Assembly: GCF_000230735.2 (NCBI RefSeq)
Contig: NC_019962.1
Span: 3,534,001 to 3,598,000, forward strand
Reading direction: 5' to 3'
From: Natrinema pellirubrum DSM 15624
GTDB lineage: Archaea; Halobacteriota; Halobacteria; Halobacteriales; Natrialbaceae
Length of the DNA: 64,000 nt
In this document: positions 1 through 64,000 of the stretch, piece by piece
Layout: the number at the start of each line of letters is the position of its first letter
Position numbering within the stretch: position 1 is the stretch's first letter
Made by a program: the position numbers and the translations under genes
Notes under the pieces: generated by a model
What the model was told of the DNA's origin: nothing
What the model saw: the letters and a program-made list of their open reading frames with translations, nothing else
Database searches by the model: none

Positions 1-16
1 TGGCCTACCCACCGAT

Positions 17-1222
17 ATGGCACAGCAGAGCGACTCCCTCGAGCCGTTCCGGGCGATCGAACTGCCCGACGGCAGCGATCCGATCTCGAAGGGGATCGTC
101 CGGCGGATCCGCTCGAACGAGGGCACGATGACGGTCGAAATCGCGATCGATGGGCTCGGCGAAGACCTCGCCGAGCGGATCGTCGAACAGGTCCGGGGGG
201 CGGCGCTTGCGCTGCCGGACGCGGACCACGTCCGCATCGAACCGGTCCGGGACGCGGACAAAGAGGTCGAACTGCCCACGGTCGATCACGTCCTGGCCGT
301 CGCGAGCGCGAAAGGCGGGGTCGGCAAGACGACGGTCGCGGTCGCACTGGCGCGGACCCTCGCCGCCCGCGGGGTCGACGTCGGGCTGTTCGACGCGGAC
401 ATCTACGGCCCGAACGTCCCCCACCTGCTCGAGGACGTCGACGGGCCGGTCCTGACGAACGAACACGGCCAGCCGGTGCCGCTGGAGGCCGAAAACGGAC
501 TCGAGATGCTCAGCCCCGGCGTGGCCGGCGGCGACGCGCCGACGGCGCGGCGGGGGGCGATCGCCTACGGTGCGGTCGAGAACCTGCTCGGACAGGGCGA
601 CTGGTCGGATCGCGACGTCATGATCATCGACATGCCCGCCGGCACGGACGACGTGGTCGGAGCGGCGCTGGAACACGTCCCCGTCGACGGGGCCGTCTTC
701 GTCACGACCCCCTTCGACGCGAGCGTCGACGACACGAAACGGACCGTCGACTTGTTCGCCGAGAACGGGGTCGCTCCGGTCGCCGGGGTCGTCAACATGA
801 ACAGCTTCGACTGCGAGTGCTGTGGGGAGCGCAACCGGCTGTTCGAGGACCCCGTCGACATCGACGTCCCCGTCGCCCACGACCTCCCGTTCGATCGCAC
901 CCTTCAGCGCGCTCCCGGCGGGACCGACTCGCACGAGACGATCGACGCGCTGGCCGAGACCGTCGAATCGTTCATCGACGAGGTCCTCGAGGACGTCCCC
1001 AAGGACGCGTTCGATCTGCGGGGGCTGCCGCGGGCCAGCCAGACGCGCCAGCTGTGTGATGAGCTGGCGGCCGCCGACGCCGGGGACACCGTCCGGGTCG
1101 TCGTCGAGGACCCCGAATGGGTCCGGGACGCCCTCCGGAGCGACGCCGGCGAACTACTCGCGGACGTCGACCGGGAGGGGATCGCCACCACCGGTGCGTT
1201 GCTGGCAGTGACGCGGCGCTGA
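17..1222 (+). CDS. Mrp/NBP35-family P-loop ATPase with C-terminal extension
   Basis: 401 aa. Likely an Fe-S cluster carrier or assembly ATPase of the Mrp/ApbC family in the cytoplasm. Residues about 15-78 resemble the DUF59/MIP18 domain. A deviant Walker A (KGGVGKTT, residues 99-106) and the DAD-IYGPN and IDMPAGTDD motifs follow. A C-E-C-C-G cluster lies where Mrp proteins carry CxxC. The last 70 or so residues (starting near FDLRGLPR) look like a TusA/DUF2249-type carrier fold, which is not standard for Mrp; that assignment is tentative. It sits about 420 bp upstream of a molybdenum/Fe-S oxidoreductase operon on the same strand, so a role in loading those clusters is inferred. Starts at the first ATG in the window; upstream context is not visible. 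Confidence 0.85.
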   Translation: MAQQSDSLEPFRAIELPDGSDPISKGIVRRIRSNEGTMTVEIAIDGLGEDLAERIVEQVRGAALALPDADHVRIEPVRDADKEVELPTVDHVLAVASAKGGVGKTTVAVALARTLAARGVDVGLFDADIYGPNVPHLLEDVDGPVLTNEHGQPVPLEAENGLEMLSPGVAGGDAPTARRGAIAYGAVENLLGQGDWSDRDVMIIDMPAGTDDVVGAALEHVPVDGAVFVTTPFDASVDDTKRTVDLFAENGVAPVAGVVNMNSFDCECCGERNRLFEDPVDIDVPVAHDLPFDRTLQRAPGGTDSHETIDALAETVESFIDEVLEDVPKDAFDLRGLPRASQTRQLCDELAAADAGDTVRVVVEDPEWVRDALRSDAGELLADVDREGIATTGALLAVTRR

Positions 1223-1641
1223 TCGGCGTATGACCCCGGGCCGGACGTAGCGGCACGGTGACGACGGTTTTCGCGACTGCTGGATCCGTTTTATATAGTA
1301 TGTTCCGCCTGCGCGTGCGAAACTGAAGACTCGGCACAACGACGAGGGACGCTACTTACCGACCCGACTTGAATACCGCAACAGTTGCAGGTAGCCGGAA
1401 TCGGCGATACCCGATAATTCCGGGACGTGATGCCGTTTGAACCGTGATTTATAAACCTGTACCAGTGAAGGAACAGGGCAAGTACATAAATGGTCGGGCG
1501 AACACCTCCAGACCGTTCCTGTCAGATAAGAACGGTGGTGAGCCACTTACAGTACCGATCACCATCCGTCACACATGGTGCTCGAACAGTCACCGCGGCA
1601 CCGGCTCTCGAGCGTGATCGACGCCGGGAGGTGGTGTCGCC
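1223..1641 (+). promoter_or_regulatory. Long upstream region of the molybdenum oxidoreductase operon
   Basis: 419 bp with no credible gene. TATA-like tracts are visible at about 1288-1298 (ttttatatag), 1444-1452 (atttataaa) and 1482-1489 (acataaat). The last two would give a leader of over 100 nt, consistent with the Shine-Dalgarno sequence seen before the oxidoreductase start. The length suggests regulated expression, but I see no clear operator palindrome. Confidence 0.4.
1627..1633 (+). promoter_or_regulatory. Strong Shine-Dalgarno of the oxidoreductase alpha subunit
   Basis: GGAGGTG lies 8 nt before ATG 1642. It fixes the start and shows the transcript is leadered, unlike many haloarchaeal genes. 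Confidence 0.7.
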
Positions 1642-4600
1642 ATGGCTAACCGCGATCGGAGCGTCGACTCGGCAAACGAGCGGTCGGCCGAAGGAACGTC
1701 GGTCTCCCGTCGGACGCTCCTCGGTGGCGCAGGGGCAGCCGGCGTCGCCGGGTTCGCGGGCTGTCTCCGACTGTTTACCGACGACGGGGAGGGGAACGGC
1801 AACGGGACGTCGACGGCGTCGAAGCTGAACCCGCTGACGGAGTACCCCAACCGGGAGTGGGAGAGCCACTACCGCGACGTCTGGGACGTCGACGACACCT
1901 ACTACCTGGCGTGTCGGCCGAACGATACGCACAACTGTTACCTCGAGGCGAACGTCAAGAACGGGGTCGTGACGCGTCTCGGCCCGTCGATGAACTACGG
2001 CGAGGCCGAGGACCTGTACGGGAATCAGGCCTCGGACCGCTGGGACCCGCGGGTCTGTCAGAAGGGCCTGTCGATGGTCGAGCGCTTCTACGGCGAACGC
2101 CGCGTCACCTCGCCGATGATCCGGCAGGGGTTCAAAGACTGGGTCGACGAGGGCTTCCCGCGCGAGGAGGACGGCTCGATGCCCGAGGAATACGCCAAGC
2201 GTGGGGAAGACAGCTGGTACGAGGCGAGCTGGGACGAGGCCTACGAGTACGCCGCCAAGACGTTCTTAGAACTCGCCGACCACTACTCCGGGGCGGACGC
2301 CCAGGAGCTGCTGCTCGAGCAGGGGTACGACGACCGCGTCGTCGAGGAGATGCAAGGCGTCGGGACCCGTACGATGAAGTTCCGGGGCGGGATGCCGATG
2401 CTCAGTACCATCGGGCTGTTCGGCGAGTACCGCTTTGCCAACTCGATGGCGCTCGTCGATCACCACGTCCGCGACGTGGGCGAGGACGAAGCGCTCGGCG
2501 GCGTCGGCGGGGACAACTACACGTTCCACACGGACCTCCCGCCGGGCCATCCGATGGTGACCGGCCAGCAGACGGTCGACTTCGACCTGGCGAACGTCGA
2601 GTACGCCGACAACATCGTCCTGGCCGGGATCAACTGGATGTGTACGAAGATGGCCGACTCCCACTGGCTCACCGAGGCCAGGATGAACGGCGCGAACGTG
2701 ACCGGCATCTTCACCGACTACAACGCCACGTCCTCGAAGTGTGACGAGCTGGTCATCATTCGCCCGGCGACCGACTCGGCGCTGTTCCTCGGCGTCGCCC
2801 AGCAGATCATCGCCACCGACGGCTACGACGCGGAGTTCGTCCGGTCGAACACGGACCTGCCCCTGTTGGTCCGCATGGATACGGGCGACCACCTCCGTGC
2901 GAGCGACGTCTTCGAGGACTACGACCCGGCGGACCTCGAGCGGACGCAGGTCGCGCCGGCCGACGAACACCCGGCCCCGACGACCGTCGACACCGCAGAC
3001 CAGTGGATCACCCCGGACCAGCGCGAGGACTGGGACGACTTCGTGGTCTACGACGACGCGGCCGGCGGCGTTCGGGCCGTCGACCGCGAGGCGGTCGGCG
3101 AGGAGTTCGACGTCGACGCGGCGCTGGAGGGCAGCTGGGAACTCGAACTCGCCGACGGCGACATCGTCGAGGTCCGCCCGGTGTTCGACCTCGTCAAGGA
3201 GTACCTCGACACGACGTGGGACCCCGAGTCCACCGCCGAGGTCACCGGGACCGAACCCGAGGCGGTCACGAACCTCGCCGAGCAGTTCGCCGACAACAAG
3301 GAGAGTACCCTGCTGCTCACCGGGATGGGGCCCAACCAGTACTTCAACGGCGACCTGAAAGACCGCGCGGCCTTCCTGGTGGCGTCGCTGACCAGCAACG
3401 TCGGCACCCACAGCGGCAACGTCGGCAGTTACGCGGGCAACTACCGCGCGGCGATGCTCAACGGGATCCCCCACTACCACCTCGAGGATCCCTTCGATCC
3501 CGAACTCGACCCCGACGCCGACTCGCGGGTCGATAGCCGGATCACGATGGAGTCGATGCACTTCTACTCCAACCTCGACAAGCCGCTGAAGATCGAGGGC
3601 GAGTACCACATGGGCGACAGCCACATGAACACGCCCACGAAGTCGCTGTGGGTCGCCGGCTCGAACTCGATCCTGGGCAACGCGAAGGGATCGTACAAGA
3701 TCATCGAGGGGCTGCTCCGGACCGGGAAACTCGAGGCGTTCTTCTGTAACGAGTGGTGGTGGACGATGACCTGCGAGTACTCCGATATCGTGTTCCCGGC
3801 GGACTCGTGGGCCGAACAGAACGTCCACGACCTCACCGCCTCCGTCACCAACCCCTTCCTGATGGTGTTCCCGGAGACGGGCATCGACCGCGTCTACGAC
3901 ACGCGCCACGACTGCCAGATCTATCAGGGCGTGGCGGAGAAACTGGCCGAGAAACTGGACGAACCCCGCCTCGAGCAGATGTGGGAGTTCATCGATGAGG
4001 ACGAGTACAGGGGCAAACCCTACGTCCAACGGATCCTCGACAACTCCAACATGACGAAGGGGTATGACGCCGAGACGCTCATCGAGAAGGCCGAACGCGG
4101 CGAACCGGCCCTGATGATGAGTACGACCTACCCCAAGAAGATCGGGACCAGACAGGCCAACGACGACGAACCCTGGTACACCAAGACCGGACGGCTCGAG
4201 TTCCTCCGCGAGGAGGAGACCTGGACCGAGGTGGGCGAGACCCTCCCGGTCCATCGGGAGGCGGTCGACGGCACCATCTACAAACCCAACGTCATCGTCG
4301 ACGACGGCGACCACCCGCTCATCGACCCGGAGACCCCCGACGATCTGGGCTGGGACGACGACAACATCGAGGACGCCTCCGCCCGCCAGGTCCGCAACGA
4401 GGTCGTGAGTACCGACGCCCTCGTGAACTCGAGTCACCCCCTGCAGGACGTCGATCCCGGGTTCAAGTACTCCTTTATGACCCCCAAGTACAGACACGGC
4501 GCACACACGTTCTGTAACGCCCTGCCGAACATCGCCGTCTGGTGGGGGCCGTTCGGCGACCGGGACCGCAAGGACGATCGCAAACCGTACTTCGGCGAGG

Positions 4601-5181
4601 GCTACGTCGAGATGAACCCCGAGGACGCCAAGGAAGAGGGATTCGAAGACGGTGACTACGTGTGGGTCGACGCCGACCCCAACGACCGGCCGTACCCCAG
4701 CGCCAACGGGGATCCCGACGAGTACTCGCGAGCGCTGATGCGGGTGCGATACCAGCCCGCCATGCCGCGGGGCGTGACCCGAAGTTGGCACAACCTCAAC
4801 CAGGCCAGCCACGGGACGACCGAGGCGACGCCCGACCGAACGGGCATGGCCAAAAACGAGGAGACCGACTACGTGTCGCTGTACCGGCGCGGGGGCCACC
4901 AGAGCATGACCCGCTCGTGGCTCCGGCCGACCATCTTGACCGACGAGATGAACCGCAAGGGACTGATGGGCCAGTCCATCGGCAAGGGCTTCGCCCCGGA
5001 CGTCCACTGTGCCAACGGCGCACCCAGAGAATCGTTCGTCAAGTTCGAGAAGGAAGGCGACGCCGGCGAGGACGGCGAAGGGCTGTGGCGACCCGCCGAG
5101 ATGGGGCTACGGCCCGGCTACGAAACCGAGACGATGCAGCGGTATCTCGACGGCGACTTCACGTCAACGGAGGGTGACTAA
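1642..5181 (+). CDS. Type II DMSO-reductase-family molybdopterin oxidoreductase, catalytic alpha subunit (Tat-exported)
   Basis: 1179 aa. Bis-MGD oxidoreductase of the NarG/Ddh/Ser/Ebd clade; substrate not predictable (nitrate, chlorate, selenate, DMS and others are all possible). The Tat motif SRRTLL (22-27) is followed by a lipobox ending AGFAGC (C41), so export as a membrane-anchored lipoprotein facing outside is expected. The type II signature Y-T-F-H-T-D-L-P-P (D298) matches the NarG Mo-ligand Asp segment. The FS0 site reads C91-x3-D95-x3-C99-x39-C139: the first position is Cys and the second is Asp instead of the usual His/Cys and Cys. A beta subunit and chaperone follow. No heme b gamma subunit or membrane anchor gene is present. 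Family call firm, substrate unknown. Confidence 0.9.
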   Translation: MANRDRSVDSANERSAEGTSVSRRTLLGGAGAAGVAGFAGCLRLFTDDGEGNGNGTSTASKLNPLTEYPNREWESHYRDVWDVDDTYYLACRPNDTHNCYLEANVKNGVVTRLGPSMNYGEAEDLYGNQASDRWDPRVCQKGLSMVERFYGERRVTSPMIRQGFKDWVDEGFPREEDGSMPEEYAKRGEDSWYEASWDEAYEYAAKTFLELADHYSGADAQELLLEQGYDDRVVEEMQGVGTRTMKFRGGMPMLSTIGLFGEYRFANSMALVDHHVRDVGEDEALGGVGGDNYTFHTDLPPGHPMVTGQQTVDFDLANVEYADNIVLAGINWMCTKMADSHWLTEARMNGANVTGIFTDYNATSSKCDELVIIRPATDSALFLGVAQQIIATDGYDAEFVRSNTDLPLLVRMDTGDHLRASDVFEDYDPADLERTQVAPADEHPAPTTVDTADQWITPDQREDWDDFVVYDDAAGGVRAVDREAVGEEFDVDAALEGSWELELADGDIVEVRPVFDLVKEYLDTTWDPESTAEVTGTEPEAVTNLAEQFADNKESTLLLTGMGPNQYFNGDLKDRAAFLVASLTSNVGTHSGNVGSYAGNYRAAMLNGIPHYHLEDPFDPELDPDADSRVDSRITMESMHFYSNLDKPLKIEGEYHMGDSHMNTPTKSLWVAGSNSILGNAKGSYKIIEGLLRTGKLEAFFCNEWWWTMTCEYSDIVFPADSWAEQNVHDLTASVTNPFLMVFPETGIDRVYDTRHDCQIYQGVAEKLAEKLDEPRLEQMWEFIDEDEYRGKPYVQRILDNSNMTKGYDAETLIEKAERGEPALMMSTTYPKKIGTRQANDDEPWYTKTGRLEFLREEETWTEVGETLPVHREAVDGTIYKPNVIVDDGDHPLIDPETPDDLGWDDDNIEDASARQVRNEVVSTDALVNSSHPLQDVDPGFKYSFMTPKYRHGAHTFCNALPNIAVWWGPFGDRDRKDDRKPYFGEGYVEMNPEDAKEEGFEDGDYVWVDADPNDRPYPSANGDPDEYSRALMRVRYQPAMPRGVTRSWHNLNQASHGTTEATPDRTGMAKNEETDYVSLYRRGGHQSMTRSWLRPTILTDEMNRKGLMGQSIGKGFAPDVHCANGAPRESFVKFEKEGDAGEDGEGLWRPAEMGLRPGYETETMQRYLDGDFTSTEGD

Positions 5182-5183
5182 CG

Positions 5184-6386
5184 ATGCCAACAGTCGACAA
5201 CTGGCAACTCGGCCGCGAGATGGAGTACCCCTACGAGGGCGCACGCCCCGACGACCAGTGGGCCGGCGTCTTCGACCTGAACAAGTGTATCGAGTGCCAG
5301 ACGTGTACCCTGGCCTGCAAGACCACGTGGACCCACGGCGAGGGCCAGGAACACATGTTCTGGAACAACGTCGAAACCAAACCCTACGGCTCCCACCCGG
5401 TTGGCTGGGACAAGCGCACCCTCGAGGATCTCGACCCCGGCGACTGGGAGGACGGTACCTACGAGGGCGACACGATCTTCGAGGCCAACGGGACCGACTG
5501 GGACGATCCGGAGAACAATCCCCAGGAATCCCAGCAGGCGGCCGGGGAGCTGGCCGGCTTCTTCCCGGGGACCGACGACTGGCGATATCCGAACCTCGGC
5601 GAGGACGAGATCGCCGGCGACTCGATGGAGTCGATCACCCACTTCGACGAGGAGACCCACCCCGTGTGGTTCTTCTACCTCCCGCGGATCTGCAACCACT
5701 GTACGTACGCCGCGTGTGCCGGCTCCTGTCCGGTCCCCGCCATCTACAAGCGCGAAGAGGACGGCGTCGTCCTCATCGACGAGGACTCCTGTCAGGCCTT
5801 CCAGCAGTGCAACGAGGCCTGCCCCTACAAGAAGGCGATCTTCAACCCCGCCGAGAGCAAGTCACAGAAGTGCATCGGCTGCTATACGAAGACCGAGCAG
5901 GGAAAGGCCCCGCAGTGTTTCGAGAACTGTCTGGGGAAGATCCGCCTCCACGGCTACATCAACCCGCCCGATGAGGCCGACGAGTCCGATCCGATGGCCG
6001 AGCCCACGAACCCGCTCGACTTCGTCGTCCACCAGAAGGAGCTGGCGAAGCCGCTGTACCCGCAGTTCGGCCTCGAGCCGAACGTCTACTACGTGCCGCC
6101 GATCACGGCACCGACCGACTACCTCTCCCAGATGTTCGGTCCGGGCGTCGAGGACGCCATCGCCACCTACCGCGCGATGCGTAACGGCGACGAGCCCGCG
6201 CTCAAGGGGCTGTTCAAACTGATGGGGTCGACCGAGTGGTCGATCACGGCCTTCGAGATCGACGGCGACGAAGCGGTCGGCTACTACGAGGGCGACGAGG
6301 TCGGTCGCGTGCCGATCACCGAACCCACCACCGAACGGGATCGCTACGACGAAGACGAGGACGTCTACCGGCTGGATATCACGTAA
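5184..6386 (+). CDS. Oxidoreductase beta subunit with four Fe-S clusters (NarH/DdhB-like)
   Basis: 400 aa, 2 bp after the alpha gene stop. Electron-transfer partner of the alpha subunit. Cys groups: C35/C38/C41/C45; C170/C173/C178/C182; C203/C209/C213; C230/C233/C245/C249. The third group is CQAFQQC, where NarH has Trp and Ddh-type proteins have Tyr at the middle position (here F206), the pattern of the [3Fe-4S] site. No Tat signal of its own, so it should be co-exported with the alpha subunit, as known for this family. The C-terminal 100 residues resemble NarH-type tails. Confidence 0.9.
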   Translation: MPTVDNWQLGREMEYPYEGARPDDQWAGVFDLNKCIECQTCTLACKTTWTHGEGQEHMFWNNVETKPYGSHPVGWDKRTLEDLDPGDWEDGTYEGDTIFEANGTDWDDPENNPQESQQAAGELAGFFPGTDDWRYPNLGEDEIAGDSMESITHFDEETHPVWFFYLPRICNHCTYAACAGSCPVPAIYKREEDGVVLIDEDSCQAFQQCNEACPYKKAIFNPAESKSQKCIGCYTKTEQGKAPQCFENCLGKIRLHGYINPPDEADESDPMAEPTNPLDFVVHQKELAKPLYPQFGLEPNVYYVPPITAPTDYLSQMFGPGVEDAIATYRAMRNGDEPALKGLFKLMGSTEWSITAFEIDGDEAVGYYEGDEVGRVPITEPTTERDRYDEDEDVYRLDIT

Positions 6387-6388
6387 CC

Positions 6389-7234
6389 ATGAGCGAGAAC
6401 ACCATCCTCGGCGGCCCGCCGAACCGGGCCACGGACGCGACCGACGAACCGGAAGCCGAGCCGACGCCGGACCCAGCCGACCTGCCGGGCGACGCCGAGA
6501 CGGCGATCCACCGGAGTCGGCTCTACTCGCTGCTCTCGCTCGGGTTCGACCGCCCGGGCGAGGACTTCGAGGCGGCCCGCGACGAGGACGCGTACGCCGC
6601 GGACCTCCACGCGTCCGCGGCGGCGATCGATCCCGAGATTGCCGCGGCGGCCGCGGCCGTCACCGACGCCCTCGAGGGTGTCGACGGTGACGAACTCCAC
6701 CACCAGTGGGCTGCCCTGTTCGGCGTCGAGGAGGGGGTGACCGTCTCCCCCTACGAGCTGACGTACCTCCCGGGACCGCTGATGACCAACGTCCGCCGGC
6801 TCGCCGACGTTAGGGGGTTCTACGAGGCGTTCGACCTCTCACTGGCCGACGAGGGGACCGACCGCGGGGATCACGTCTGCTACCTGACGGAGTTCCTGAG
6901 TGCGCTCTGTCTCCGGGAGGCCTCGCTCCGGGAGAGGGGCGACGACGAGGGCGTCGCGGTCGTCGTCGACGCGCGGCGGTCGTTCCTCGAGGACCACCTC
7001 GGCCGGTGGTACTGGCGGCTCGCCGACGAGGTCGGCAGCCACGACGACGGGGCGTTCTACGCCGCCCTCGCGGAGCTACTGGCCGCACTGGTCGAACACG
7101 AGATCGAGACCCTCGATCTCGACCCCGACTGGGTCCCGGACGATCCCGAGGTCACCGAGTGGAACGAGGACGTCTTCGGTGACGCCGGCCGCGGCTGTGG
7201 CGGGTGCGGCGCGAACGTTAGCGACTTGGGCTGA
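6389..7234 (+). CDS. TorD/DmsD/NarJ-family molybdoenzyme chaperone
   Basis: 281 aa from ATG 6389, 2 bp after the beta stop; an upstream in-frame start at 6236 lies inside the beta gene and is rejected. All-helical protein with the TorD-type segment HHQWAALFGV followed by SPYELTYLPG. It should bind the alpha-subunit Tat leader and hold it until the Mo cofactor is inserted. The N-terminal 40 residues are low-complexity and acidic. The C-terminus ends in a CGGCG motif, which is unusual and may bind metal. It is the last gene of the operon, convergent with nusA. Confidence 0.85.
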   Translation: MSENTILGGPPNRATDATDEPEAEPTPDPADLPGDAETAIHRSRLYSLLSLGFDRPGEDFEAARDEDAYAADLHASAAAIDPEIAAAAAAVTDALEGVDGDELHHQWAALFGVEEGVTVSPYELTYLPGPLMTNVRRLADVRGFYEAFDLSLADEGTDRGDHVCYLTEFLSALCLREASLRERGDDEGVAVVVDARRSFLEDHLGRWYWRLADEVGSHDDGAFYAALAELLAALVEHEIETLDLDPDWVPDDPEVTEWNEDVFGDAGRGCGGCGANVSDLG

Positions 7235-7264
7235 GAATCGCGGCGAGAACGGCACTGATCGGCC

Positions 7265-7283
7265 GGCCTCCGACGCGGAGGCC
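7265..7283. terminator. Hairpin between convergent operons
   Basis: GGCCTCCG-ACG-CGGAGGCC: perfect 8-bp stem with a 3-nt loop in the 86-bp gap between the TorD-like gene and nusA. Candidate bidirectional 3'-end structure; there is no strong T-tract. Confidence 0.4.
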
Positions 7284-7320
7284 GCGTCGCTCCGCCTCTC
7301 GAGAGAGAAACCAAAAACGG

Positions 7321-7746
7321 CTACAACAGCTGGATGTCGTCGATCGCGAAGTGGCGCTTCGCGAGGGTGCGGGCGGCGTCGATCGTGCGACCGTTCGTGC
7401 CGATCGCGACGCCGTGGTCGGCTTCCGCGACCTCGACGTACGCGACGGTATCGTCGTTTTCGCTGATCGTGACGTTGTAGACCGCCGCCGGTGCGAGCGC
7501 GTTCGCGACGAACTCCTCGGCGTTGTCGGCGTCTTCGACGAGACGGACCTGCGCGTCGACGCGGTCCTCGAACCGCTTGACAGTGCTGCCGTCGGGGCCG
7601 ATCGCCTCGCCCATGCCGCCGCGTTCGACGACGATCAGGAGGCTGTCACCGCCGTCGGTGACGAGACAGTCCCGTCCGTCGACGCCGGTCACGTCCTCGA
7701 AGGCCGCCAGATACTGCCGGGCGTCGTCGTCGAGGGTGACGCCCAT
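7321..7746 (-). CDS. nusA: NusA-like KH-domain transcription factor
   Basis: 141 aa, the size of archaeal NusA, which consists only of two KH domains. GxxG-type loops are seen at GMGEAIGPDG and VAIGTNGRTI. Binds RNA and probably modulates elongation or termination. Last gene of the RNA polymerase operon, 3 bp after rpoA''. In other haloarchaea rps12 and rps7 normally follow; here the gene is convergent with the TorD-like gene. Confidence 0.92.
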   Translation of the reverse strand: MGVTLDDDARQYLAAFEDVTGVDGRDCLVTDGGDSLLIVVERGGMGEAIGPDGSTVKRFEDRVDAQVRLVEDADNAEEFVANALAPAAVYNVTISENDDTVAYVEVAEADHGVAIGTNGRTIDAARTLAKRHFAIDDIQLL

Positions 7747-7749
7747 CGA

Positions 7750-8946
7750 TCAGTCGGCCTGACCGCTGCCGGAGGTGGTCGACCCCATCCGAAGATCGAC
7801 GTCGCCGGTGCCGAGCTTGATCGGCTTGCCGACGATGACGTTCTCCGTGACGCCGTCGAGATCGTCGACTTCGCCGTGGATCGCGGCGTTGAGCAGGTGG
7901 TTGACCGTCACCTCGAACGCCGCGCGGGCCAGCACGGACTCCTTCGAGCCCGAGATGCCGTGGCGACCGATCGACTCGATCTCGCCGCGGTTGGTCATCA
8001 TGTCCGCGACCAGCATCAGGTGACGGACGTTGACGTCGTCGAGGCCCTGTTCGGCCAGCGTGTTGTTCGTCTCCTCGATGATGGCCTCGCGGGCCGCCTC
8101 GATGCCGAGGTTCCGGTGGATCTCGTGGATGTTGTTACACGTCGTTCGCGAGGCGTCGACGCCCTCGATCTCCAGGACGTCGCCGAAGGCCGACCCCTCG
8201 GTGTAGAGGACGAACTCCTCGTTGCCGTTGTCCAGTTCCTCACGGCGGATGACGACGCGGGAGATGTCCTCGATTCCCTTGAACGTGATGTCGCGCAGTT
8301 CCTCGACGAGCTGGAGGAGGTCCCGGTAGGACGGCTCCTCGGGACCGAACTGGATCTCAGTGCCCTGCTGGACCGTCTTGACGCCAAGCGAGTCCTCGAT
8401 GATCCCCGCGACCTCGTCGGGTGTGATCATCCGCTCTTTGAGGGTGTCCTCGTTGAGCGAGATCTGGACGCGCATGTCCGCGACGTTCGTCGAGACGTCA
8501 CCCAGCGCGAGGATCTTCGTCGCCTCGATCTTCCAGACGACCTCGTGGGCCTTCTCACGTTCGGTGGCGTACTCGCCCTCGAGGTAGACGGTCATCATCG
8601 GCGTGTCCGGGGTCTTCCGGGCGTCGACTAGTTCGATCAGCCGGGGCAGCCCCTGGGTCACGTCGATCTCGGCGACGCCGGCGTAGTGGAACGTGTTCAT
8701 CGTCAGCTGAGTCCCGGGTTCGCCGATCGACTGGGCCGAGACGGTACCGACGGGATCGAGCGGATCGACGCGGGTGTCGAGATACCGGGCCTCGACGGCC
8801 TTCGCCAGTTCGTCGGCGTCCTCGACGGTCGCGTCGCCGCGATCCTCGAGGGTCTCGTAGACGTTGTCCTTGAGTCGCCGCGGGAGATCGGTGTCCTCGA
8901 CGACGGCGATGGTGTCGTCGTCGACGTCGTACTCGACGTTAGTCAT
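7750..8946 (-). CDS. rpoA2: DNA-directed RNA polymerase subunit A''
   Basis: 398 aa. C-terminal third of the largest RNA polymerase subunit, split from A' as usual in archaea. The trigger-loop region reads [20 protein letters not shown], the universal motif. The C-terminus contains the conserved [17 protein letters not shown] segment, which leads into the jaw and clamp-base region. Its ATG overlaps the end of A' by 8 bp, indicating translational coupling. No intein. Confidence 0.97.
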
Positions 8947-11866
8947 CGGAACTCACCTCCGTGCCCTCGGTCAGTCGATCGTCGGCGTGTTCCGAGAGGT
9001 TCGTCGGGCGCGGCTTGGAGCCGAGGAACTCCTCGCGGTCCTCCTCGGAATCGAACTCCGAATCGAGGACGCGGCTGGCGATTGCCTCGACGTCGATATC
9101 GTTGTCCTCGTCGGAGGAGACCTTGACCGGCGAAGTACCGTCCTCGCCGAACTCGAACTGCACGATCGTGTCCGAGGTGTCCCGGACCGTGCCGTCGTAC
9201 TGGGTCTCGAGTTCCGAGAGGGCGTTGATCAGCCGCCGCTGCAGGTAACCGGACTTCGAGGTCCGGACTGCGGTGTCGACCAGACCCTCGCGGCCACCCA
9301 TCGCGTGGAAGAAGAACTCTCGAGGCGTGAGCCCGCTGGTGTAGGAGTTCTCGACGAAGCCATGGGCCTCGGCCGAGAGGTCGTTCGGTTCGTAGTGCGA
9401 GAGGGTGCGGTCCTCGTAGCCGCGGTTGATCCGCTCGCCCCGAACTGCCTGCTGACCGACGGCACCGGCCATCTGGGTCAGGTTGAGCATCGACCCACGC
9501 GCACCGGAGTTGGCCATGACGACTGCGGGGTTGTCGTCCTGGAAGTGTTCGTCCGCGATGTTCCCCGCGTTGTCACGCGCACGCGAGAGCGTCTGCATGA
9601 TCTTCATCTCGAGGGTCTCGTCGATGGTCCGGCCGGGGAGACTCTCGAGTTCGTTGTTCTCGTAGGCCTCGATCAGCTCTTCGACGCGGTCGTTGGCGTC
9701 CGCGATCGTCTCGTCGATGCGCGACTGGGCCTCCCCCGGGATGGTCTCGTCGTCGATCCCGATCGAGAACCCGAAGTGCATGATCGCCCGCATGGCAAGC
9801 GTCGAGACCTCGTTGACGAAGATCCGGGCGCGGGTGTTGCCGTAGACCTTCGTGATGGTGTCGACGATCTCGCCGCCGAACTCGCCGACCTCGTCCTCGG
9901 CGATGGTCCCCTTGAGGAGTTGGCCGTCCTCGACGACGACTTCGTCGCCGACAGTGCCGGTGAACTCCAGATCGAGGTCGTCGGGCAGCAGTTCCGAGAA
10001 GACGTCGTGACCGGTCCAGAACGGCTCGCCCTCGTCGTCGACGCCGCTGGGTTCGGGCAGTTCGTCGATCCGGGTGGCACGCAGCAGGTCAAGCGCCTGT
10101 GTCTCGTTGAACCGGGGGTTGTCGTGGGTCAGGAGGTACATCCCACTGATGTGGTCCTGAATGGCCCCGATGATGTTCTCACCGAACCGCGGCGAGAGCA
10201 TCTGTTCTTGCACGCGCATGAGGACGCGCGCTTCGGCGCGGGCCTCCTCGTTTTGCAGCGCGTGCATGTTCATCTCGTCGCCGTCGAAGTCGGCGTTATA
10301 GGGCGGACAGACGACGGTGTTCAGCCGGAACGTCTTGTACGGCATGACCACGACCTCGTGGGCCATGATCGACATCCGGTGCAGCGACGGCTGGCGGTTG
10401 AAGATGACGATGTCGCCGTCGATGAGGTGCCGGTTGACCTCCCAGCCGGCTTCGACCTTCTCCGCGAGCTGTTCGCAGTTCTTCTCGGTCACCTTCAGCC
10501 GACGACCGTCCGGCCGCCGGACGTAGTTCGCGCCGGGATGGCCCTCCGGTCCGTTCGAGACGAACCGCCGGGCGTCCTCGAGATTGCGCTCGGTGACGTT
10601 CATCGTCTGGGTCATCTCCTTGGCGACGCGATCCGGGACACCGACCTCGTTGAGCGAGAGGGTCGGGTCCGGCGAAATGACGGTTCGGGCGGAGAAGTTG
10701 ACACGCTTCCCGGACAGCGAGCCGCGGAATCGACCCTCCTTGCCCTTCAGGCGCTGGGAGAGAGTCTTGAGGGGGCGGCCGGAGCGGTGTCGCGCCGGCG
10801 GCGTCCCCGAAATCTCGTTGTCCATGAACGTGGTGACGTGGTACTGCAGCAGTTCCCAGAGGTCCTCGATGATCAGCTGGGGCGCGCCGGCCTCACGGTT
10901 CTCCATGAACCGCTGGTTGATCCGGATGATGTCGACCAGCTTGTGCGTGAGGTCGTCCTCGGAGCGCTGGCCGTTGTCGAGCGTGATCGACGGCCGCGCG
11001 GTGACCGGCGGGACGGGGAGGACGGTGAGGATCATCCATTCGGGACGGGAGCGCTCGGGGTTGATCCCCAGAACCTCCATGTCCTCGTCCGGGATCGCTT
11101 CGAACCAGTCCCGGATGTCGCTCGGCATCAGCTTGTTCGTGTCCTCCTCGGTCAGATCGATGTCCAGGGCCTTCTCGATGGCCTTGCGCTGGCTCTCACG
11201 CGGGCGGAACGAGCCCGAGAGGATCTCGTTGACTCGAGTCAGTTCGATCTCGGTCTGTTCGGCGAGTTCGTCCGGCGTCGTTCGCTCGATGCCCTCTTCC
11301 TCGTCGCCCTGCATCGCGCCGGCGATGCGCTGGGAGTACTCGCTGGTCAGGACCTGCTGGACCTCGTAGTAGGTCGTGGGCTTCTCGTGGTCGATGTCGT
11401 ACTGGATCTCGCCACAGAACGGACATCGGTCCTTCTTGCGGGCCTGCCGAATAGCGGCCTTCGTCACGTCGTTGAGGTCCCGGCTCAGCTTCCGCGATTC
11501 GTCGAGTTGGTCGTGGAACTCGTCGCGCTCGTCCTCGGTCAGCAGCAGGCGGGAACACTCCCGGCAGGTGCCACGCAGGAGCCGTCGGATGAGCTTCGTG
11601 AAGCCGACGTGGATCACCGGCGCGGCCAGTTCGATGTGCCCGAAGTGGCCGTTACAGGAACCCGAGTGCTTCCCGCAGGTCTTGCACTCGAGGCCGGGGT
11701 CGATGACGCCCAGCCGCGGGTCCATCAGCCCCATGTCGATGGGGAAGCCGTCATCGTCGTAGGTGTCGGCGGTGATGATCTTCGTCGCGCTCATCTCCCG
11801 GTACTCCTCGGGCTCCATGAGCCCGAAGGTGATCGCTCCGATGTCTTTGGGTGTCGTGTCTTGCAT
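8939..11866 (-). CDS. rpoA1: DNA-directed RNA polymerase subunit A'
   Basis: 975 aa, normal length. N-terminal zinc site [17 protein letters not shown], a second [14 protein letters not shown] pair, and the catalytic Mg motif [12 protein letters not shown] (N-x-D-F-D-G-D). The upstream bridge segment [11 protein letters not shown] is intact. It forms the active centre with B' and A''. Starts 3 bp after the B' stop. No intein or frameshift. Confidence 0.97.
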
Positions 11867-11869
11867 GGG

Positions 11870-13699
11870 TTAGACGGCGTCCTCCAGTTCGAGTCGTGGT
11901 GCGATACCCAGCGCCTTCATCTCGTCCAAGAGGAGCTTGAACGCGTAGCTCATCTCGATCTCGTGGATATCGGTCTCCTCGTCGCAGTTCGGACAGTAGA
12001 CACGCCGTTGTTCGACGTTCTCGACCGCGCTCATCCCACAGTTGGCACAGACGTGGATGAACTCACGGTCGGATTCGTCGAGGAGTCGTTCTTTCAGCGT
12101 CATGGCCGCCCCGTGGCCGATGAACACGTCGCGTTCCATCTCCCCGATACGGAGCCCACCCTCGCGGGCCCGCCCCTCGGTGGGTTGGCGGGTCAGCACC
12201 TGTACCGGCCCGCGCGAGCGGGCGTGCAGCTTGTTCGAGACCATGTGGTAGAGCTTCTGGTAGAAGATCACGCCGACGAAGATCTCGGCCTCGATCTTCT
12301 CTCCGGTGATGCCCGAATACATGGTCTCCTTGCCGGCCGAATCGAAGCCGGCCTCCTCGAGCCCCTCGCGGAGTTCGTCCTTGTCCTCGCCGAGGAAGGG
12401 CGTCCCGTCGACGCGGCGACCTTCCATCGAGCCGAGTTTGCCGCCGATCATCTCGAGGATGTGGCCGACGGTCATCCGGGACGGCAGCGCGTGGGGGTTC
12501 AGCACGAGGTCGGGGACGACGCCCTCTTCGGTGAAGGGCATGTCCTCCTGGGGTGCGAGGTGGCCGACGACCCCCTTCTGGCCGTGGCGGCTGGCGAACT
12601 TGTCCCCGAGTTCGGGGATCCGTTCGTCGCGCACCGAGACCTTCGAGAGCTTCGAGCCGTCCTCGCCCTCCATGAGCGTGACGGTGTCGACGATCCCGGA
12701 CTCGCCCGAGCGCATCGTGACGGAGGTCTCGCGCCGTTTCTGGGGCGAGAGTCCGCCCATGTCGTCGGGCTCCTCGAGGAATCGCGGCGGGGACGTCTTC
12801 CCGAGCAGGACGGAGTTCTCGTCGACCGTCGTCTCGGGGTTGACGAGGCCGTCCTCGTCCAAGTGGTTGTAGGCTTCCTCGCCGCGGGCCCCGCGGACGT
12901 CCTGGGAGGGGATCTCGAAGCGGTCCTCCTGGCCGCCCGGATACCGGCGTTCCTCGCCCTCGTAGGTCCGGAAGAAATGCGAGCGAGCGAGCGCACGCTC
13001 GACGCTGGCCTTGTTCATGACCAGCGCGTCCTCGATGTTGAACCCCTCGTAGCTCATCACGGCGACGACGAAGTTCTGGGCGGCGGGCCGCTCGTCGTAA
13101 CCGATCTGTTCGGTCGTCTGGGTCTTGACCATCGAGAGCTGCGGGTAATGCAGCAGGTGCTGGCGCGTGTCCGGTCGGATCCGGTAGTTCGCGCTCGGCA
13201 GACCGAGCGACTGCTTGATCATCCCCGCCCCCATCGTAATGCGGGGGCTGGCGTTGTGTTCGGGGTAGGGGATCATCCCCGCACCGATCGAGAAGATCAG
13301 CGACGGGTCGATCTCGAGGTGGGTGTGGTTCTCGGTCAGATCGTCCTCGTCGACGCCGACGAGGATGTCCTCTTCCTCCTCGGCGTCGATGAATTCGATG
13401 TAGCCGTGATCGACCAGATCCTCGAACTCGAGGTCACCTTCCTGGAGCGCCTCGATCTCCTGCTCGGAGATACGCGGTTCGCCGTCCTCGACGACCAGAA
13501 GCGGTCGTCGCGCACGGCCGGCGTCGGCGTTGACGATCACTTCGCGGGTGCGCTCTTTGACCGAGACGTTGACCATCTCGCTGACGTCGCCGATGCGTCG
13601 CGCTTCCCGGATCTGTTCTGCCAGTTCGTGCGGATCGGGGTGGGTGCCCACCAGCGATCCGTTGACGTAGACTTTCGCCTCTCGTTCTTGGCTGCTCAT
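11870..13699 (-). CDS. rpoB1: DNA-directed RNA polymerase subunit B'
   Basis: 609 aa. C-terminal half of the second largest subunit, a separate gene as in other haloarchaea. Conserved motifs: [32 protein letters not shown] and the switch-region segment [11 protein letters not shown]; a C-terminal zinc site is formed by CANCG and CPNCDEE. Starts 3 bp after the B'' stop. Confidence 0.97.
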
Positions 13700-13702
13700 G
13701 AT

Positions 13703-15283
13703 TTAGTCGTCCCCTGAGGCCGCCGTTCGTTCGATACCCTCGAGGCCGGGAATGCCCTCGACCCCCATGGATGCCAGTTCGCGTTTGAGTTCCTGTTCGT
13801 CCTCAACGTTCTGGGACAGCTCCATCGACTGGGCGAAGTTCTTCACCAGCCCACAGTTGGGACCCTCCGGCGTCTCGGAGGGACCGATGCGACCCCACTG
13901 GGTCGCGTGGAGGTCCCGCGCCTCGAAGTGCGGTTGCGAGCGCGAGAGCGGACTGCGCAGGCGACGCAGGTGCGAGAGAACGCCCATGAAGTCGGTCCGG
14001 TCGACCAGCTGGCTCACGCCGGAGCGGCCACCGACCCAGTTGCCCGTCGCGATCGGATGCTCGAGCCGTTCGGTCAGGACGTCCGAGCGGACGACCGTGT
14101 TGACCGAGAGCTGTCGGTTGCGCATGTTCGCGCGCTCGAGTTGGTATTTGACGTCCCGGGCCAGCTTGTTCAGTGCGGTCCGGAACAGGTCCTTCATCAG
14201 GTCGCCGCTGACCTTCAGTCGCTTGTTCGCGTAGTGGTCCTTGTCGTCGGCCTCGCGCCGGCCCAAGGCGAGTTCGAAGCAGGCCTCGGCCATCCGACAG
14301 AGGTAGTGGGCCTTGTTGATGCGGACGTCCTCTTCCTCGACGCCGTCCTCGTGGAGATGCGGCAGGAGATAGCGGTCGATAACGTAGTTCGCGCGCTTGA
14401 GCTGGTAGTTCTTGCCCTGCCCGGAGGCGACGCGTTTGCCCAGTTCCTCGATGGCCTCCTCCTCGGTCTGGACCTCCGCTTCCTCTAAGTTCTCGAGCAT
14501 GTACTTGACGACCTCGGGGTCGTTCGAGACCTTGTGGACGATCTCCTCGTCCGACTCCAGTCCGAGGGCGCGCACGAGCGTGACGAAGTTGATCGAGCCC
14601 GAGACCGACGGGAACGAGACCTCGAGCAGGCCGTCCCGCGTTCGTTCACACAGCACCAGGGCACGGTAGCCACGGCGCTGGGAGAACGTCTTGGCGACCT
14701 GGATCTCGTCGCCGTACTTGGTGTCGTACTCCGCGAGGATCTTGTTCGGTGCGAGGTCCTCGCTGGTCATCAGCACCCGCTCGGAGCCGTTGACGATGAA
14801 GTAGCCACCGGGGTCGGCGGGGTCTTCGCCGATCTCGATCAGTTCCTCGTCGGAGAAGCCGGCGATGTTACACTTCTCGGAGCCGACCATGATCGGCATC
14901 CGACCGATCTTCGTCTCCGTGGAGTCGACGACCCGCTGGTCGCCCTCCTCGCCCTTGACGATCGACATCTCCATAAAGACCGGCGCGGAGTAGGTGATGT
15001 TCCGGAGGCGAGCCTCCTGTGGGTACAGCAGTTCCTCGGAGCCGTCGGCCTCGCGGACGCGAGGCGTGACGACGCGGACGTCGCCCAGCTCGACGTGGAC
15101 CGGCTCCTCGCCTTCCTTGTCACCGATGTCCGTGTCGATCGTCGCCTTCTCGTCGACGACCTCCTGCATCCCCCGGTTGAGGAAGGCGTTGAACGAGCGG
15201 TAGTGGTGTTCGGCGATCCGTTCCTTCGAGAAATATTCGCGCGAGATCTCTCGTCGTTTGTCGCGGTTGAGTTCCATTGCCAT
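13703..15283 (-). CDS. rpoB2: DNA-directed RNA polymerase subunit B''
   Basis: 526 aa. N-terminal half of the second largest subunit (protrusion, lobe and fork). Conserved segments GYFIVNGSERVLMTSE and ATQWGRIGPSETPEGPNCG (fork loop) are present, and it ends just past the fork as is typical of the haloarchaeal B''/B' split. Two closely spaced ATGs (15283 and 15277) can serve as start; its first codon directly abuts the rpoH stop. Confidence 0.97.
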   Translation of the reverse strand: MAMELNRDKRREISREYFSKERIAEHHYRSFNAFLNRGMQEVVDEKATIDTDIGDKEGEEPVHVELGDVRVVTPRVREADGSEELLYPQEARLRNITYSAPVFMEMSIVKGEEGDQRVVDSTETKIGRMPIMVGSEKCNIAGFSDEELIEIGEDPADPGGYFIVNGSERVLMTSEDLAPNKILAEYDTKYGDEIQVAKTFSQRRGYRALVLCERTRDGLLEVSFPSVSGSINFVTLVRALGLESDEEIVHKVSNDPEVVKYMLENLEEAEVQTEEEAIEELGKRVASGQGKNYQLKRANYVIDRYLLPHLHEDGVEEEDVRINKAHYLCRMAEACFELALGRREADDKDHYANKRLKVSGDLMKDLFRTALNKLARDVKYQLERANMRNRQLSVNTVVRSDVLTERLEHPIATGNWVGGRSGVSQLVDRTDFMGVLSHLRRLRSPLSRSQPHFEARDLHATQWGRIGPSETPEGPNCGLVKNFAQSMELSQNVEDEQELKRELASMGVEGIPGLEGIERTAASGDD

Positions 15284-15511
15284 TTATTCCACCACGAGTC
15301 GGTATACGACTGACTGGTCGGTCGTCCGCGAGTCGCGTACGATCCGAATGACGTCGCCGACTTCTGCGTCGTCGGGGAGCGCGGCGTCGTTGCGCTTTAT
15401 TTTCGGCAGGTCTGTACGATCGATGTTGTATTCCGTCAGCACCTCCTCGAGTTCGTCGTCCTCGAGGACGGTATGCTCCGGAACGAGTTCGTGTTGGCTT
15501 ACGTCTACCAT
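15284..15511 (-). CDS. rpoH: DNA-directed RNA polymerase subunit H (Rpo5)
   Basis: 75 aa, matching archaeal Rpo5/RpoH, the homologue of the C-terminal part of eukaryotic RPB5. Recognisable core: [14 protein letters not shown] and [13 protein letters not shown], then [12 protein letters not shown]. First gene of the rpoH-B''-B'-A'-A''-nusA operon; all junctions are 0-3 bp or short overlaps. Confidence 0.95.
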
Positions 15512-15827
15512 GTGTGGGTGTGCGTGTCTGCTATCGGGAGAGAAGCGGCTGTCACGAGATACTACAGGCAGATAGCGGCGGGAACCATTTAACGGTTACT
15601 AACTCGGGGCACAAGCAGGGCTACCCGGCCGGGCGAACCTGACCGGAGCGAACGATCACACTCGAGAGTAGCCGGTTCTCAGTTATATTCCTTGTGGGTC
15701 GTGTGATCCGGTATCACGATACTGGCGAGAGGGGCGCTCGAGGCGACGGTCGTGGATCGATTGACCGTACCACACGGGGTTCGATTGAAAAGCCTTAATA
15801 CTGTAACCGCGAAATGAAGAGTTGCGA
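15512..15827. promoter_or_regulatory. Divergent promoter region of rpoH and tRNA-Asp
   Basis: 316 bp without a gene. On the minus strand AACCGTTAAATGGTT (15583-15597) contains a TATA-like core inside a short AACC/GGTT inverted repeat, about 70 bp upstream of rpoH. On the plus strand aagccttaata (about 15789-15799) is a TATA/BRE-like element about 30 bp before tRNA-Asp. Confidence 0.4.
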
Positions 15828-15900
15828 GCCCGGGTGGTGTAGTGGCCCATCATACGACCCTGTCACGGTCGTGACGCGGGTTCAAATCCCGCCTCGGGCG
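15828..15900 (+). tRNA. tRNA-Asp(GTC), copy 1
   Basis: 73 nt, no intron. Acceptor GCCCGGG pairs with CTCGGGC (one G-T), anticodon loop CTGTCAC within stem CGACC/GGTCG, T arm GCGGG-TTCAAAT-CCCGC, discriminator G73. The anticodon GTC reads GAC/GAT. CCA is not encoded. Confidence 0.97.
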
Positions 15901-16276
15901 CTTTTCCGATCTCAATTCCCACAAGCTGTCAGTCCGCTGGCCGCGGGGAGTCCGAAATCGACAAAGAGGAACTCGGAATTTGAATTAGGGAGCGGCGTCG
16001 CTGCGATCGTGGTTCAAAACCCTTCCCGGACATTTTTCCCGAACTAATCGGAAAGCAGCGCGTGGAACTGCAAAAACGTGCCCGGCGAAGTGCGGAAACG
16101 ACGAGTCGAGTTCGGGAGTGTAACTCAGTCTCGACTGTTTATCTGACACATCGTCCGATCTATCGAGAACACGACTCGGCAGAAACGAGTACTAACGAGA
16201 AAACGTGTCATTCAGCATTGGGAACGGTCCGGGAACAAAACCCTTAATACTCCGACGGCGAAACGAAGAGTTGCGA

Positions 16277-16349
16277 GCCCGGGTGGTGTAGTGGCCCATC
16301 ATACGACCCTGTCACGGTCGTGACGCGGGTTCAAATCCCGCCTCGGGCG
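16277..16349 (+). tRNA. tRNA-Asp(GTC), copy 2
   Basis: Identical over all 73 nt to the copy at 15828, exactly 449 bp away. The promoter element aaacccttaatac (about 16238-16250) and the downstream 30 bp are also conserved, so the repeat is a tandem duplication of a whole transcription unit. Confidence 0.97.
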
Positions 16350-16605
16350 CTTTTCCGATCTCAATTCCCACGAGTTGTCAGCTTGCTGGCCGTGAGGAGT
16401 CCGAAATCGGCAGAGCGGACCTCGGAATTTGAAGCAGAGAGTTCCTTCGCCGTGACCGTGGTTTAAATCCCGTCTCGGGCGTTTTCTTGGTTTCAATTCT
16501 CGAGCGAGAAGCGCCGCGATGGGCGAAGACTGCTTTCGACTAGTCGAAGTAGGCCTGTATTTATATCATTCCCCACTCATTTCAGAAACGAACGGTCGAA
16601 AACGA

Positions 16606-17016
16606 ATGAATACCAAACAGACCGGCGACGAAACGGAAGCACGGATCATTGCAGCACTCATCGCGGAGGGGTACACCGTTTCCGTTCCGTTCGGCGACAA
16701 CGACAAGTACGATCTCGTCCTAGATACCGGCTGCCAATTGCTCCGCATCCAGTGCAAGACCGGGTGGATCGAGGACGACGTCGTACGGTTCAAAACGGCC
16801 AGCAAAACGACGACAGACGGATCCGTGACGATGGACAACTACGACGGCGAAGTGGATGCGTTCGCCGTTCGCTGCAAAGAAACCGAGACGTTGTACTGGG
16901 TTCCGATCGACGATATCGGAAAGAAAAGTACGTACTTACGATTGACGGAGCCGAAGATCGATCATCCGAGCGTCAAGTTCGCCGAGACGTATCGCTTCGA
17001 GAATCGACTCCCGTGA
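16606..17016 (+). CDS. PD-(D/E)XK nuclease-like protein (group I intron endonuclease type)
   Basis: 136 aa from ATG 16606 (a longer frame from 16519 lacks support). The pattern GDETEARIIAALIAEGYTV, then DKYDLVLD and LLRIQCKTG, fits a PD-(D/E)XK fold with catalytic D (KYDLVLD) and Q-x-K (IQCK). It resembles the small family of group I intron-linked endonucleases (PF11645) also found free-standing in archaea. No intron is visible nearby. Less GC-biased than its neighbours and located right after the tRNA-Asp repeat, so it may be a remnant of an integrated element. A function in restriction or in housekeeping cannot be told apart from sequence. Confidence 0.6.
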   Translation: MNTKQTGDETEARIIAALIAEGYTVSVPFGDNDKYDLVLDTGCQLLRIQCKTGWIEDDVVRFKTASKTTTDGSVTMDNYDGEVDAFAVRCKETETLYWVPIDDIGKKSTYLRLTEPKIDHPSVKFAETYRFENRLP

Positions 17017-17289
17017 ATATCGTACGGTGTTCGTCGCGCTTTTTTCGCAGGTTCCGTTGCACTGCTCTCGAGAAATCGATTCCCCCAGCTGACTCGATTA
17101 CACAGTATGTCGGCGATGAGAAGCGGATGCGTATGAACGGCCGTTGCAGTCCTGTTCCGTTACCCTCGCTCGAAAGAGCTAGCGGGTACTCGGTGGCGAT
17201 CCTAATATATTAGTACTTATGTGAGACTCGAATAGATAAACCGGCGATAACGCACCGCCAGAACCACGTTCGTCGGTCTCAGCGGAACC

Positions 17290-19404
17290 ATGTCACAACC
17301 GATCACCGTACTCATCGTCGATAACGAACCCGGATTCGCGGACCTCACCGGCGAGATGCTCGAGCGCGAACGCGAATCGATCGTCGCCGAGGCGGCGACG
17401 AACGGCCGGGAGGCGCTGGCAGTCATCGAGCGGCGGGACGTCGACTGTATCGTCAGCGACTACGAGATGCCGGAGATGACCGGCCTCGAGCTGTTGGAGC
17501 GGGTCCGCGAGGACGATCCGGATCTCCCCTTTATTCTCTTTACGGGGCGGGGATCGGAGGAGATCGCCAGCGAGGCGATCGCAGCGGGGGTCACCCAGTA
17601 CCGCCAGAAAGAGTCGGGCACGAAGCAGTATGCCCTGCTGGCCAACCAGATCACGAACGCCGTCGCCCAGTACCGTACCGAGACGGAACTCCGGGAGAGC
17701 GAGCGCCGGTACGAGCGAACGCTGACGACGCTTCAGGAGACGACGCGGGACCTGATGCGGGCCGAGACCAAAGACGAAATCTACCGGTCGGCGGTCGAGA
17801 CGGCAGACGAGATCCTCGAGGTAGCCGTCGCCGCGGCCTACGCGTTCGAGCCGACCGCGGGCGTTCTCGAACACGCGGCGTCGACGGGACAGTCACTGGA
17901 GTTGGGCGATCCCGAGACGCGCTTTGAGCGGGGCGAGGGGCTCGTCTGGGACGTGTTCTCCGAAGGGGAAAGTGCCTGTTACACGGACGTCACCCGCGGA
18001 GACGGCATCGAGGCGGTGAGTCGGTGCGAGGCGATCGTACCGCTTGGAACCCACGGCGTGTTAGTCGCGGGAACGGAGGGGACTGGCGGATTCGACGAGA
18101 CGATGACGGAGCTGTTGCACATCCTGGGGGCCAACACGGAGGCCGCACTGGATCGCGCCGAGCGCGAGCAGTTGCTTCGGGACCACGACCGGACGTTGAC
18201 CCAGCAAAACGAGGAGCTGACCCGACTCAATCACACGAACGAGATCGTCCGGGAGATCAATCACGGGATCGCACAGGCGTCGACACGGGACGAAATCGAA
18301 GCGACCGTTTGTGATCGGCTCGCCGAGACGGACCGGTATCGCTTCGCCTGGATCGCCGCGAGCGACGACGATCCGCCCGTCCCGGCTGCCTGGGCCGGTA
18401 TCGACGCCGCCTACATCGACCGGATCCGTGACGACGGGGAGCGTGCGCCCGAGATCGGACTGGTCCGGGAGACGCTCGAGGGGAACGGCGTCCGAACGGT
18501 CCGGGACGTCCTCGAGGCCGACGGGTGGCAGTCGCGGCGCAAGGAGGCGTTGACCTACGGCTATCAGACGGTACTCGGGGTACCGTTGGTCGCCGACGAG
18601 CGCCGATACGGGGCCTTGGTGGTCCACGTCGCGGGGGCCGATTCGGTCGGCGAGAGCGAGCGCGAGGTCCTCGCCGAACTCGGGGAGACGATCGGCCACG
18701 CGATCCGATCGGTCGAACGGACCCGCGCGATGGTGACCGACAGCCGTCTCGAACTCGAACTCACGGTCGGTGACTCGCGGTTGTTGCTCAACCGCCTCTC
18801 CGACCACGCCGAGAACGCGGGACCGATCAGGCTCGAGGGCGTGGTCGATCGGGGTGAGGACGGCGTCGTGCTGTTCGTCAGCGCGCCGGCGACGGCGTCG
18901 TTGACCGACCTCGAAGCCGACTGGGCGTCGATCGAGACGCTGTCGGTCGTCTCCGAGGGCGACGACGAGCGGCTGTTCGAACTCACCGTCACGTCGACGC
19001 CGTTTCTCGACGTCTTGCGGACCTACGACGTCCAGATACGGATGGCGACGGCCGAGGACGGGACGGCGACGGTCGTCCTCGAGGTGCCACAGGGGGTCGA
19101 GACCCGGTCGCTGGTCGAGGCGATCAGGGAGGAGTATCCCGAGACGGAACTCGTGGCCAAACGCGAGCGGACGGGAACGATATCGGCGCGACAGCTCGAT
19201 ACGCATCTGGCCGAGCGACTCACCGACAAACAGTTGGAAGCGCTGCAGGCGGCCCACTACAGCGGGTTTTTCGAGTGGCCGCGCGAGAGTACCGGCGAGG
19301 ATCTGGCGGACGCACTGGACGTGTCGTCGCCGACCTATCACTACCATCTCCGTGCGGCCGAACGAAAGCTCGTTTCGTTGGCGTTCGACGGAAGCGCTAA
19401 CTGA
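17290..19404 (+). CDS. Receiver-GAF-HTH-10 regulator (bacterio-opsin activator-like)
   Basis: 704 aa. Response-regulator receiver at residues 5-120 with phosphoacceptor D57 (VSDYEMP), T85 and K107. A short coiled segment, two GAF-type domains (about 155-280 and 310-470), a Bat-type ligand-binding region, and a C-terminal HTH-10 domain (LTDKQLEALQAAHYSGFF). These proteins are phospho- and ligand-responsive haloarchaeal transcription regulators. No cognate histidine kinase is adjacent, so the input signal is unknown. The promoter area has an AT palindrome ctaatatattag (about 17202-17213). Transcribed alone. Confidence 0.88.
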   Translation: MSQPITVLIVDNEPGFADLTGEMLERERESIVAEAATNGREALAVIERRDVDCIVSDYEMPEMTGLELLERVREDDPDLPFILFTGRGSEEIASEAIAAGVTQYRQKESGTKQYALLANQITNAVAQYRTETELRESERRYERTLTTLQETTRDLMRAETKDEIYRSAVETADEILEVAVAAAYAFEPTAGVLEHAASTGQSLELGDPETRFERGEGLVWDVFSEGESACYTDVTRGDGIEAVSRCEAIVPLGTHGVLVAGTEGTGGFDETMTELLHILGANTEAALDRAEREQLLRDHDRTLTQQNEELTRLNHTNEIVREINHGIAQASTRDEIEATVCDRLAETDRYRFAWIAASDDDPPVPAAWAGIDAAYIDRIRDDGERAPEIGLVRETLEGNGVRTVRDVLEADGWQSRRKEALTYGYQTVLGVPLVADERRYGALVVHVAGADSVGESEREVLAELGETIGHAIRSVERTRAMVTDSRLELELTVGDSRLLLNRLSDHAENAGPIRLEGVVDRGEDGVVLFVSAPATASLTDLEADWASIETLSVVSEGDDERLFELTVTSTPFLDVLRTYDVQIRMATAEDGTATVVLEVPQGVETRSLVEAIREEYPETELVAKRERTGTISARQLDTHLAERLTDKQLEALQAAHYSGFFEWPRESTGEDLADALDVSSPTYHYHLRAAERKLVSLAFDGSAN

Positions 19405-19949
19405 GTAGTACCTGGTCACTTCCGACACCAACCGATGAGAGACTGCCCGTACCCAGCATCGGTTCGGACCGCCGAATGGCGATCCGCAATCGATTGTCGC
19501 CACCCCCCATCACCTTTCACCGAACTCGCACCAGATAGCGACCGCTGGCTTCCGTGGTTCGGGCCATCGAGCGAGTCGAGTGAAACGACGAACCGATTCA
19601 TCACGCGACACGGCGCCGACGACCCGTCGTGCGACAGCCGTTCGCGGGGACGTTGCCGAACGACCCGATAACTGAACTCGACGGGAGGTAGTAGCTGCCA
19701 TTAGTTATTATCCGATTCGACACTAACTGATTAGTAATAGTATCTCGGCAGTACTAATAGATTAGAAGATATTCTTAACCCACACCGCGACGTACCCGTA
19801 AGTGGCGATACGAGACAGACTGTCGCCACCCCCACCCCCTTTCCCCACCCCCCTTTCCACACTTCCCGTTCAGCGACAGCGACTGCGGACGATCTCGAAG
19901 CGAGACCGACCGGGAAAGCGGTGCGACCGGCCCGTGAGAGACGACGATG
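19405..19949. other. Intergenic region with C-rich direct repeat and AT-rich core
   Basis: 545 bp without a credible gene. Two related stretches (about 19475-19522 and 19801-19858) both read tggcgat...tgtcgccaccccc followed by a pyrimidine-rich tail. Between them, 19700-19790 is AT-rich with repeated TTAGT/ACTAA units. It may hold promoters but none can be assigned to a gene, because the next gene ends here on the opposite strand. Confidence 0.5.
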
Positions 19950-20720
19950 TTATCGTGGCGATTGTCGTCGGGACTGCCCGTCGCCCGCGTCCTCCCACTC
20001 GATCCAGTCGTGTTCCCAGCCCCGGCGGGACTCGGCGCGTCGTTGGGCGCGCTCGCGGTCCTCGCGAGTCGTCCGATTGCGCTCGACCGCGCCGGACTGC
20101 TCGCCCTCAACGAGAAGCGGGTCGAACGAAACCGGGTCGAACCGGTCGACCGCGCCGTCGCTCGAGACAGCCTCGAGACGCTGGCGCTGAGTGCCACGGG
20201 GGAAGACGAGCCGGCCGCGGTCGGTCAACTGCGAGAGCAGCGCGCGCGGCGGATCGACCGCGGCCGCTTCGAGCAGGATGCGGTCGAAGGGTGCGTACTC
20301 GGGGAGGCCGTCCGCGCCGTCGCGGCGGTCGACGAGGACGCCCTCGTAACCCGCTTCGGCGAGGTTGCCTCGAGCCGCGACGACTAACGGGCGGGAGATG
20401 TCGACGGCGTGGACGTTCGTCTCGCCGACGATCTCGGCCGTCACGGCGGCGGTGTAGCCGACGCCGGCACCGACGATCAACACCGTCTGGTCGGACTCGA
20501 GCGACAGCGCTTGCAGCAGGCGGGCGACGGTGCTGGGGGCGAGGACGCGCGTCCCCAACGCCTCGTGGTCGCGGTCGGCGTAGGCCGTCCGCTCGTCGTC
20601 GACGAAGGCGTGACGCGGGACGTCGCGCATCGCGACGGCCACGTCCTCATCGCTCAGTACGTCCCTAGGCGGGGACTCGAGGCCGTCGACCATGTCCTCG
20701 CGCAGTACCGCGGGATCCAT
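19950..20720 (-). CDS. PCMT-like SAM-dependent methyltransferase, divergent paralogue
   Basis: 256 aa from ATG 20720. Shares the protein-L-isoaspartate O-methyltransferase layout with the next gene: VPRHAFVDDERTAYADRD at the N-terminus, then a SAM motif VLIVGAGVGYTAAVTAEI. The PCMT active-site segment GQTIS is replaced by GTRVLAPS, so repair of isoaspartate is doubtful. The C-terminal 50 residues are a charged tail rich in Arg/Glu and Trp. The second of two tandem paralogues on the minus strand, 131 bp apart. Confidence 0.8.
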   Translation of the reverse strand: MDPAVLREDMVDGLESPPRDVLSDEDVAVAMRDVPRHAFVDDERTAYADRDHEALGTRVLAPSTVARLLQALSLESDQTVLIVGAGVGYTAAVTAEIVGETNVHAVDISRPLVVAARGNLAEAGYEGVLVDRRDGADGLPEYAPFDRILLEAAAVDPPRALLSQLTDRGRLVFPRGTQRQRLEAVSSDGAVDRFDPVSFDPLLVEGEQSGAVERNRTTREDRERAQRRAESRRGWEHDWIEWEDAGDGQSRRQSPR

Positions 20721-20851
20721 ACGCCAGCTATCGGGGCGGCAGTTATGAATGGCGCGCTTGCGGGGAGACGCCGTCACACGGTTATCGTAGCCACTGCAAC
20801 GATTGACACGCTGATCGCAACGCTGGCGTGCGATCGGGCGTGCAGTGACGT

Positions 20852-21493
20852 TCAGTGGCTACTATCGCCCCGCATCTCGACGAACCGGACGCCGCCGCGT
20901 TCGGTCCGCTCGAGCGAGCCGTCCGGGCGTTTCGTCGCGTCGACGAGCGTCTGGCGGCCGGTGCCGACGGGGGCCAGCAGCCGTCCGCCGGGCCGGACCT
21001 GCTCGACGACCGGGGCCGGGAACTCGGCGATCGCGCAGGTGAAGTAGACGGCGTCGTAGGGCGCGTGGTCGGGCCAGCCCTCGCGGCCGTCGCCGACCCG
21101 GACCGAGACGCCGTCGTAGCCCAGATCGGCGAGTCGCTCGCGGGCTCGGTCGGCCAGTTCGGCGCTGTACTCGACGCTGTAGACGCGCTCGTCGCCGATC
21201 AGTTCTGCCGTGACGGCCGCGTGATAGCCACAGCCGGTGCCGATCTCGAGGACCCGGTCGCCGGGTTCGACCGCGAGGAGGTCGGCCATGATCGCGACCA
21301 TATGTGGCGCGCTGATCGTCTGGCCGTCGCCGATCGGGAGCGGGCGATCGGCGTAGGCGCTCTCGCGACGGTCCGGCGGGACGAACTCGTGGCGTGGAAC
21401 GGCCCCGAGAGCCGCGAGGACGCGGTCGTCGTCGACGCGAGCCGCGACGGTCTCGACCATCCGCTGGCGGGCGGCCTCGTCGCTGTCGGACAT
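20852..21493 (-). CDS. pcm: Protein-L-isoaspartate O-methyltransferase
   Basis: 213 aa from ATG 21493, the family's normal length. Repairs L-isoaspartyl residues in aged proteins using SAM. Motifs: VPRHEFVPPDRRESAYADRP, the active-site segment IGDGQTIS, SAM motif VLEIGTGCGYHAAVTAEL and the C-terminal GGRLLAPVG. Upstream of the divergent paralogue; both are on the minus strand and probably arose by duplication. Confidence 0.92.
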   Translation of the reverse strand: MSDSDEAARQRMVETVAARVDDDRVLAALGAVPRHEFVPPDRRESAYADRPLPIGDGQTISAPHMVAIMADLLAVEPGDRVLEIGTGCGYHAAVTAELIGDERVYSVEYSAELADRARERLADLGYDGVSVRVGDGREGWPDHAPYDAVYFTCAIAEFPAPVVEQVRPGGRLLAPVGTGRQTLVDATKRPDGSLERTERGGVRFVEMRGDSSH

Positions 21494-21653
21494 AGTCGAG
21501 GGTACGGGCTCGGACGCCGTATGCGGTCGGGTAGCAGGTCCCGGCACCGACCGGAGCAGCGGCTGACGTTGGGTATGACTCTCGAGGCAGAACCCGTCGG
21601 TCGGTACCAGTGAAGAGTCCGGCACGAACCGGACGGTTCGTGATGTCGGCCGA

Positions 21654-22307
21654 CTACCAGGCCGACCAGGCGCTGCTTTGCTCGTCGTAGGCGTAGACGC
21701 GCTTGATGTCCTTCGCGAAGCCGGTGTCGCCCGGTTCCTCGAAGCGGTCCCGGCGGTAGCCCTCGGCGTCGCCACGGACGACGAAGGCGTCGATCTCGAA
21801 TTCGTCGTCGCCGAACGACTCGACCGCGCCGACCTCGAACTCGTAGTCGCCGGGCACCTGCACCGTAATGGAGCGGCTGTCGTCTTTCGAGCCGTCCTGT
21901 GGGTGGACGGTGACGTTGACCGCCACGTTGTCGACCTCGCGGGTCCAGACGGTCTCGATCTCGTCCGCGGGGGCCTCCTCGACCCGCTTGTGACCGTCGA
22001 GTTCGACGCTCGTGACGCGAACCGTCGAGAGGACTTCCTCGGTCTCGAGGATGAACTCGTCGCCGACCTCGATCGACTCGTCTTCGGGCGCGGTGACGTT
22101 CGCGGTAAAGGACTCGCCGCCCTGGGAGACGACGACGTCTATGGTGACCTCGCGCTCGCTGTCGGGCTGGACCTTGTGGACGTGGCTGCACTCGCTGCAA
22201 CGAACGGTGTAGGTGCCGCCGCCTTCCGTCAGTACCTCGTGGACCGTCTCGAGGTCCGGCGAACAGGAGGGACAGGGCGTCGGAACCCGATCCGGTGTCT
22301 CGCTCAT
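21654..22307 (-). CDS. HVO_0476-family zinc finger protein
   Basis: 217 aa. An N-terminal zinc ribbon (C12-x2-C15 ... C37-x2-C40, CPSC and CSEC) is followed by a mostly beta, acidic domain of about 150 residues (DVVVSQGGESFTANVTAPED). A conserved haloarchaeal family of unknown function; the ribbon suggests RNA or protein binding. Monocistronic on the minus strand. Confidence 0.8.
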   Translation of the reverse strand: MSETPDRVPTPCPSCSPDLETVHEVLTEGGGTYTVRCSECSHVHKVQPDSEREVTIDVVVSQGGESFTANVTAPEDESIEVGDEFILETEEVLSTVRVTSVELDGHKRVEEAPADEIETVWTREVDNVAVNVTVHPQDGSKDDSRSITVQVPGDYEFEVGAVESFGDDEFEIDAFVVRGDAEGYRRDRFEEPGDTGFAKDIKRVYAYDEQSSAWSAW

Positions 22308-22373
22308 GGGCTGTCTAGACGCTACGCACTGAAAAGGCGATTGAACCCGTCGCGCCCGTTCGAACGGCGGTCG

Positions 22374-22955
22374 TTAGTTGTCCTGAATCGCGTCGATGAC
22401 CATCGCCGCGGCCACGACGGGCTCTTTCGGGACCGAACTCGCGTCGTCGATGGTGATGTCGTAGCGGTCGCGCAGCCCGATGCGCCCGCTGATCGAGCCG
22501 ACGTGTGCGCCCGACCGGTCCGTGATCTCGTATTTGTGTGGGATCAGGCCGCCGAACGGGACGTACGCCCGCGCCAGCGTCACCAGTGCGCCACGGGAAT
22601 CGATCGCGGCCAGTTTCTCCTCGGTGGTCGCGTCGCGGATCGTCCACGTGTCCTGCAACAGCGAGTAGTCGTTGTCCAGAACCACGAGGTCCTCGCCGGT
22701 CCGGGCGTCGGTGAGGACGTAGTTGCCCGCGACGTCGAGGATCCCGCCGGCTTTCACGGTGAAGACCTCGTTGCCCTCGCCGTCGACGAAGGGGAACTCC
22801 TCTTTCATCTTCAGCATCTTCTGCTTCCCCTTGAGAACGGTGTTGCCGTCGCTATCGAGGGCTCTGTACTTGTTCCGGACGAGTCCCTGCTCGACCGTGT
22901 AGCGGTCGTCGGTCAGTTCGAGACCCTGAATGTCGTACGCTCGCGAATCGCTCAT
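22374..22955 (-). CDS. LURP-one-related (scramblase-like fold) protein
   Basis: 193 aa from ATG 22955 (12 bp downstream of an alternative ATG). Beta-barrel tubby-like fold of the LURP-one/DUF567 family: YTVEQGLVRNKYRALDSDG, VLKGKQKMLKMKEEF and a C-terminal DRYDITIDD strand. Members in haloarchaea are common and uncharacterised; a membrane-lipid or stress link is only an inference from the fold. Soluble, no signal. Confidence 0.75.
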   Translation of the reverse strand: MSDSRAYDIQGLELTDDRYTVEQGLVRNKYRALDSDGNTVLKGKQKMLKMKEEFPFVDGEGNEVFTVKAGGILDVAGNYVLTDARTGEDLVVLDNDYSLLQDTWTIRDATTEEKLAAIDSRGALVTLARAYVPFGGLIPHKYEITDRSGAHVGSISGRIGLRDRYDITIDDASSVPKEPVVAAAMVIDAIQDN

Positions 22956-23026
22956 GATTGGGGCCACACGGCACCATCACTTGAATCCACTATATTCGCA
23001 CACTTCCGGCACGCATCGAAGCCCGG

Positions 23027-23983
23027 TCAGGCGTCGGTCGGCGTCGGCAGATCGATGGGCTCGCCGTCGGCGTAGACGGTCGGCTCGCGGAGGATGCCGT
23101 CGAGGTGGATCGGCGCGTCCGTGTCGCCGCCGATCCCCGCGTCGTCGCCGATCGCGATGTGGACGGTCCCGCCCGCCTTCTCGTCCAGCAGGACCGAGCC
23201 GACGAGTTCGGTGACCGCGACGTTCGTCCCGATGCCCAGCTCCGCGAGGTTGTACGCGGCGTCACCAACGTCTTCGGCCGCGCCCGCGACTGTCTCGCGG
23301 ATCTCGTCGTCGGAGATGCGGGTGACGAGGCCGTCCTCGACCTCGAAGGTGAGCCGCTGGTCGGCCTCGAGCAGCCCGTGGGGCCGCATCGTCCCGTCGA
23401 CGACGAAGGTGCCGTCGGCGGTCTCGGGGCTGATGAAGACCTCGCCCGCGGGCAGGTTCGACATCTCGCCGGGTTCGTGGACGATGCCGGTGTCCGAGAG
23501 CCACCGCCGCCCGGCGACGCCGAAGGTGATGTCGGTCCCGGCTTCGGTCGTGACCCGGATCTCGTCGGCGTCGGCGACCTGCTCGCGGACCGACTCGCAA
23601 TGAGCCGCGATCGACTCGTAATCGGCCTCGAGTCCGGTCGTGAACACGTCTTCGGTGATCCCCGGCAGGGTCGCGACCCGCGCCCCGGCTTCGTTGGCCT
23701 CGGTCCGGGCGCGAGTGTGGCTCAGGCTCTTGGTCGTCGGTGCCAGAACTACGTCGGCTCCCGCCATCGCCGCCGCGACGGGCTCGGGGGGTTCGCTGCC
23801 GTGCGTGTCGCCCGGCGGATACCGGACGATCACGGCGTCGTCCGTGATCTCCGCTGCTACCTCGTAGAGCGCCTCCCCGATCCGCTCGCGCTTGTCGTCA
23901 GTGACGATCGCACACGACTCCGCCGTGTCGAGAGCCAGACATTGGCGGACGGCCGTCTCCGCCGCCGCTCGAAGTGCTGCCAT
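23027..23983 (-). CDS. M29-like aminopeptidase (leucyl aminopeptidase family)
   Basis: 318 aa. C-terminal half carries the M29 metal-site pattern: E-L-G-I-G-T-N, then G-G-T-V-H-I-A-I-G-D-D and P-I-H-L-D-G. These supply Glu, His, His and Asp ligands for a dinuclear metal centre. It is about 90 residues shorter than thermophilic AmpT enzymes at the N-terminus, as in other haloarchaeal members. Cytoplasmic, acts on small peptides. Single gene. Confidence 0.82.
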   Translation of the reverse strand: MAALRAAAETAVRQCLALDTAESCAIVTDDKRERIGEALYEVAAEITDDAVIVRYPPGDTHGSEPPEPVAAAMAGADVVLAPTTKSLSHTRARTEANEAGARVATLPGITEDVFTTGLEADYESIAAHCESVREQVADADEIRVTTEAGTDITFGVAGRRWLSDTGIVHEPGEMSNLPAGEVFISPETADGTFVVDGTMRPHGLLEADQRLTFEVEDGLVTRISDDEIRETVAGAAEDVGDAAYNLAELGIGTNVAVTELVGSVLLDEKAGGTVHIAIGDDAGIGGDTDAPIHLDGILREPTVYADGEPIDLPTPTDA

Positions 23984-24195
23984 ACACTACCTTGGGGTAA
24001 GCGGGCCGATATGTCTTGCCCTCGGCCCGTCGCCGGCATGCAATCGTCCAGTTCCGACGCGGTGGATCGGCGGCTCGAGCGCGCCGTCCGAGCGCCGAGA
24101 TCGGCCTCGAGAGGGATCGAAAACTCCGATCCGAGTAAACGTCGACTGTGACGGCTCGAAACGATTATCCCGCTCGGTGGTCCACTCCCGAGCAT

Positions 24196-25209
24196 ATGCA
24201 ACAGGTCGCGATCAACGGCTACGGCACGATCGGCAAACGCGTCGCGGACGCGGTCCGACAGCAGCCCGACATGGAGGTACTGGGCGTCGCGAAGACCCGC
24301 CCTAACTTCGAGGCCGAGACGGCGGTCGAGAAGGGATTCCCGCTGTATGCGGCCGTCGAGGAGCGCGAACACCTGTTCGACGAGGCCGGCCTCGAGATCG
24401 CCGGTCCCGTCGAGGACCTCGTGGCCGACGCCGACGTCGTCGTCGACGCCACGCCGTCGGGTATCGGTGCCCAGAACAAGGACCTCTACGAGGAGTACGA
24501 CACGCCGGCGCTCTACCAGGGCGGCGAGGACGCCGACCTCGTCGAGACGAGCTTCAACGCACGCTCGAACTTCGAGGACGCCGTCGACGCCGACCACGTC
24601 CGCGTCGTCTCCTGTAACACGACCGGTCTCTCGCGGGTCATCGCCCCACTGCGCGAGGAATACGGCGTCGAGAAGGTCCGCGCGACGCTGGTTCGACGCG
24701 GCGGCGACCCCGGACAGACCTCGCGCGGCCCGATCAACGACATCCTGCCGAACCCGGTGACGATCCCGTCCCACCACGGTCCGGACGTCGAGACCATCTT
24801 CCCCGAGCTGGACATCGACACGCTCGGGATGAAGGTGCCCGCGACGCTGATGCACATGCACAGCCTCAACGTCACGCTCGAGGAGGAGGTCGACGCCGCC
24901 GAGGTCCGCGAACTGCTGGCCGACGAGTCGCGCCTGTTCCTGATCCCCGAGCGGATGGACATCGACGGGAGCGGCAAACTCAAGGAGTACGCGATGGACG
25001 CGGGTCGCCCGCGCGGCGACATCTGGGAGAACTGCATCTGGGAGGAGTCGATCTCGACCGTCGGCGACGACCTCTATCTCTTCCAGGGGATCCACCAGGA
25101 GAGCGACGTCGTCCCCGAGAACGTCGACGCGATCCGTGCCGTGACCGGCAGCGCCGACGCCGCTGAGAGCATCGCAACGACCAACGAGACGCTCGGTATT
25201 GGACTATAG
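24196..25209 (+). CDS. gap: Type II glyceraldehyde-3-phosphate dehydrogenase
   Basis: 337 aa from ATG 24196 (an upstream in-frame start at 24148 adds 16 unconserved residues). Archaeal NAD(P)-dependent GAPDH: nucleotide-binding [14 protein letters not shown] (7-20), catalytic C140 in [10 protein letters not shown], and the phosphate-binding stretch [16 protein letters not shown]. It converts glyceraldehyde-3-P and 1,3-bisphosphoglycerate, mainly in gluconeogenesis in haloarchaea. Monocistronic. Confidence 0.97.
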
Positions 25210-25367
25210 ACGCGAGAAACGCCGGTTCTCGGGACGGGGTTCGAGGACCGCTCGAGGCCTCGAGAATACCGGGGCGGCATCGGGTCCGGGTACCGGCGAT
25301 CGAACCCGGCCACCGATCCTATAGCGACGACAGAAAGTTTTTGCCACGCGGTCCCCTAGACCGCCAC

Positions 25368-25769
25368 ATGCGCCGAGACGACCGCGACGAACCCTTCGAC
25401 GACCTGTTTCGCGAGATCGAGCGGATGATGAACGAGATGATGAACGGCGCGGACGCGAACGTCGATTTCGACTCCTCGAGCGACGTCGAGAACGGCTTCG
25501 GTATGGACACCCACGTCGACATCCACGAGACCGACGACGAGGTCCGGGTCGTCGCCGACCTCCCCGGCGTCGAGAAGGACAACATCGAACTCGAGTGTGA
25601 CGGGACGACCCTGACTATCTCCGCGGAAAGCGACCACCGCCAGTACGACGAGCGCGTCTCCCTGCCGTCGCCCGTGAACGAACACACCGCCTCGGCGACC
25701 TACAACAACGGCGTCCTCGAGGTCGTCTTCGATCGGGCCGAACAGTCCTCGGACATCAGTCTCGAGTAG
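25368..25769 (+). CDS. Hsp20/alpha-crystallin small heat shock protein
   Basis: 133 aa from ATG 25368; the in-frame TTG upstream at 25341 is not a likely start. The N-terminal arm is acidic with FDDLFREIERMMNEMM (amphipathic). The alpha-crystallin domain (about 45-130) has the conserved ADLPGVEKDNIELE and the final NNGVLEVVFDR (G-x-L pattern). ATP-independent holdase. The TATA-like tract preceding it overlaps gaaagtttttg at about 25333. Confidence 0.92.
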   Translation: MRRDDRDEPFDDLFREIERMMNEMMNGADANVDFDSSSDVENGFGMDTHVDIHETDDEVRVVADLPGVEKDNIELECDGTTLTISAESDHRQYDERVSLPSPVNEHTASATYNNGVLEVVFDRAEQSSDISLE

Positions 25770-25962
25770 TCGGGCAGTCGCGGTCGATCCCCCGTTTTCC
25801 GTCTCGTCACCGTGATTCAGTCGCTTCTGTATTCACTCACACTCAACCCTCGCACGACGGTCTCGACTGCGCACACCACTGCAGGACGGACGTTGTTCGT
25901 TCGCGCGCGTACGTGGAGGTTCGAGGGACGCCCCGGAGGGGCACTCGGAGTCCCGGCGACCG

Positions 25963-26832
25963 TCACTCCGCGGCCGTCCGGATCGCGGTCGCGAGCCGGT
26001 CGTAGAAGTCCGGCTCGTACTTCGTCTCGGCGTCGATCGTCGGGCGGGCGTTCGTCTCGTTGACTACCAGCCGGTCGTCGGTCTCGAGCAGGTCCACACC
26101 CAGGAACGGAATCTCGAGTTCGGCAGCGACGGATTCGGCGAGTGCGCGCCACTCCGCGGGGAGATCGACGCCGGTAGCCTCGGCCCCGCGGTGGACGTTG
26201 TGTTTCCACTGGCCCTCCTGCATCGCGTCGTCGGGCAGTCGTCGCTCGACCGCGCCGACGTACTCGCCCTCGAGGACCATGACACGGTAATCGGTCGCGT
26301 TCGGGAGGTACTCCTGGACGAGAAAGGAGCGGTCGCCGGTCGCCCGGTAGTCGTGGACCAGCGAGAGGTAGTCACAGATCCCCAGGAAGGAATCGAGATC
26401 GTGGGCCTTCGCGACGCCGGTCCCCCGCGTCGTCGAGTTTGGCTTGACGACCACCGGCGGCTCGAAGCGGTCGAAGACCGCCGCCAGTTCGTCCTCGCCG
26501 ACGTCGTTCGAGACGTACACCGACCGCGGCACCGGGAGGTCGGCTCGCTCGAGGCGCGCGATCACTTCGGCCTTGTTCCGCGAGGTCAGCACGGCCTCGT
26601 GGTCGTTGAGCCACGGAATCTCGAGCAGGGCGTCGGCAACCCCCCCTTCCATGAGCCGGCCGGGGTAGACGAAGCCGACGTCGTAGTCGCCGGCCGTCCA
26701 CGGCGCGTCGTCCCCCAGCGGGACCACGCGCTCGCTCGCGGGCACGTGATGAACCCGTATCCCCCGCTCGGCCAGCGGCTCTCGCATCCGCCCGAACGTC
26801 TCCTGGTCGTTCGCGACCGCGAGATCGATCAT
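25963..26832 (-). CDS. RimK-like ATP-grasp ligase
   Basis: 289 aa from ATG 26832. ATP-grasp fold: VVVKPNSTTRGTGVAKA (P-loop-like lysine and Gly loop), FLVQEYLPNATDYRVMVL and the Mg-binding VVNETNARPTID. RimK/LysX-type alpha-L-glutamate ligases join an acidic amino acid to a carboxylate of a protein or small molecule; the substrate here is unknown. It is downstream of rpl10e on the same strand, but separated by 365 bp of hairpin-rich DNA, so co-transcription is unlikely. Confidence 0.85.
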   Translation of the reverse strand: MIDLAVANDQETFGRMREPLAERGIRVHHVPASERVVPLGDDAPWTAGDYDVGFVYPGRLMEGGVADALLEIPWLNDHEAVLTSRNKAEVIARLERADLPVPRSVYVSNDVGEDELAAVFDRFEPPVVVKPNSTTRGTGVAKAHDLDSFLGICDYLSLVHDYRATGDRSFLVQEYLPNATDYRVMVLEGEYVGAVERRLPDDAMQEGQWKHNVHRGAEATGVDLPAEWRALAESVAAELEIPFLGVDLLETDDRLVVNETNARPTIDAETKYEPDFYDRLATAIRTAAE

Positions 26833-26944
26833 ACGTGGGACTCGGGGCGAGGGAGGCAAAAAACTGCTCGAGGAGGAACCGCTCCGCTCGAGATCTGGCG
26901 GCCGGGAGAGCGGCTCGAGCAGACGCGAGAGCCGCGCGACCCTA

Positions 26945-27183
26945 CGGAAGAGCAAGCTCTTCCGAGCATCGCGGACACTACGTGTCCGCTCAACGGGGGA
27001 GGGCTGGCGCTCATCCGATCCGACCGCGAGTGAGCGCCGCAGGCGCGAGCGAGCGGGCCGACGACCGATGTGGAGAACGCTATGCGTTCGGAACGGAGGG
27101 AGGAGTGCTTTTGGTCCAGCTTTTACCGAGCGACGGCGCGCCGCGGAGCGCCAACGGCGCTCCCGGCGCGAAACGAGCGCAGC
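26945..27183. repeat. Array of five tight hairpins between rpl10e and the RimK-like gene
   Basis: Perfect stems with 2-3 nt loops: 26945-26963 (CGGAAGAGC/GCTCTTCCG, loop AA is 2 nt), 26971-26989 (GCGGACAC, loop TAC), 27034-27046 (GCGCC, loop GCA), 27075-27089 (GAACGC, loop TAT) and 27145-27163 (GGAGCGCC, loop AAC). All lie in the 365-bp gap, which has no gene. Perhaps 3'-end structures of rpl10e mRNA or a REP-like family. Confidence 0.6.
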
Positions 27184-27197
27184 GTAAAAGGTGGTTT

Positions 27198-27728
27198 CTA
27201 GGCGATCAGCTGCTCTTCGCCACGCTCGACGACGACGCGACACGGCGGCGAGATCTTGTTGTAGGAGCGCCGCAGGGCGTCCTTGGCGAATTCGGCGTCG
27301 TCGACGTCACACCAGATGGTGAAGATGCGCTCACCGGCGTCGATGCGAGCGGCGGTGCCGACGATCTTCCCGAATGCCTGGCGCATCCCGTCGGAGACAC
27401 GGTCTGCCCCTGCGCCCGTCGCCTGCTTGTTCTCCCGGATGACGTGGTGGGGGAACTTGCGCAGGACCATCTTGTAGTTGTTCTCGCCGGCGTTTTTCAG
27501 CATGTGACGGTTCGCCGAGAGGCGCGAGGCCTCGAGGCTCCCGTGGCGGATCTGAACCTCTTCTTCCGTGATGAGGCTGATCTGGACGGGGTAGTCCTCG
27601 GCGTTTGCCTGAGCGTCGCCCATCTTGTGCTGTGCGATCTTCGAACCCGGGATGCCGGTAATGTATTCGCGGCGCGTGTAGGCCGGCTTACTGATCTCCC
27701 GGTACATGGAGGCAGGTTTGTCGGACAT
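27198..27728 (-). CDS. rpl10e: 50S ribosomal protein L10e (uL16)
   Basis: 176 aa, full length. Archaeal/eukaryotic L10e: [21 protein letters not shown] at the start, [15 protein letters not shown], and [10 protein letters not shown], followed by [15 protein letters not shown] and the C-terminal [16 protein letters not shown]. Large-subunit protein near the peptidyl transferase and tRNA sites. The promoter lies in the 76 bp before the ATG. Confidence 0.97.
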
Positions 27729-27804
27729 GGTGGTTACTTACGAAAACGGAAGCCCACCGAGCGGATAAAGGCTTCGAAGCGCCGCGTCCGTCGCTGTCGG
27801 GAGA

Positions 27805-28056
27805 TTACGCCGTGATCGGGTCGGTCGTAGCGGCCGCGGCCACGTAGCCGGCCTCGGTTTCCTCGATCAGCCCCCGGCTCGAGAGCGAGCCGACGACGCT
27901 GAGGATCGCCAGTTTCCGGAGGCCAAGCGCCTGCTGGAGGTCGGTCGCCGTCGCCCCGTCGGTCGCCCGCACGTAGAGATAGACCAGTTTCGACTGGGCG
28001 GACTCGAGTTCGGCCGGCAGTTCGTCGACACGCGGTGAGGGAGTTGTCGTTTCCAT
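27805..28056 (-). CDS. Small winged-helix DNA-binding protein
   Basis: 83 aa. The pattern ESAQSKLVYLYVRATDGATATDLQQAL..LRKLAILSVVGSLSSRGLIEE is a TrmB/MarR-like winged helix with little else. A probable transcription regulator. It lies directly upstream of rpl10e on the same strand (76 bp), so readthrough into rpl10e is possible. No ligand domain. Confidence 0.65.
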   Translation of the reverse strand: METTTPSPRVDELPAELESAQSKLVYLYVRATDGATATDLQQALGLRKLAILSVVGSLSSRGLIEETEAGYVAAAATTDPITA

Positions 28057-28252
28057 CAGTGTACGAACACGAAACCACGAACTTGCATATAACGCTATGG
28101 GAGGTATAGTATCGAGACGCTAGGTAGTATTATTGCAATTATATATCCCTATAGCCCGCTCGAGCGGTCGGACCGGTCGAGCGTCGCGGGGCGTCGGCCG
28201 CCGATGTCGGGTCGTCGGCGCGCTTAAGGGTCCGCCGCCGAAAGAAACGACT

Positions 28253-29491
28253 ATGAGAAGTTTCCGGATCGGCTCGCTGTTCGGGATCCCGATCAAGCTC
28301 GATCTCACGTTCTTGCTCGTGTTGCCGCTGTTTGCGTACCTGATCGGCACGCGGATCGAGCCCGTCTCCGAACTCCTCAACGAGGCGCTCGGTGCCGGGA
28401 TCGACGTCGGGGCTATCACCGGCGGGCCGATTCCGTGGCTCCTCGGGTTGGCAGCCGCCGTCGGCCTGTTCGTCGGCGTCATCCTCCACGAGCTGGGTCA
28501 CTCGCTGACGGCCCAGCGGTACGGGTTCCCGATCGATTCGATCACGCTCTGGCTGTTCGGCGGTATCGCCTCGTTCTCGGAGATGCCCGAAGACTGGCGA
28601 CAGGAACTGAACATCGCCATCGCGGGGCCGATCGTCAGCGTCCTCGTCGGTATCGGCTCCTACGGTCTCTTCGTCCTCACGCCCGAAATCCTCGGCGGAG
28701 CGTCGCCGGGACTGCTTAGCGGGACGCGGTTCGTCCTCGGCTATCTCGCGATCCTGAACGTCGCACTCGCCGTCTTCAACATGCTCCCCGCGTTCCCGAT
28801 GGACGGCGGCCGCGTGCTGCGCGCGCTGCTGGCCCGTCGCCGCCCCTACGCGCAGGCGACCCAGCAGGCCGCCAGCGTCGGGAAACTGTTCGCTGTCGCG
28901 ATGGGACTGTTCGGCCTGTTCGCGCTCAACATCATCCTCATCGGCGTCGCTTTCTTCGTCTTCATCGCCGCCTCGGGCGAGGCACAGCAGGTGACGATGA
29001 AGGCGGCCTTTCAGGACGTCACCGTCGACGACATCATGACGCCGGTCGAGGACCTCCACACGGTCGACCCCGACACGACGGTCGCGGAACTGATCGAACG
29101 GATGTTCCGAGAGCGACACACCGGCTACCCGGTCGTCGAACGCGGCGCGGGCGGCGAGCGCCTCGTCGGGCTCGTGGCCCTGTCCGACGCCCGTGAGGTC
29201 GACCAGGTCGAACGAGAGGCCTACACCGTCGCGGACGTGATGACGACCGATCTGCAGACGATCACGCCGGACTCGGACGCCATGACGGCGATCGAACGGA
29301 TGCAGGAACACGGGATCGGCCGACTCCTCGTCGTCGAGGTACCCGATGCGGGCGGGTCGTTCGGCGAACCCCAACCCGAAGACGGCGATCTCGTCGGGCT
29401 GATCTCGCGCAGCGACGTGATGACCGCCCTCGATATCGTCCAGCAAAGCGGTTCGATCGCGCCCTCAAGCCGGCCCCGAACCGCGGACTGA
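28253..29491 (+). CDS. Site-2 protease (M50) with two CBS domains
   Basis: 412 aa from ATG 28253; 40 residues encoded upstream in frame are unlike the family. Intramembrane metalloprotease: zinc motif HELGH at 79-83 in a transmembrane helix, and the second ligand region NMLPAFPMDGGRVLRAL (Asp). Five or six membrane segments up to about residue 250. Two C-terminal CBS domains (about 265-320 and 330-395; VDDIMTPVE and VADVMTTD) probably sense adenylates. Likely releases membrane-anchored regulators, as known for S2P family members; the substrate is unknown. Confidence 0.93.
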   Translation: MRSFRIGSLFGIPIKLDLTFLLVLPLFAYLIGTRIEPVSELLNEALGAGIDVGAITGGPIPWLLGLAAAVGLFVGVILHELGHSLTAQRYGFPIDSITLWLFGGIASFSEMPEDWRQELNIAIAGPIVSVLVGIGSYGLFVLTPEILGGASPGLLSGTRFVLGYLAILNVALAVFNMLPAFPMDGGRVLRALLARRRPYAQATQQAASVGKLFAVAMGLFGLFALNIILIGVAFFVFIAASGEAQQVTMKAAFQDVTVDDIMTPVEDLHTVDPDTTVAELIERMFRERHTGYPVVERGAGGERLVGLVALSDAREVDQVEREAYTVADVMTTDLQTITPDSDAMTAIERMQEHGIGRLLVVEVPDAGGSFGEPQPEDGDLVGLISRSDVMTALDIVQQSGSIAPSSRPRTAD

Positions 29492-29579
29492 GCGCCCCCA
29501 GTGTGAGCAACGATATCGGCCGTATCGGCCGGCTCGAGTGCCGATACCAACATTCTTAACCGCGGCGGGGGCCGATGCC

Positions 29580-30593
29580 ATGGCGATGCCACCGGCCATC
29601 GAAACCGTCGATCTCGTGAAGGAGTACGGCGATCTCCGCGCGCTGCAGGAACTCTCACTGACCGTCGAGGAAGGCGAGTTCTTCGGCCTGCTCGGCCCCA
29701 ACGGGGCGGGGAAGACGACGTTTATCAACACGCTGGTCGGCCTGGTCCGCAAGACCGGCGGCGACGCCCGGGTCTTCGGTCACGACGTCGAGGACGACTA
29801 TCGGCAAGCTCGCGACGCCATCGGCCTTGCCCCCCAGGAGTTCAACGTCGATCGCTTCTTCCCCATCAAGGAGGTGCTGCTGCACAAGGCCGGCTACCAC
29901 GGGATCCCCGAGGACGAGGCCGCCGAGCGCGCCGACGAGGTCCTCAAACGGGTCGGGATCTACGACAAGCGAAACGAACGCTTCGACTGGCTCTCCGGCG
30001 GGATGAAACGTCGGCTCCTGCTCGCTCGAGCCCTCGTCACCGATCCCGATCTCCTCATTCTGGACGAACCGACCGCCGGCGTCGACGTTCAACTCCGCCA
30101 CGACCTCTGGGACCTCGTCACCGAACTCAACGAGGAGGGGACGACGATCCTGCTGACGACCCACTACATCGAGGAGGCCGAACGGCTCTGTGACCGGGTC
30201 GCGATCATGAACGAAGGCCGAAAGGTAACGGTCGCGACTCCCGACGAGCTGAAAGAACGGGGCACCGACACGATCGCCGTTCGCCTCGAGTCCGAGCCCT
30301 CGACCGTCCCCGATCTCGGGGCCTACGCACACGACACGACGGTGTCGGGCGACCGGCTCGAGGTCCGGGTCGACGACGGCGGCGCGACCGCGCCGCGGCT
30401 GCTCAACGACCTCGAGGCCCGCGGATTCGAGATCGCCGACCTCGAGATCACGCGGACCTCGCTCGAGGAGATCTTCGTCGATCTGACCCGCAGCGAGGAC
30501 CGGACCGTCACGCGGTCGTCGGCTGAGAGCGCGGACGGCGAGAGCGCCGCCGAAGGCCGTGAACCGGAGCGCGAACAGGAGGGGGTCGCCTGA
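29580..30593 (+). CDS. ABC exporter ATP-binding protein
   Basis: 337 aa from ATG 29580 (upstream GTG 29538 lies in the promoter cattcttaa). Walker A GPNGAGKTT, Q-loop APQEFN, signature LSGGMKRR, Walker B LLILDEPTAGVD, and switch His in TTHYIEEAE. The C-terminal 110 residues form the regulatory tail typical of DrrA/NodI-type ATPases. Drug, lipid or polysaccharide export are all possible. Stop overlaps the permease start. Confidence 0.93.
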   Translation: MAMPPAIETVDLVKEYGDLRALQELSLTVEEGEFFGLLGPNGAGKTTFINTLVGLVRKTGGDARVFGHDVEDDYRQARDAIGLAPQEFNVDRFFPIKEVLLHKAGYHGIPEDEAAERADEVLKRVGIYDKRNERFDWLSGGMKRRLLLARALVTDPDLLILDEPTAGVDVQLRHDLWDLVTELNEEGTTILLTTHYIEEAERLCDRVAIMNEGRKVTVATPDELKERGTDTIAVRLESEPSTVPDLGAYAHDTTVSGDRLEVRVDDGGATAPRLLNDLEARGFEIADLEITRTSLEEIFVDLTRSEDRTVTRSSAESADGESAAEGREPEREQEGVA

Positions 30594-31396
30594 TGCTGTC
30601 GGTCGGCTTCCGGGCGCTCTTTCGGCGCGAGGTATTGCGATTCGTCCGCCGGCCGAAGAACACGTTCATGCCGCCGGCGATCACGAACGTCCTCTACTTC
30701 GCCGTCTTCGGCGTGATCCTGGGTGGCCGGATCGACGAGATCGCGGGCTATCCCTACATCCTCTTTATCGTCCCCGGGCTGATCGTCCTCGGGGCGATCT
30801 CGAACGCCTTCGAGAACGCCTCGTTCTCGATCTTCCACGGGCGGTGGAACGAGTACATCCACGAGACGCTGACCTCGCCGCTGTCCTACGCCGAGATGGT
30901 CGTCGCCTACGTCGGTGCCAGCGCGGTGCGTGGCCTGGTCGTCGGGATCATCATCGCCGCCGTCGGCCGGCTGTTCGTCCCGATCGGGATCGAACACGGC
31001 CTGTTCCTGATCGCGACGATGGTCGTCATCACGGCGCTGTTCGCCGGGCTCGGTATCATCGGCGGGCTCGTCGCCCGGGACTTCGACGACTTGACGGTCA
31101 TGAACCAGTTCATCCTCCGGCCGCTCGTGTTCTTCGGCGCGGTCTTCTACTCGCTCGAGACGTTCGAGCAGGCCTGGCAGATAACCCTCTCGCTGCTGAA
31201 CCCGATGGTCTACATGGTCGACAGCGTCCGCTATGGGCTGCTTGGCCACTCGGACCTGATCGGTGTCGGCGTCCTGCCCGCGCCCTACGCCGACTTCGCG
31301 CCGCTGTTCGCGCTTGGAGTCCTGACGACCGCCACTGCGGCGGTGCTGGCGATCGACGTCTACCTGTTCAAGATCGGCTACGGCCTGACTGACTGA
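30593..31396 (+). CDS. ABC-2 type exporter permease
   Basis: 267 aa, six predicted membrane segments, ABC-2 signature near the C-terminal half (PLVFFGAVFYSLETF). Starts in the stop of the ATPase gene (TGATG), so the pair is translationally coupled and forms an exporter. Substrate unknown. Confidence 0.92.
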   Translation: MLSVGFRALFRREVLRFVRRPKNTFMPPAITNVLYFAVFGVILGGRIDEIAGYPYILFIVPGLIVLGAISNAFENASFSIFHGRWNEYIHETLTSPLSYAEMVVAYVGASAVRGLVVGIIIAAVGRLFVPIGIEHGLFLIATMVVITALFAGLGIIGGLVARDFDDLTVMNQFILRPLVFFGAVFYSLETFEQAWQITLSLLNPMVYMVDSVRYGLLGHSDLIGVGVLPAPYADFAPLFALGVLTTATAAVLAIDVYLFKIGYGLTD

Positions 31397-31455
31397 CCGC
31401 GATCGAGCGGACCGGTCGGGCTACAATTATTTGTCCGTCGACTCGATGTGAGACC

Positions 31456-31941
31456 ATGGTTCCCGACAGCTGCCCGAACTGTGGTGCCTCGCTCTCGCCG
31501 GACGCGAACTACTGCAGCGAGTGCGGTGACGCAGTCGACGACGATTCGTGGGGCGTCTCGAGCGAGGAGAGTAGCTGGGGCTCGGACGGTTCGCGAAGCG
31601 ACTCGCGGACGGAATACGGCTCGAGCCGCCGGACCGACGGGGATACGACGATGGCGGCACTCACCCACGTCCTCGCGATATTCACGTGGGCTATCGGGCC
31701 GCTGATCGTCCTCATCGCGACCGACGACCCGTTCGTCGAGGAGAACGCGCGGAACGCGCTGAACTGGCAGATCGCGTTCACGTTCTACATGCTCGTCTCG
31801 GCCGTCCTCGTCCTCGCAGTCATCGGCATCGTCCCGGTACTGCTCTTGCCGGTCGTCGATCTGGCGTTCTGTGCCATCGCCGCGGTCAAGGCTGCCGACG
31901 GCGAGGCGTGGTCGTATCCGGCGACTCCTGACATCATCTGA
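31456..31941 (+). CDS. DUF4870 membrane protein with N-terminal zinc ribbon
   Basis: 161 aa. Zinc ribbon CPNCGASLSPDANYCSECG (6-24), a Ser/Asp-rich linker of about 35 residues, then a DUF4870 domain with three membrane segments (ENARNALNWQIAF is the family core). Function unknown; such proteins are common in haloarchaea. Confidence 0.82.
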   Translation: MVPDSCPNCGASLSPDANYCSECGDAVDDDSWGVSSEESSWGSDGSRSDSRTEYGSSRRTDGDTTMAALTHVLAIFTWAIGPLIVLIATDDPFVEENARNALNWQIAFTFYMLVSAVLVLAVIGIVPVLLLPVVDLAFCAIAAVKAADGEAWSYPATPDII

Positions 31942-31975
31942 AGAACCGGAACGACCGCCGCCGGCGAGGCGCGGC

Positions 31976-32992
31976 TTACGCCTCGTACTCGGCGACCTGC
32001 ACCAACTGCTTGCCGATGTTGTCCCCTTCGAACAGTCCGAGGAAGGCGTCGGGTGCGTTCTCGAAGCCTTCGACGACGTTCTCGCGGTACTGCACGTCGC
32101 CGTTCTGAACGAACGTCGAGAGTCGCTCGAGGGCCTCGCCCCACCGGGGCTGGTAGTCGCTGACGAGGAGTCCTTCGACCGTCGCGCGGGACTCGATGAG
32201 TTTGGCGAGTTTCCGCGGGCCGGTCGGCACCTCGGTCTCGTTGTAGAGGGCGATCTGGCCACAGACCGCGACGCGGGCGTCGACGTTCAGCCGGGGCCAG
32301 ACGGCGTCGGTGATCGGACCGCCGACGTTGTCGAAGTAGACGTCGACGCCGTTGGGACAGGCCTCGTCGATCGCGCTCGAGAGGTCGTCGGTCTCCTTGT
32401 AGTTGATCGCGGCGTCGAAGCCGAGGTCGTCGGTGAGCCAGTCGATCTTCGCCTCGCTCCCGGCGGTGCCGACCACGCGAGCGCCCGCGAGGCGGGCGAG
32501 CTGACCGACGACGGAGCCGACGGCACCCGCCGCGGCGGAGACGACTACCGTGTCGCCGGGTTTCGGGTCACCGACGTCGTTCAGCCCCCAGTAGGCCGTG
32601 ACGCCGGGCATTCCGAGGACGCCCAGCGCGGTCGAGATCGGTCCGTGGTCGGGGTTGACTCGCTGGAGTTCGTTCGCGTCCGCGACGGCGTGTTCCGCCC
32701 ACAGCAGCTCGCCGGTGACGATATCGCCCTCGTCGAACCGGCCGCTGTTTGACTCGACGACCTCGCCGACGACGCTGGCTTTCATCGGGTCGCCGACGTC
32801 CCAGGGTTCGGCGTACGATTCCGCGTCGCGCATGCGACCGCGCATGTACGGGTCGACCGACTGATAGAGCGTCTCGACCAGTACCTCACCGTTGTCGGGT
32901 TCGGGCCGGTCGACGGTGACGAGTTCGAAGTTGTCGTGAGTCGGTTCGCCGACGGGACGACTAGCAAGTTGCCACTGTCTGGTTTCTGCCAT
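31976..32992 (-). CDS. NADPH-dependent zinc-free MDR oxidoreductase (CurA-like)
   Basis: 338 aa from ATG 32992; GTG 32998 is a less likely start. Medium-chain reductase without zinc sites: N-terminal PVGEPTHDNFELV, MRGRMRD, and the NADP-binding SAAAGAVGSVVGQLA, then a GSEAKIDWL motif. Resembles the prostaglandin reductase / leukotriene B4 dehydrogenase class, which reduces alpha,beta-unsaturated carbonyls. True substrate unknown. Transcribed alone. Confidence 0.9.
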   Translation of the reverse strand: MAETRQWQLASRPVGEPTHDNFELVTVDRPEPDNGEVLVETLYQSVDPYMRGRMRDAESYAEPWDVGDPMKASVVGEVVESNSGRFDEGDIVTGELLWAEHAVADANELQRVNPDHGPISTALGVLGMPGVTAYWGLNDVGDPKPGDTVVVSAAAGAVGSVVGQLARLAGARVVGTAGSEAKIDWLTDDLGFDAAINYKETDDLSSAIDEACPNGVDVYFDNVGGPITDAVWPRLNVDARVAVCGQIALYNETEVPTGPRKLAKLIESRATVEGLLVSDYQPRWGEALERLSTFVQNGDVQYRENVVEGFENAPDAFLGLFEGDNIGKQLVQVAEYEA

Positions 32993-33122
32993 ACTCACTC
33001 ATAGAGACGGTCATAGGTGAAGATTGGGCTCGCGGAACCTCGCGCCATCGGCGCGAACGTCGTCTTCCCACGACGGGATACTGGCCTCGAACCTTTTTCA
33101 TCACCGTTCGTGTAGGTCGAGT

Positions 33123-33842
33123 ATGGGAACCGATCGCGATACCCTCGAGCGGCTACTCGCCGGGAACCGCCGCCACGTCGAGTCGCTGCCCGAGGAGCAT
33201 TTCGCGGACGTCCAGACCGGCCAGCACCCGTCCGTCGTCGCGGTCTGTTGTTCCGACTCGCGGGTCTCTCACGAGGGGATGTGGGGCGTCGATCGGCCGG
33301 GCACGATCTTTACGCCCAGCAACATCGGGAATCAGGTCTGGGACGACGACAACGGGGAACGGATCGTCGACGGTGGCGTCCTCTATCCGATCCACCACAC
33401 CGGGACCGACGCCATCGCCGTCGTGGGCCACACCGGGTGTGGGGCGGTCACCGCCGCCTATCGGGTCGCGACCGGTGGGGATCCGCCCGGGCCACGCGGC
33501 GTCGACAAGTGGGTCGATATGCTCGTCCCCGTGATCGAAGAGGCCCTCGAGAGCGGGCTGATCGACCGCACGGCCGACGACGAGGCCGTCATCAACCGGC
33601 TCGTCGAGTACAACGTCGACTATCAGGCCCGCTCGCTGTGTGCCGCCGACGAGATCCCGGACCGGGTCGACGTCTACGGCTTCGTCTACGACTTTCAGGG
33701 CGTCTACGGCGACGAGCCGGGGCGTGCGTATCTCGTCAGCGTCGACGGCGAGACCGATCCCGACGTCCTCGCCGAACGGGTGCCGTCGGGCGACGAGTCG
33801 GCGGTGAAAAGTCTGCTGTACGGCGACGGATCGGTGGAGTGA
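33123..33842 (+). CDS. Beta-class carbonic anhydrase
   Basis: 239 aa from ATG 33123 (an upstream TTG is rejected). CO2/HCO3- interconversion. Zinc ligands: C43 with D45/R47 in CSDSR, and H103/C106 in HTGCG. Its stop is 18 bp from the end of dabA on the opposite strand. Together with dabB-dabA it looks like a bicarbonate supply module. Cytoplasmic, no signal. All catalytic residues are present. Confidence 0.94.
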   Translation: MGTDRDTLERLLAGNRRHVESLPEEHFADVQTGQHPSVVAVCCSDSRVSHEGMWGVDRPGTIFTPSNIGNQVWDDDNGERIVDGGVLYPIHHTGTDAIAVVGHTGCGAVTAAYRVATGGDPPGPRGVDKWVDMLVPVIEEALESGLIDRTADDEAVINRLVEYNVDYQARSLCAADEIPDRVDVYGFVYDFQGVYGDEPGRAYLVSVDGETDPDVLAERVPSGDESAVKSLLYGDGSVE

Positions 33843-33860
33843 CGGCGACTGTGAGGTGCG

Positions 33861-36320
33861 TCAGTCGTCGGCCGTCGACTCCGCGACCGGCGTCGTCTCC
33901 GTCGGCGTCGCCGCCTCCGGGATCGCCTCCTCGCGATGGCTCGCCCACTCGAGATCGCCCGCGTAGTGGAACGACTCGTTGTCGCGTTCGGGATCGACGA
34001 CGGTCAGGTCGCCGATCCACCCGTTGTCGAGCAGTTCCCTGACGTCCTCGTGGTCGCGGAGGATCTCGGTCACGCGCTCGCGGGGCGCGTGGATCACCGC
34101 AGTCAGGCGCAGCGGCTGGTGGAACGGGCGCTCGTCGTCGAGTTTGAGCGACTGCAACGGCAGGCCGGTCAGTAGGTCGCCGCCGTTGCCCTGGACGACG
34201 CCGACGTTGCCCACCGGGTTCTGAGTGACCTTCGAGCCGCTCCCGTAGACGCCGTTGTCGACCGTCGCGAAGTAGTACTGGTTGTTGATCCACTGGGTGA
34301 CCACGAGCGGCCCCGTGACGATCGCCTCGAGGGCGTCGCCGTCCGGGTCGACGGACCAGTCGTAGGAGTGGAGGAACGCGCGGCCGTCGAGGTCTTGGTC
34401 GGCGGTCAGTTCACGCGGCCCGATGACGAACGAGGCGTTGCCGGCCAGCCCCCACTCGGGACGGGTCTCGGCCCAGTCGGCCGCCTTGCGCTCGACCTCG
34501 TTGACGGCCGCCTCGTCGTCGGCCGACGCGGTGCGCTCGGCGGCGGCCTCGGCGCGGGCGCGGGCGAGGTCCTCGCGCAGGGATTCGAGGTCCGCGCGGT
34601 GGCTCTCGGGCACGTCGTCGTCGTCGAACAGCGTGATCTCGTCGGTCGTCGTGTTGTGTTCGCCCGCGAGGAAGACGGTGTCCTCGGGGATATCGATCCC
34701 GTGGTCGCGCAGTGCCGCCTTGACGTCCGGGTCGTTACAGATCGCCGCGAGGACGCGGGCGTTGGGGCCGCCGGGGTTGCCGGCACAGGCCCCGCAGTCG
34801 AGGCTCGAGCCGAAGGGGTTGTTCGTCGTCTCGCTCGCGTGGCCCGTGAAGACGACCAGCCGGGCGAACTCGGTCCAGCCCATGAGTTCGAAGGCGTTCC
34901 GAGCGTACTCGACTTTCGCCTCGTGGCTCATCCCCTGTGGAAGGTCGTGGTCGGCGTGGTCGTGATCGTCGTAGGCGTCGTAGTCGACGGCGGGTGCGGC
35001 GGCCTCGTGGCGGCTCGGAACGCGCTCCGCGATAGCCGACTCGAGTGTGGCGATCGTCGACGGCGACAGCGTGCGAGCCGCCATCGCCGAGCCGTAGGCG
35101 CTGCCGGCCCCCTCGACGAAGGTAAAGGCCGCGACGAGGTTGGACTTGAGCGTCTTGAAGTGCTTGCGCGCGGCCGTGGCGAGTCCGGTCCAGCGGTCGC
35201 GGGCGGCCGCCGACTCGGCGTCGGCGGGCCGGTCGACGATCCGGTGTTCGGGCTCGACGATCGGCGGGCAGGCGTCGGTATCGGCCGCGGCCTCGTAGCC
35301 GCGGTGGCGCATCGGCACGCCGAAAAAGCCCGCGTAGCCGTGGGTCTCGTAGGGACCCTGTGTCTCGACGTGGCGGCGGATCACTTCCGAGCGCGTGTCG
35401 ATACAGAACACGAGCTGGGCGGCCGGACGACCGCCGTCCCCGGCGGCTTCGGGACCGGTCACGGCGTCGTCGATCCCGTCGAGGAGTCGCTCGCGGTAGC
35501 TCTTCTCCCAGGCAGTCAGCCAGATCTCGGGCAGGGGGACCTCGTCGGTATCGGCGTCGATCCCGTCGCCGGCGTCGAGATCGATCGGCGCGTCGAGCAG
35601 ATCCGTGATCGTCAGCCGCACCGCGAGGTACTGGGCCAGCGTGATCGGGTACTGCTCCTGCCACGGATCGACGGCGTCGTCGGTCCGCTGCGTGATGAAC
35701 CCGCTCCAGCCCGGCAGCGCCGCGAGATGGGCCTCGAGGATCTCGACCCAGCGCCCCTCGGGGTAGTCGCCGAGGGCCGACTCGAGCGCCTCGATTGCCG
35801 TCTCGGGGAGGTCGTCGGCGTCGGCGGGGCCGGGCACGTCGCCATCGTGGGGGGCCACCGCGCGCCACGCCTGATAGAACCCATCCTCGCGGTTGGGCAT
35901 CGGCCACTTGGCCTGTCCCTCGTCGAGGAAGGCCGCGAGCCACTTCGAGAGGACTCGGTCGACGGCCTCGGTCGCGTCATCGGGGTCGGCGGCGTCGCGG
36001 GCCGCTTCGGCGTCGGCCAGTTCCTCGAGCAGCGTCTCGGGATCGCGCTCGATCCCGTGGGACGCCAGTTCCGCACGGAGCGTGTCGGCATCGATCCGGC
36101 CGGACTCCCAGGCGCGGCGGAAGACCGACGGGTGGGGGTAGCCCCGGCCGCCGAACAGCTCCTCGGCCTCCGCGACGGCCCGGTGGAACGGTTCGTCCTC
36201 GAACCCCGAGAGGGGGTTGGCCGTGACGAACGAGTGCAGCGGCCAGACCGAACCGATGCGCTCGGCCGCGCGGTCGATACTCGTTTCGATGCGACGGGCA
36301 TCGTCGGTGTTACGCGTCAT
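33861..36320 (-). CDS. dabA: DabA-type inorganic carbon transporter subunit (DUF2309/UPF0753)
   Basis: 819 aa. Soluble partner of the DAB carbon accumulation system, a beta-carbonic-anhydrase-like protein thought to hydrate CO2 vectorially when bound to DabB. Zinc and active-site residues are conserved: C306 and D308 (FCIDTRSE), H494 (GHAS) and C509 (SLDCGAC). The H-to-C spacing of 15 matches the characterised bacterial DabA2. PLHSFVTANPL near the N-terminus is a family signature. Overlaps dabB by 11 bp. The C-terminus has an Asp/Thr-rich haloarchaeal tail. Confidence 0.92.
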   Translation of the reverse strand: MTRNTDDARRIETSIDRAAERIGSVWPLHSFVTANPLSGFEDEPFHRAVAEAEELFGGRGYPHPSVFRRAWESGRIDADTLRAELASHGIERDPETLLEELADAEAARDAADPDDATEAVDRVLSKWLAAFLDEGQAKWPMPNREDGFYQAWRAVAPHDGDVPGPADADDLPETAIEALESALGDYPEGRWVEILEAHLAALPGWSGFITQRTDDAVDPWQEQYPITLAQYLAVRLTITDLLDAPIDLDAGDGIDADTDEVPLPEIWLTAWEKSYRERLLDGIDDAVTGPEAAGDGGRPAAQLVFCIDTRSEVIRRHVETQGPYETHGYAGFFGVPMRHRGYEAAADTDACPPIVEPEHRIVDRPADAESAAARDRWTGLATAARKHFKTLKSNLVAAFTFVEGAGSAYGSAMAARTLSPSTIATLESAIAERVPSRHEAAAPAVDYDAYDDHDHADHDLPQGMSHEAKVEYARNAFELMGWTEFARLVVFTGHASETTNNPFGSSLDCGACAGNPGGPNARVLAAICNDPDVKAALRDHGIDIPEDTVFLAGEHNTTTDEITLFDDDDVPESHRADLESLREDLARARAEAAAERTASADDEAAVNEVERKAADWAETRPEWGLAGNASFVIGPRELTADQDLDGRAFLHSYDWSVDPDGDALEAIVTGPLVVTQWINNQYYFATVDNGVYGSGSKVTQNPVGNVGVVQGNGGDLLTGLPLQSLKLDDERPFHQPLRLTAVIHAPRERVTEILRDHEDVRELLDNGWIGDLTVVDPERDNESFHYAGDLEWASHREEAIPEAATPTETTPVAESTADD

Positions 36321-37806
36321 TGTATTCCTCCGTGTTGGTGAGGACGGTCGACGGATCGGGTTGGGAAACGTTCAGCAGGGCGACGTAGAGACGTTCGCTC
36401 GAGCGATACCAGCCCAGTTCCGCGACGAGATACGCCCCGACGAAGAGGGCGACGACGAGGTAGTGGACGACGGTCAGCTCGGTCGAGACGTGGGTCATCG
36501 GGACGCCGGACAGCATCGAGGAGACGGCGTTGAACATCACGGCGTAGCCACCGATGGCGGTCAGGACGACCAGCGGGACGCTGACGAACCGGACCGCCGT
36601 CGGCAGGGTCGAGCGCCGGAGGATGTCCCGAGCCGCGGTTAGCGTCGTCAGGACCACGACAAGCGTCAGGATCGTCCCGCTGTTCAGCGTCAGGCTCGTC
36701 GCCTTCCCGGTGAGGATGCCAAAGAGCGCGCCGCCGCCGACGGCCGTCACGAGGCTGACGGCGATCCCGGAGAAGCCGAGTTCGGTGTGGCCCGCGTCTT
36801 TGGGAGCTACGCGCTCGACACCGGCCCCCGACGAGAGGAAGAGATACGCCTTGTAGAAACCGTGCAGGATGAGGTGAGCGATGGCCGCGGCGAAAAAGCC
36901 GAGCCCACACTGGAGTAACATAAAGCCCATCTGGGCGATCGTCGAGCTGCCGAGCTTGCGCTTGACGTCCGTCTGGACGAGGATCATCGCCTGCCCGAGC
37001 AGGGCACTGACCGCGCCGACGAGGACGATCGCCGACATGATCGCGAGTTCGTTGCCGACCAGCGGCGCGAACCTGGTCAACAGGACCCCGCCCGCGTTGA
37101 CGAACCCGGCGTGCATCAGGGCCGACGCCGGCGTCGGCGCGGTCATCGACGACAGCAGCCACCCGTGAAACGGCACGAGCGCCGACTGGACCATCGCCGC
37201 GAGGACGACCCCCGCGGCGGCGACGAGCGTGACCGTCGGCGAGACACCCTCGAGCCCGGTGAGGATACCGGTAAGCGTCATCGCGCCGGTTGCCCAGGCG
37301 AGCAGCGCCACCGAGCCGGCGAGCAGGGCGCTGCTGGCGAGGAAATAGCGGCGGGCGACCCGGCCGGCGGCCTGGGCCTGTGGCCAGTCGCGAACGTGGC
37401 CGATGAGACCGGCCAGCAGCAGGCCCATCGCCAGCCACGCGGCCACGAACAGCGCGACGTGGTTCGCCGCGGTCATCGTCATGACGGCGAGGGTAAAGCC
37501 GAACACGCGACCGAAGAACCGCTCGATGTCACGGTCGCCGGCCATGTAGCGCCGCGAGTAGCTGTGGACGATCCCACTGAAGAACGTGACCACGACCCAC
37601 ATGACCGCGGTCAATCCGTCAACCCGCAGGAGCGTCGAAAACTCCCAGCCGGCACCCCCTCGAACCGTCAGCGCGAGAACGGCGAGACTGGCCAGAAAGA
37701 GCGTCCAGACCGTCCAGGTCGACGCTCGCGGCACGGCCGAACGCGGCGGCGTCGGTTCGGGGCGCTGTGCGACGTCGTCGTCGATCGTTGCTGTGTCCTC
37801 GGTCAT
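36310..37806 (-). CDS. dabB: DabB-type proton-conducting membrane subunit (NuoL-like)
   Basis: 498 aa, about 12-14 membrane segments. Related to NuoL/MrpA antiporter subunits; conserved blocks SSMTAPTPASALMHAGFVNA and KLGSSTIAQMGFML carry the proton-path residues. Its place directly before dabA (11-bp overlap) identifies it as the coupling subunit of a DAB complex rather than complex I, whose other genes are absent here. Confidence 0.9.
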   Translation of the reverse strand: MTEDTATIDDDVAQRPEPTPPRSAVPRASTWTVWTLFLASLAVLALTVRGGAGWEFSTLLRVDGLTAVMWVVVTFFSGIVHSYSRRYMAGDRDIERFFGRVFGFTLAVMTMTAANHVALFVAAWLAMGLLLAGLIGHVRDWPQAQAAGRVARRYFLASSALLAGSVALLAWATGAMTLTGILTGLEGVSPTVTLVAAAGVVLAAMVQSALVPFHGWLLSSMTAPTPASALMHAGFVNAGGVLLTRFAPLVGNELAIMSAIVLVGAVSALLGQAMILVQTDVKRKLGSSTIAQMGFMLLQCGLGFFAAAIAHLILHGFYKAYLFLSSGAGVERVAPKDAGHTELGFSGIAVSLVTAVGGGALFGILTGKATSLTLNSGTILTLVVVLTTLTAARDILRRSTLPTAVRFVSVPLVVLTAIGGYAVMFNAVSSMLSGVPMTHVSTELTVVHYLVVALFVGAYLVAELGWYRSSERLYVALLNVSQPDPSTVLTNTEEYNDA

Positions 37807-38109
37807 GTATCGTAGTCGACCAGCACGGGATCGGGTCCCGTCGCGACGTGTCGTTCACGGCAACACTTGCGTAACCGGTCGTCTCTACCCCATACGTGAA
37901 CAGAGCGGTTATTATAGCCTTCGGTTCGAACAAATCGTTCGTTAGTCGGCGGTGCGGGCCGTTACGATCGTTCGTAACCGGCCGCTCGAGCGCCGAGCCG
38001 GCGGCTTTCGGCTGAATCGCATGCCGGAGTCGCCTCCGGCTGTCGATACGAAGCCCGCGGGCTCGGTCCCCTCGAGCCGGTTGTCGAGGCCGGGTTCCCG
38101 ACGACCGCG
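37807..38109. other. Intergenic region between dabB and the Lrp gene
   Basis: 303 bp, no gene. Two hairpins near the Lrp stop: GCCGGAG-TCG-CTCCGGC-like (around 38023-38041) and GAGCCCGCGGGCTC-like (around 38050-38070). On the minus strand a TATA-like tattataa (about 37911-37917) could serve dabB. Confidence 0.35.
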
Positions 38110-38571
38110 TTAGGAAGAGAACTCGTCGAACGAGGTCGATCGATGACTGCGGACGAGGACTTCGTCGGTGATCGTCAGTCCCATGTCCGCGATCTGCTGT
38201 GCGATCGGCGTGACGGCCCTGTCGTTCTCGACGACCACGGTCACGAGGAGGTTCCGCTCGCCCGTGATCAACTCCTGCACCGAGACGACGCCCGAAATCT
38301 CGAGCAGGTCGTCGATGTACTCCCCGCGGTCGGGGATCGGTGCCGTACAGAACAGCAGCATCCGGATCGGATAGCCGGACTTCGTGTAATCGATGTTGGC
38401 GCTGTAGCCCTTGATGACACCCTCCGATTCCAGTCGCTGAATGCGCTTGCGGACCGTACTCGAGGAGGCGTCGGTCCGGTCGGCGATCTCGCTGGAGGAG
38501 AGGTTCCGTGCCTCCTCCTGTAACGCGTAGAGGATCTCCCGGTCGACCGCGTCCAGCTCGTACTCCGCCAT
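38110..38571 (-). CDS. Lrp/AsnC-family transcription regulator
   Basis: 153 aa, typical length. N-terminal HTH (SSEIADRTDASSSTVRKRIQ) and a C-terminal RAM ligand domain (VVSVQELITGERNLLVTV). It is divergent from a small membrane protein gene across an 11-bp perfect inverted repeat (38604-38644), its probable operator. Being upstream of dabB on the same strand, it might also control the carbon module, but 300 bp separate them. Effector unknown. Confidence 0.9.
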   Translation of the reverse strand: MAEYELDAVDREILYALQEEARNLSSSEIADRTDASSSTVRKRIQRLESEGVIKGYSANIDYTKSGYPIRMLLFCTAPIPDRGEYIDDLLEISGVVSVQELITGERNLLVTVVVENDRAVTPIAQQIADMGLTITDEVLVRSHRSTSFDEFSS

Positions 38572-38603
38572 ACGCGTTCGTTGCCGCGGCGGCTATAAGG
38601 TAC

Positions 38604-38644
38604 TTCGGCTCCCAAGACTCCGAATACTTATACTGGGAGCCGAA
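38604..38644. promoter_or_regulatory. Inverted repeat around a TATA box in the divergent Lrp promoter
   Basis: TTCGGCTCCCA (38604-38614) and TGGGAGCCGAA (38634-38644) are perfect complements with a 19-bp spacer containing cttatac. Located between the Lrp start (38571) and the membrane protein start (38655). Candidate operator. Confidence 0.6.
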
Positions 38645-38654
38645 AGGGACAGGC

Positions 38655-38873
38655 ATGCGCGAACGACTCGAGTCGGATCTCGGCTTCTACTACGCCGTCG
38701 GCGGCTTCATCATCGCCGTGTTCGTCGTCGGGATGGCGGCCTTCGCCCTCATCAACCCCGACGGCGTGGGAACGGTGGAACTGGTCGGCCTCTCGGGGGG
38801 CTTTTTCGTGTTCATGCTCGTGTATTTCATCGCTATCTCGGTCCAGCGACTCGAGGACGGCGACAGTATCTGA
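38655..38873 (+). CDS. Small two-span membrane protein
   Basis: 72 aa from ATG 38655. Two hydrophobic segments (YYAVGGFIIAVFVVGMAAFA, and GFFVFMLVYFIAISV) and a charged C-terminus. Not a family with known function to me (DUF7472-like haloarchaeal proteins look similar). SD-like gggaca precedes. Divergent from Lrp. Confidence 0.7.
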   Translation: MRERLESDLGFYYAVGGFIIAVFVVGMAAFALINPDGVGTVELVGLSGGFFVFMLVYFIAISVQRLEDGDSI

Positions 38874-38960
38874 GGGCCCGAGCGCGTCGTCTCCGACAGT
38901 TCTCGAGACGACTCCGGAGTCATAGGGTTTAATACCCACCGGCCGTTCTCTTTAGAAGCA

Positions 38961-39155
38961 ATGGCGAAAGGAACCGTTGATTTCTTCAACGACACTGGCG
39001 GCTACGGATTCATCGAGACTGAGGACGCGGACGACGACGTGTTCTTCCACATGGAAGACATCGGCGGCCCGGACCTTGAGGAAGGACAGGAACTCGAGTT
39101 CGACATCGAGCAGGCCCCCAAGGGCCCGCGCGCGACGAACGTCGAGCGCCTGTAA
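38961..39155 (+). CDS. cspA: Cold-shock domain protein
   Basis: 64 aa. Single OB-fold binding RNA/ssDNA: RNP1 GYGFIE and RNP2 DVFFHM. Acidic version typical of haloarchaea. The promoter tttaatac at about 38927-38935 gives a nearly leaderless mRNA. Confidence 0.95.
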   Translation: MAKGTVDFFNDTGGYGFIETEDADDDVFFHMEDIGGPDLEEGQELEFDIEQAPKGPRATNVERL

Positions 39156-39321
39156 CGCGGATTCGTAACGGTATCGGCACTTGACTGCAGTATTTTACCA
39201 CTCCTGAGCGACAGCGCCGTCGCGACTGACGGAGGCCGGTCGACCCGACCACTACGACCGCAGCAGGAGAACGGCGACACGATGGCAAGAAGGTAATAGC
39301 GATTGGTGCGAACGAGCGTAT

Positions 39322-39441
39322 ATGCCAGTCCTCTCCATCGGTCCGCCCGAACTGCTCATCATCGCCTTCAACCTTGCACTCGTCGCCGGTGCCATCGGCG
39401 GGCTCTGGTATCTGGCCACCAAACTCCGGCGCGCGCTGTGA
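39322..39441 (+). CDS. Small single-span membrane protein (39 aa)
   Basis: Short gene below common length cut-offs. Starts MPVLSIGPPELLIIAF with one transmembrane helix and a basic end (KLRRAL). The G-P-x-E-L-L-I-I pattern recalls the N-terminus of TatA, but the amphipathic helix is missing. In-frame ATG with a purine-poor leader; coding bias (C/G third positions) fits. Confidence 0.45.
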   Translation: MPVLSIGPPELLIIAFNLALVAGAIGGLWYLATKLRRAL

Positions 39442-39543
39442 GCCGATCTCAGCCCTCGTCGACGACCGCGGCGTGCCGCCCGTCGCGACCGACGGTTCGT
39501 CCTCGAGCATGATTTCATACCTCAGTGACACGAAAGGCGGTAC

Positions 39544-40076
39544 GTGGCGGATCACCCCCATGCGATCGTGACGGTTCCGACGGTGCTGCTGGCGGCGTTC
39601 GTGGCGGTTCCGTTCGGAACGGGGATCGTGACGTGGCTGCTCACGTCCCGCGGACGGATCGATCCGGAGACAGGAACGGTCCGCGTAAACGGCCGGTCGT
39701 TCGCGCTCGAGGAACTCGCAGCGGTTCGCGCCTTCCGCGTCCCGGCCGTCGAAACTGTCGTTCTCCGCCCGTCGTACGCCACCAAGACGAGAGGCGTGAC
39801 GGCACCGTCGTCCGTTGTGATGCCCCGTGACGCATACGAGAACGCGAAACGGCTTTCGATGCCGCCACGCGCGAGACGGCGTCGACGGGTCAGCAGAGCC
39901 GGGCCGAACGCGTCCTCCTCGCGGTCTTCGGCGTCGGCGCGCTCACCGGTGCGGGCGGCGCCGTGTTCCTCGGCCTCGAGCAGGGTGGTGACGAACTCGT
40001 GATCCTCTCGTACGTCGCTCTGCTGGCGGGCTGTTTCGGCATCGCGTTCCTCGCGCTGGCCGTTCGAAGGCCCTGA
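39544..40076 (+). pseudogene. PH-like membrane protein gene with a -1 frameshift
   Basis: The frame from GTG 39544 encodes a membrane helix (TVPTVLLAAFVAVPFG) and a beta-rich domain up to about NAKR. It then turns into Arg/Ser-rich nonsense. From about 39850 the -1 frame continues sensibly (FDAATRETASTGQQSRAERV) into two hydrophobic helices and stops at 40074-40076. A single missing base at about 39847-39856 (cgaaacggctttcg) would restore about 177 residues. Either a true mutation or a sequencing error. Confidence 0.65.
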
Positions 40077-40167
40077 CTCGGCTGCACTCGGGGAAGGCCA
40101 ACCCTCCCAACGGGCTCGGCGTTCGGCGAACCCGGACGGTTTTCCGGCTCGGCCACCGACGTGCAGT

Positions 40168-40533
40168 ATGACCGAGCCACTGCTTCGCCGCGGCGCGGAC
40201 CTCGAGTACGAGACCGTCGACGCGGCCGACGGCCTCGAGAAGGCCGTCCTGCTCAACGACGACCACGGCGCGCCGACGTTTGCGATCCGGCGGTTCGTCC
40301 TCGAGCCCGGCGCCGAGGTCCCGAAACACACCAACGACGTCGAACACGAACAGTACGTCCTCGCGGGCGAGTACACCGTAGGACTCGAGGACGAGGAGTA
40401 CGAGGTCGAAGCCGGCGACTCGCTGCTCATCCCGGCGGGAACGGTCCACTGGTACCGCAACGAGAGCGACCGGCCGGGCGCGTTCATCTGTGCGGTGCCA
40501 AACGGCGACGACGAAATCGAGTTGCTCGAGTAA
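40168..40533 (+). CDS. Cupin-domain protein
   Basis: 121 aa. Single cupin barrel with motif 1 G-x5-H-x-N-x3-H-E-x-Y (EVPKHTNDVEHEQYVLAGEY) and motif 2 (GDSLLIPAGTVHWYRN); the His and Glu metal ligands are present. Small enzymes, storage or sensor proteins share this fold; the substrate is not predictable. Stands alone before the iron operon. Confidence 0.85.
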   Translation: MTEPLLRRGADLEYETVDAADGLEKAVLLNDDHGAPTFAIRRFVLEPGAEVPKHTNDVEHEQYVLAGEYTVGLEDEEYEVEAGDSLLIPAGTVHWYRNESDRPGAFICAVPNGDDEIELLE

Positions 40534-40633
40534 CGGCACGGCCCGTCGTGCGGCTCGAGTCGAGAGAACCGACCGACTCCGGCTGGTGGCAGCGATTGTC
40601 ACATCGTTCTGCAACCGCAACTACTAAACGTCT

Positions 40634-40649
40634 TTTAGGCACACCTAAA
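40634..40649. promoter_or_regulatory. Iron-type operator 1, TTTAGG-N4-CCTAAA
   Basis: Perfect 6+6 inverted repeat with a CACA centre, ending 4 bp before the permease ATG 40654. Matches the DtxR/IdeR/SirR box type (TTAGG...CCTAA). One of three such sites here. Confidence 0.75.
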
Positions 40650-40653
40650 TGCG

Positions 40654-41763
40654 ATGGGAGAAGCGCAGTCGGTCGAGGGGCACAGGTCCGCCCGAGAGCG
40701 GGAGGGATGGGTAACCGGGCGGCTCGTCCTCTTTTGTCTGGCGAGTACGGTCATCACCGTCGTCGCCGGACTCGTCCAGGTGAGCTTCGGGGAGTACTCG
40801 ATGACGTTCCTCGAGGCCTGGCAGGCGGTGTTCGAACCCAGCGTGATATTCAACCTCCACGCCTGGTCGGCGTTCCTCTTCGGGACGGACCTGCCGGAGA
40901 TGAGTACCGCGAGCATCGTCGTCTGGACCCTCCGAATGCCGCGGGTGTTCGTCGCGATCATCGCCGGCGCGACGCTTGCGATTTCCGGTGCGATCTTCCA
41001 AGCCGTGACGCGGAACGAACTGGCGAGTCCGTTCGTACTCGGAGTCAGTTCCGGCGCTGGATTCGCCGTGCTGGCGACGTTGGTCGTCTTTAGCGGCCTC
41101 ACGCCGTTCCTGCCGCTGATCGCCGCCCTGGGCGGGACGGTCGCGTTCCTGACCGTCTACTCGATCGCCTGGAAGGGTGGGACGAGCCCCGTCCGACTCG
41201 TACTCGCGGGCGTCGTCGTAAACATGATCTTTCAGTCGCTCCAGCAGGGGCTGTTCTTCTTCGCGGACGATCTGGGCGTCGTCCAGACGGCGATCGCCTG
41301 GCTGACGGGGTCGCTCACGGGCACCGGCTGGGAAGAAGTACGGATCGCAATCCTGCCAGCAGCCGTGGCGATCGCGATCGCGCTCGCCGGTGCACGGCAG
41401 TTGAACGTCCTCATGTTGGGTGAAAGCACCGCTCGATCCCTCGGTATGCGCGTCGAACGGGTCCGGTTTTCTCTCTCGGCCGTCGCGATCGTGGCCGCCA
41501 GCGCCGCAATCGCCGTCGCCGGTATCGTCAGCTTCTTCGGCCTCGTCGTCCCCCACATCGTCCGGAACACGGTCGGTGGGGACTACCGACGCCTGATGAT
41601 CGGGTGTCTCTTCGCCGGACCCGCACTGATGGTGTCCGCCGACGTCGGTGCGCGACTCGCGCTGGGTGGGGCCCAGATGCCCGTCGGCGTCGTCACTGGA
41701 CTGATCGGTGGCCCGTATTTCCTCTATCTGATGCGGAAACAGCAATCGATGGGTGAGCTATAA
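40654..41763 (+). CDS. FecCD-family iron-siderophore ABC permease
   Basis: 369 aa, about nine or ten membrane helices. FecCD signature: ISGAIFQAVTRNELASPFVLGVSSGAG, VFGL-like VSFFGLVVPHIVR and a C-terminal GAQMPVGVVTGLIGGPYF. Imports Fe(III)-siderophore with the ATPase (overlap TAATG-type, start at 41763) and the binding proteins downstream. Controlled by the operator directly over its start. Confidence 0.93.
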   Translation: MGEAQSVEGHRSAREREGWVTGRLVLFCLASTVITVVAGLVQVSFGEYSMTFLEAWQAVFEPSVIFNLHAWSAFLFGTDLPEMSTASIVVWTLRMPRVFVAIIAGATLAISGAIFQAVTRNELASPFVLGVSSGAGFAVLATLVVFSGLTPFLPLIAALGGTVAFLTVYSIAWKGGTSPVRLVLAGVVVNMIFQSLQQGLFFFADDLGVVQTAIAWLTGSLTGTGWEEVRIAILPAAVAIAIALAGARQLNVLMLGESTARSLGMRVERVRFSLSAVAIVAASAAIAVAGIVSFFGLVVPHIVRNTVGGDYRRLMIGCLFAGPALMVSADVGARLALGGAQMPVGVVTGLIGGPYFLYLMRKQQSMGEL

Positions 41764-42626
41764 TGTCACGCACACAGCAGAGCGCGGATCGAGAACAGGA
41801 GCGGATCACCGACGACGACGGCAACGCGGTCGAAAGCGCACTGGTCGGCGACGACCTCGAACTCAGTTATCCGACGAGCGAGGAAACCATCGTCGACTGC
41901 GCGCGCCTCGACATCCCCGAGGGAGCGGTGACCGCGCTTGTTGGACCCAACGGCAGCGGGAAGAGTACCCTTCTGAAGGCGCTCTCGAAGCATCTCGAGC
42001 CGAACGCGGGGTCCGTACAGATACACGGCAAGGACCTCGATGCGTTCAGTCGCAAGGAACTGGCGCGCGAAATGGGTGTCCTCTCGCAGGAGAACGACTC
42101 GCTCGGCTCGATCTCGGTCGAGGACCTCATCTATCACGGCCGCTACCCGCATCGGGGCTTTTTCGACGGCGTCAGCGAGGAGGACCAGCAAGCGGTCGAA
42201 CGTGCGATCGAGTTGGCGGGGATCGACCACCTCCGGGAGTCGGAACTCGGTCAGCTGAGCGGCGGGCAGAAGCAACTGGCCTGGATCGCCATGGTGCTGG
42301 CACAGGACACCGACGTCCTGTTGCTCGACGAGCCGACCACGTTTCTGGACATTCACCACCAGTTCCGCGTCCTCGAGACGATTCGACAACTGAACGAGGA
42401 ACGGGGCGTTACGGTCGCGGTCATTCTCCACGACATCTCACAGGCGGCCCGGTTCGCGGACTATCTGGTCGCGATGTGCGACGGCGAACTCTACGACTGG
42501 GGGCCGCCCGAGGAAGTCGTGACGGAACAGTTGCTCGCCGATGTCTTCGGCGTCGAGGCCACCGTCGAGTACGAGCCCGAACTGCAGGTACTGCCGAAGC
42601 GGGCGCTTCCGGACAGCCGGACGTGA
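41763..42626 (+). CDS. FecE-family iron-siderophore ABC ATPase
   Basis: 287 aa. Walker A GPNGSGKST, signature LSGGQKQLAWIAM, Walker B VLLLDEPTTFLDI, switch H in ILHDISQAARFA. The N-terminus has an extra 35-residue acidic stretch. Shares one base with the permease stop, so the two are translationally coupled. No operator of its own. Confidence 0.93.
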   Translation: MSRTQQSADREQERITDDDGNAVESALVGDDLELSYPTSEETIVDCARLDIPEGAVTALVGPNGSGKSTLLKALSKHLEPNAGSVQIHGKDLDAFSRKELAREMGVLSQENDSLGSISVEDLIYHGRYPHRGFFDGVSEEDQQAVERAIELAGIDHLRESELGQLSGGQKQLAWIAMVLAQDTDVLLLDEPTTFLDIHHQFRVLETIRQLNEERGVTVAVILHDISQAARFADYLVAMCDGELYDWGPPEEVVTEQLLADVFGVEATVEYEPELQVLPKRALPDSRT

Positions 42627-42653
42627 CGCCATCAGTCGGAACGTTTTTGTATT

Positions 42654-42669
42654 TTTAGGCCGGCCTAAA
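42654..42669. promoter_or_regulatory. Iron-type operator 2, TTTAGG-N4-CCTAAA
   Basis: Fully symmetric TTTAGG-CCGG-CCTAAA, 5 bp before ATG 42675. Confidence 0.75.
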
Positions 42670-42674
42670 GATCG

Positions 42675-43778
42675 ATGGCCGCCGAATCGAAACGGACGAG
42701 ACGACGCCTGATGAAAACGGGAGCAGCGATCACCGGGCTCGGTATGACCGCTGGCTGTCTCGGCACGCAGGGGACGGGAGACGGCGAGAGCGAGTACTCC
42801 GTCACGATGGAGCCCGTCGGTACCGTCGAGTTCGACTCCGTGCCCGAGACGTGGCTCCCCTATACGGGGGATTACGCGGACATGGGCGTTGCACTCGGAC
42901 GGGCCGACGGGCTGGTCGGAATCGGCTTGCAGAGCCGGTACGCAACCCACTACTACGACGAACTGCCGGGCGTCTCGGTCGAACCGGACGATCTGACCGA
43001 ACTCTGGGACGACGGGACTGGACAGGAGGTGTTCTACGAACTCGAGGCCGATGTCCACCTCATCGATCCGAATTTCATGATCAACCGGCTTGGCTGGAGC
43101 CGAGAAGAGGTCGACGAAATCGCCGACAACGTCGCCCCGTTCGTCGGCAACACCGTCTTCTCGGCCAGTTACGAGTGGCACGACTACCCCCGCTACACCC
43201 TCTACGAGGCCTTCGAGAAGGTGGCGGAGGTCTTTCAGGAGCGAGAGCGCTACGAGGCGTTCGAACGGCTCCACGATGACGTGCTGGCCGACGTACAGTC
43301 CCGACTCCCCGACGAGCGGCCCGAGGTTGCGGTCCTCGTCCCCGCCTCGGCCGAGCCGGACGCGTTCTACCCGTACCACATCGAGGACGATACCCAGTCC
43401 AAACACTGGGCCGATCTGCAGGTCGACGGCGCACTCGCCGCGAACGGCGTCGGCGACGCGCAGGCGACGAGTGGCACCATCGACTACGAGACGTTGCTCG
43501 AGATCGATCCCGATGTCATCGCGATCAGACAGCAAGGGGAGACCACCGAGTCGGATTTCGAACGGGGGATCGTCTCGTTCATGCGCGATCACGATGTCGC
43601 GAGCGAACTCCGTGCGGTCCGGAACGACCGCGTCGTCTACGGTGGCATGACCTATCAGGGACCGATTATCCACCTGTTCCAACTCGAGCGGGCGGCACAG
43701 GGGATTTATCCCGACGAGTTCGGCGGCGAGGAACTGTTCGACCGGCAGGCCGTCGGCGATATCGTCACCGGCGAGTGA
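42675..43778 (+). CDS. Siderophore-binding ABC lipoprotein 1
   Basis: 367 aa. TorR-type Tat signal (TRRRLMKTGA, pattern R-R-R-L-M) with lipobox MTAGC (C near 34): an exported lipoprotein of the FepB/BtuF fold class. Recognisable region DVHLIDPNFMINR and a C-terminal YQGPIIHLFQLERAA. Captures Fe(III)-chelate outside the cell and passes it to FecCD-like permease. About 50% similar by eye to the next gene. Own operator and short leader. Confidence 0.9.
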   Translation: MAAESKRTRRRLMKTGAAITGLGMTAGCLGTQGTGDGESEYSVTMEPVGTVEFDSVPETWLPYTGDYADMGVALGRADGLVGIGLQSRYATHYYDELPGVSVEPDDLTELWDDGTGQEVFYELEADVHLIDPNFMINRLGWSREEVDEIADNVAPFVGNTVFSASYEWHDYPRYTLYEAFEKVAEVFQERERYEAFERLHDDVLADVQSRLPDERPEVAVLVPASAEPDAFYPYHIEDDTQSKHWADLQVDGALAANGVGDAQATSGTIDYETLLEIDPDVIAIRQQGETTESDFERGIVSFMRDHDVASELRAVRNDRVVYGGMTYQGPIIHLFQLERAAQGIYPDEFGGEELFDRQAVGDIVTGE

Positions 43779-43825
43779 TGCTCGGCGGGAGCGAGACAAC
43801 GTCGGGTTCGGAACACTTTTGTTGT

Positions 43826-43841
43826 TTTAGGCCAGCCTAAA
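43826..43841. promoter_or_regulatory. Iron-type operator 3, TTTAGG-N4-CCTAAA
   Basis: TTTAGG-CCAG-CCTAAA, 4 bp before ATG 43846. Confidence 0.75.
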
Positions 43842-43845
43842 GATT

Positions 43846-44955
43846 ATGAGTAACGAACCGACGTGGACGCGGCGCAACGTGCTTCGAACGAGCGGGACCA
43901 TCGCTGGCGTGAGCGCGTTGGCCGGCTGTATCAGCGGTGACGGACCGGACGACGAGGGCGATGTCGATCCGTACACGGTCTCGATGCCGCCGGTCGGCGA
44001 CGTCGAGTTCGAGTCGGTCCCCGAGACGTGGGCCGCCGGCACCGCGGATTGGGCAGACATGGGGATCGCACTAGGTCAGGAGCCGCCGGTGGGACTCTAT
44101 ATCGCGGGGCGGTTACATAGTGGGTATTACGACGACATTCCTGACGTGAGCGTCGGCCCCGACGATATCGATACGCTCTGGGACGACGAGTTCGGCCCCG
44201 AGAAGTTCATCGGCCTTGCCGAGGACGTGGACGCCCTGGTCATGGATCCGAACTTCCTCACGGGACGGGCCGACTGGAGCGGCGACGCCATCGAGCGGAT
44301 CGAATCGACGGGGACGCCGTTCTTCGGGAACAGTATCACCTCTCGGGGCTACTCGTGGCATGAGGACTACGACTACCTCACGATGTACGAGGCCTTCGAG
44401 AAACTCGCCGAAGTCTTCCAGGAACAGGAACGATACGACGAGTTCGAGACGCTACACGACGAGTTCCAGTCGGAACTCGAGAACGTCGTTCCCTCGAGCG
44501 ATCGACCTGAGGTTGCAGTCCTGTACCCGCAGATAGCGGACGACTCGTTCCTCCCCTACACCATCGACGAGTCGACGAGTTACAAACATCTACGGGACCT
44601 CGGAGTCGAGGACGCGCTCGCGAACTCCGACGTCCAGAACTTCCACAACACCCGTGGATCGATCGACTACGAGACGCTCCTCGAAGTTAATCCGGAGTAC
44701 ATCCTGCTTCGTACCGAGCAATACCTCAGCGAGGAGGAGTTCCAGCAGAACTACATCGAACCGATACAGAGCCACGACGCCGGGCAGAAACTGACGGCCG
44801 TCCAGAACGACAACGTATACAAGACCGTCCCGTTCTATCAGGGCCCGATCATCAACCTCGTCGCCGCTCAGCGGTTGGCCGAACAGCTCTACGACGTCGA
44901 CGAACAGCTCTACGACCCGCAGGAAGTCAGCGACATCGTCAACGGCGACTTCTAA
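43846..44955 (+). CDS. Siderophore-binding ABC lipoprotein 2
   Basis: 369 aa. Tat motif TRRNVLRTSG with lipobox SALAGC (C about 27). Paralogue of the preceding gene: both have PETW..GT.DWADMGIALG-like starts and YQGPIINLVAAQRLA-like ends. Two binding proteins for one permease suggest two siderophores or chelates. Convergent with the chemotaxis transducer gene; the two stops are 1 bp apart. Confidence 0.9.
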   Translation: MSNEPTWTRRNVLRTSGTIAGVSALAGCISGDGPDDEGDVDPYTVSMPPVGDVEFESVPETWAAGTADWADMGIALGQEPPVGLYIAGRLHSGYYDDIPDVSVGPDDIDTLWDDEFGPEKFIGLAEDVDALVMDPNFLTGRADWSGDAIERIESTGTPFFGNSITSRGYSWHEDYDYLTMYEAFEKLAEVFQEQERYDEFETLHDEFQSELENVVPSSDRPEVAVLYPQIADDSFLPYTIDESTSYKHLRDLGVEDALANSDVQNFHNTRGSIDYETLLEVNPEYILLRTEQYLSEEEFQQNYIEPIQSHDAGQKLTAVQNDNVYKTVPFYQGPIINLVAAQRLAEQLYDVDEQLYDPQEVSDIVNGDF

Positions 44956-44956
44956 T

Positions 44957-47317
44957 CTACTGCGCCTCGAGCCAGTCGAACGGCCGCTTGGCCGACGATT
45001 CGTCCGCGGCCCTGCGCTCATCGGCGTCCGAGTCGGCCGCGTAATCGTCGACCGCCAGCGGTTCGCCCTCGGCCCCGTCCGCGGCGTCGCCCGGAACGGC
45101 GTCCGCCGGCTCGGCGTCGACCTCGAAGGTCGACAGCGAGTCCGTGAGTTCCCGCGCACGGTCCGACAGCGACGTCGCGGTCCGGGACACCGCGGCGAGC
45201 GACGACGTCTGTTCCTCCGCGGCCGCCGCGACCGTCTCCGCCTCCGCGCTGGTCTCCTCACTGATCGCCGTCACGTCGTCGGTCATCGAGACGAGCCCCT
45301 GGGTCGCCCCGGCCTGTTGCTGGGTCGCCGCCGAGATCTCCTGGACGCCGTCGTTGGTCTCCGCGGCGTAGTCCGAGATCTCCTCGAGCGCTCCGACCGT
45401 GGTCTCGACCGCCTCGCGGTGGTCGGCGATCCGGTCGTCGGTCTCGCGGACGACGGCCGCGACCGCTTCGGTCCGGCGGCTGACCCGCTCGAGGCGCTCC
45501 TCGACGTCTTCGGCGGCTTCCTGAGTGTCCGCAGCGAGTGACTTGACCTGGTCGGCGACGGCCGTGAACTCCGCGTCGTCGGAACTCGAGCGGGCGGCCT
45601 CGATACTCGCGTTGAGTGCCAGCAGGTTCGTCTCCTGAGTGACCCCGCCGATGAACTCGAGGAGGTCGTCGATCGCCTCGATCTCCGCTTCGAGGCGGTC
45701 GACCTCGGCCACGGCCGCGTCGGCCTCGTCCTCGATGGCGTTCATCCCCTCGATGGCGCGGCGAGCGGCCCGGCGGGCGTCGGTACTCGTGGTCGCGGTC
45801 CGTTCCGCGAGGGTGGCAACCTGCGAGGAGGTCGCCGCGATCTCCTCGGTCGTCGTCGACAGCTCGTCGATCTCGGTGCTGATCGACGCGAGCCGGTCGC
45901 TCTGGCGCTCGGCCCCATCGGCGATCTCCTGGACCGACGTCGTCACCTGCTGAGAGGCCGACTGCACCTCGACGACGCCGTCGGCCGTCGACGCGGCCGC
46001 GTCGTCGACCGCGTCGGCGAAGGCCCGTGCAGCGGCGACCGTCGCCTCGATGTCGTCCATCATCGCGTTGAACTCGCGGGCGACCGTTGCCATCGCCTCG
46101 CTCTCGGTATCGGGCTCGAGCCGCCGCGTGAGATCGCCCTCAGCACAGGTTTGCATCGTCGCGCCGTACTCGTCGGCCGTCCGCTCGAGGTGCCGGGAGA
46201 ACGTCTCGGACTCCGAACGGGCCCGTTCGGCCTCGGCCCGAGCAGCCTCGGTCTCCTCGAGGCGATCGCGCAGGGAGCGACGCATTCGGTCGAGCGAGCG
46301 GTGCAGCTCCCCGAGTTCGTCGCTCCGGTCCGACTCGACCGGCTCCTCGAGATCGCCGTCCTCGATCGCGGCCGCGCGGTCGGACAGCGACCGGAGCGAT
46401 CGGGCCGTCGACCGGCCGACGGTCGCGCCGAGGACGAGTATCCCCCCGAAGGTGACCGCGAGCATCGCGAGAATCCAGTTCGAGATATCCGACTGCAGCG
46501 AGTAGGCCTGCGAGGCCGGCACGCGGGTCGTCAGCGTCCAGTCCGCGTTCCCGAGGTCCGCGTATCCAACGAGCGTCTCGTCGTCCTCGCCCTCGATCGA
46601 CGTGGTTCCGGCGTCGTCACCGGCACCCGTCGGCGCGACCGTATCGTTTCCGAGCAACAGCGAGCGGTCCTCGGCGAGGACGACCGTCCCGCTCGCGTCG
46701 GTGACGACGACCTCGTTCGTGTCGTCGCCCCCGACCATGTACCGGGACAGCGACTCGAGGTCGACGAGCGCAACGAGGGCCCGGTCGGACTCGCCCGGGA
46801 CCTGACTGATCGCGAGCATCGCCGGTCGCCCGTCGCCCGTCTCGAACGCCTCGGAAAAGACGACTTGTGACCCGTCCGCCGCCGCGTTCGAGAGCCGGTC
46901 GGCGACCGCCGGACTGACGGTCCGGTCGTCGTCGACGACCGCGTCCGTCCCGGCGTCGACGCGGACCGTCCCGTCCGACTCGACGTAGTAGGCACCTTCG
47001 ACGGCGGACCGGTCGGTCAGGCGGGTGAGCGAATCGGCGATCGCGACCCGGTCGTCGCCGCGAAACGCCGCCGATCTGGGCAGCGATTCCAGCTGCCGTT
47101 CGGTCGACCGGAACCAGATGTCGAGCCGATCGGCGTCCTGTTTCGCGTCGCCGACCAACTGCGATTCGACCTCGGACTCGAGTTCGGTCCCGGTGTGTGC
47201 GTAGATACTGCCCCCGAACGCCCCGATCACCACGAGGATGGCGACGAGCGCGGCGAAGAACCGGAGCGCGTAGCTGCGGCGGACTCCCGGCACGGTCTCC
47301 CACGAAAGTATCCCCAT
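44957..47317 (-). CDS. Methyl-accepting chemotaxis transducer (Htr family)
   Basis: 786 aa. N-terminal transmembrane helix (SYALRFFAALVAILVVIG), extracellular dCache-like sensor (about 45-285), second helix (ILAMLAVTFGGILVLGATV), HAMP, a coiled coil, then the cytoplasmic signalling hairpin (DVEERLERV...DDAEFTAVADQVKSLA) where it meets CheA/CheW. EE/QQ-type methylation pairs are in the flanks. The ligand is unknown. It neighbours iron uptake genes without operon linkage. Confidence 0.93.
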   Translation of the reverse strand: MGILSWETVPGVRRSYALRFFAALVAILVVIGAFGGSIYAHTGTELESEVESQLVGDAKQDADRLDIWFRSTERQLESLPRSAAFRGDDRVAIADSLTRLTDRSAVEGAYYVESDGTVRVDAGTDAVVDDDRTVSPAVADRLSNAAADGSQVVFSEAFETGDGRPAMLAISQVPGESDRALVALVDLESLSRYMVGGDDTNEVVVTDASGTVVLAEDRSLLLGNDTVAPTGAGDDAGTTSIEGEDDETLVGYADLGNADWTLTTRVPASQAYSLQSDISNWILAMLAVTFGGILVLGATVGRSTARSLRSLSDRAAAIEDGDLEEPVESDRSDELGELHRSLDRMRRSLRDRLEETEAARAEAERARSESETFSRHLERTADEYGATMQTCAEGDLTRRLEPDTESEAMATVAREFNAMMDDIEATVAAARAFADAVDDAAASTADGVVEVQSASQQVTTSVQEIADGAERQSDRLASISTEIDELSTTTEEIAATSSQVATLAERTATTSTDARRAARRAIEGMNAIEDEADAAVAEVDRLEAEIEAIDDLLEFIGGVTQETNLLALNASIEAARSSSDDAEFTAVADQVKSLAADTQEAAEDVEERLERVSRRTEAVAAVVRETDDRIADHREAVETTVGALEEISDYAAETNDGVQEISAATQQQAGATQGLVSMTDDVTAISEETSAEAETVAAAAEEQTSSLAAVSRTATSLSDRARELTDSLSTFEVDAEPADAVPGDAADGAEGEPLAVDDYAADSDADERRAADESSAKRPFDWLEAQ

Positions 47318-47487
47318 ACGGCGTCGGATTCCGACGCCCCCGATATGTATCTCGCTAAGAATTATATATACGCCTATGGATCGATCGTGACGGATATGGA
47401 CGATATCGCTGGACCGTCACCGACCGCGGCCGGACCGCGTCGCCGCAGTCCGAATCGCTGAAATACCGTCACGGCCTACTCCGTTCC

Positions 47488-49554
47488 GTGTCGAAGCAGG
47501 TCCAGCAGGTCGAAACGATCTTCTGTCACGAAACGGGCGACGACTACCTCGTCGTCGTCGAACGTGACGGCAAACGGCTATTCCGCGCGAAACTCGGACT
47601 CTCGGAGACTTCGGCCGGGCCACGCCCCGCGAAGTTCCGGCTGAAACAGGGCTCGAGCGAGGAGCCCCGCCAGCCCGACGAGTTCGTCGAACTGGCCCGC
47701 CGAGCCAAGCGGATCCGTATCTCCGAACAGACCTCCGCCGCGGGCCGACAGGACCTGCGGGAGATGCTCGCGGGCTACCAGCTCGAGGACAAGACCAAGA
47801 CCGTCCGGACCTGCCGGTACTGTGCCGGCGCGGGGCGGTACTCGCCGATCACGACCGACACCGCCGTCAAGGACGATGACGACTGGATCTGTCGCGACTG
47901 CGCTCGGCAGGAACTCGAGCGCCAACTGTCCTTTTCCGGCGGTGGCGCGGTCTCGGGTGCCGCAAAGGAACGCCTCGAGGACCTCATGATGGAGGTCCAG
48001 GACTTAGAGCGGATCGTCAACCTCCTCAAGGGGCGGCTCGATCCCGATCTGACGAAGTTCGATACCATCTCGGCGACGACCGACGAGGTCGACCCCGTCC
48101 GGACCGACTCGCTGAACCTGCATCCAGGCCTGCAGAACTTACTCGAGGACCGGTTCGATACCTTGCTACCGGTCCAGAGCCTCTCGGTCGAACACGGTCT
48201 CTTTGAGGGCGACGACCAGCTCGTCGTCTCCGCGACGGCGACCGGGAAGACCCTGGTCGGCGAACTGGCCGGCATCAACCGCGTGTTGAACGATAAGGGG
48301 ACGATGCTCTTTCTCGTGCCCCTCGTGGCGCTGGCAAACCAGAAGTACGAGGACTTCCAGGACGAGTACGGCCACCTCGTCGACGTCTCCATTCGCGTGG
48401 GCGCGAGCCGGATCGCCGACGAGGGCGAACGGTTCGATCCCGAGGCCGACGTCATCGTCGGCACCTACGAGGGGATCGACCACGCCCTGCGGACGGGCAA
48501 GGAGATGGGCGACATCGGGACCGTCGTCATCGACGAGGTCCACACCCTGAAAGAGGAAGACCGGGGCCACCGGCTGGACGGGCTGATCTCCCGACTCAAG
48601 TACACCTGCGAGCAGCGCGCGAAGCGCCGCGACGACTACGGCGGCGCACAGTGGGTCTACCTCTCGGCGACGGTCGGCAACCCCGAACACCTCGCCGAGG
48701 TACTCGAGTCGACACTCATCGAGTTCGAGGAGCGGCCGGTCCCGATCGAGCGCCACGTCACCTTCGCCGACGGCCAGGAGAAAGTCAGGGTGGAGAACAA
48801 ACTCGTCAAACGCGAGTTCGATACGGAATCGTCGAAGGGGTATCGCGGCCAGACGATTATCTTCACCAACTCCCGGCGGCGCTGTCACGAAATCTCGCGC
48901 AAACTCGATTACTCGGCCGCGCCCTACCACGCTGGCTTGGACTACAAACGCCGCAAGGAAGTCGAGCGCAAGTTCGGCGAACAGGAGCTGTCGGCGGTCG
49001 TCACGACCGCCGCGCTCGCAGCCGGTGTCGACTTTCCCGCCTCGCAGGTGGTCTTCGACTCGCTGGCGATGGGGATCGAATGGCTCTCGGTCCAGGAGTT
49101 CCACCAGATGCTCGGACGAGCCGGACGGCCGGACTACCACGACGAGGGGAAGGTGTACGTGCTGGTCGAACCCGACACCGCCTACCACAACTCGATGGAG
49201 ATGACCGAGGACGAGGTCGCGTTCAAGCTCCTCAAGGGGGAGATGGAGTCCGTGATGACCCACTACGACGAGGCCGCCGCCGTTGAGGAGACCCTCGCGA
49301 ACGTCGCGGTCGGCGGCAAGGCCGCAAAGGCCCTGAACGACCGCATGCTCGGCGAGGTGCCCACGAAACACGCCATCGGAAAACTGCTCGAGTACGACTT
49401 CATCGACGGCTTCGAGCCCACGCCGCTAGGACAGGTCGTCACCGAACACTTCCTCGCGCCCGGCCAAGCGTTTACCCTGCTCGATGGCATCCGGAAGGAC
49501 GCCCACCCCTACGAACTCGTCGCCGACATCGAGTTACGCGACGCGGAGCTGTGA
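47488..49554 (+). CDS. Ski2-like superfamily 2 DEAD/H helicase with zinc motif
   Basis: 688 aa from GTG 47488. An N-terminal domain of about 200 residues contains a zinc-type C-R-Y-C ... C-R-D-C pair and a coiled region. Helicase: Walker A-like SATATGKT, motif II DEVH, III SATVG, and motif VI MLGRAGRPDYHD, the Hel308/Ski2 type. A winged-helix-like tail follows. Likely ATP-driven nucleic acid remodelling (replication, repair or RNA turnover). Haloarchaeal family, not Hel308 itself because of the N-terminal domain. Promoter aattatatata (about 47359-47369). Confidence 0.88.
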   Translation: MSKQVQQVETIFCHETGDDYLVVVERDGKRLFRAKLGLSETSAGPRPAKFRLKQGSSEEPRQPDEFVELARRAKRIRISEQTSAAGRQDLREMLAGYQLEDKTKTVRTCRYCAGAGRYSPITTDTAVKDDDDWICRDCARQELERQLSFSGGGAVSGAAKERLEDLMMEVQDLERIVNLLKGRLDPDLTKFDTISATTDEVDPVRTDSLNLHPGLQNLLEDRFDTLLPVQSLSVEHGLFEGDDQLVVSATATGKTLVGELAGINRVLNDKGTMLFLVPLVALANQKYEDFQDEYGHLVDVSIRVGASRIADEGERFDPEADVIVGTYEGIDHALRTGKEMGDIGTVVIDEVHTLKEEDRGHRLDGLISRLKYTCEQRAKRRDDYGGAQWVYLSATVGNPEHLAEVLESTLIEFEERPVPIERHVTFADGQEKVRVENKLVKREFDTESSKGYRGQTIIFTNSRRRCHEISRKLDYSAAPYHAGLDYKRRKEVERKFGEQELSAVVTTAALAAGVDFPASQVVFDSLAMGIEWLSVQEFHQMLGRAGRPDYHDEGKVYVLVEPDTAYHNSMEMTEDEVAFKLLKGEMESVMTHYDEAAAVEETLANVAVGGKAAKALNDRMLGEVPTKHAIGKLLEYDFIDGFEPTPLGQVVTEHFLAPGQAFTLLDGIRKDAHPYELVADIELRDAEL

Positions 49555-49665
49555 CCGTCGACGATCGGTGACGGCGGCCGTGCCCGGCAGTCTCGATCCG
49601 GCCGGAACCATAAAGAACGAGAGCGCGCAATCGAAGGCCAACGCGGGGATCTCCCCGGCCGTATC

Positions 49666-50361
49666 ATGGATCCGCTTACGCCAGCCGCGATCGAGCCGCC
49701 GGCGAACCTCCTGCTCGTCCATCCCGACTGCGACGAGCCCGACGCCTGCGAACAACTGTGTCACGAGGGTGCGGAGACGGCGCGACTCATAGTGACCTTC
49801 GGGGACGAGACACCGGAGCCGCCGGCCGCGGACGACGTCGATGGCAAGCGAGGCCTGCTCACCATCGGGGACGTGCTGGCCGATTCGGGGACCGAGTCGT
49901 CCCCCGACTTCGACGAGACAGTCGTCACCGACTCGGTCACCGATCCGACCGACCTCTCCAAGATCGGCGTCGCCATCAGTCGGTTCTGCAAGCACTGGTC
50001 CGCGGCCGGCGAGGATATCGCCGTCTGTTTCGACTCGCTGGACGCACTCCTCCGGCATACCTCGCCCGAGGCGGTCTTCCAGTTCGCACACGTCCTCACG
50101 AACCGGCTGGCGAACGTCGACGCCTACGCCCACTTTCACTTCGATCCCACCCGTCACGAGGACCGGGTCGTCTCGACGTTCGGAACGATCTTCGACGAGG
50201 TCGTCGCCGACGACGACACCGACGAGTCGCTCCCGGAAGCGACCGATGAAGAGGTCGCCGACCTTCTGGCCGAATGGGAGGACGAAGCAAGCGACGACCT
50301 CGAGCCCGCGGCGGACTCGGAGGCCACCGACGAGGAGATCGCGCGAACCCTCAGCCGATAG
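49666..50361 (+). CDS. DUF7504-like protein (RecA-fold without Walker A)
   Basis: 231 aa. Begins PPANLLLVHPDCDEPDACEQL; later ISRFCKHWSAAGEDIAVCFDSLDALLRHTSPE, the typical pattern of haloarchaeal proteins that look like inactive RecA/KaiC domains (no P-loop). An acidic C-terminal tail ends with DEEIARTLSR. Unknown function, possibly a regulator. Confidence 0.7.
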   Translation: MDPLTPAAIEPPANLLLVHPDCDEPDACEQLCHEGAETARLIVTFGDETPEPPAADDVDGKRGLLTIGDVLADSGTESSPDFDETVVTDSVTDPTDLSKIGVAISRFCKHWSAAGEDIAVCFDSLDALLRHTSPEAVFQFAHVLTNRLANVDAYAHFHFDPTRHEDRVVSTFGTIFDEVVADDDTDESLPEATDEEVADLLAEWEDEASDDLEPAADSEATDEEIARTLSR

Positions 50362-50613
50362 TCAGACGAACGCGATCTCGAGGACCGACAGGACGATCAC
50401 GACGATCGAACCGGGAAGGCCGCCGAGGGCGACGATGGCGATGACGACCGGCGTGATCGCGATCGCGAGGCCGAAGACCGCCTGGGCGAGGTACAAGACG
50501 ACGAGGCCAACGATCGCGTTGACGATGAATGGGCTGGCCGCCCTGACGAGTTGGGCCGCAACGAGGACGAGTGCAAGGACTGCCACCAACACCAGAATCT
50601 CGAGGCCGGTCAT
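50362..50613 (-). CDS. BofA-like small membrane protein
   Basis: 83 aa with three hydrophobic stretches. The pattern PFIVNAIVGLVVLYLAQ and ITPVVIAIVALGGLPGSIVV fits the BofA (pro-sigma-K processing inhibitor) family found widely in archaea with no sporulation. Tail-to-tail with the previous gene; the stops directly abut. Confidence 0.8.
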   Translation of the reverse strand: MTGLEILVLVAVLALVLVAAQLVRAASPFIVNAIVGLVVLYLAQAVFGLAIAITPVVIAIVALGGLPGSIVVIVLSVLEIAFV

Positions 50614-50695
50614 AGCGGCGGTATCACGGCAGCCCCCAAAACCGTTCGGACCGTAACGAAACGCTTTATGACGTCGGGACGGTAGTGGGTGGTAC

Positions 50696-50768
50696 GGGAT
50701 CGTGGGTTAGCTTGGTATACTTCGGGCCTTGGGTGCCCGTGACCCCGGTTCAAATCCGGGCGATCCCA
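50696..50768 (+). tRNA. tRNA-Pro(TGG)
   Basis: 73 nt, no intron. Acceptor GGGATCG/CGATCCC, anticodon loop CTTGGGT in stem CGGGC/GCCCG, T arm CCCGG-TTCAAAT-CCGGG, discriminator A73. A TATA-like gctttatg lies about 28 bp upstream (50662-50671). Confidence 0.95.
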
Positions 50769-50769
50769 T

Positions 50770-50804
50770 ATTGCTGCTGCGAGCAAATCGCGAGCAGCAG
50801 CAAT
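50770..50804 (+). repeat. Hairpin directly after tRNA-Pro
   Basis: ATTGCTGCTGC (50770-50780) pairs with GCAGCAGCAAT (50794-50804): an 11-bp perfect stem with a 13-nt loop, starting 2 nt after the tRNA 3' end. No T-tract. Possibly a 3'-processing or termination structure. Confidence 0.5.
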
Positions 50805-50812
50805 TGGAACGA

Positions 50813-50881
50813 GCCCGGATTTGAACGAGAGAACGGCGAGCGATAGCGAGCCGTTCGCGTGGTTCAAATCCGGGCGATCCC
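50813..50881 (+). repeat. Inverted and direct copies of the tRNA-Pro 3' end
   Basis: GCCCGGATTTGAAC (50813-50826) is the reverse complement of GTTCAAATCCGGGC (50862-50875), giving a 14-bp stem around an inner AACGGC/GCCGTT stem. The right arm extends to 50881 as GGTTCAAATCCGGGCGATCCC, which equals the tRNA-Pro 3' end (50747-50767) over 21 nt. Direct-repeat pair of the kind left by tRNA-site integration, but with an inverted copy too. Confidence 0.75.
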
Positions 50882-50908
50882 TTCGTTATCGTGACCGATC
50901 GGTAAGCG

Positions 50909-51210
50909 GTGGCTACAACATCGGATTCGAAGGTTCTGCGCGAAGGGCAGGTTCTCGAGCGTGACTCGAGAAAACCGTGTGCCCTCGAGTACGACGAGAA
51001 CGGTGACCCGCGCCGGATGCGGATCGAGACGATCCGCTCGCAATTGAACGCCGATAGCTCGAGACCGTCGCGACGATCGCCAGTGAGGCCCTCGAGAAGT
51101 GGTCGACGTCGAGGAACGATCCGGCGGCCCTCCACGGCGTCGAACTGACTTGGAAGACGCCGGGCGGCGGGACGGAGACCGGAGTCGTCAGTGCTGTTGC
51201 GGATCGGTGA
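50909..51210 (+). pseudogene. Frameshifted small gene after tRNA-Pro
   Basis: GTG 50909 opens MATTSDSKVLREGQVLE up to about 51055 (IETIRSQLNAD). A second frame then reads ETVATIASEALEKWSTS to the stop at 51208-51210. Both halves are protein-like and joined by one frameshift near 51050-51061. Unknown family. Its place beside the tRNA repeat suggests a remnant of an inserted element. Confidence 0.4.
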
Positions 51211-51665
51211 ACCGGCCGCGTAGTGGCACCACTCTCGAGATCGATCAGTTCTGTAACGGAGGTTGACTCCCACGGTTTCGTCTGCAACTCCGGTTGTGGT
51301 CAGTGGCTCGAGGGCGGGGGTCAGCACCGCGATCGTGCCGCAACGCCGGCGGGGTCGTTTCGCGCTTCGCGCGAACGCCCCCTTGGCGGGTGTCGCCAAG
51401 GCGACAGCGCGCTTCTTTCTTCTTTGCAGGATCCAGTTGAAACACATGAAACGGAGGTCAGTGAACTCTGTAGATTAGGGTACCAACAATCCCCGTTTTG
51501 GTTTCTTTTATATCCAGGAAGTAGTATATGCCCGCTAGTGACATATAGACAATATTTTTGATGCACGATTCCGCAATTCTACCTTAGTGAAATATGAACT
51601 GTGTCTCCGGTCAAAGTATATTTAAGATAAGAACTCTCAGTTACACTTAGCGCACAGAAGAAACT
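51211..51665. other. Boundary from GC-rich to AT-rich DNA with promoter of the clamp gene
   Basis: 455 bp without a gene. GC-rich until about 51440, with gene-like debris, then abruptly AT-rich. A TATA-like gtatatttaag (about 51616-51626) lies 40-50 bp before ATG 51666. A half-site CAGTTAC (51639-51645) resembles part of the inverted repeat found before the operon at the other end. Confidence 0.5.
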
Positions 51666-52472
51666 ATGCCTGAACAAATTGGAAGTGAAGATAGTCTATA
51701 TGTGGAGATTGGTTCTGACGTTTTAGATGCAGTAGTTAATCCCCCCGTCGAATTAACAAAGGAAAAGAAAGCCATCTTCCGCTGGACTGAAGACAAATTG
51801 GTCGTGGGTGCGATGGATGGCGCAAGAGTGATGAGTGTTACACAAACCATCGAATCTGATGAGTTTGATATATACCAGGTCGATCTAGAGGATGAAGAAC
51901 TGCCAATAGGCGTAGCCTGCGGAAAAGTGGCGAATCTCCTTGAAGAAGCAGATAGTAACGATACTATCAAGTTGGAATTATGCAACGATACCAATAAGTT
52001 GGATCTTAGCTTCGGTGAGGTGAGTTACTCTTTGGCCCCTAAAGAAATATCTTCAATCAATGAACCTCCTCAAAATGAGATCGATCATGAAATAACGGTG
52101 TGGACCCATAGTGGTGTTTTTAGAAGATCAAACAAGATTCTTAGTATGGCTGATGAAGAGATAGTTTTCAATTTCACAGACGATGGGGTATACGTATCAG
52201 CATCAGGTGACGCTGATTCTGCTGAGATAAATTTGGAAGCCTCTGATGAAGATAATCAAGACGGAGCTGACATCGTTTTCGATGAAAAAAAGAAGGAACT
52301 CCAAGCAAGATTTTCCTCAGACTATATTGAGTATATCCCCAAGTTCACTCCTAATGGCCTTTTCAAATCGAACTTCGATTCTAAAAACCCTTTAGAAATT
52401 AATACAAGACGAGTAGAAGAGAAGATATTGACCCAAATACGGTTGGCTCAGCGGTTACAACCGGAAGGGTAA
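51666..52472 (+). CDS. Divergent PCNA-like sliding clamp
   Basis: 268 aa. Residue patterns follow archaeal PCNA along its whole length: PIGVACGKVANLLEEADSND aligns with the clamp's first-domain end, LDLSFGEVSYSLAPKEI with the loop after it, VWTHSGVFRRSNKILSMADE with the start of domain 2, ASGDADSAEINLE with its core strand, and the C-terminal IRLAQRLQPEG with the L-A-P-R-I end. About 20 residues longer than chromosomal PCNA and very divergent. AT-rich codon usage shows transfer, perhaps from a virus. The 3' end overlaps the convergent membrane-protein gene by 74 bp. A PCNA-derived decoy, sensor or phage factor is possible. Confidence 0.75.
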   Translation: MPEQIGSEDSLYVEIGSDVLDAVVNPPVELTKEKKAIFRWTEDKLVVGAMDGARVMSVTQTIESDEFDIYQVDLEDEELPIGVACGKVANLLEEADSNDTIKLELCNDTNKLDLSFGEVSYSLAPKEISSINEPPQNEIDHEITVWTHSGVFRRSNKILSMADEEIVFNFTDDGVYVSASGDADSAEINLEASDEDNQDGADIVFDEKKKELQARFSSDYIEYIPKFTPNGLFKSNFDSKNPLEINTRRVEEKILTQIRLAQRLQPEG

Positions 52473-54204
52473 CTGCTATTAAAACTCCGATTGTTAGTGA
52501 GATAGCAACTAAAGTTGAAGAACTTGGAAGACAATCATGTAGCGAGGAATAATAATCGAGTTCATTGTGACGATAGGAAATAATGATCGATACCGGTAAT
52601 GTTGCTATTGTAACCAAAAATGGAACTGAGAGCGCGGAATAGGCAAAAAGCGAAAAAGTACCTATACCTATCCAACTCAAACAGAGAATGTGATATGCAT
52701 ACTCTAGTCGCTGTTTTGCCCAATCCACCCTATCATTAGCAAACTGAATGTAAGACTCATGTCGTGATTCAAATCGAGAAACATCAACCAATTCCTTGGC
52801 ACCGACATTTGAGGCTAATTCAGAATATAATTCAGCGTCTTCTTTCCCCTCTCGTACCACTCTACTGAGTTCGTTTATTCTCTCTTGAGCAGTTGGAAAA
52901 TAGAACAATAGAAGTCCAGAAATTGCGACTACAGTAAATGGAGCAGCAGTATCGACCGTCCCCTCGATCAGAATCAAAAAGGCATTCGTTGCAATCACTC
53001 CAAATAGGGCTGCAACTACTTTTTGAATTTCTGTGGTTAGATTTACCGTAGATTCAGATAGGGTGTTTGTCACCCCTCCAATGAAAATCTGTGCGTCTTG
53101 AACTGCAGTGCTTAATTCTTCGAAATTTCCTTGAATGGCCCCCTCTTCCAAAGAATTATAGTATTTACATATATTCTGGTCTTTGTTTATTAAGTCAGTG
53201 AAATCCTCGCAATGTTCGACTATAGATTGGTGCCAGAGTTCCCTGTACACCTGCTTATTCCCTCTTTGGGAAAATGATTCAGAAAACCTGAATAATCTAC
53301 TAATATCGTAATTATCTTGTTGGGTGTCGATGCGGTCTGTGAATACCCCCTTTGTCGACTCAATCTCAAACGAGATTGCATTCCCTGTTGTCTCATAACT
53401 GTCCGAAATGGTAGATACTATTGAATAGAGAAACGGAGCTGTAAGGATAGATCGAGCCTCTTTAGAATCGAATATCATTGGAGGTATAGTATCCGAACTG
53501 ATCTCAGAGGCCCACTCCATGTGAGATTGGTACTCATCGATCTTCTCATTAATATTTTCTATCATATCAGCTTCGTCTATTGTGCTAAACACAAGCGTTT
53601 CATCATGTGCAATAGTATCTTTAGAAAGGAAAATGAAAACTGGATAGGACTCATCAAAAAAGGTGTGGGAAGCATCAGATACACCTTCTTGTCTCACCCA
53701 TTCTTGCAAAGATTGAGGACTTACCCAGAGGTATACATCTATTGTCGATTCATCCCATTCAGACAAGTATTCTCCTAAGAGCGATTTAGAGAATGGTTCT
53801 TTATCTGCTGCTACAGAGAAAACAAAATAGTAATTCTCATCACAGGGTCCATTGGAGAGTAATTCAGCTAAGTCAGAATATCGTTCCTCATCGAGGAGAT
53901 ATGGAATCTGTCTGTTAAAATCCCTGATCTTGCTTGGTAGTTCTTCCTCCTCAAACGACTTCTGAAAGCCAGTTGAGGTAAGATCGAGTATATCTAGATC
54001 TGCTCTATCATTCTGAAATATAAGCTTGATAGAACCGAACGAGAAAAAATCTGGTTGAGAATCAGCGAAGGATAAGATCCGACCTACTAACTCATCATCA
54101 GTGTTAGAAAATTCTAGATTTAGTTCTATCCGACCCAATGTTTCTTGGCAATCGTGTGTATAGATTATCTGTCTTAGATCTTCTGCAAACTCATGTGCAG
54201 TCAT
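52399..54204 (-). CDS. Large protein with C-terminal multi-span membrane domain
   Basis: 601 aa, no recognised family. Residues 1-390 are soluble, acidic alpha/beta; 391-601 has about six hydrophobic segments (about 396-414, 421-437, 504-523, 526-544, 563-583, 586-601) with a charged stretch between the second and third. No signal peptide. Starts inside the stop of the NdpA-like gene (ATGA, 4-bp overlap), so the two are coupled. The layout of soluble domain plus membrane part resembles abortive defence effectors; that is inference only. AT-rich codon use. Confidence 0.7.
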   Translation of the reverse strand: MTAHEFAEDLRQIIYTHDCQETLGRIELNLEFSNTDDELVGRILSFADSQPDFFSFGSIKLIFQNDRADLDILDLTSTGFQKSFEEEELPSKIRDFNRQIPYLLDEERYSDLAELLSNGPCDENYYFVFSVAADKEPFSKSLLGEYLSEWDESTIDVYLWVSPQSLQEWVRQEGVSDASHTFFDESYPVFIFLSKDTIAHDETLVFSTIDEADMIENINEKIDEYQSHMEWASEISSDTIPPMIFDSKEARSILTAPFLYSIVSTISDSYETTGNAISFEIESTKGVFTDRIDTQQDNYDISRLFRFSESFSQRGNKQVYRELWHQSIVEHCEDFTDLINKDQNICKYYNSLEEGAIQGNFEELSTAVQDAQIFIGGVTNTLSESTVNLTTEIQKVVAALFGVIATNAFLILIEGTVDTAAPFTVVAISGLLLFYFPTAQERINELSRVVREGKEDAELYSELASNVGAKELVDVSRFESRHESYIQFANDRVDWAKQRLEYAYHILCLSWIGIGTFSLFAYSALSVPFLVTIATLPVSIIISYRHNELDYYSSLHDCLPSSSTLVAISLTIGVLIAVTLPVVTAEPTVFGSISSLLLVLY

Positions 54205-54971
54205 GATATGATATCATCAATCGAATCAAAGGATTCAATTCCCTTCAGGACTTCGCGATATTCGCCCCGACGATTATCATAGAACCTTATTGTTGGCTCA
54301 TCTCCTGAAATCACCAAATGGTATCCCTCTTCACTTTCCACTAAATGAACTCGATCTCTTCGAAGTATCTCACCAATCTCTATTTTCACTTCTCGTCCGC
54401 CTATTTTAATAGAAACCTCTGCTTCCTCAGTAATATCGTCGATATTATCCACTATTTCATCAAACTCCTCAGTCGATTCTGCCTCACTCAATTCATTTTC
54501 CTCTTCTTCAAACATTTCGGAAAGGATCTCCTCAGATGTAGGATTAGGCTTTAGATGGAGGTATTGGAACCAGTGTTTGGGGTATCTACTGCTACTCCCT
54601 TGTTTTTGATAGAGACATACTTCGTCCCACCTACATTCCCCATCTGGAGTTATTCTCGGGTAGAGGATCCCTTTCTTCAAATCCCCCTTAATAACCTCGT
54701 TGAGTTCATTAAGTATATCTTCGTCATCTGGCTCGTAGATATCATCAACAAATGGCGCTTTGATTATTCCTACCTGTTGATCACCATGTGAGTGGAAACG
54801 CGTGACCAGAAGTAACCCGGACTGTGCATAATCTGTCTGTAAATACCAACTAGCCAGTGTCTTAAGATTTTCTTTAATATTGTCCCCTTCAACGGTTTGG
54901 GCAAGCAAATCTTTAGTACTGACTGCTTTGACGCCACGTGGCTGTTTTGCTTGCTCTGAAAACTTATGCAC
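54201..54971 (-). CDS. C-terminal part of an IS-interrupted NdpA-like protein
   Basis: 256 aa if started at GTG 54971. The true reading frame continues upstream (about 9 codons, 54972-54999) to the edge of an IS66 insertion and resumes in 56650-56818; removing the IS gives one 319-aa frame. A middle region SGLLLVTRFHSHGDQQVGIIK and KKGILYPRI...EVCLYQKQ resembles the nucleoid-associated NdpA (NA37) family; this match is weak. Acidic linker of about 40 residues and a small C-terminal beta domain. Overlaps the membrane gene by 4 bp. The remaining frame has lost its first 63 residues and is probably inactive. Confidence 0.6.
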   Translation of the reverse strand: MHKFSEQAKQPRGVKAVSTKDLLAQTVEGDNIKENLKTLASWYLQTDYAQSGLLLVTRFHSHGDQQVGIIKAPFVDDIYEPDDEDILNELNEVIKGDLKKGILYPRITPDGECRWDEVCLYQKQGSSSRYPKHWFQYLHLKPNPTSEEILSEMFEEEENELSEAESTEEFDEIVDNIDDITEEAEVSIKIGGREVKIEIGEILRRDRVHLVESEEGYHLVISGDEPTIRFYDNRRGEYREVLKGIESFDSIDDIIS

Positions 54972-54999
54972 TCGAGCGCTCTTCTGGCTTAGAAAATCT

Positions 55000-56649
55000 G
55001 TACGTGTTTAGCCCCGTCTGATTTCGTCACTGTCTCGTAGGTGGTGGCCTGTGACAGATACATGGTCTGTCAGCAGGGAGTCAGTCTACATTCTCAGGGA
55101 TGGTCTCCGCTGCCCGGAGACCATCCCGTCGGCCCTGCTGTCGTCGTTTCGAGGTGGAATCGATGAGCTGGGACGATCTCTCCAAGGACGAACTCCTCTC
55201 GCGGTTTCTCCAGATGGAGGAGCGAATCGACGAGCTGGAAGAGAAGATTGCCCAGAAGGACAAGCGGATCGAGGAACAGAACGAACGGATCGAAGAGCAG
55301 CAAGAGCGGATCGAAGAGCAGCAAGAGCGGATCGAAGAACTCGAAACACGTCTCCGGAAGTACGAGAATCCACACACTCCACCCAGTAAGCGACGGTCGG
55401 GGACCGACGAGTCCCCGACCTCGCAGGACGACGAAGACGACGATGTCCGAACTGATGGTGGTACTCCCGGTCGAAAGGACGGTCACAACCCGGAGTGGCG
55501 CTCTCCGCCCGATCCTGATGAAGAAATCGAGGTCACCTCTGACTGTTGTCCCGAGTGTGGCGACCACTTCGACGAGTCGGTGGGCGTCAGCCCCCGACTC
55601 GTCGAGGAAGTCCCGGATCCACAGCCACCAGAAGTCACCCAGTACAACCGACACCGCTACCAATGCGACTCCTGTGGAACTGAGACGGTTGCGACTCACC
55701 CCGACTGCCCCGATGAGGGGCAGTTCGGGGTGAACGTCATCGCGCAATCTGCCCTGTCACGGTACGATCACCGCCTTCCCTACCGGAAAATCACGGACCG
55801 CTTCGAGCAACTTCACGGACTCGAACTCTCAGGTGCATCCGCGTGGCACGCGACCGAGCGCGCTGCGCGCGCCGGTCGCTGTGAGTACGAGCAGATCCGT
55901 CGAGAGATTCAGGAGGCTGAAATCGTCCACGTTGACGAAACCGGCATCAAGCGTGACGGTGACCAAGCGTGGATCTGGACGTTTCGGACGGACGAGCATA
56001 CGCTGTACGCGGTCAGAGAGAGTCGTGGGAGTGATGTTCCCGCGGAAGTCCTTGGCGAGGACTTCGCGGGAACGGTCATCTGTGATGGGTGGACGGCGTA
56101 TCCAGCGTTCAGCAGTACGCTTCAGCGGTGCTGGGCACATCTTCTCCGGGAGGCTGAAGACGTTGCTAGTGACCACGAGGAGGCAGAACCGGTGTACCGG
56201 TATCTCAAGCAGATGTTCGTCGGTCTCCAGTCGTGGCTGGAGACCGACCCAGATCCTCGTGCGAGAGCACAGATGCATCGAGCGTGTCAGGACGGCCTCA
56301 GATCGCTCGTTGAGCGGTCAGTGACCGACGAACCAGTGGCAACACTCCTCGGGAAGATCGAAGGTGGACTCGACCACTGGCTCACCTTCGTCGGTGAGCC
56401 AGCGGTCTCCCCGACGAACAATGCCGCAGAAAACGCCCTTCGTGAACCTGTTGTTCTCCGGAAAATCATCGGAACACTCCGGAACGACCGTGGCATGTTC
56501 GTTCACGAGACGATCTTGTCCCTGCTGGCGACGTGGCGCCAGCAGGGACGCAACCCATACGAGGAACTTACGCGGGTTGTCCACGACAACGAAATGATCT
56601 CACGAGAGCAGACTGTGCCGGTTGTTGAGACCTCGGGGTAAACACGTAC
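55000..56649 (+). mobile_element. IS66-family insertion sequence
   Basis: 1650 bp. Ends carry the inverted repeat GTACGTGTTTA (55000-55010 and complement at 56639-56649), extended imperfectly by CCCCG. Flanked by an 8-bp direct repeat gaaaatct (54992-54999 and 56650-56657), the IS66-typical duplication length. It splits the NdpA-like gene on the opposite strand. Confidence 0.92.
55163..56641 (+). CDS. IS66-family transposase
   Basis: 492 aa from ATG 55163; an upstream in-frame start at 55100 is in the IS leader. N-terminal coiled coil with tandem R-I-E-E-Q-Q-E heptads (21-bp DNA repeat at about 55288-55340), a zinc-type CPECG and CDSCG pair, then the DDE core: D in HVDETG, D in VICDGWTAYPA, E in NNAAENALR. 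Halophilic IS66 family; only one gene, with no TnpA/TnpB helper genes. Intact, so the element may be active. Confidence 0.93.
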   Translation: MSWDDLSKDELLSRFLQMEERIDELEEKIAQKDKRIEEQNERIEEQQERIEEQQERIEELETRLRKYENPHTPPSKRRSGTDESPTSQDDEDDDVRTDGGTPGRKDGHNPEWRSPPDPDEEIEVTSDCCPECGDHFDESVGVSPRLVEEVPDPQPPEVTQYNRHRYQCDSCGTETVATHPDCPDEGQFGVNVIAQSALSRYDHRLPYRKITDRFEQLHGLELSGASAWHATERAARAGRCEYEQIRREIQEAEIVHVDETGIKRDGDQAWIWTFRTDEHTLYAVRESRGSDVPAEVLGEDFAGTVICDGWTAYPAFSSTLQRCWAHLLREAEDVASDHEEAEPVYRYLKQMFVGLQSWLETDPDPRARAQMHRACQDGLRSLVERSVTDEPVATLLGKIEGGLDHWLTFVGEPAVSPTNNAAENALREPVVLRKIIGTLRNDRGMFVHETILSLLATWRQQGRNPYEELTRVVHDNEMISREQTVPVVETSG

Positions 56650-56818
56650 GAAAATCTTTACCCTGTAATCGACCTAAGAGCTGACCAGCCACTTCACGAA
56701 CAGCACTATACTCATTGAGGTCATCCCCAACTAGAATTCTTATTACTTCTGCGTCAACCTCATCAATATCACCACTTGCCTCACAATAGAACAACCCAAC
56801 AGCATTTGGTTTAATCAT
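56650..56818 (-). pseudogene. N-terminal fragment of the interrupted NdpA-like gene
   Basis: 56 residues from ATG 56818 (MIKPNAVGLFYCEASG...LLGRLQGKDF), cut by the IS. Across the duplicated gaaaatct the frame joins exactly to FLSQKSARVHKF in the other fragment. Before insertion this was one 319-residue protein. Confidence 0.8.
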
Positions 56819-56852
56819 GATAAATGATATGCTCCGACTTGTATGGAAATAT

Positions 56853-56877
56853 AGTTACTCAGTATAAAAGAGTAACT
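56853..56877 (-). promoter_or_regulatory. Inverted repeat around the TATA box of the NdpA-like operon
   Basis: AGTTACTC (56853-56860) and GAGTAACT (56870-56877), perfect 8+8 with a 9-bp spacer holding agtataaaa (TTTTATACT on the coding strand), 35-60 bp upstream of ATG 56818. A repressor bound here would block TBP access. Confidence 0.65.
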
Positions 56878-58309
56878 CCATGATAGGAATCAATCTGCCA
56901 AATTGAGTCAGATGGGTATTCTTCGAGTGTTATTTACTACTGGACCAACGGTAGCCCTATCTATGTTTTCTTCTCCCTGAGGATGTACGTCGCCAGAACC
57001 CGATCCCCGAATATACACACGAGTCACGACACCGCGTGTGCAACTCTCGAGCCGAACCGCCACTCGAGACACTGTTCTGTACGACTGGACCACAGGGGCC
57101 CGTCGTTGTCGGACTGAAACGGGGCCGTTCAGTGAGTCGAAAGCACGCGGATTTCGGGGGCGTGTGGACGAGTCCGTGAATCCGACCAATAGCGACGGCA
57201 ACGCCGGCGGAACCGGGTCGCGCTTCGTGCGAAAAGCGCTTGCTGGGAGTCTCGAGGCCGACAGTGCCGAAAATCACAGGGTCCGAGCTACGTCCGCTGT
57301 GTCCCAGATGCGCCGGATGACCCCAAGGCGATCCCGGAACCGGATCAACACCACGTTTTTGTCGGAGAGTCGCTGATCGAGTAGTATGGACTCCGAGAGT
57401 CTCACGTATATCGTCTCTCTCGTCGTGCTGTTCCTCCTGCTTTGTGCGGCTGTGATCCTGGCGGTAGCGTACGGGGCGGTCGATGTCGTCACCGACTACT
57501 ACGGGTTGGTGTCGCTCGGGTTCTGATTCTTCGACCGGGAACCGCCGACACGTATCGACAGGAGACCAGTACCCGCGCGGGGACGAGTCGTTCACCGGCA
57601 GTAAATGAGAGGGGTTTTGTAGGAACGCTTGCAAGAGTCGCGTGATCTGCCCCGGTTTGGTACCCATTCGATGGAACCAATCACTCTTGTCCAGAGGTGG
57701 GGCAGATCGCCGTACTCTACGGGTACACACCGATCACACAGCCGTCGTGCGATCGGATATGCAATGACTCGCAGTGGCTACGATCGCGGTCACGATACCG
57801 AACGGCCGAGTCGCTCGAGCCGGCCGGTAGCGATCGAACGCTCGAGACGGGACCGTCTCGCGATCTCGAGTGTGACGGCGACCGACGATCACGGGAGGAA
57901 CAGGAGATGCCGATAGCGGGCGCTTCGACGGGACGGACGAAAACGCAGACGGGGTAAACGACCGTGGATAGCGGCGTTCCACGGCGGGAACAAGCGGCGT
58001 CCAGTGTCAAACCACGAGGGTGTATGGACAAGCGGTCACAATGGCCACAGTGGGCGGGTCGGTGCTACATTGGTCGTGTCTGTGTTCGTTGTCATCACCT
58101 CACACTACTGTATCGTCCGTTCAATAATAAAGATTCCTGCTAGCGCAATAGGTGCAGTCTGTACATTAAAGGGAAACGAATGTCCACACAAACCAGCCCA
58201 GTACGATACTGTTCGATTTCCGGAACGCGGACACTGGTGTTTGTGACCAATGAACGCTTGAGGACAGAGGACGGCGACCGACTGCGACGGAACCGACCGA
58301 CAGACCGGG
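56878..58309. other. Gene-poor region right of the AT-rich island
   Basis: About 1.4 kb, GC-rich from about 56980. No long frame has coding bias; several overlapping frames look decayed. Only one small gene (57386-57526) is credible. A direct match to the tRNA-Pro 3' end that would mark the other edge of an integrated element was not found. Confidence 0.5.
57386..57526 (+). CDS. Small single-span membrane protein (46 aa)
   Basis: ATG 57386 to TGA 57524-57526. Starts MDSESLTYIVSLVVLFLLLC, a single hydrophobic helix, then VAYGAVDVVTDYYGLVSLGF. Coding bias in third positions is haloarchaeal. A T-rich promoter-like tract (acgtttttg, 57352-57360) precedes it. Unknown function. Confidence 0.45.
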   Translation: MDSESLTYIVSLVVLFLLLCAAVILAVAYGAVDVVTDYYGLVSLGF

Positions 58310-58486
58310 TCAGTGCGCGACCGTCGCGGGTCGCTCGAGCCGAACGAAACTCCCGTCGCCGCAGACGCAGTCCTCGCTGGTACCGAGCGGACGGATCGAG
58401 TCGTCGCCCGTGATTTCCGCGACGAGGATCACGCCACAGCCCTCACAGCGGACCGCGGCTCGCGTCGGGTCGGAGTGTGTCGACAT
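58310..58486 (-). CDS. Small CxxC zinc-ribbon protein
   Basis: 58 aa from ATG 58486. Two Cys pairs, C-E-G-C and D-C-V-C-G, enclose a short beta segment (VILVAEITG). Very small zinc proteins of this kind are frequent in haloarchaea and mostly uncharacterised. Confidence 0.6.
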   Translation of the reverse strand: MSTHSDPTRAAVRCEGCGVILVAEITGDDSIRPLGTSEDCVCGDGSFVRLERPATVAH

Positions 58487-58729
58487 CGAGTCCAACAACG
58501 CCCTCCATCGCAATCACTGTCGTTCCAAAATGTGAAGGGGGCCCAAAGCGGACCGTCCGCGAGAACGATCTGTTCGAGCCGGCGGCCACGGCCGAGTGCC
58601 GACCCACGGAACCGGAGCCCGCAGCGGCCAGACACATGACTGTGTGGGACACACTCCGACCGGCACAGGTCCGTGCTTGATCCGCCCGCAAGCCCAACGG
58701 TTTCGGCGTCACCGCAAGTGGCAGGACGC

Positions 58730-59377
58730 ATGGCCGATCCTGCCTCGAGCGTCAAGCGGTTGTTCATCAACGGGGTCGTCATCACGATTCCGCTGGTTGC
58801 GACGCTACTGGTTGTCTCGATCGTCCTCAATTTCATCCTCGGGGCCCTCGCACCGGTGATCGCGGGGATCACCTACGTCTGGCCCGACGAGCCGCCGGTG
58901 CCGGTGATCCAGTTCGCGACGCTCGCGTCGGTGATCGGGGTCTTCCTGCTAGTCGGACTGGTCGCGGAATACACTCCCGGAACCTACCTCTCCAAGCGGG
59001 TCCACGCGACGATGGAGACGATCCCCGGCGTCAGCACCGTCTACGAGAGCGTTCGCCGCGCCAGCAAACTGCTCGTCGAGGACGAGTCCGACCAGTTCCA
59101 GGACGTGAAACTCGTCGAGTTTCCCCACGAGGGTGCGTACATGCTCGGCTTTCTCACGGCCGAGACACCCCCCATGGTCGAGGCCAGCGCGGGCGAGGAC
59201 GAGATGGTGACGCTGATGGTCCCGCTCGCGCCCAACCCCGCCACGAACGGCTACGTCATGCACATGCCCGCCGAGAAGGTCCACGAGGTGGACCTGACCG
59301 TCGAGGAGGCGTTCCGGTCGATCGCGACGCTCGGCGTGGCCGCCGACAGCCTCGGCGAGGCCAAAGCCGGCGACTGA
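58730..59377 (+). CDS. DUF502 membrane protein
   Basis: 215 aa from ATG 58730. Two membrane helices (VVITIPLVATLLVVSIVLNF and a second at LASVIGVFLLVGLVAEY), then the DUF502 core (IPGVSTVYESVRRASKLL; VPLAPNPATNGYV). Unknown function, conserved across archaea and bacteria. Upstream of mcm on the same strand but with its own 86-bp gap. Confidence 0.88.
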   Translation: MADPASSVKRLFINGVVITIPLVATLLVVSIVLNFILGALAPVIAGITYVWPDEPPVPVIQFATLASVIGVFLLVGLVAEYTPGTYLSKRVHATMETIPGVSTVYESVRRASKLLVEDESDQFQDVKLVEFPHEGAYMLGFLTAETPPMVEASAGEDEMVTLMVPLAPNPATNGYVMHMPAEKVHEVDLTVEEAFRSIATLGVAADSLGEAKAGD

Positions 59378-59463
59378 GCGGCGGCAGGCGACGTGACTGT
59401 CCGGGACCAGTTTCGCCCCGGTATACGACCATTTATACCCGATGGCGGCCCTAGCGGTGTGCA

Positions 59464-62400
59464 ATGGCGCAAGCGGGAAACTCCGAACTCGTCGACTCTT
59501 TCGAGCAGTTCTTCCGGAACTACTACGACAGCGAGATCAAGCAGCTTGCCCAGCAGTACCCCAACGAGCAGCGGTCGCTGCACGTCGACTGGCAGGACCT
59601 CTACCGGTTCGATCCCGATCTTGCCGACGACTTCATCAACCAGCCCGAACAGCTGCAACGATACGCCGAGGAGGCGCTGCGGCTGTACGACCTCCCGATC
59701 GACGTGAGCCTCGGGCAGGCCCACGTCCGCGTGCGGAACCTCCCGGAAACGGAGTCGCCCGAGATCCGCGAGATCCGCGCCCGCGATATGAACTCCCTCG
59801 TGCAGGTCCACGGCATCGTCCGCAAGGCCACCGACGTCCGCCCGAAGATCGAAGAGGCCGCCTTCGAGTGCCAGCTCTGTGGCACCCTCACGCGGGTCCC
59901 CCAGTCAAGCGGCGACTTCCAGGAACCCCACGAATGTCAGGGCTGTGAGCGGCAGGGTCCCTTCCGCGTGAACTTCGACCAGTCCGAGTTCGTCGACTCC
60001 CAGAAGCTCCGCGTCCAGGAGAGTCCCGAGGGACTCCGCGGCGGCGAGACGCCACAGGCCCTCGATATCAACATCGAGGACGACATCACCGGCGAGGTTA
60101 CCCCCGGCGACCACGTCTCCGCGACCGGCGTTCTCCGCCTCGAGCAACAGGGCGACCAGCAGGACCCGTCGCCCGTCTTCGACTTCTACATGGAGGGCAT
60201 GTCCGTCGAGATCGACGAAGAGCAGTTCGAGGACATGGATATTACCGGCGAGGACAAAGAGGAGATCGTCCGTCTCTCGAGTTCCGAAGACATCTACGAG
60301 AAGATGGTCGCCTCTATCGCCCCCTCGATCTACGGCTACGATCAGGAGAAGCTCTCGATGATCCTCCAGCTGTTTTCGGGCGTCACGAAGCAGTTACCCG
60401 ATGGCTCGCGGATCCGGGGCGACCTCCATATGCTTCTGATCGGGGACCCCGGGACGGGGAAGTGCGTCCGCGGCGATACGAAGGTCACGCTCGCGGACGG
60501 CCGTGACGTGCCTATCCGCGACCTTGTCGAATCGAACCTCGACAATCCGAAACCGATCGATGACGGCTGGTACGACGAGATCGATATCGACGTCCCCTCC
60601 TTACAGGAAAACGGGGAGATCGATCCACAGCGTGCGACAAAGGTCTGGAAACGAGAGGCTCCCGACCGGATGTATCGACTCCGGACTGCAGGCGGGCGGG
60701 AACTCGAGGTGACACCGTCGCATCCCCTGTTCGTCCAACAGGACGGACGATTCACGCCGATCGTTGCTGATGAACTCAACGAGGGACAGTTTATCGCAAC
60801 CCCACGAAGTGTCGAGACGAACAGCGACGATACCCTTGAAGTTGATTTCCGGCGATCCAAGTCCCGAAATGCGGTGCAGCTTGATTTGCCCGAGAAATGG
60901 ACTCCATCACTGGCACGTCTAATCGGATACATCGTTGCAGAAGGATACGTCGAGCAGCGAGACGATCAGACAGGCTTCGTTTCGATTACGAACAACGATA
61001 GAGAAGTGTTAGATGACGCAGCGAATGCACTAGCGGACTTGGGGCTGAATGTTACTGAACGGGACCCGCATGAGTCCAAGGACGCACGCGAACTGCTCTG
61101 TTCAGCGGGCGAATTCGTAAGCTTCCTCGACACATTAGCAGAACAGCTTCTACAGTCCTCGGACAATCAATGCGTTCCCGATCCGATTTTCCGGACCACC
61201 GAGTCGATCAGATCCGAATTCCTCAAAGCGTTCCTCGAAGGAGAAGGGCACGTCTCGGAATCTCAACGAGAGATAACTGCTGCCTCGACGAGTCGTGAAC
61301 TCCTCGAAAACGTGAGGACGCTGCTTCTCTCACTGGGGATTCGTTCACAGCTTCACGACCGACAGAACGGGAGTTACCGGCTCAGAATAAGCGGCGATGA
61401 ATTCGAGAAATACGTTTCCAATATCGGGTTCGTAACCCAGCGGAAACAGCGGACCGCGCGACAGTACGCTGACACGGACGGGAACACCAATCTCGACATC
61501 ATCCCGAATCTCGGAACGGAGCTTCGACGAATTCGTGAAGCGCTCTCGATCACACAGGCCGAATGTGGGCTCCCCCGGTCGACGTACCAGCATTACGAAC
61601 GGGGATCACGAAATCCGAGCCGAGACAGTCTCCGCCGGGTCGTTTCGGCTTTCGAAGATGCGTTACCGAAAAGTGAACATCCGAACGAGGGCGCAGTTCT
61701 GACTGACGGAGGAACAGTAGCAAAGGACGTCACTGCTCTCAAGCAGTTCGCCGACGGAGATATCTGCTGGGAACGGATCGAGTCCATCGACGAAGTCGAT
61801 CCCGATTACGACTGGGTATACGACCTCGAGGTCGACGGGACCCACAACTACATCTCGAACGGCGTCGTTTCGCACAACTCTCAGATGCTCGCATACATCG
61901 AGAACATCGCGCCGCGGGCCGTCTACACCTCCGGGAAGGGGAGCAGTTCGGCAGGTCTCACCGCCGCCGCCGTTCGCGACGACTTCGGCGACGGCCAGCA
62001 GTGGAGCCTCGAGGCCGGCGCGCTCGTCCTCGCCGATCAGGGGATCGCGGCCATCGACGAACTCGACAAGATGCGACCGGAAGACCGGTCGGCCATGCAC
62101 GAGGCCTTAGAGCAACAGAAGATCTCCGTCTCGAAGGCCGGCATCAACGCCACGCTGAAGTCCCGGTGTTCGCTGCTGGGTGCGGCAAACCCCAAGTACG
62201 GCCGGTTCGACCAGTACGAACCGATCAGCGAGCAGATCGACCTCGAGCCGGCCCTGATCTCGCGGTTCGACCTGATCTTTACCGTGACGGACACGCCCGA
62301 CGAGGAGAAAGACCGCAACCTCGCGGAACACATCATCACCACCAACTACGCCGGCGAGTTGACCACCCAGCGCGAGGAGATGTCCAGTCTCGAGGTCAGT

Positions 62401-62982
62401 CAGGGAGAGATCGACGAGATGACCGACCAGGTCGATCCGGAGATCGACGCCGAACTCCTGCGGAAATACATCGCCTACGCCAAGCAGAACTGCCACCCGC
62501 GGATGACCGAGGCGGCCCGCAACGCGATCCGGGATTTCTACGTCGATCTGCGCTCGAAAGGGACCGACGAGGACGCCGCGGTGCCGGTCACGGCCCGAAA
62601 GCTCGAGGCGCTCGTGCGGCTCTCGGAGGCCAGCGCCCGCGTGCGGCTCTCGGATACGGTCGAAGAGGCGGACGCCGAGCGGGTCATCGAGATCGTCCGC
62701 TCGTGTCTACAAGACGTCGGCGTCGACCCCGAGACCGGCGAGTTCGACGCTGACATCGTCGAAGCCGGGACCTCGAAATCCCAGCGCGATCGGATCAAGA
62801 ACCTCAAACAGCTCATCGGGGACATCGAAGAGGAGTACGACGACGGCGCGCCGGTCGACATCGTCATGGAGCGGGCCGAGGAGATCGGCATGGACCAATC
62901 AAAGGCCGAACACGAGATCGACAAGCTCAAACAGAAAGGCGAGGTCTACGAACCGAGTACGAATACGCTCCGGACGACGTGA
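59464..62982 (+). CDS. mcm: MCM replicative helicase containing an intein
   Basis: 1172 aa as encoded, 700 aa after splicing, the normal haloarchaeal length. N-terminal domain with a zinc motif (CQLC ... CQGC), an AAA+ core with Walker A GDPGTGK interrupted after K333 by the intein (C334 is its first residue), Walker B AAIDELDKM, sensor 1 in LLGAANPKYG, Arg finger SRFDLIF, and a C-terminal winged helix. It unwinds origins. Leaderless: TATA atttataccc (59431-59440) about 25-30 bp before the ATG. The intein sits at the conserved MCM-a site. Confidence 0.96.
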   Translation: MAQAGNSELVDSFEQFFRNYYDSEIKQLAQQYPNEQRSLHVDWQDLYRFDPDLADDFINQPEQLQRYAEEALRLYDLPIDVSLGQAHVRVRNLPETESPEIREIRARDMNSLVQVHGIVRKATDVRPKIEEAAFECQLCGTLTRVPQSSGDFQEPHECQGCERQGPFRVNFDQSEFVDSQKLRVQESPEGLRGGETPQALDINIEDDITGEVTPGDHVSATGVLRLEQQGDQQDPSPVFDFYMEGMSVEIDEEQFEDMDITGEDKEEIVRLSSSEDIYEKMVASIAPSIYGYDQEKLSMILQLFSGVTKQLPDGSRIRGDLHMLLIGDPGTGKCVRGDTKVTLADGRDVPIRDLVESNLDNPKPIDDGWYDEIDIDVPSLQENGEIDPQRATKVWKREAPDRMYRLRTAGGRELEVTPSHPLFVQQDGRFTPIVADELNEGQFIATPRSVETNSDDTLEVDFRRSKSRNAVQLDLPEKWTPSLARLIGYIVAEGYVEQRDDQTGFVSITNNDREVLDDAANALADLGLNVTERDPHESKDARELLCSAGEFVSFLDTLAEQLLQSSDNQCVPDPIFRTTESIRSEFLKAFLEGEGHVSESQREITAASTSRELLENVRTLLLSLGIRSQLHDRQNGSYRLRISGDEFEKYVSNIGFVTQRKQRTARQYADTDGNTNLDIIPNLGTELRRIREALSITQAECGLPRSTYQHYERGSRNPSRDSLRRVVSAFEDALPKSEHPNEGAVLTDGGTVAKDVTALKQFADGDICWERIESIDEVDPDYDWVYDLEVDGTHNYISNGVVSHNSQMLAYIENIAPRAVYTSGKGSSSAGLTAAAVRDDFGDGQQWSLEAGALVLADQGIAAIDELDKMRPEDRSAMHEALEQQKISVSKAGINATLKSRCSLLGAANPKYGRFDQYEPISEQIDLEPALISRFDLIFTVTDTPDEEKDRNLAEHIITTNYAGELTTQREEMSSLEVSQGEIDEMTDQVDPEIDAELLRKYIAYAKQNCHPRMTEAARNAIRDFYVDLRSKGTDEDAAVPVTARKLEALVRLSEASARVRLSDTVEEADAERVIEIVRSCLQDVGVDPETGEFDADIVEAGTSKSQRDRIKNLKQLIGDIEEEYDDGAPVDIVMERAEEIGMDQSKAEHEIDKLKQKGEVYEPSTNTLRTT
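60463..61878 (+). other. Intein in MCM with DOD endonuclease and XRE-like HTH
   Basis: 472 residues. Block A CVRGDTKVTLADG, block B GGRELEVTPSHPLF (T-x-x-H), block F/G YDLEVDGTHNYISNGVVSHN ending H-N, with extein Ser as the next residue. Two DOD motifs: LIGYIVAEGYV (about 60919-60954) and FLKAFLEGEGHV (about 61219-61254). Intein residues about 347-401 resemble an XRE-type HTH (TELRRIREALSITQAECGLP). Codons are less GC-rich than in the exteins. Confidence 0.9.
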
Positions 62983-63072
62983 TCGAGCGGGGCCGCTGAA
63001 CGGGACGAGAGTGTTTTTACGCGCCGAGCGAGGTGCCACTGCCACTCGGCACCGAGAAACGGTGATTGCCGG

Positions 63073-63999
63073 TCAGTCCGACGGAGCGGATACCAGTTCG
63101 GCCGACCCGAGTTCCCTGAGATCGACGACGGTCGACCGGATCGTCACCGGCGCGACGTCGGCGACCTCGGCCGCCGTGGCCTGCGTGAGCGTGGGCCAGT
63201 CCTCGCGTTCCCCGGCGGCTTTGTAGAGACAGGCCGCCGCAACGCCGCTCGGGTTTCGCCCGCCGATCCGTCCCGACTCGAGCAGAGTTTGGACGTGATC
63301 GCGGGCGCGTTGCTCGACGGCCGTTCCGACCTCGAGTTTCGAGGCGTATCGCGGCAGGTACTCGGCGGGATCGATCGGCCCGGTCGGGAGCCCGAGTTCG
63401 CGGTTCAACGCGTCGTAGGCGACGGAGAGTTCGTCGCCGTCGGCGCGGGCCGTCTCGGCGATCTCGTCGGTCGTCCGGGCGATCGACCGGGTCCGGCAGG
63501 TCGCGTAGATGGCGGCGGCCGCGAACCCCTCGAGCGAACGGCCCTGAAAGAGCCCCTCGGACTGTGCGGACTCGAAGAGGGCACAGGCCTGCTCTCTGGC
63601 CGATTCCGGCAGCGAGAGCGAGGCGGTAATCCGTCTGATTTCGGCGAACCCGTAGACCTGATTCCGTTCGACTTTCGAGGAGATGCGTGCGCGATTGTGT
63701 TCCCTTCGGAGGCGAGCGATCTGTCGACGCTTCCGGCCGGTCAGCCGGGAGCTGTATCCCGAATCGGAGCCGGAGCCGTAGCCGATCTCCGTCGACAGCC
63801 CACGATCGTGTCTCGAGCGGGTAAGCGGCGCGCCGGTCCGTCGTCGATCGGTGTCCTCGTCCTCGAAGGACCGCCATTCCGGGCCGCGATCGATCGAATC
63901 CTCGCCGGAGACGAGTCCGCAATCCTCACACACGATTTCGGTACCTCTCTGCCGTAATCTGCCATCGCATTCGGGACAGACTGCAGCCGTATCTGCCAT
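63073..63999 (-). CDS. tfb: Transcription initiation factor IIB (TFB)
   Basis: 308 aa, starts at the very end of the window (ATG 63999). N-terminal zinc ribbon C8-x2-C11 ... C24-x2-C27, B-finger region with R-R-R-T-G-A-P-L-T, then two cyclin-like repeats (about 110-205 and 210-300; AAIYATCRTRSIARTTDEIA and AAACLYKAA). It bridges TBP and RNA polymerase. Haloarchaea have several TFBs; which one this is cannot be told. Confidence 0.95.
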   Translation of the reverse strand: MADTAAVCPECDGRLRQRGTEIVCEDCGLVSGEDSIDRGPEWRSFEDEDTDRRRTGAPLTRSRHDRGLSTEIGYGSGSDSGYSSRLTGRKRRQIARLRREHNRARISSKVERNQVYGFAEIRRITASLSLPESAREQACALFESAQSEGLFQGRSLEGFAAAAIYATCRTRSIARTTDEIAETARADGDELSVAYDALNRELGLPTGPIDPAEYLPRYASKLEVGTAVEQRARDHVQTLLESGRIGGRNPSGVAAACLYKAAGEREDWPTLTQATAAEVADVAPVTIRSTVVDLRELGSAELVSAPSD

Positions 64000-64000
64000 C

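Follow-up and report, generated by a model that had tools for sequence, protein, structure and literature searches.

Recurrent hairpin units between copies of the tRNA 3' end in haloarchaea: possible non-autonomous DNA cassettes

Through analysis of a 64,000-nucleotide stretch of Natrinema DNA (the window), a total of three tRNA genes, two for Asp and one for Pro, have been identified with ARAGORN and Rfam. Behind each of them stands an inverted copy of the T-arm followed by a direct copy of the tRNA 3' end, which raises the question whether these loci preserve the scars of ordinary integration or belong to a unit of another kind. The order of the copies had been noticed in the first-pass annotation and is indeed present at both Asp loci and again behind tRNA-Pro; the second Asp unit, as claimed there, retains 19 of the 21 bases of the tRNA 3' end. 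The annotation overlooked that the units contain a pair of conserved hairpins, that the inverted copy is specific to its tRNA, and that the arrangement extends over most isotypes and over a whole class.

Units behind tRNA-Asp and tRNA-Pro

The units consist of four consecutive elements behind the tRNA: (i) a hairpin, HP1; (ii) an inverted copy of the tRNA's own T-arm, I; (iii) a second hairpin, HP2; (iv) a direct copy of the tRNA 3' end. The 3' end itself, from G53 to the discriminator (21 nt), is designated D, and its direct downstream copy D'. The units measure mostly about 75-130 bp and contain hairpins only, without a gene cassette; the D-D' spacing is mostly 70-130 bp, and neither an integrase gene nor cargo lies between the repeats. 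As the tRNA 3' end stands on both sides of the inserted HP1-I-HP2, the tRNA stays intact.

Table 1. Features of the tRNA-Asp and tRNA-Pro loci (window coordinates)
Feature	Position	Strand	Description
tRNA-Asp(GTC) copy 1	15828..15901	+	D (G53 to discriminator) = 15880-15900; ARAGORN, Rfam
HP1 region, Asp unit 1	15901..15972	+	degenerate hairpin; fold
I (inverted T-arm), Asp unit 1	15973..15985	+	TCGGAATTTGAAT
HP2, Asp unit 1	15986..16011	+	TAGGGAGCGGCGTCGCTGCGATCGTG; 26 bp
D' (direct tRNA 3'-end copy), Asp unit 1	16012..16032	+	15/21
tRNA-Asp(GTC) copy 2	16277..16350	+	D = 16329-16349; ARAGORN, Rfam
HP1 region, Asp unit 2	16350..16421	+	fold
I (inverted T-arm), Asp unit 2	16422..16434	+	TCGGAATTTGAAG
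HP2, Asp unit 2	16435..16460	+	26 bp
D', Asp unit 2	16461..16481	+	19/21
PD-(D/E)XK endonuclease-like protein	16606..17016	+	136 aa; Pfam PF11645, E 6.9e-52
tRNA-Pro(TGG)	50696..50768	+	D = 50748-50768; ARAGORN, Rfam
HP1, Pro unit	50769..50813	+	long hairpin GCTGCTGC-GA-GC...GC-GA-GCAGCAGC
I, Pro unit	50814..50826	+	CCCGGATTTGAAC; complement of tRNA-Pro T-loop and T-stem
HP2, Pro unit	50827..50861	+	35 bp; tip GA-GC-GATA-GC-GA
D', Pro unit	50862..50882	+	20/21

The Asp loci form a tandem duplicate pair with an offset of 449, in which identity amounts to 74/74 for the tRNA, 61/72 for HP1, 12/13 for I, 17/26 for HP2 and 15/21 for D'; the two Asp units are therefore not mutually independent. The tandem tRNA-Asp pair also occurs in most related genomes, and the upstream sequence aaaacccttaata is repeated as well (window 15828-16350). 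The endonuclease-like protein is encoded directly behind the tandem, and reading frames resembling it, judged by eye, follow tRNA-Asp in several Natrinema loci. In the Pro unit, two pairs of HP1 are compensated in the ortholog of the related genome G005, and HP2 is 97% identical to the HP2 located after tRNA-Arg(TCT) in the same genome.

Occurrence, gain and reshuffling of units

About 20 of the 45 tRNA genes of this Natrinema genome carry a unit, some of them twice in tandem, and the isotypes concerned include Ser, Leu, Glu, Val, Trp, Lys, Arg, Gly, Met, His, Phe, Ile, Asp and Pro. A direct match to the tRNA's own 3' end (score at least 16, at most 200 bp downstream) is found for 18/45 genes, against 0.15% with the 3' end of another tRNA and 0/45 upstream; an inverted match (score at least 11) is found for 10/45, against 3.0% with a mismatched tRNA and 1/45 upstream. 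It is confirmed that the D-I-D' order at these tRNA genes is not a product of chance.

The class-wide search with the pattern D-N(42-72)-I-N(24-54)-D' revealed matches in 180/194 Halobacteria genomes, belonging to 63/65 genera, while the reversed pattern, used as a control, gave 0 matches in every one of the 194. In a sample of the phylum the order is present in 22/24 Halobacteria and in 0/124 other genomes. A confinement to the loci of the window without conservation in relatives, which the annotation had put forward as speaking against its observation, is contradicted by these figures. The units lie nearly always directly after a tRNA or in an array beginning at one, and are single or arranged in tandem, with up to five D copies behind one tRNA. 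D' is perfect (21/21) in 155/234 loci, and the copy nearest to the tRNA is the best kept (proximal 19.5/21, distal 18.4/21, p 0.014).

Beyond the phylum sample, matches that share these hairpin motifs come from two Woesearchaeota genomes and from the "Euryarchaeota archaeon" Ods02/Ods04. The Woesearchaeota (DPANN) loci L143 and L132, one of them from a Rifle-type metagenome, carry units with GA-tandem hairpins after tRNA-Ser and tRNA-Leu, so that the system is not confined to haloarchaea. Several other matches to the genome-wide pattern have been rejected: the bacterial ones (L118, L145, L163, L185) are chance or tRNA arrays, and that in Methanomassiliicoccales (L141) has no hairpin. Among the orphans without a nearby tRNA, L239 and L261 are displaced arrays, L241 is chance and the others are loci cut at an edge. 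In L239 (G028), copies of the tRNA-Gly 3' end recur about every 140 bp in an array, and the 3 kb examined contains no tRNA. The I-HP2-D' pattern with CGTGG gave 0 matches in viral contigs.

Comparison of the loci in three related genomes, G000 (this genome), G004 and G005, indicates how the units come and go. A Thr-CGT unit is present only in G005 and a Thr-TGT unit only in G004, and the alignments give precise empty and filled sites. An extra unit is found at Val-CAC, proximal to the tRNA, and also at Glu-TTC, where two units stand in swapped order in G000 and G004. At Ser-GGA of G000 the HP1 of one unit is fused to the HP2 of the next, while at Arg-TCT and Val-TAC HP1 has been kept and HP2 changed between related genomes. 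At the tRNA-Thr CGT of G005 (L271), the acceptor pair is changed on both sides, GCCGGTG/CACCGGC compared with GCCGGAG/CTCCGGC in relatives, and the new base is also present in D'. The copies had been termed relics; the perfect D' of most units, together with gain, loss and reshuffling in related species, identifies the units instead as recurrent modules.

In 18 pairs of units behind different tRNAs, the HP2 sequences reach an identity of at least 90%. In these pairs the similarity of HP1 is at background (26%, background 28%), and I fits its own tRNA at 3.1/4 positions and the partner tRNA at 2.0/4. A shared HP2 accompanied by an unrelated HP1 and a locally fitting I marks HP2 as a separate exchange cassette, which, at the level of sequence comparison, is shown to be bounded by two inverted T-loops.

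Ordinary scars of virus or plasmid integration, with D' as the attR of deleted elements and the hairpins as random remains, are a very improbable account of these loci. Archaeal integrases usually take the tRNA 3' end as attB (PMC8371274), a Haloquadratum prophage is bounded by a 22-nt tRNA-Ala duplication (PMC3119063), and one locus, L261, is such an integration beside a unit. However, the sequence preceding D in L261 is devoid of I-HP2. With few exceptions the units agree in their HP1-I-HP2 layout and short spacing, hairpins of the same families recur at most isotypes, and whole units of about 100 bp are gained precisely. As the sole explanation, scars are refuted by the HP2 cassettes shared between tRNAs and by the tRNA-specific I described below. 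The suggestion that the pattern is no common integration scar is correct.

Hairpin fold and tRNA-specificity of the inverted copy

The hairpins share the tip GA-NN-GN(N)A-NN-GA, which among 232 units is found on the tRNA-sense strand in 153 instances and on the antisense strand in one, with about one expected from shuffles. GNA and GNNA loops closed by G-C pairs are known as exceptionally stable DNA mini-hairpins (PMC4686876). Under symmetric scoring, the mismatches in the unit stems are 362 G.A, 30 A.C and 8 G.T, whereas the acceptor and T-stems of the tRNAs at the same loci contain 91 G.T and 0 A.C. Between orthologs, 98 non-Watson-Crick pairs, mostly G.A, are the same and 6 are changed; nine pairs are compensated. 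The lack of a G.U excess, the tandem G.A pairs and the GNA/GNNA tips fit a DNA fold better than an RNA fold.

These data bear on a possible RNA function, in which trailer hairpins transcribed with the tRNA would act in termination or processing, or I would sequester the decoy D'. The fixed place directly after the tRNA on the sense strand, the T-rich start, the ability of I to pair with D' or with the tRNA itself, and the compensated pairs in orthologous hairpins agree with such a role. A sense RNA under selection would, however, give the opposite G.U picture, and the RNA fold is ruled out by this test; the hairpin transcript for which small-RNA sequencing had been proposed is likewise not supported. 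In addition, some orthologous tRNA genes have no unit, I does not follow when D' mutates, and Rfam returned no family in the window besides the three tRNAs. A function in RNA is therefore improbable. The dominance of A.C over G.T in the stems is not accounted for by the reading of the units as hairpin cassettes.

The fit of I to its tRNA has been examined over 99 distinct tRNA 3' ends. At the variable position R57, complementarity between I and its own D' is seen in 96% of cases, compared with 55% after shuffling (z 8.9), and at T-stem positions 62-65 in 58%, compared with 44% (z 8.0); the acceptor part of I gives a weak k-mer signal (z 4.9). The search patterns placed no constraint on these positions but fixed the constant T-loop bases, and most loci outside the three-genome comparison were picked in this way, with one genome per species; unbiased evidence therefore comes only from R57, the T-stem, the acceptor, the hairpins and the three-genome comparison. 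Within this frame, covariation with R57 and the T-stem is shown to match I to the resident tRNA, as read from the sequences of the units. Where the two direct copies are not identical, I agrees with the D of the tRNA in 19 cases and with D' in 8, which favours copying at birth over later selection on an I:D' stem.

Because it best explains the inverted copy, replication template switching is the main rival to a cassette system. At a stalled fork the nascent strand would fold back at a hairpin and copy the tRNA 3' end in inverted (I) and direct (D') form; no dedicated recombinase would be needed, and hairpins would spread as good fold-back points. I repeats the sequence of its own tRNA, fading out in the acceptor part, and, in following D, behaves as if copied at birth, and repeated fold-back would yield the alternation of D, I and D' with a hairpin between each pair. 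We nevertheless regard this process as rather unlikely, since HP1 and HP2 are recurrent families in which the conserved G.A pairs would fall to palindrome correction, identical HP2 cassettes stand at different tRNAs, and the system is restricted to one class, whereas tRNA genes and replication forks are universal.

Candidate enzymes and known systems

We tentatively propose, as quite possible, that the units are non-autonomous hairpin-forming DNA cassettes which recombine at the tRNA T-loop (GTTCRAAT) by means of a tyrosine recombinase supplied in trans. The sense strand would act as a folded single strand, or as a cruciform, in which I-HP2-D' forms the recombination site and I marks the T-loop through base pairing. 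A tyrosine recombinase of the type already using tRNA 3' ends may insert or exchange units in trans, and recombination of D with D and of I with I would lead to losses and to HP1/HP2 hybrids. The outcome would resemble an integron array with the tRNA T-loop as entry site and with empty cassettes. More doubtful, though still conceivable, is the wider claim of an integron-like recombination system throughout the haloarchaeal class, with folded single-stranded DNA cassettes that use the inverted T-arm copy of their host tRNA as an address, enter at the universal T-loop and are inserted at, or exchanged between, tRNA genes.

Tyrosine recombinases (PF00589) are present in 8/8 genomes tested; since they are found everywhere, their presence is uninformative. 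The integron integrase model TIGR02249 gave no match above the cut-off in the same number of genomes (0/8), seven of which have units, and a larger, autonomous version carrying a gene between D and D' has not been found. The fit of I to the resident tRNA after HP2 transfer cannot be produced by classical recombination alone and counts against the cassette reading. In locus L261 of G003, a tyrosine recombinase gene (291-1466, minus strand) adjoins a tRNA-Ala D copy, which is followed by a displaced HP1-I-HP2-D'; here a larger integrated element has pushed the unit away from its tRNA. Tyrosine recombinase genes also lie near the unit-less tRNA genes Glu-CTC and Ala-GGC in G000 and G004, sites perhaps occupied by real integrated elements.

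An HUH (Y1) transposase has been considered as well, with the units as palindromes derived from REP or IS200/IS605 elements and I as a guide pairing with a cleavage site beside the hairpin. HP2 is flanked immediately by GAAT or GAAC on its 5' side and by TCAA on its 3' side, letters which agree with GR (GAAT) and CR (TCAA) of IS608 (PMC5934647), and a sense-strand hairpin with guide-target pairing would account for the tRNA-specific I. Short letter matches within a palindrome are weak evidence, however. Y1_Tnp (PF01797) is absent from six unit-rich genomes (G004, G063, G098, G104, G146 and G164, about 9-13 units each by the strict pattern), whereas the same pattern finds no unit in G049 with its 10 Y1 matches, and insertion of IS200/IS605 elements leaves no 21-nt duplication. 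The involvement of such an enzyme is hardly probable.

Small palindromic mobile repeats are common. We know of none, however, that re-creates a host-gene-specific inverted arm at many different target genes, and no description of such tRNA hairpin units has been found in the open-licence literature. If the cassette reading is true, DNA cassettes would be addressed to individual tRNA genes by base pairing, and part of what follows the tRNA genes of a whole archaeal class would be accounted for. Haloarchaeal genetics would gain a natural means of insertion at numerous neutral sites. How an inverted copy comes to match every new target becomes a testable question.

With integron arrays the units share growth from a fixed entry site, a foldable, strand-specific site flanked by an inverse core and a core, and a variable hairpin. 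The attC cores of integrons read RYYYAAC...GTTRRRY (PMC3053210), those of the units RATTYGAAC...GTTCRAAT; the unit cores GATTYGAA(C/T) and GTTCRAATC are similar to attC but one base longer (extra C). In contrast to integrons, the units are accompanied by no IntI above the cut-off and contain no coding cassette, their entry site is the tRNA T-loop, the core runs into the tRNA-specific T-stem, and the 21-nt tRNA 3' end is repeated.

REP/BIME elements with their TnpA-REP (RAYT) are likewise short, non-autonomous palindromes with a strand-specific hairpin. They differ in being dispersed, whereas the units are tied to tRNA 3' ends, have a tRNA-tailored inverted arm and abound in several genomes devoid of Y1 transposase. 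The ends of IS200/IS605 elements likewise combine a subterminal hairpin with neighbouring guide and cleavage letters, GAAT/TCAA (PMC5934647); in the units, I lies 5' of the hairpin and complements the T-loop and T-stem of D', where a cleavage site is only putative. REP/RAYT and IS200/IS605 cause no target duplication, unlike the units with their 21-nt D/D' repeat and empty and filled sites. The same applies to the palindrome-associated elements (PATE) known in Haloquadratum (PMC3119063), which cause no target duplication, while the units have 21 nt and no Y1 requirement.

Insertions by tyrosine integrases (SSV, SNJ2 and prophage type) also restore the tRNA by a 3'-end copy and leave a direct repeat downstream; the units, however, are gene-less, about 100 bp long, have a tRNA-specific inverted copy and conserved hairpins, and occur at most isotypes. 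Integration of the casposon or Cas1 type would fit the long target duplication. The best reading is that the units work like integron cassettes or REP/IS200 palindromes without being members of either group.

Follow-up and report, generated by a model that had tools for sequence, protein, structure and literature searches.

The tRNA-Pro locus and its repeat unit

The window analysed here, a stretch of 64,000 nucleotides of Natrinema pellirubrum DSM 15624 (contig NC_019962.1, positions 3,534,001 to 3,598,000), contains a tRNA-Pro(TGG) gene that is followed by two palindromic structures, the second of which ends in a copy of the tRNA 3' end. Counted from the first letter of the window, the locus comprises the following features:

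50696..50768, forward strand: tRNA-Pro(TGG), predicted by ARAGORN and matching Rfam RF00005
50748-50768, forward strand: A1, the copied segment of the tRNA itself (tRNA-Pro nt 53-73)
50770..50804, forward strand: h1, an 11-bp hairpin abutting the 3' end of tRNA-Pro (arms 50770-50780 and 50794-50804)
50813..50826, reverse strand: A', the inverted T loop plus 3' strand of the T stem (nt 53-66), from a repeat search; 14 of 14 nt complementary to 50862-50875
50827..50860, forward strand: core, a quasi-palindromic cassette between the T-loop arms
50861..50881, forward strand: A2, an exact copy of tRNA-Pro nt 52-72, from a repeat search

The hairpin and the 14-bp stem that the initial annotation had described directly behind tRNA-Pro are both present, the latter as a perfect pairing of 50813-50826 with 50862-50875. 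Its statement that the right arm of this stem is a 21-nt copy of the tRNA end is likewise confirmed, 50861-50881 being identical over 21 nt to 50747-50767 and hence a direct duplication of the tRNA 3' segment. Two details can be refined: no more than 14 of these 21 nt are paired, and the copy covers nt 52-72, with a T and not an A at nt 73. The 15-mer GGTTCAAATCCGGGC from this A2 occurs twice in the whole genome. Between A1 and A2 lie approximately 93 bp that consist of palindromes only, with no integrated element between the copies, and the T-loop arms GATTTGAA...TTCAAATC face each other in inverted orientation and so constitute terminal inverted repeats of the kind by which transposable elements and MITEs are recognised. 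The stretch 50769-50881 folds far better than its shuffled versions (z = -10.1 as RNA and -8.9 as DNA), with none of 200 shuffles equally good.

The AT-rich island that had been placed about 600 bp away is indeed located at about this distance, as the G+C content drops from 0.52 (51001-52000) to approximately 0.40 (52001-55000). It appears to be unrelated to the tRNA-Pro unit, and nothing links the two. The island gene at 51666-52472 matches the N- and C-terminal domains of PCNA (Pfam), and hence encodes a divergent sliding-clamp-like protein; it adjoins two AT-rich ORFs, one of them without any Pfam match. The island region also includes an ORF for an IS66-family transposase (55100-56641; Pfam), and a 1172-aa ORF at 59464-62982 has a translation that resembles an MCM helicase split by an intein-like insert.

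Repeat units at the tRNA genes of Halobacteria

The first evidence for a repeat family came from 100 relatives that were searched with the tRNA-Pro region. The core with its arms (50817-50871) recurs on its own elsewhere, for example, with 98 % identity in the same genome (G000:C1:3628760-3628814), where it sits just after tRNA-Arg(TCT) (3628847-3628921). When the downstream DNA was inspected for 42 of the 45 tRNA matches of the Natrinema genome, the order of hairpin, inverted T-arm, core, and tRNA-end copy proved to be common to many of them. Of the 42 tRNAs, 17 were followed by a direct copy, 12 nt or longer, of their own 3' terminus, and in all 17 cases the own tRNA ranked first among the 42. 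Under a uniform rule (16 or more identical positions among the 21 of nt 53-73, within 300 nt), a copy was present downstream of 18 of the 44 tRNAs of this genome and upstream of none (0/44). The same rule gave 14 of 31 tRNAs (control 0) and 11 of 29 tRNAs (control 2) in a second and a third genome, both chosen irrespective of units; in the third, adjacent tRNA-Asp genes probably explain some of both counts. With high confidence, the tRNA-Pro unit is therefore described as a member of a family and not as a one-off. The units have the order tRNA(1-52)-A-h1-A'-core-A, in which A stands for tRNA nt 53-73 and A' for the T-loop half of A in inverted form, h1 and core both being quasi-palindromic.

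A second unit is found within the window itself, downstream of the second copy of tRNA-Asp(GTC):

16277..16349, forward strand: tRNA-Asp(GTC), second copy in the window
16424..16433, reverse strand: A' of the tRNA-Asp unit, GGAATTTGAA
16461..16481, forward strand: A2 of the tRNA-Asp unit, 19 of 21 nt identical to tRNA-Asp nt 53-73

Besides single units, tandem units are common: in a set of 198 tRNAs with A2, which was selected for having units, 53 were double and 7 triple. One locus (L144, genome G004), where tRNA-Arg(CCT) is followed by three near-identical tandem units, is a candidate for studying unit gain and loss. Elsewhere in the Natrinema genome, tblastn located an integrase fragment shortly downstream of tRNA-Ala(GGC) (L063, 1679-1966), which is likely the remnant of another integrated element.

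The A2 copy follows the sequence of the tRNA next to which it lies. Across 118 units, its identity to the own tRNA amounts to 0.87-1.00 at nt 53-73, and the edges are sharp, with identity being lost at nt 51-52 and past nt 73 (0.29 at nt 51, 0.44 at nt 74). In the same units, the pairing of A' amounts to at least 0.9 for nt 54-61, declines over nt 62-65, and is at background beyond nt 66. Since the detection of these 118 units had itself made use of nt 53-73, the comparison was redone on units selected by a T-loop pattern, which leaves nt 62-73 free to vary. Here, 58 of 67 units agreed with their own tRNA in 11 or all 12 of these positions (nt 62-73), as compared to typically 5 of 12 for other tRNAs. 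Among the matches listed for the named genomes, 70 of 84 have a same-strand tRNA upstream at a distance of up to 500 nt, and 53 of the 70 agree with this tRNA at 10 or 11 of 11 positions (nt 63-73). The remaining matches comprise five at contig edges and nine without such a tRNA; of the latter, several are the opposite strand of a unit, and two (L275 and L279) are the right ends of integrated elements.

Of 292 Halobacteria genomes, 284 contain the palindromic T-loop pair GATTNGAA...GTTCNAATC, while a reversed-pattern control matched a single one (1/292). In a phylum-wide draw, the pair was found in 52 of the 53 genomes of the order, whereas outside Halobacteria 21 of the 241 genomes of the phylum matched, mostly with single unrelated matches and at the chance-like level set by the reversed control (12/241). 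The units are thus near-universal in, and restricted to, Halobacteria. A collection of named genomes yielded at least 120 matching stretches, and all 80 loci among the matches listed belong to Halobacteria. A pattern match is not always a unit, as became apparent from the 30 first matches of the 292-genome scan, which were taken as loci: most lie 33-285 nt past a same-strand tRNA, two fall within tRNA-Ser genes, and six (L112, L125, L126, L130, L135, and L139) lack an upstream tRNA on the same strand within the locus; in one of these six, the adjacency was lost through an element inserted between tRNA and unit. Random decay without a homologous structure in relatives, which the initial annotation had named as a possible outcome, is refuted by the tRNA-Pro orthologs (see the next section), by the presence of the pattern in nearly all genomes of the class, and by the matching of A2 to its own tRNA.

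As a separate observation, several bacterial-looking viral contigs (L097, L098, L099, L103, L104, L107, and L109) carry a different long palindrome, GGATTTGAACC...GGTTCAAATCC, that is built from tRNA-like sequence and is repeated with altered loops.

Palindromes and cores: RNA or DNA

Selected RNA stems tolerate G-U but not A-C oppositions, while the two are equivalent in palindromes of DNA. Oppositions of G-T and A-C numbered 32:29 in h1, 23:39 in the arms (nt 53 excluded), and 14:26 in the core, as compared to 91:9 in a control set of 179 distinct tRNAs at these loci (acceptor and T stems), all of these sets being phylogenetically non-independent. As A2 offers about twice as many A/C as G/T sites, the ratio in the arms represents parity and not a preference for A-C. 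First counts with a loose stem finder had given 67:71 and 62:44. A stricter pooled count that includes nt 53 gave 140:75, which is largely owed to one core position next to nt 53 (44 there in the 118 units). This pooled count leans towards RNA, and so does covariation in the hairpin h1. The latter is kept as an ortholog in the tRNA-Pro genes of Natrialbaceae with some compensatory changes; in 14 orthologs, of nested relatedness, four pairs have changed on both sides at 94.2 % pairing. Taken together, the palindromes do not appear to be maintained as RNA of the sense strand, since G-T and A-C are nearly equal in their stems and differ by 91 to 9 in those of the tRNAs.

These counts bear on the reading that the unit is an RNA element, namely the 3' trailer of the pre-tRNA, in which A2 would aid or regulate 3' processing or A' would switch between pairing with the tRNA and with A2. 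The position of the units 3' of the tRNA in the same orientation (in most cases tested), the strong RNA folding, the covariation of h1 among tRNA-Pro orthologs, and the fixed polarity of the core (66 forward and 7 reversed relative to the tRNA among 118 units, by a loose motif) would all fit such a role. We nonetheless consider it unlikely, given that G-U shows no excess over A-C in h1, arms, or core while the ratio in tRNA stems is ten to one, that changes in A2 at nt 66-72 do not favour pairing with the 5' strand of the tRNA, and that the units match no Rfam family except tRNA (in ten loci searched, only tRNA was matched at the units, and RNase P as well as a weak cspA match were obtained elsewhere in the loci). 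In the minimum-energy fold of tRNA plus trailer, the 5' strand of the tRNA pairs with A2. Models of RNA competition, in which A' switches between tRNA and A2 or A2 completes an alternative tRNA, were rejected on the same grounds of A2 changes at nt 66-72 and G-T not exceeding A-C. The idea of a transcribed, tRNA-like bait for processing enzymes, put forward in the initial annotation, is not supported either: besides the lack of a G-U excess in its stems, the predicted fold buries the T loop in a duplex.

The cores behave differently from the arms that surround them. Within one genome, the same core occurs with different arms at tRNA-Pro and tRNA-Arg(TCT), and likewise at tRNA-Arg(CCT) and tRNA-Val(CAC). 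Conversely, 29 tRNA-Pro orthologs contain at least four kinds of core between GGATTTGAA and GGTTCAAATCC, with h1 being recognisably the same in many of them. About 12 of these orthologs keep A2 whole or slightly changed, and the others show a decayed unit, h1 alone, or nothing. The cores thus behave as cassettes, and where they differ between species at tRNA-Pro, the replacement is bounded exactly by the T-loop arms.

The finding of near-identical cores at different tRNAs, with arms that match each locus, is what one would expect from a small mobile hairpin that has T-loop-like ends, spreads among tRNA genes, and duplicates the tRNA end upon insertion. The flanking direct copies indeed look like a target duplication, and the occurrence among tRNA-Pro orthologs is patchy. 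However, ordinary transposition leaves the match of the arms to each local tRNA unexplained, and no autonomous relative that carries the core together with a transposase or integrase was found in viral contigs or in plasmid and phage records: of 17 viral-contig matches to the T-loop pattern, none looks haloarchaeal or is of the unit kind, and the plasmid and phage records gave only short, mostly tRNA-like matches. We therefore regard such an element as improbable.

The equality of G-T and A-C is also compatible with a by-product of replication, in which template switching at palindromes would repeatedly generate a neutral, tandem inverted duplication of the tRNA end and A2 would resemble the tRNA because the units are young or recopied. 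A tandem inverted duplication would alternate just as A-h1-A'-core-A does, and the double and triple arrays point in the same direction. Such an origin is further supported by a weak remnant of an inverted acceptor upstream of A', where the match to the own tRNA exceeds the mean of other tRNAs in 70 of 109 cases (p = 5e-5, a value that ignores relatedness). Set against this are the restriction to one class although tRNA genes are universal, the sharing of the same cores by unrelated tRNAs, and the persistence of the tRNA-Pro h1 across genera. Moreover, direct repeats around palindromes are usually lost quickly. We consider such a neutral by-product unlikely.

Integrated elements, a possible role, and known systems

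Integrating elements were found at the same tRNA genes. In three genomes (G016, G045, and G007), tRNA-Pro and the resident unit are separated by an element whose right end, a short copy of the tRNA terminus, is directly followed by h1 and the unit. A tyrosine integrase gene sits beside the right end in G016 and G007 as well as in L126 (tRNA-Val type; with Pfam phage integrase domains), L275 (tRNA-Ala type), and L279 (tRNA-Pro type); as the last three loci were found via their units, the association of integrase elements and units arises in part from selection. All five integrase-bearing right ends that were found are located at the real tRNA site and none at A2. In one element family, left ends abut the tRNA in six genomes and A2 in four (G004, G015, G027, and G032, in which the homologous left end follows A2 and not the tRNA). 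G007 harbours an integrase-bearing element between tRNA and unit, and G004 has the same left end after A2. The simplest reading is that members of one element family have targeted the tRNA end in some cases and its A2 copy in others. The elements that abut A2 gave no integrase match, and a search of 20 kb revealed no right end for three of them, which would also suit the alternative that the unit was inserted between the tRNA and an older element instead of the element having landed at A2. The G007 element at tRNA-Pro (L140, 1-10053, and L141, 1-3960), with its integrase at the right end, has ORFs whose translations resemble those of a pleolipovirus or plasmid. In several relatives, the sequence behind tRNA-Pro could be read as a clean empty site but turned out to be the left end of an integrated element, and these cases were discarded as empty sites.

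The T stem-loop and the 3' end of tRNAs are described as regions used by integrases in the portion of the source available (PMC8371274). The copied segment, reaching from the T loop to the 3' end, is of this kind, and to this extent the suggestion of the initial annotation that it is a trace of integrase target duplication is supported, also in that one element family is found at either the tRNA or the copy. The support is partial, as nothing is integrated between the copies and the units are persistent, each tracking its own tRNA. The related view that each unit is a scar left behind when a larger element was deleted from the tRNA site at which it had integrated likewise draws on the resemblance to integrase sites and on real elements integrating at the same tRNAs. 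It strikes us as very improbable: size and order of the units are uniform at many tRNAs in nearly all genomes, the element ends in L164, L141, L126, L275, and L279 have no T-loop palindrome on their own side, and scars would be expected to drift, yet A2 does not.

We tentatively favour the explanation that the unit is a Halobacteria-wide DNA repeat at tRNA 3' ends that is usable as a second attachment or exchange site; its role as a recombination site at the DNA level is inferred with moderate to low confidence. A2 would hold the segment from the T loop to the 3' end that serves as attB of tRNA-targeting tyrosine recombinases, and because of this attB-like segment, integrating elements could land in A2 instead of the tRNA. 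Exchange of cores between tRNA loci may have its boundary at the T-loop palindrome. The identity of A2 with its own tRNA would be preserved by recombination or template switching among A1, A', and A2, filtered by selection for a functional tRNA gene, and the same processes may add or remove units. A gain for the host, with A2 as a decoy that spares the tRNA, and a selfish or neutral unit would both be compatible. What counts against this explanation is that the elements abutting A2 gave no integrase match, that the integrase-bearing right ends all lie at the real tRNA site, that the covariation of h1 and the pooled G-T count lean towards RNA, and that copies of 21 bp are short for ordinary gene conversion. 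A fuller version, which is more doubtful but conceivable, holds that the units are a class-wide haloarchaeal feature of about two fifths of the tRNA genes, in which A2 is continually rewritten to the local tRNA, cores are swapped as T-loop-bounded cassettes, and A2 acts as a spare attachment site that draws viruses and plasmids off the tRNA.

tRNA genes are classic landing sites of viruses and plasmids, and, to our knowledge, little is known about how hosts shape these sites. The units represent a natural and testable system for studying how very short repeats evolve in concert, how cassettes are exchanged at a boundary of 8-10 bp, and how attachment sites may act as decoys. We found no description of them in the open-licence literature or in Rfam, although earlier notice in subscription papers is possible. 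Among known repeats, the rtT repeats of the E. coli tyrT operon are located 3' of a tRNA and include its 3' end, but they are direct repeats confined to one operon of one lineage, unlike the units, which are palindromic and occur at many tRNAs across a whole archaeal class.

The t-elements of Haloferax are tRNA-like structures that are cut by tRNase Z and RNase P, and, as far as the accessible part of their description goes, they share with the units the presence of tRNA-like sequence in haloarchaea (PMC4326828). The unit copy differs in comprising nt 53-73 only, in lying in a long duplex instead of a tRNA-like fold, and in lacking the signature of RNA pairing. PATE and SMR of Haloquadratum are likewise short, palindrome-bearing repeats without coding capacity; in contrast to the units, the part of the source available mentions neither a link of these repeats to tRNA genes nor any tRNA sequence in them (PMC3119063). 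In Methanopyrus kandleri (M. kandleri), a palindrome CGTTA(N)9TAACG lies 3' of many tRNA genes and was reported to be specific to this organism, and in the available part of its description it has no tRNA copy, in contrast to the units (PMC5217627). As judged from these partial descriptions, none of the nearest published systems has the anatomy of the units, which are apparently undescribed.

The closest parallel is provided by the attachment sites of tyrosine recombinases in Halobacteria (SNJ2-type and relatives), which also duplicate a 3' segment of the tRNA downstream of the gene, and elements bearing a Pfam phage integrase integrate at the very tRNAs that carry units. In contrast to such sites, the units enclose no element between their copies, possess an additional inverted copy and a palindromic core, occur at many tRNAs of a genome at once as well as in arrays, and are near-universal in the class. 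Partial tRNA copies within approximately 130 nt of haloarchaeal tRNAs should thus not automatically be taken as scars of integrated elements.
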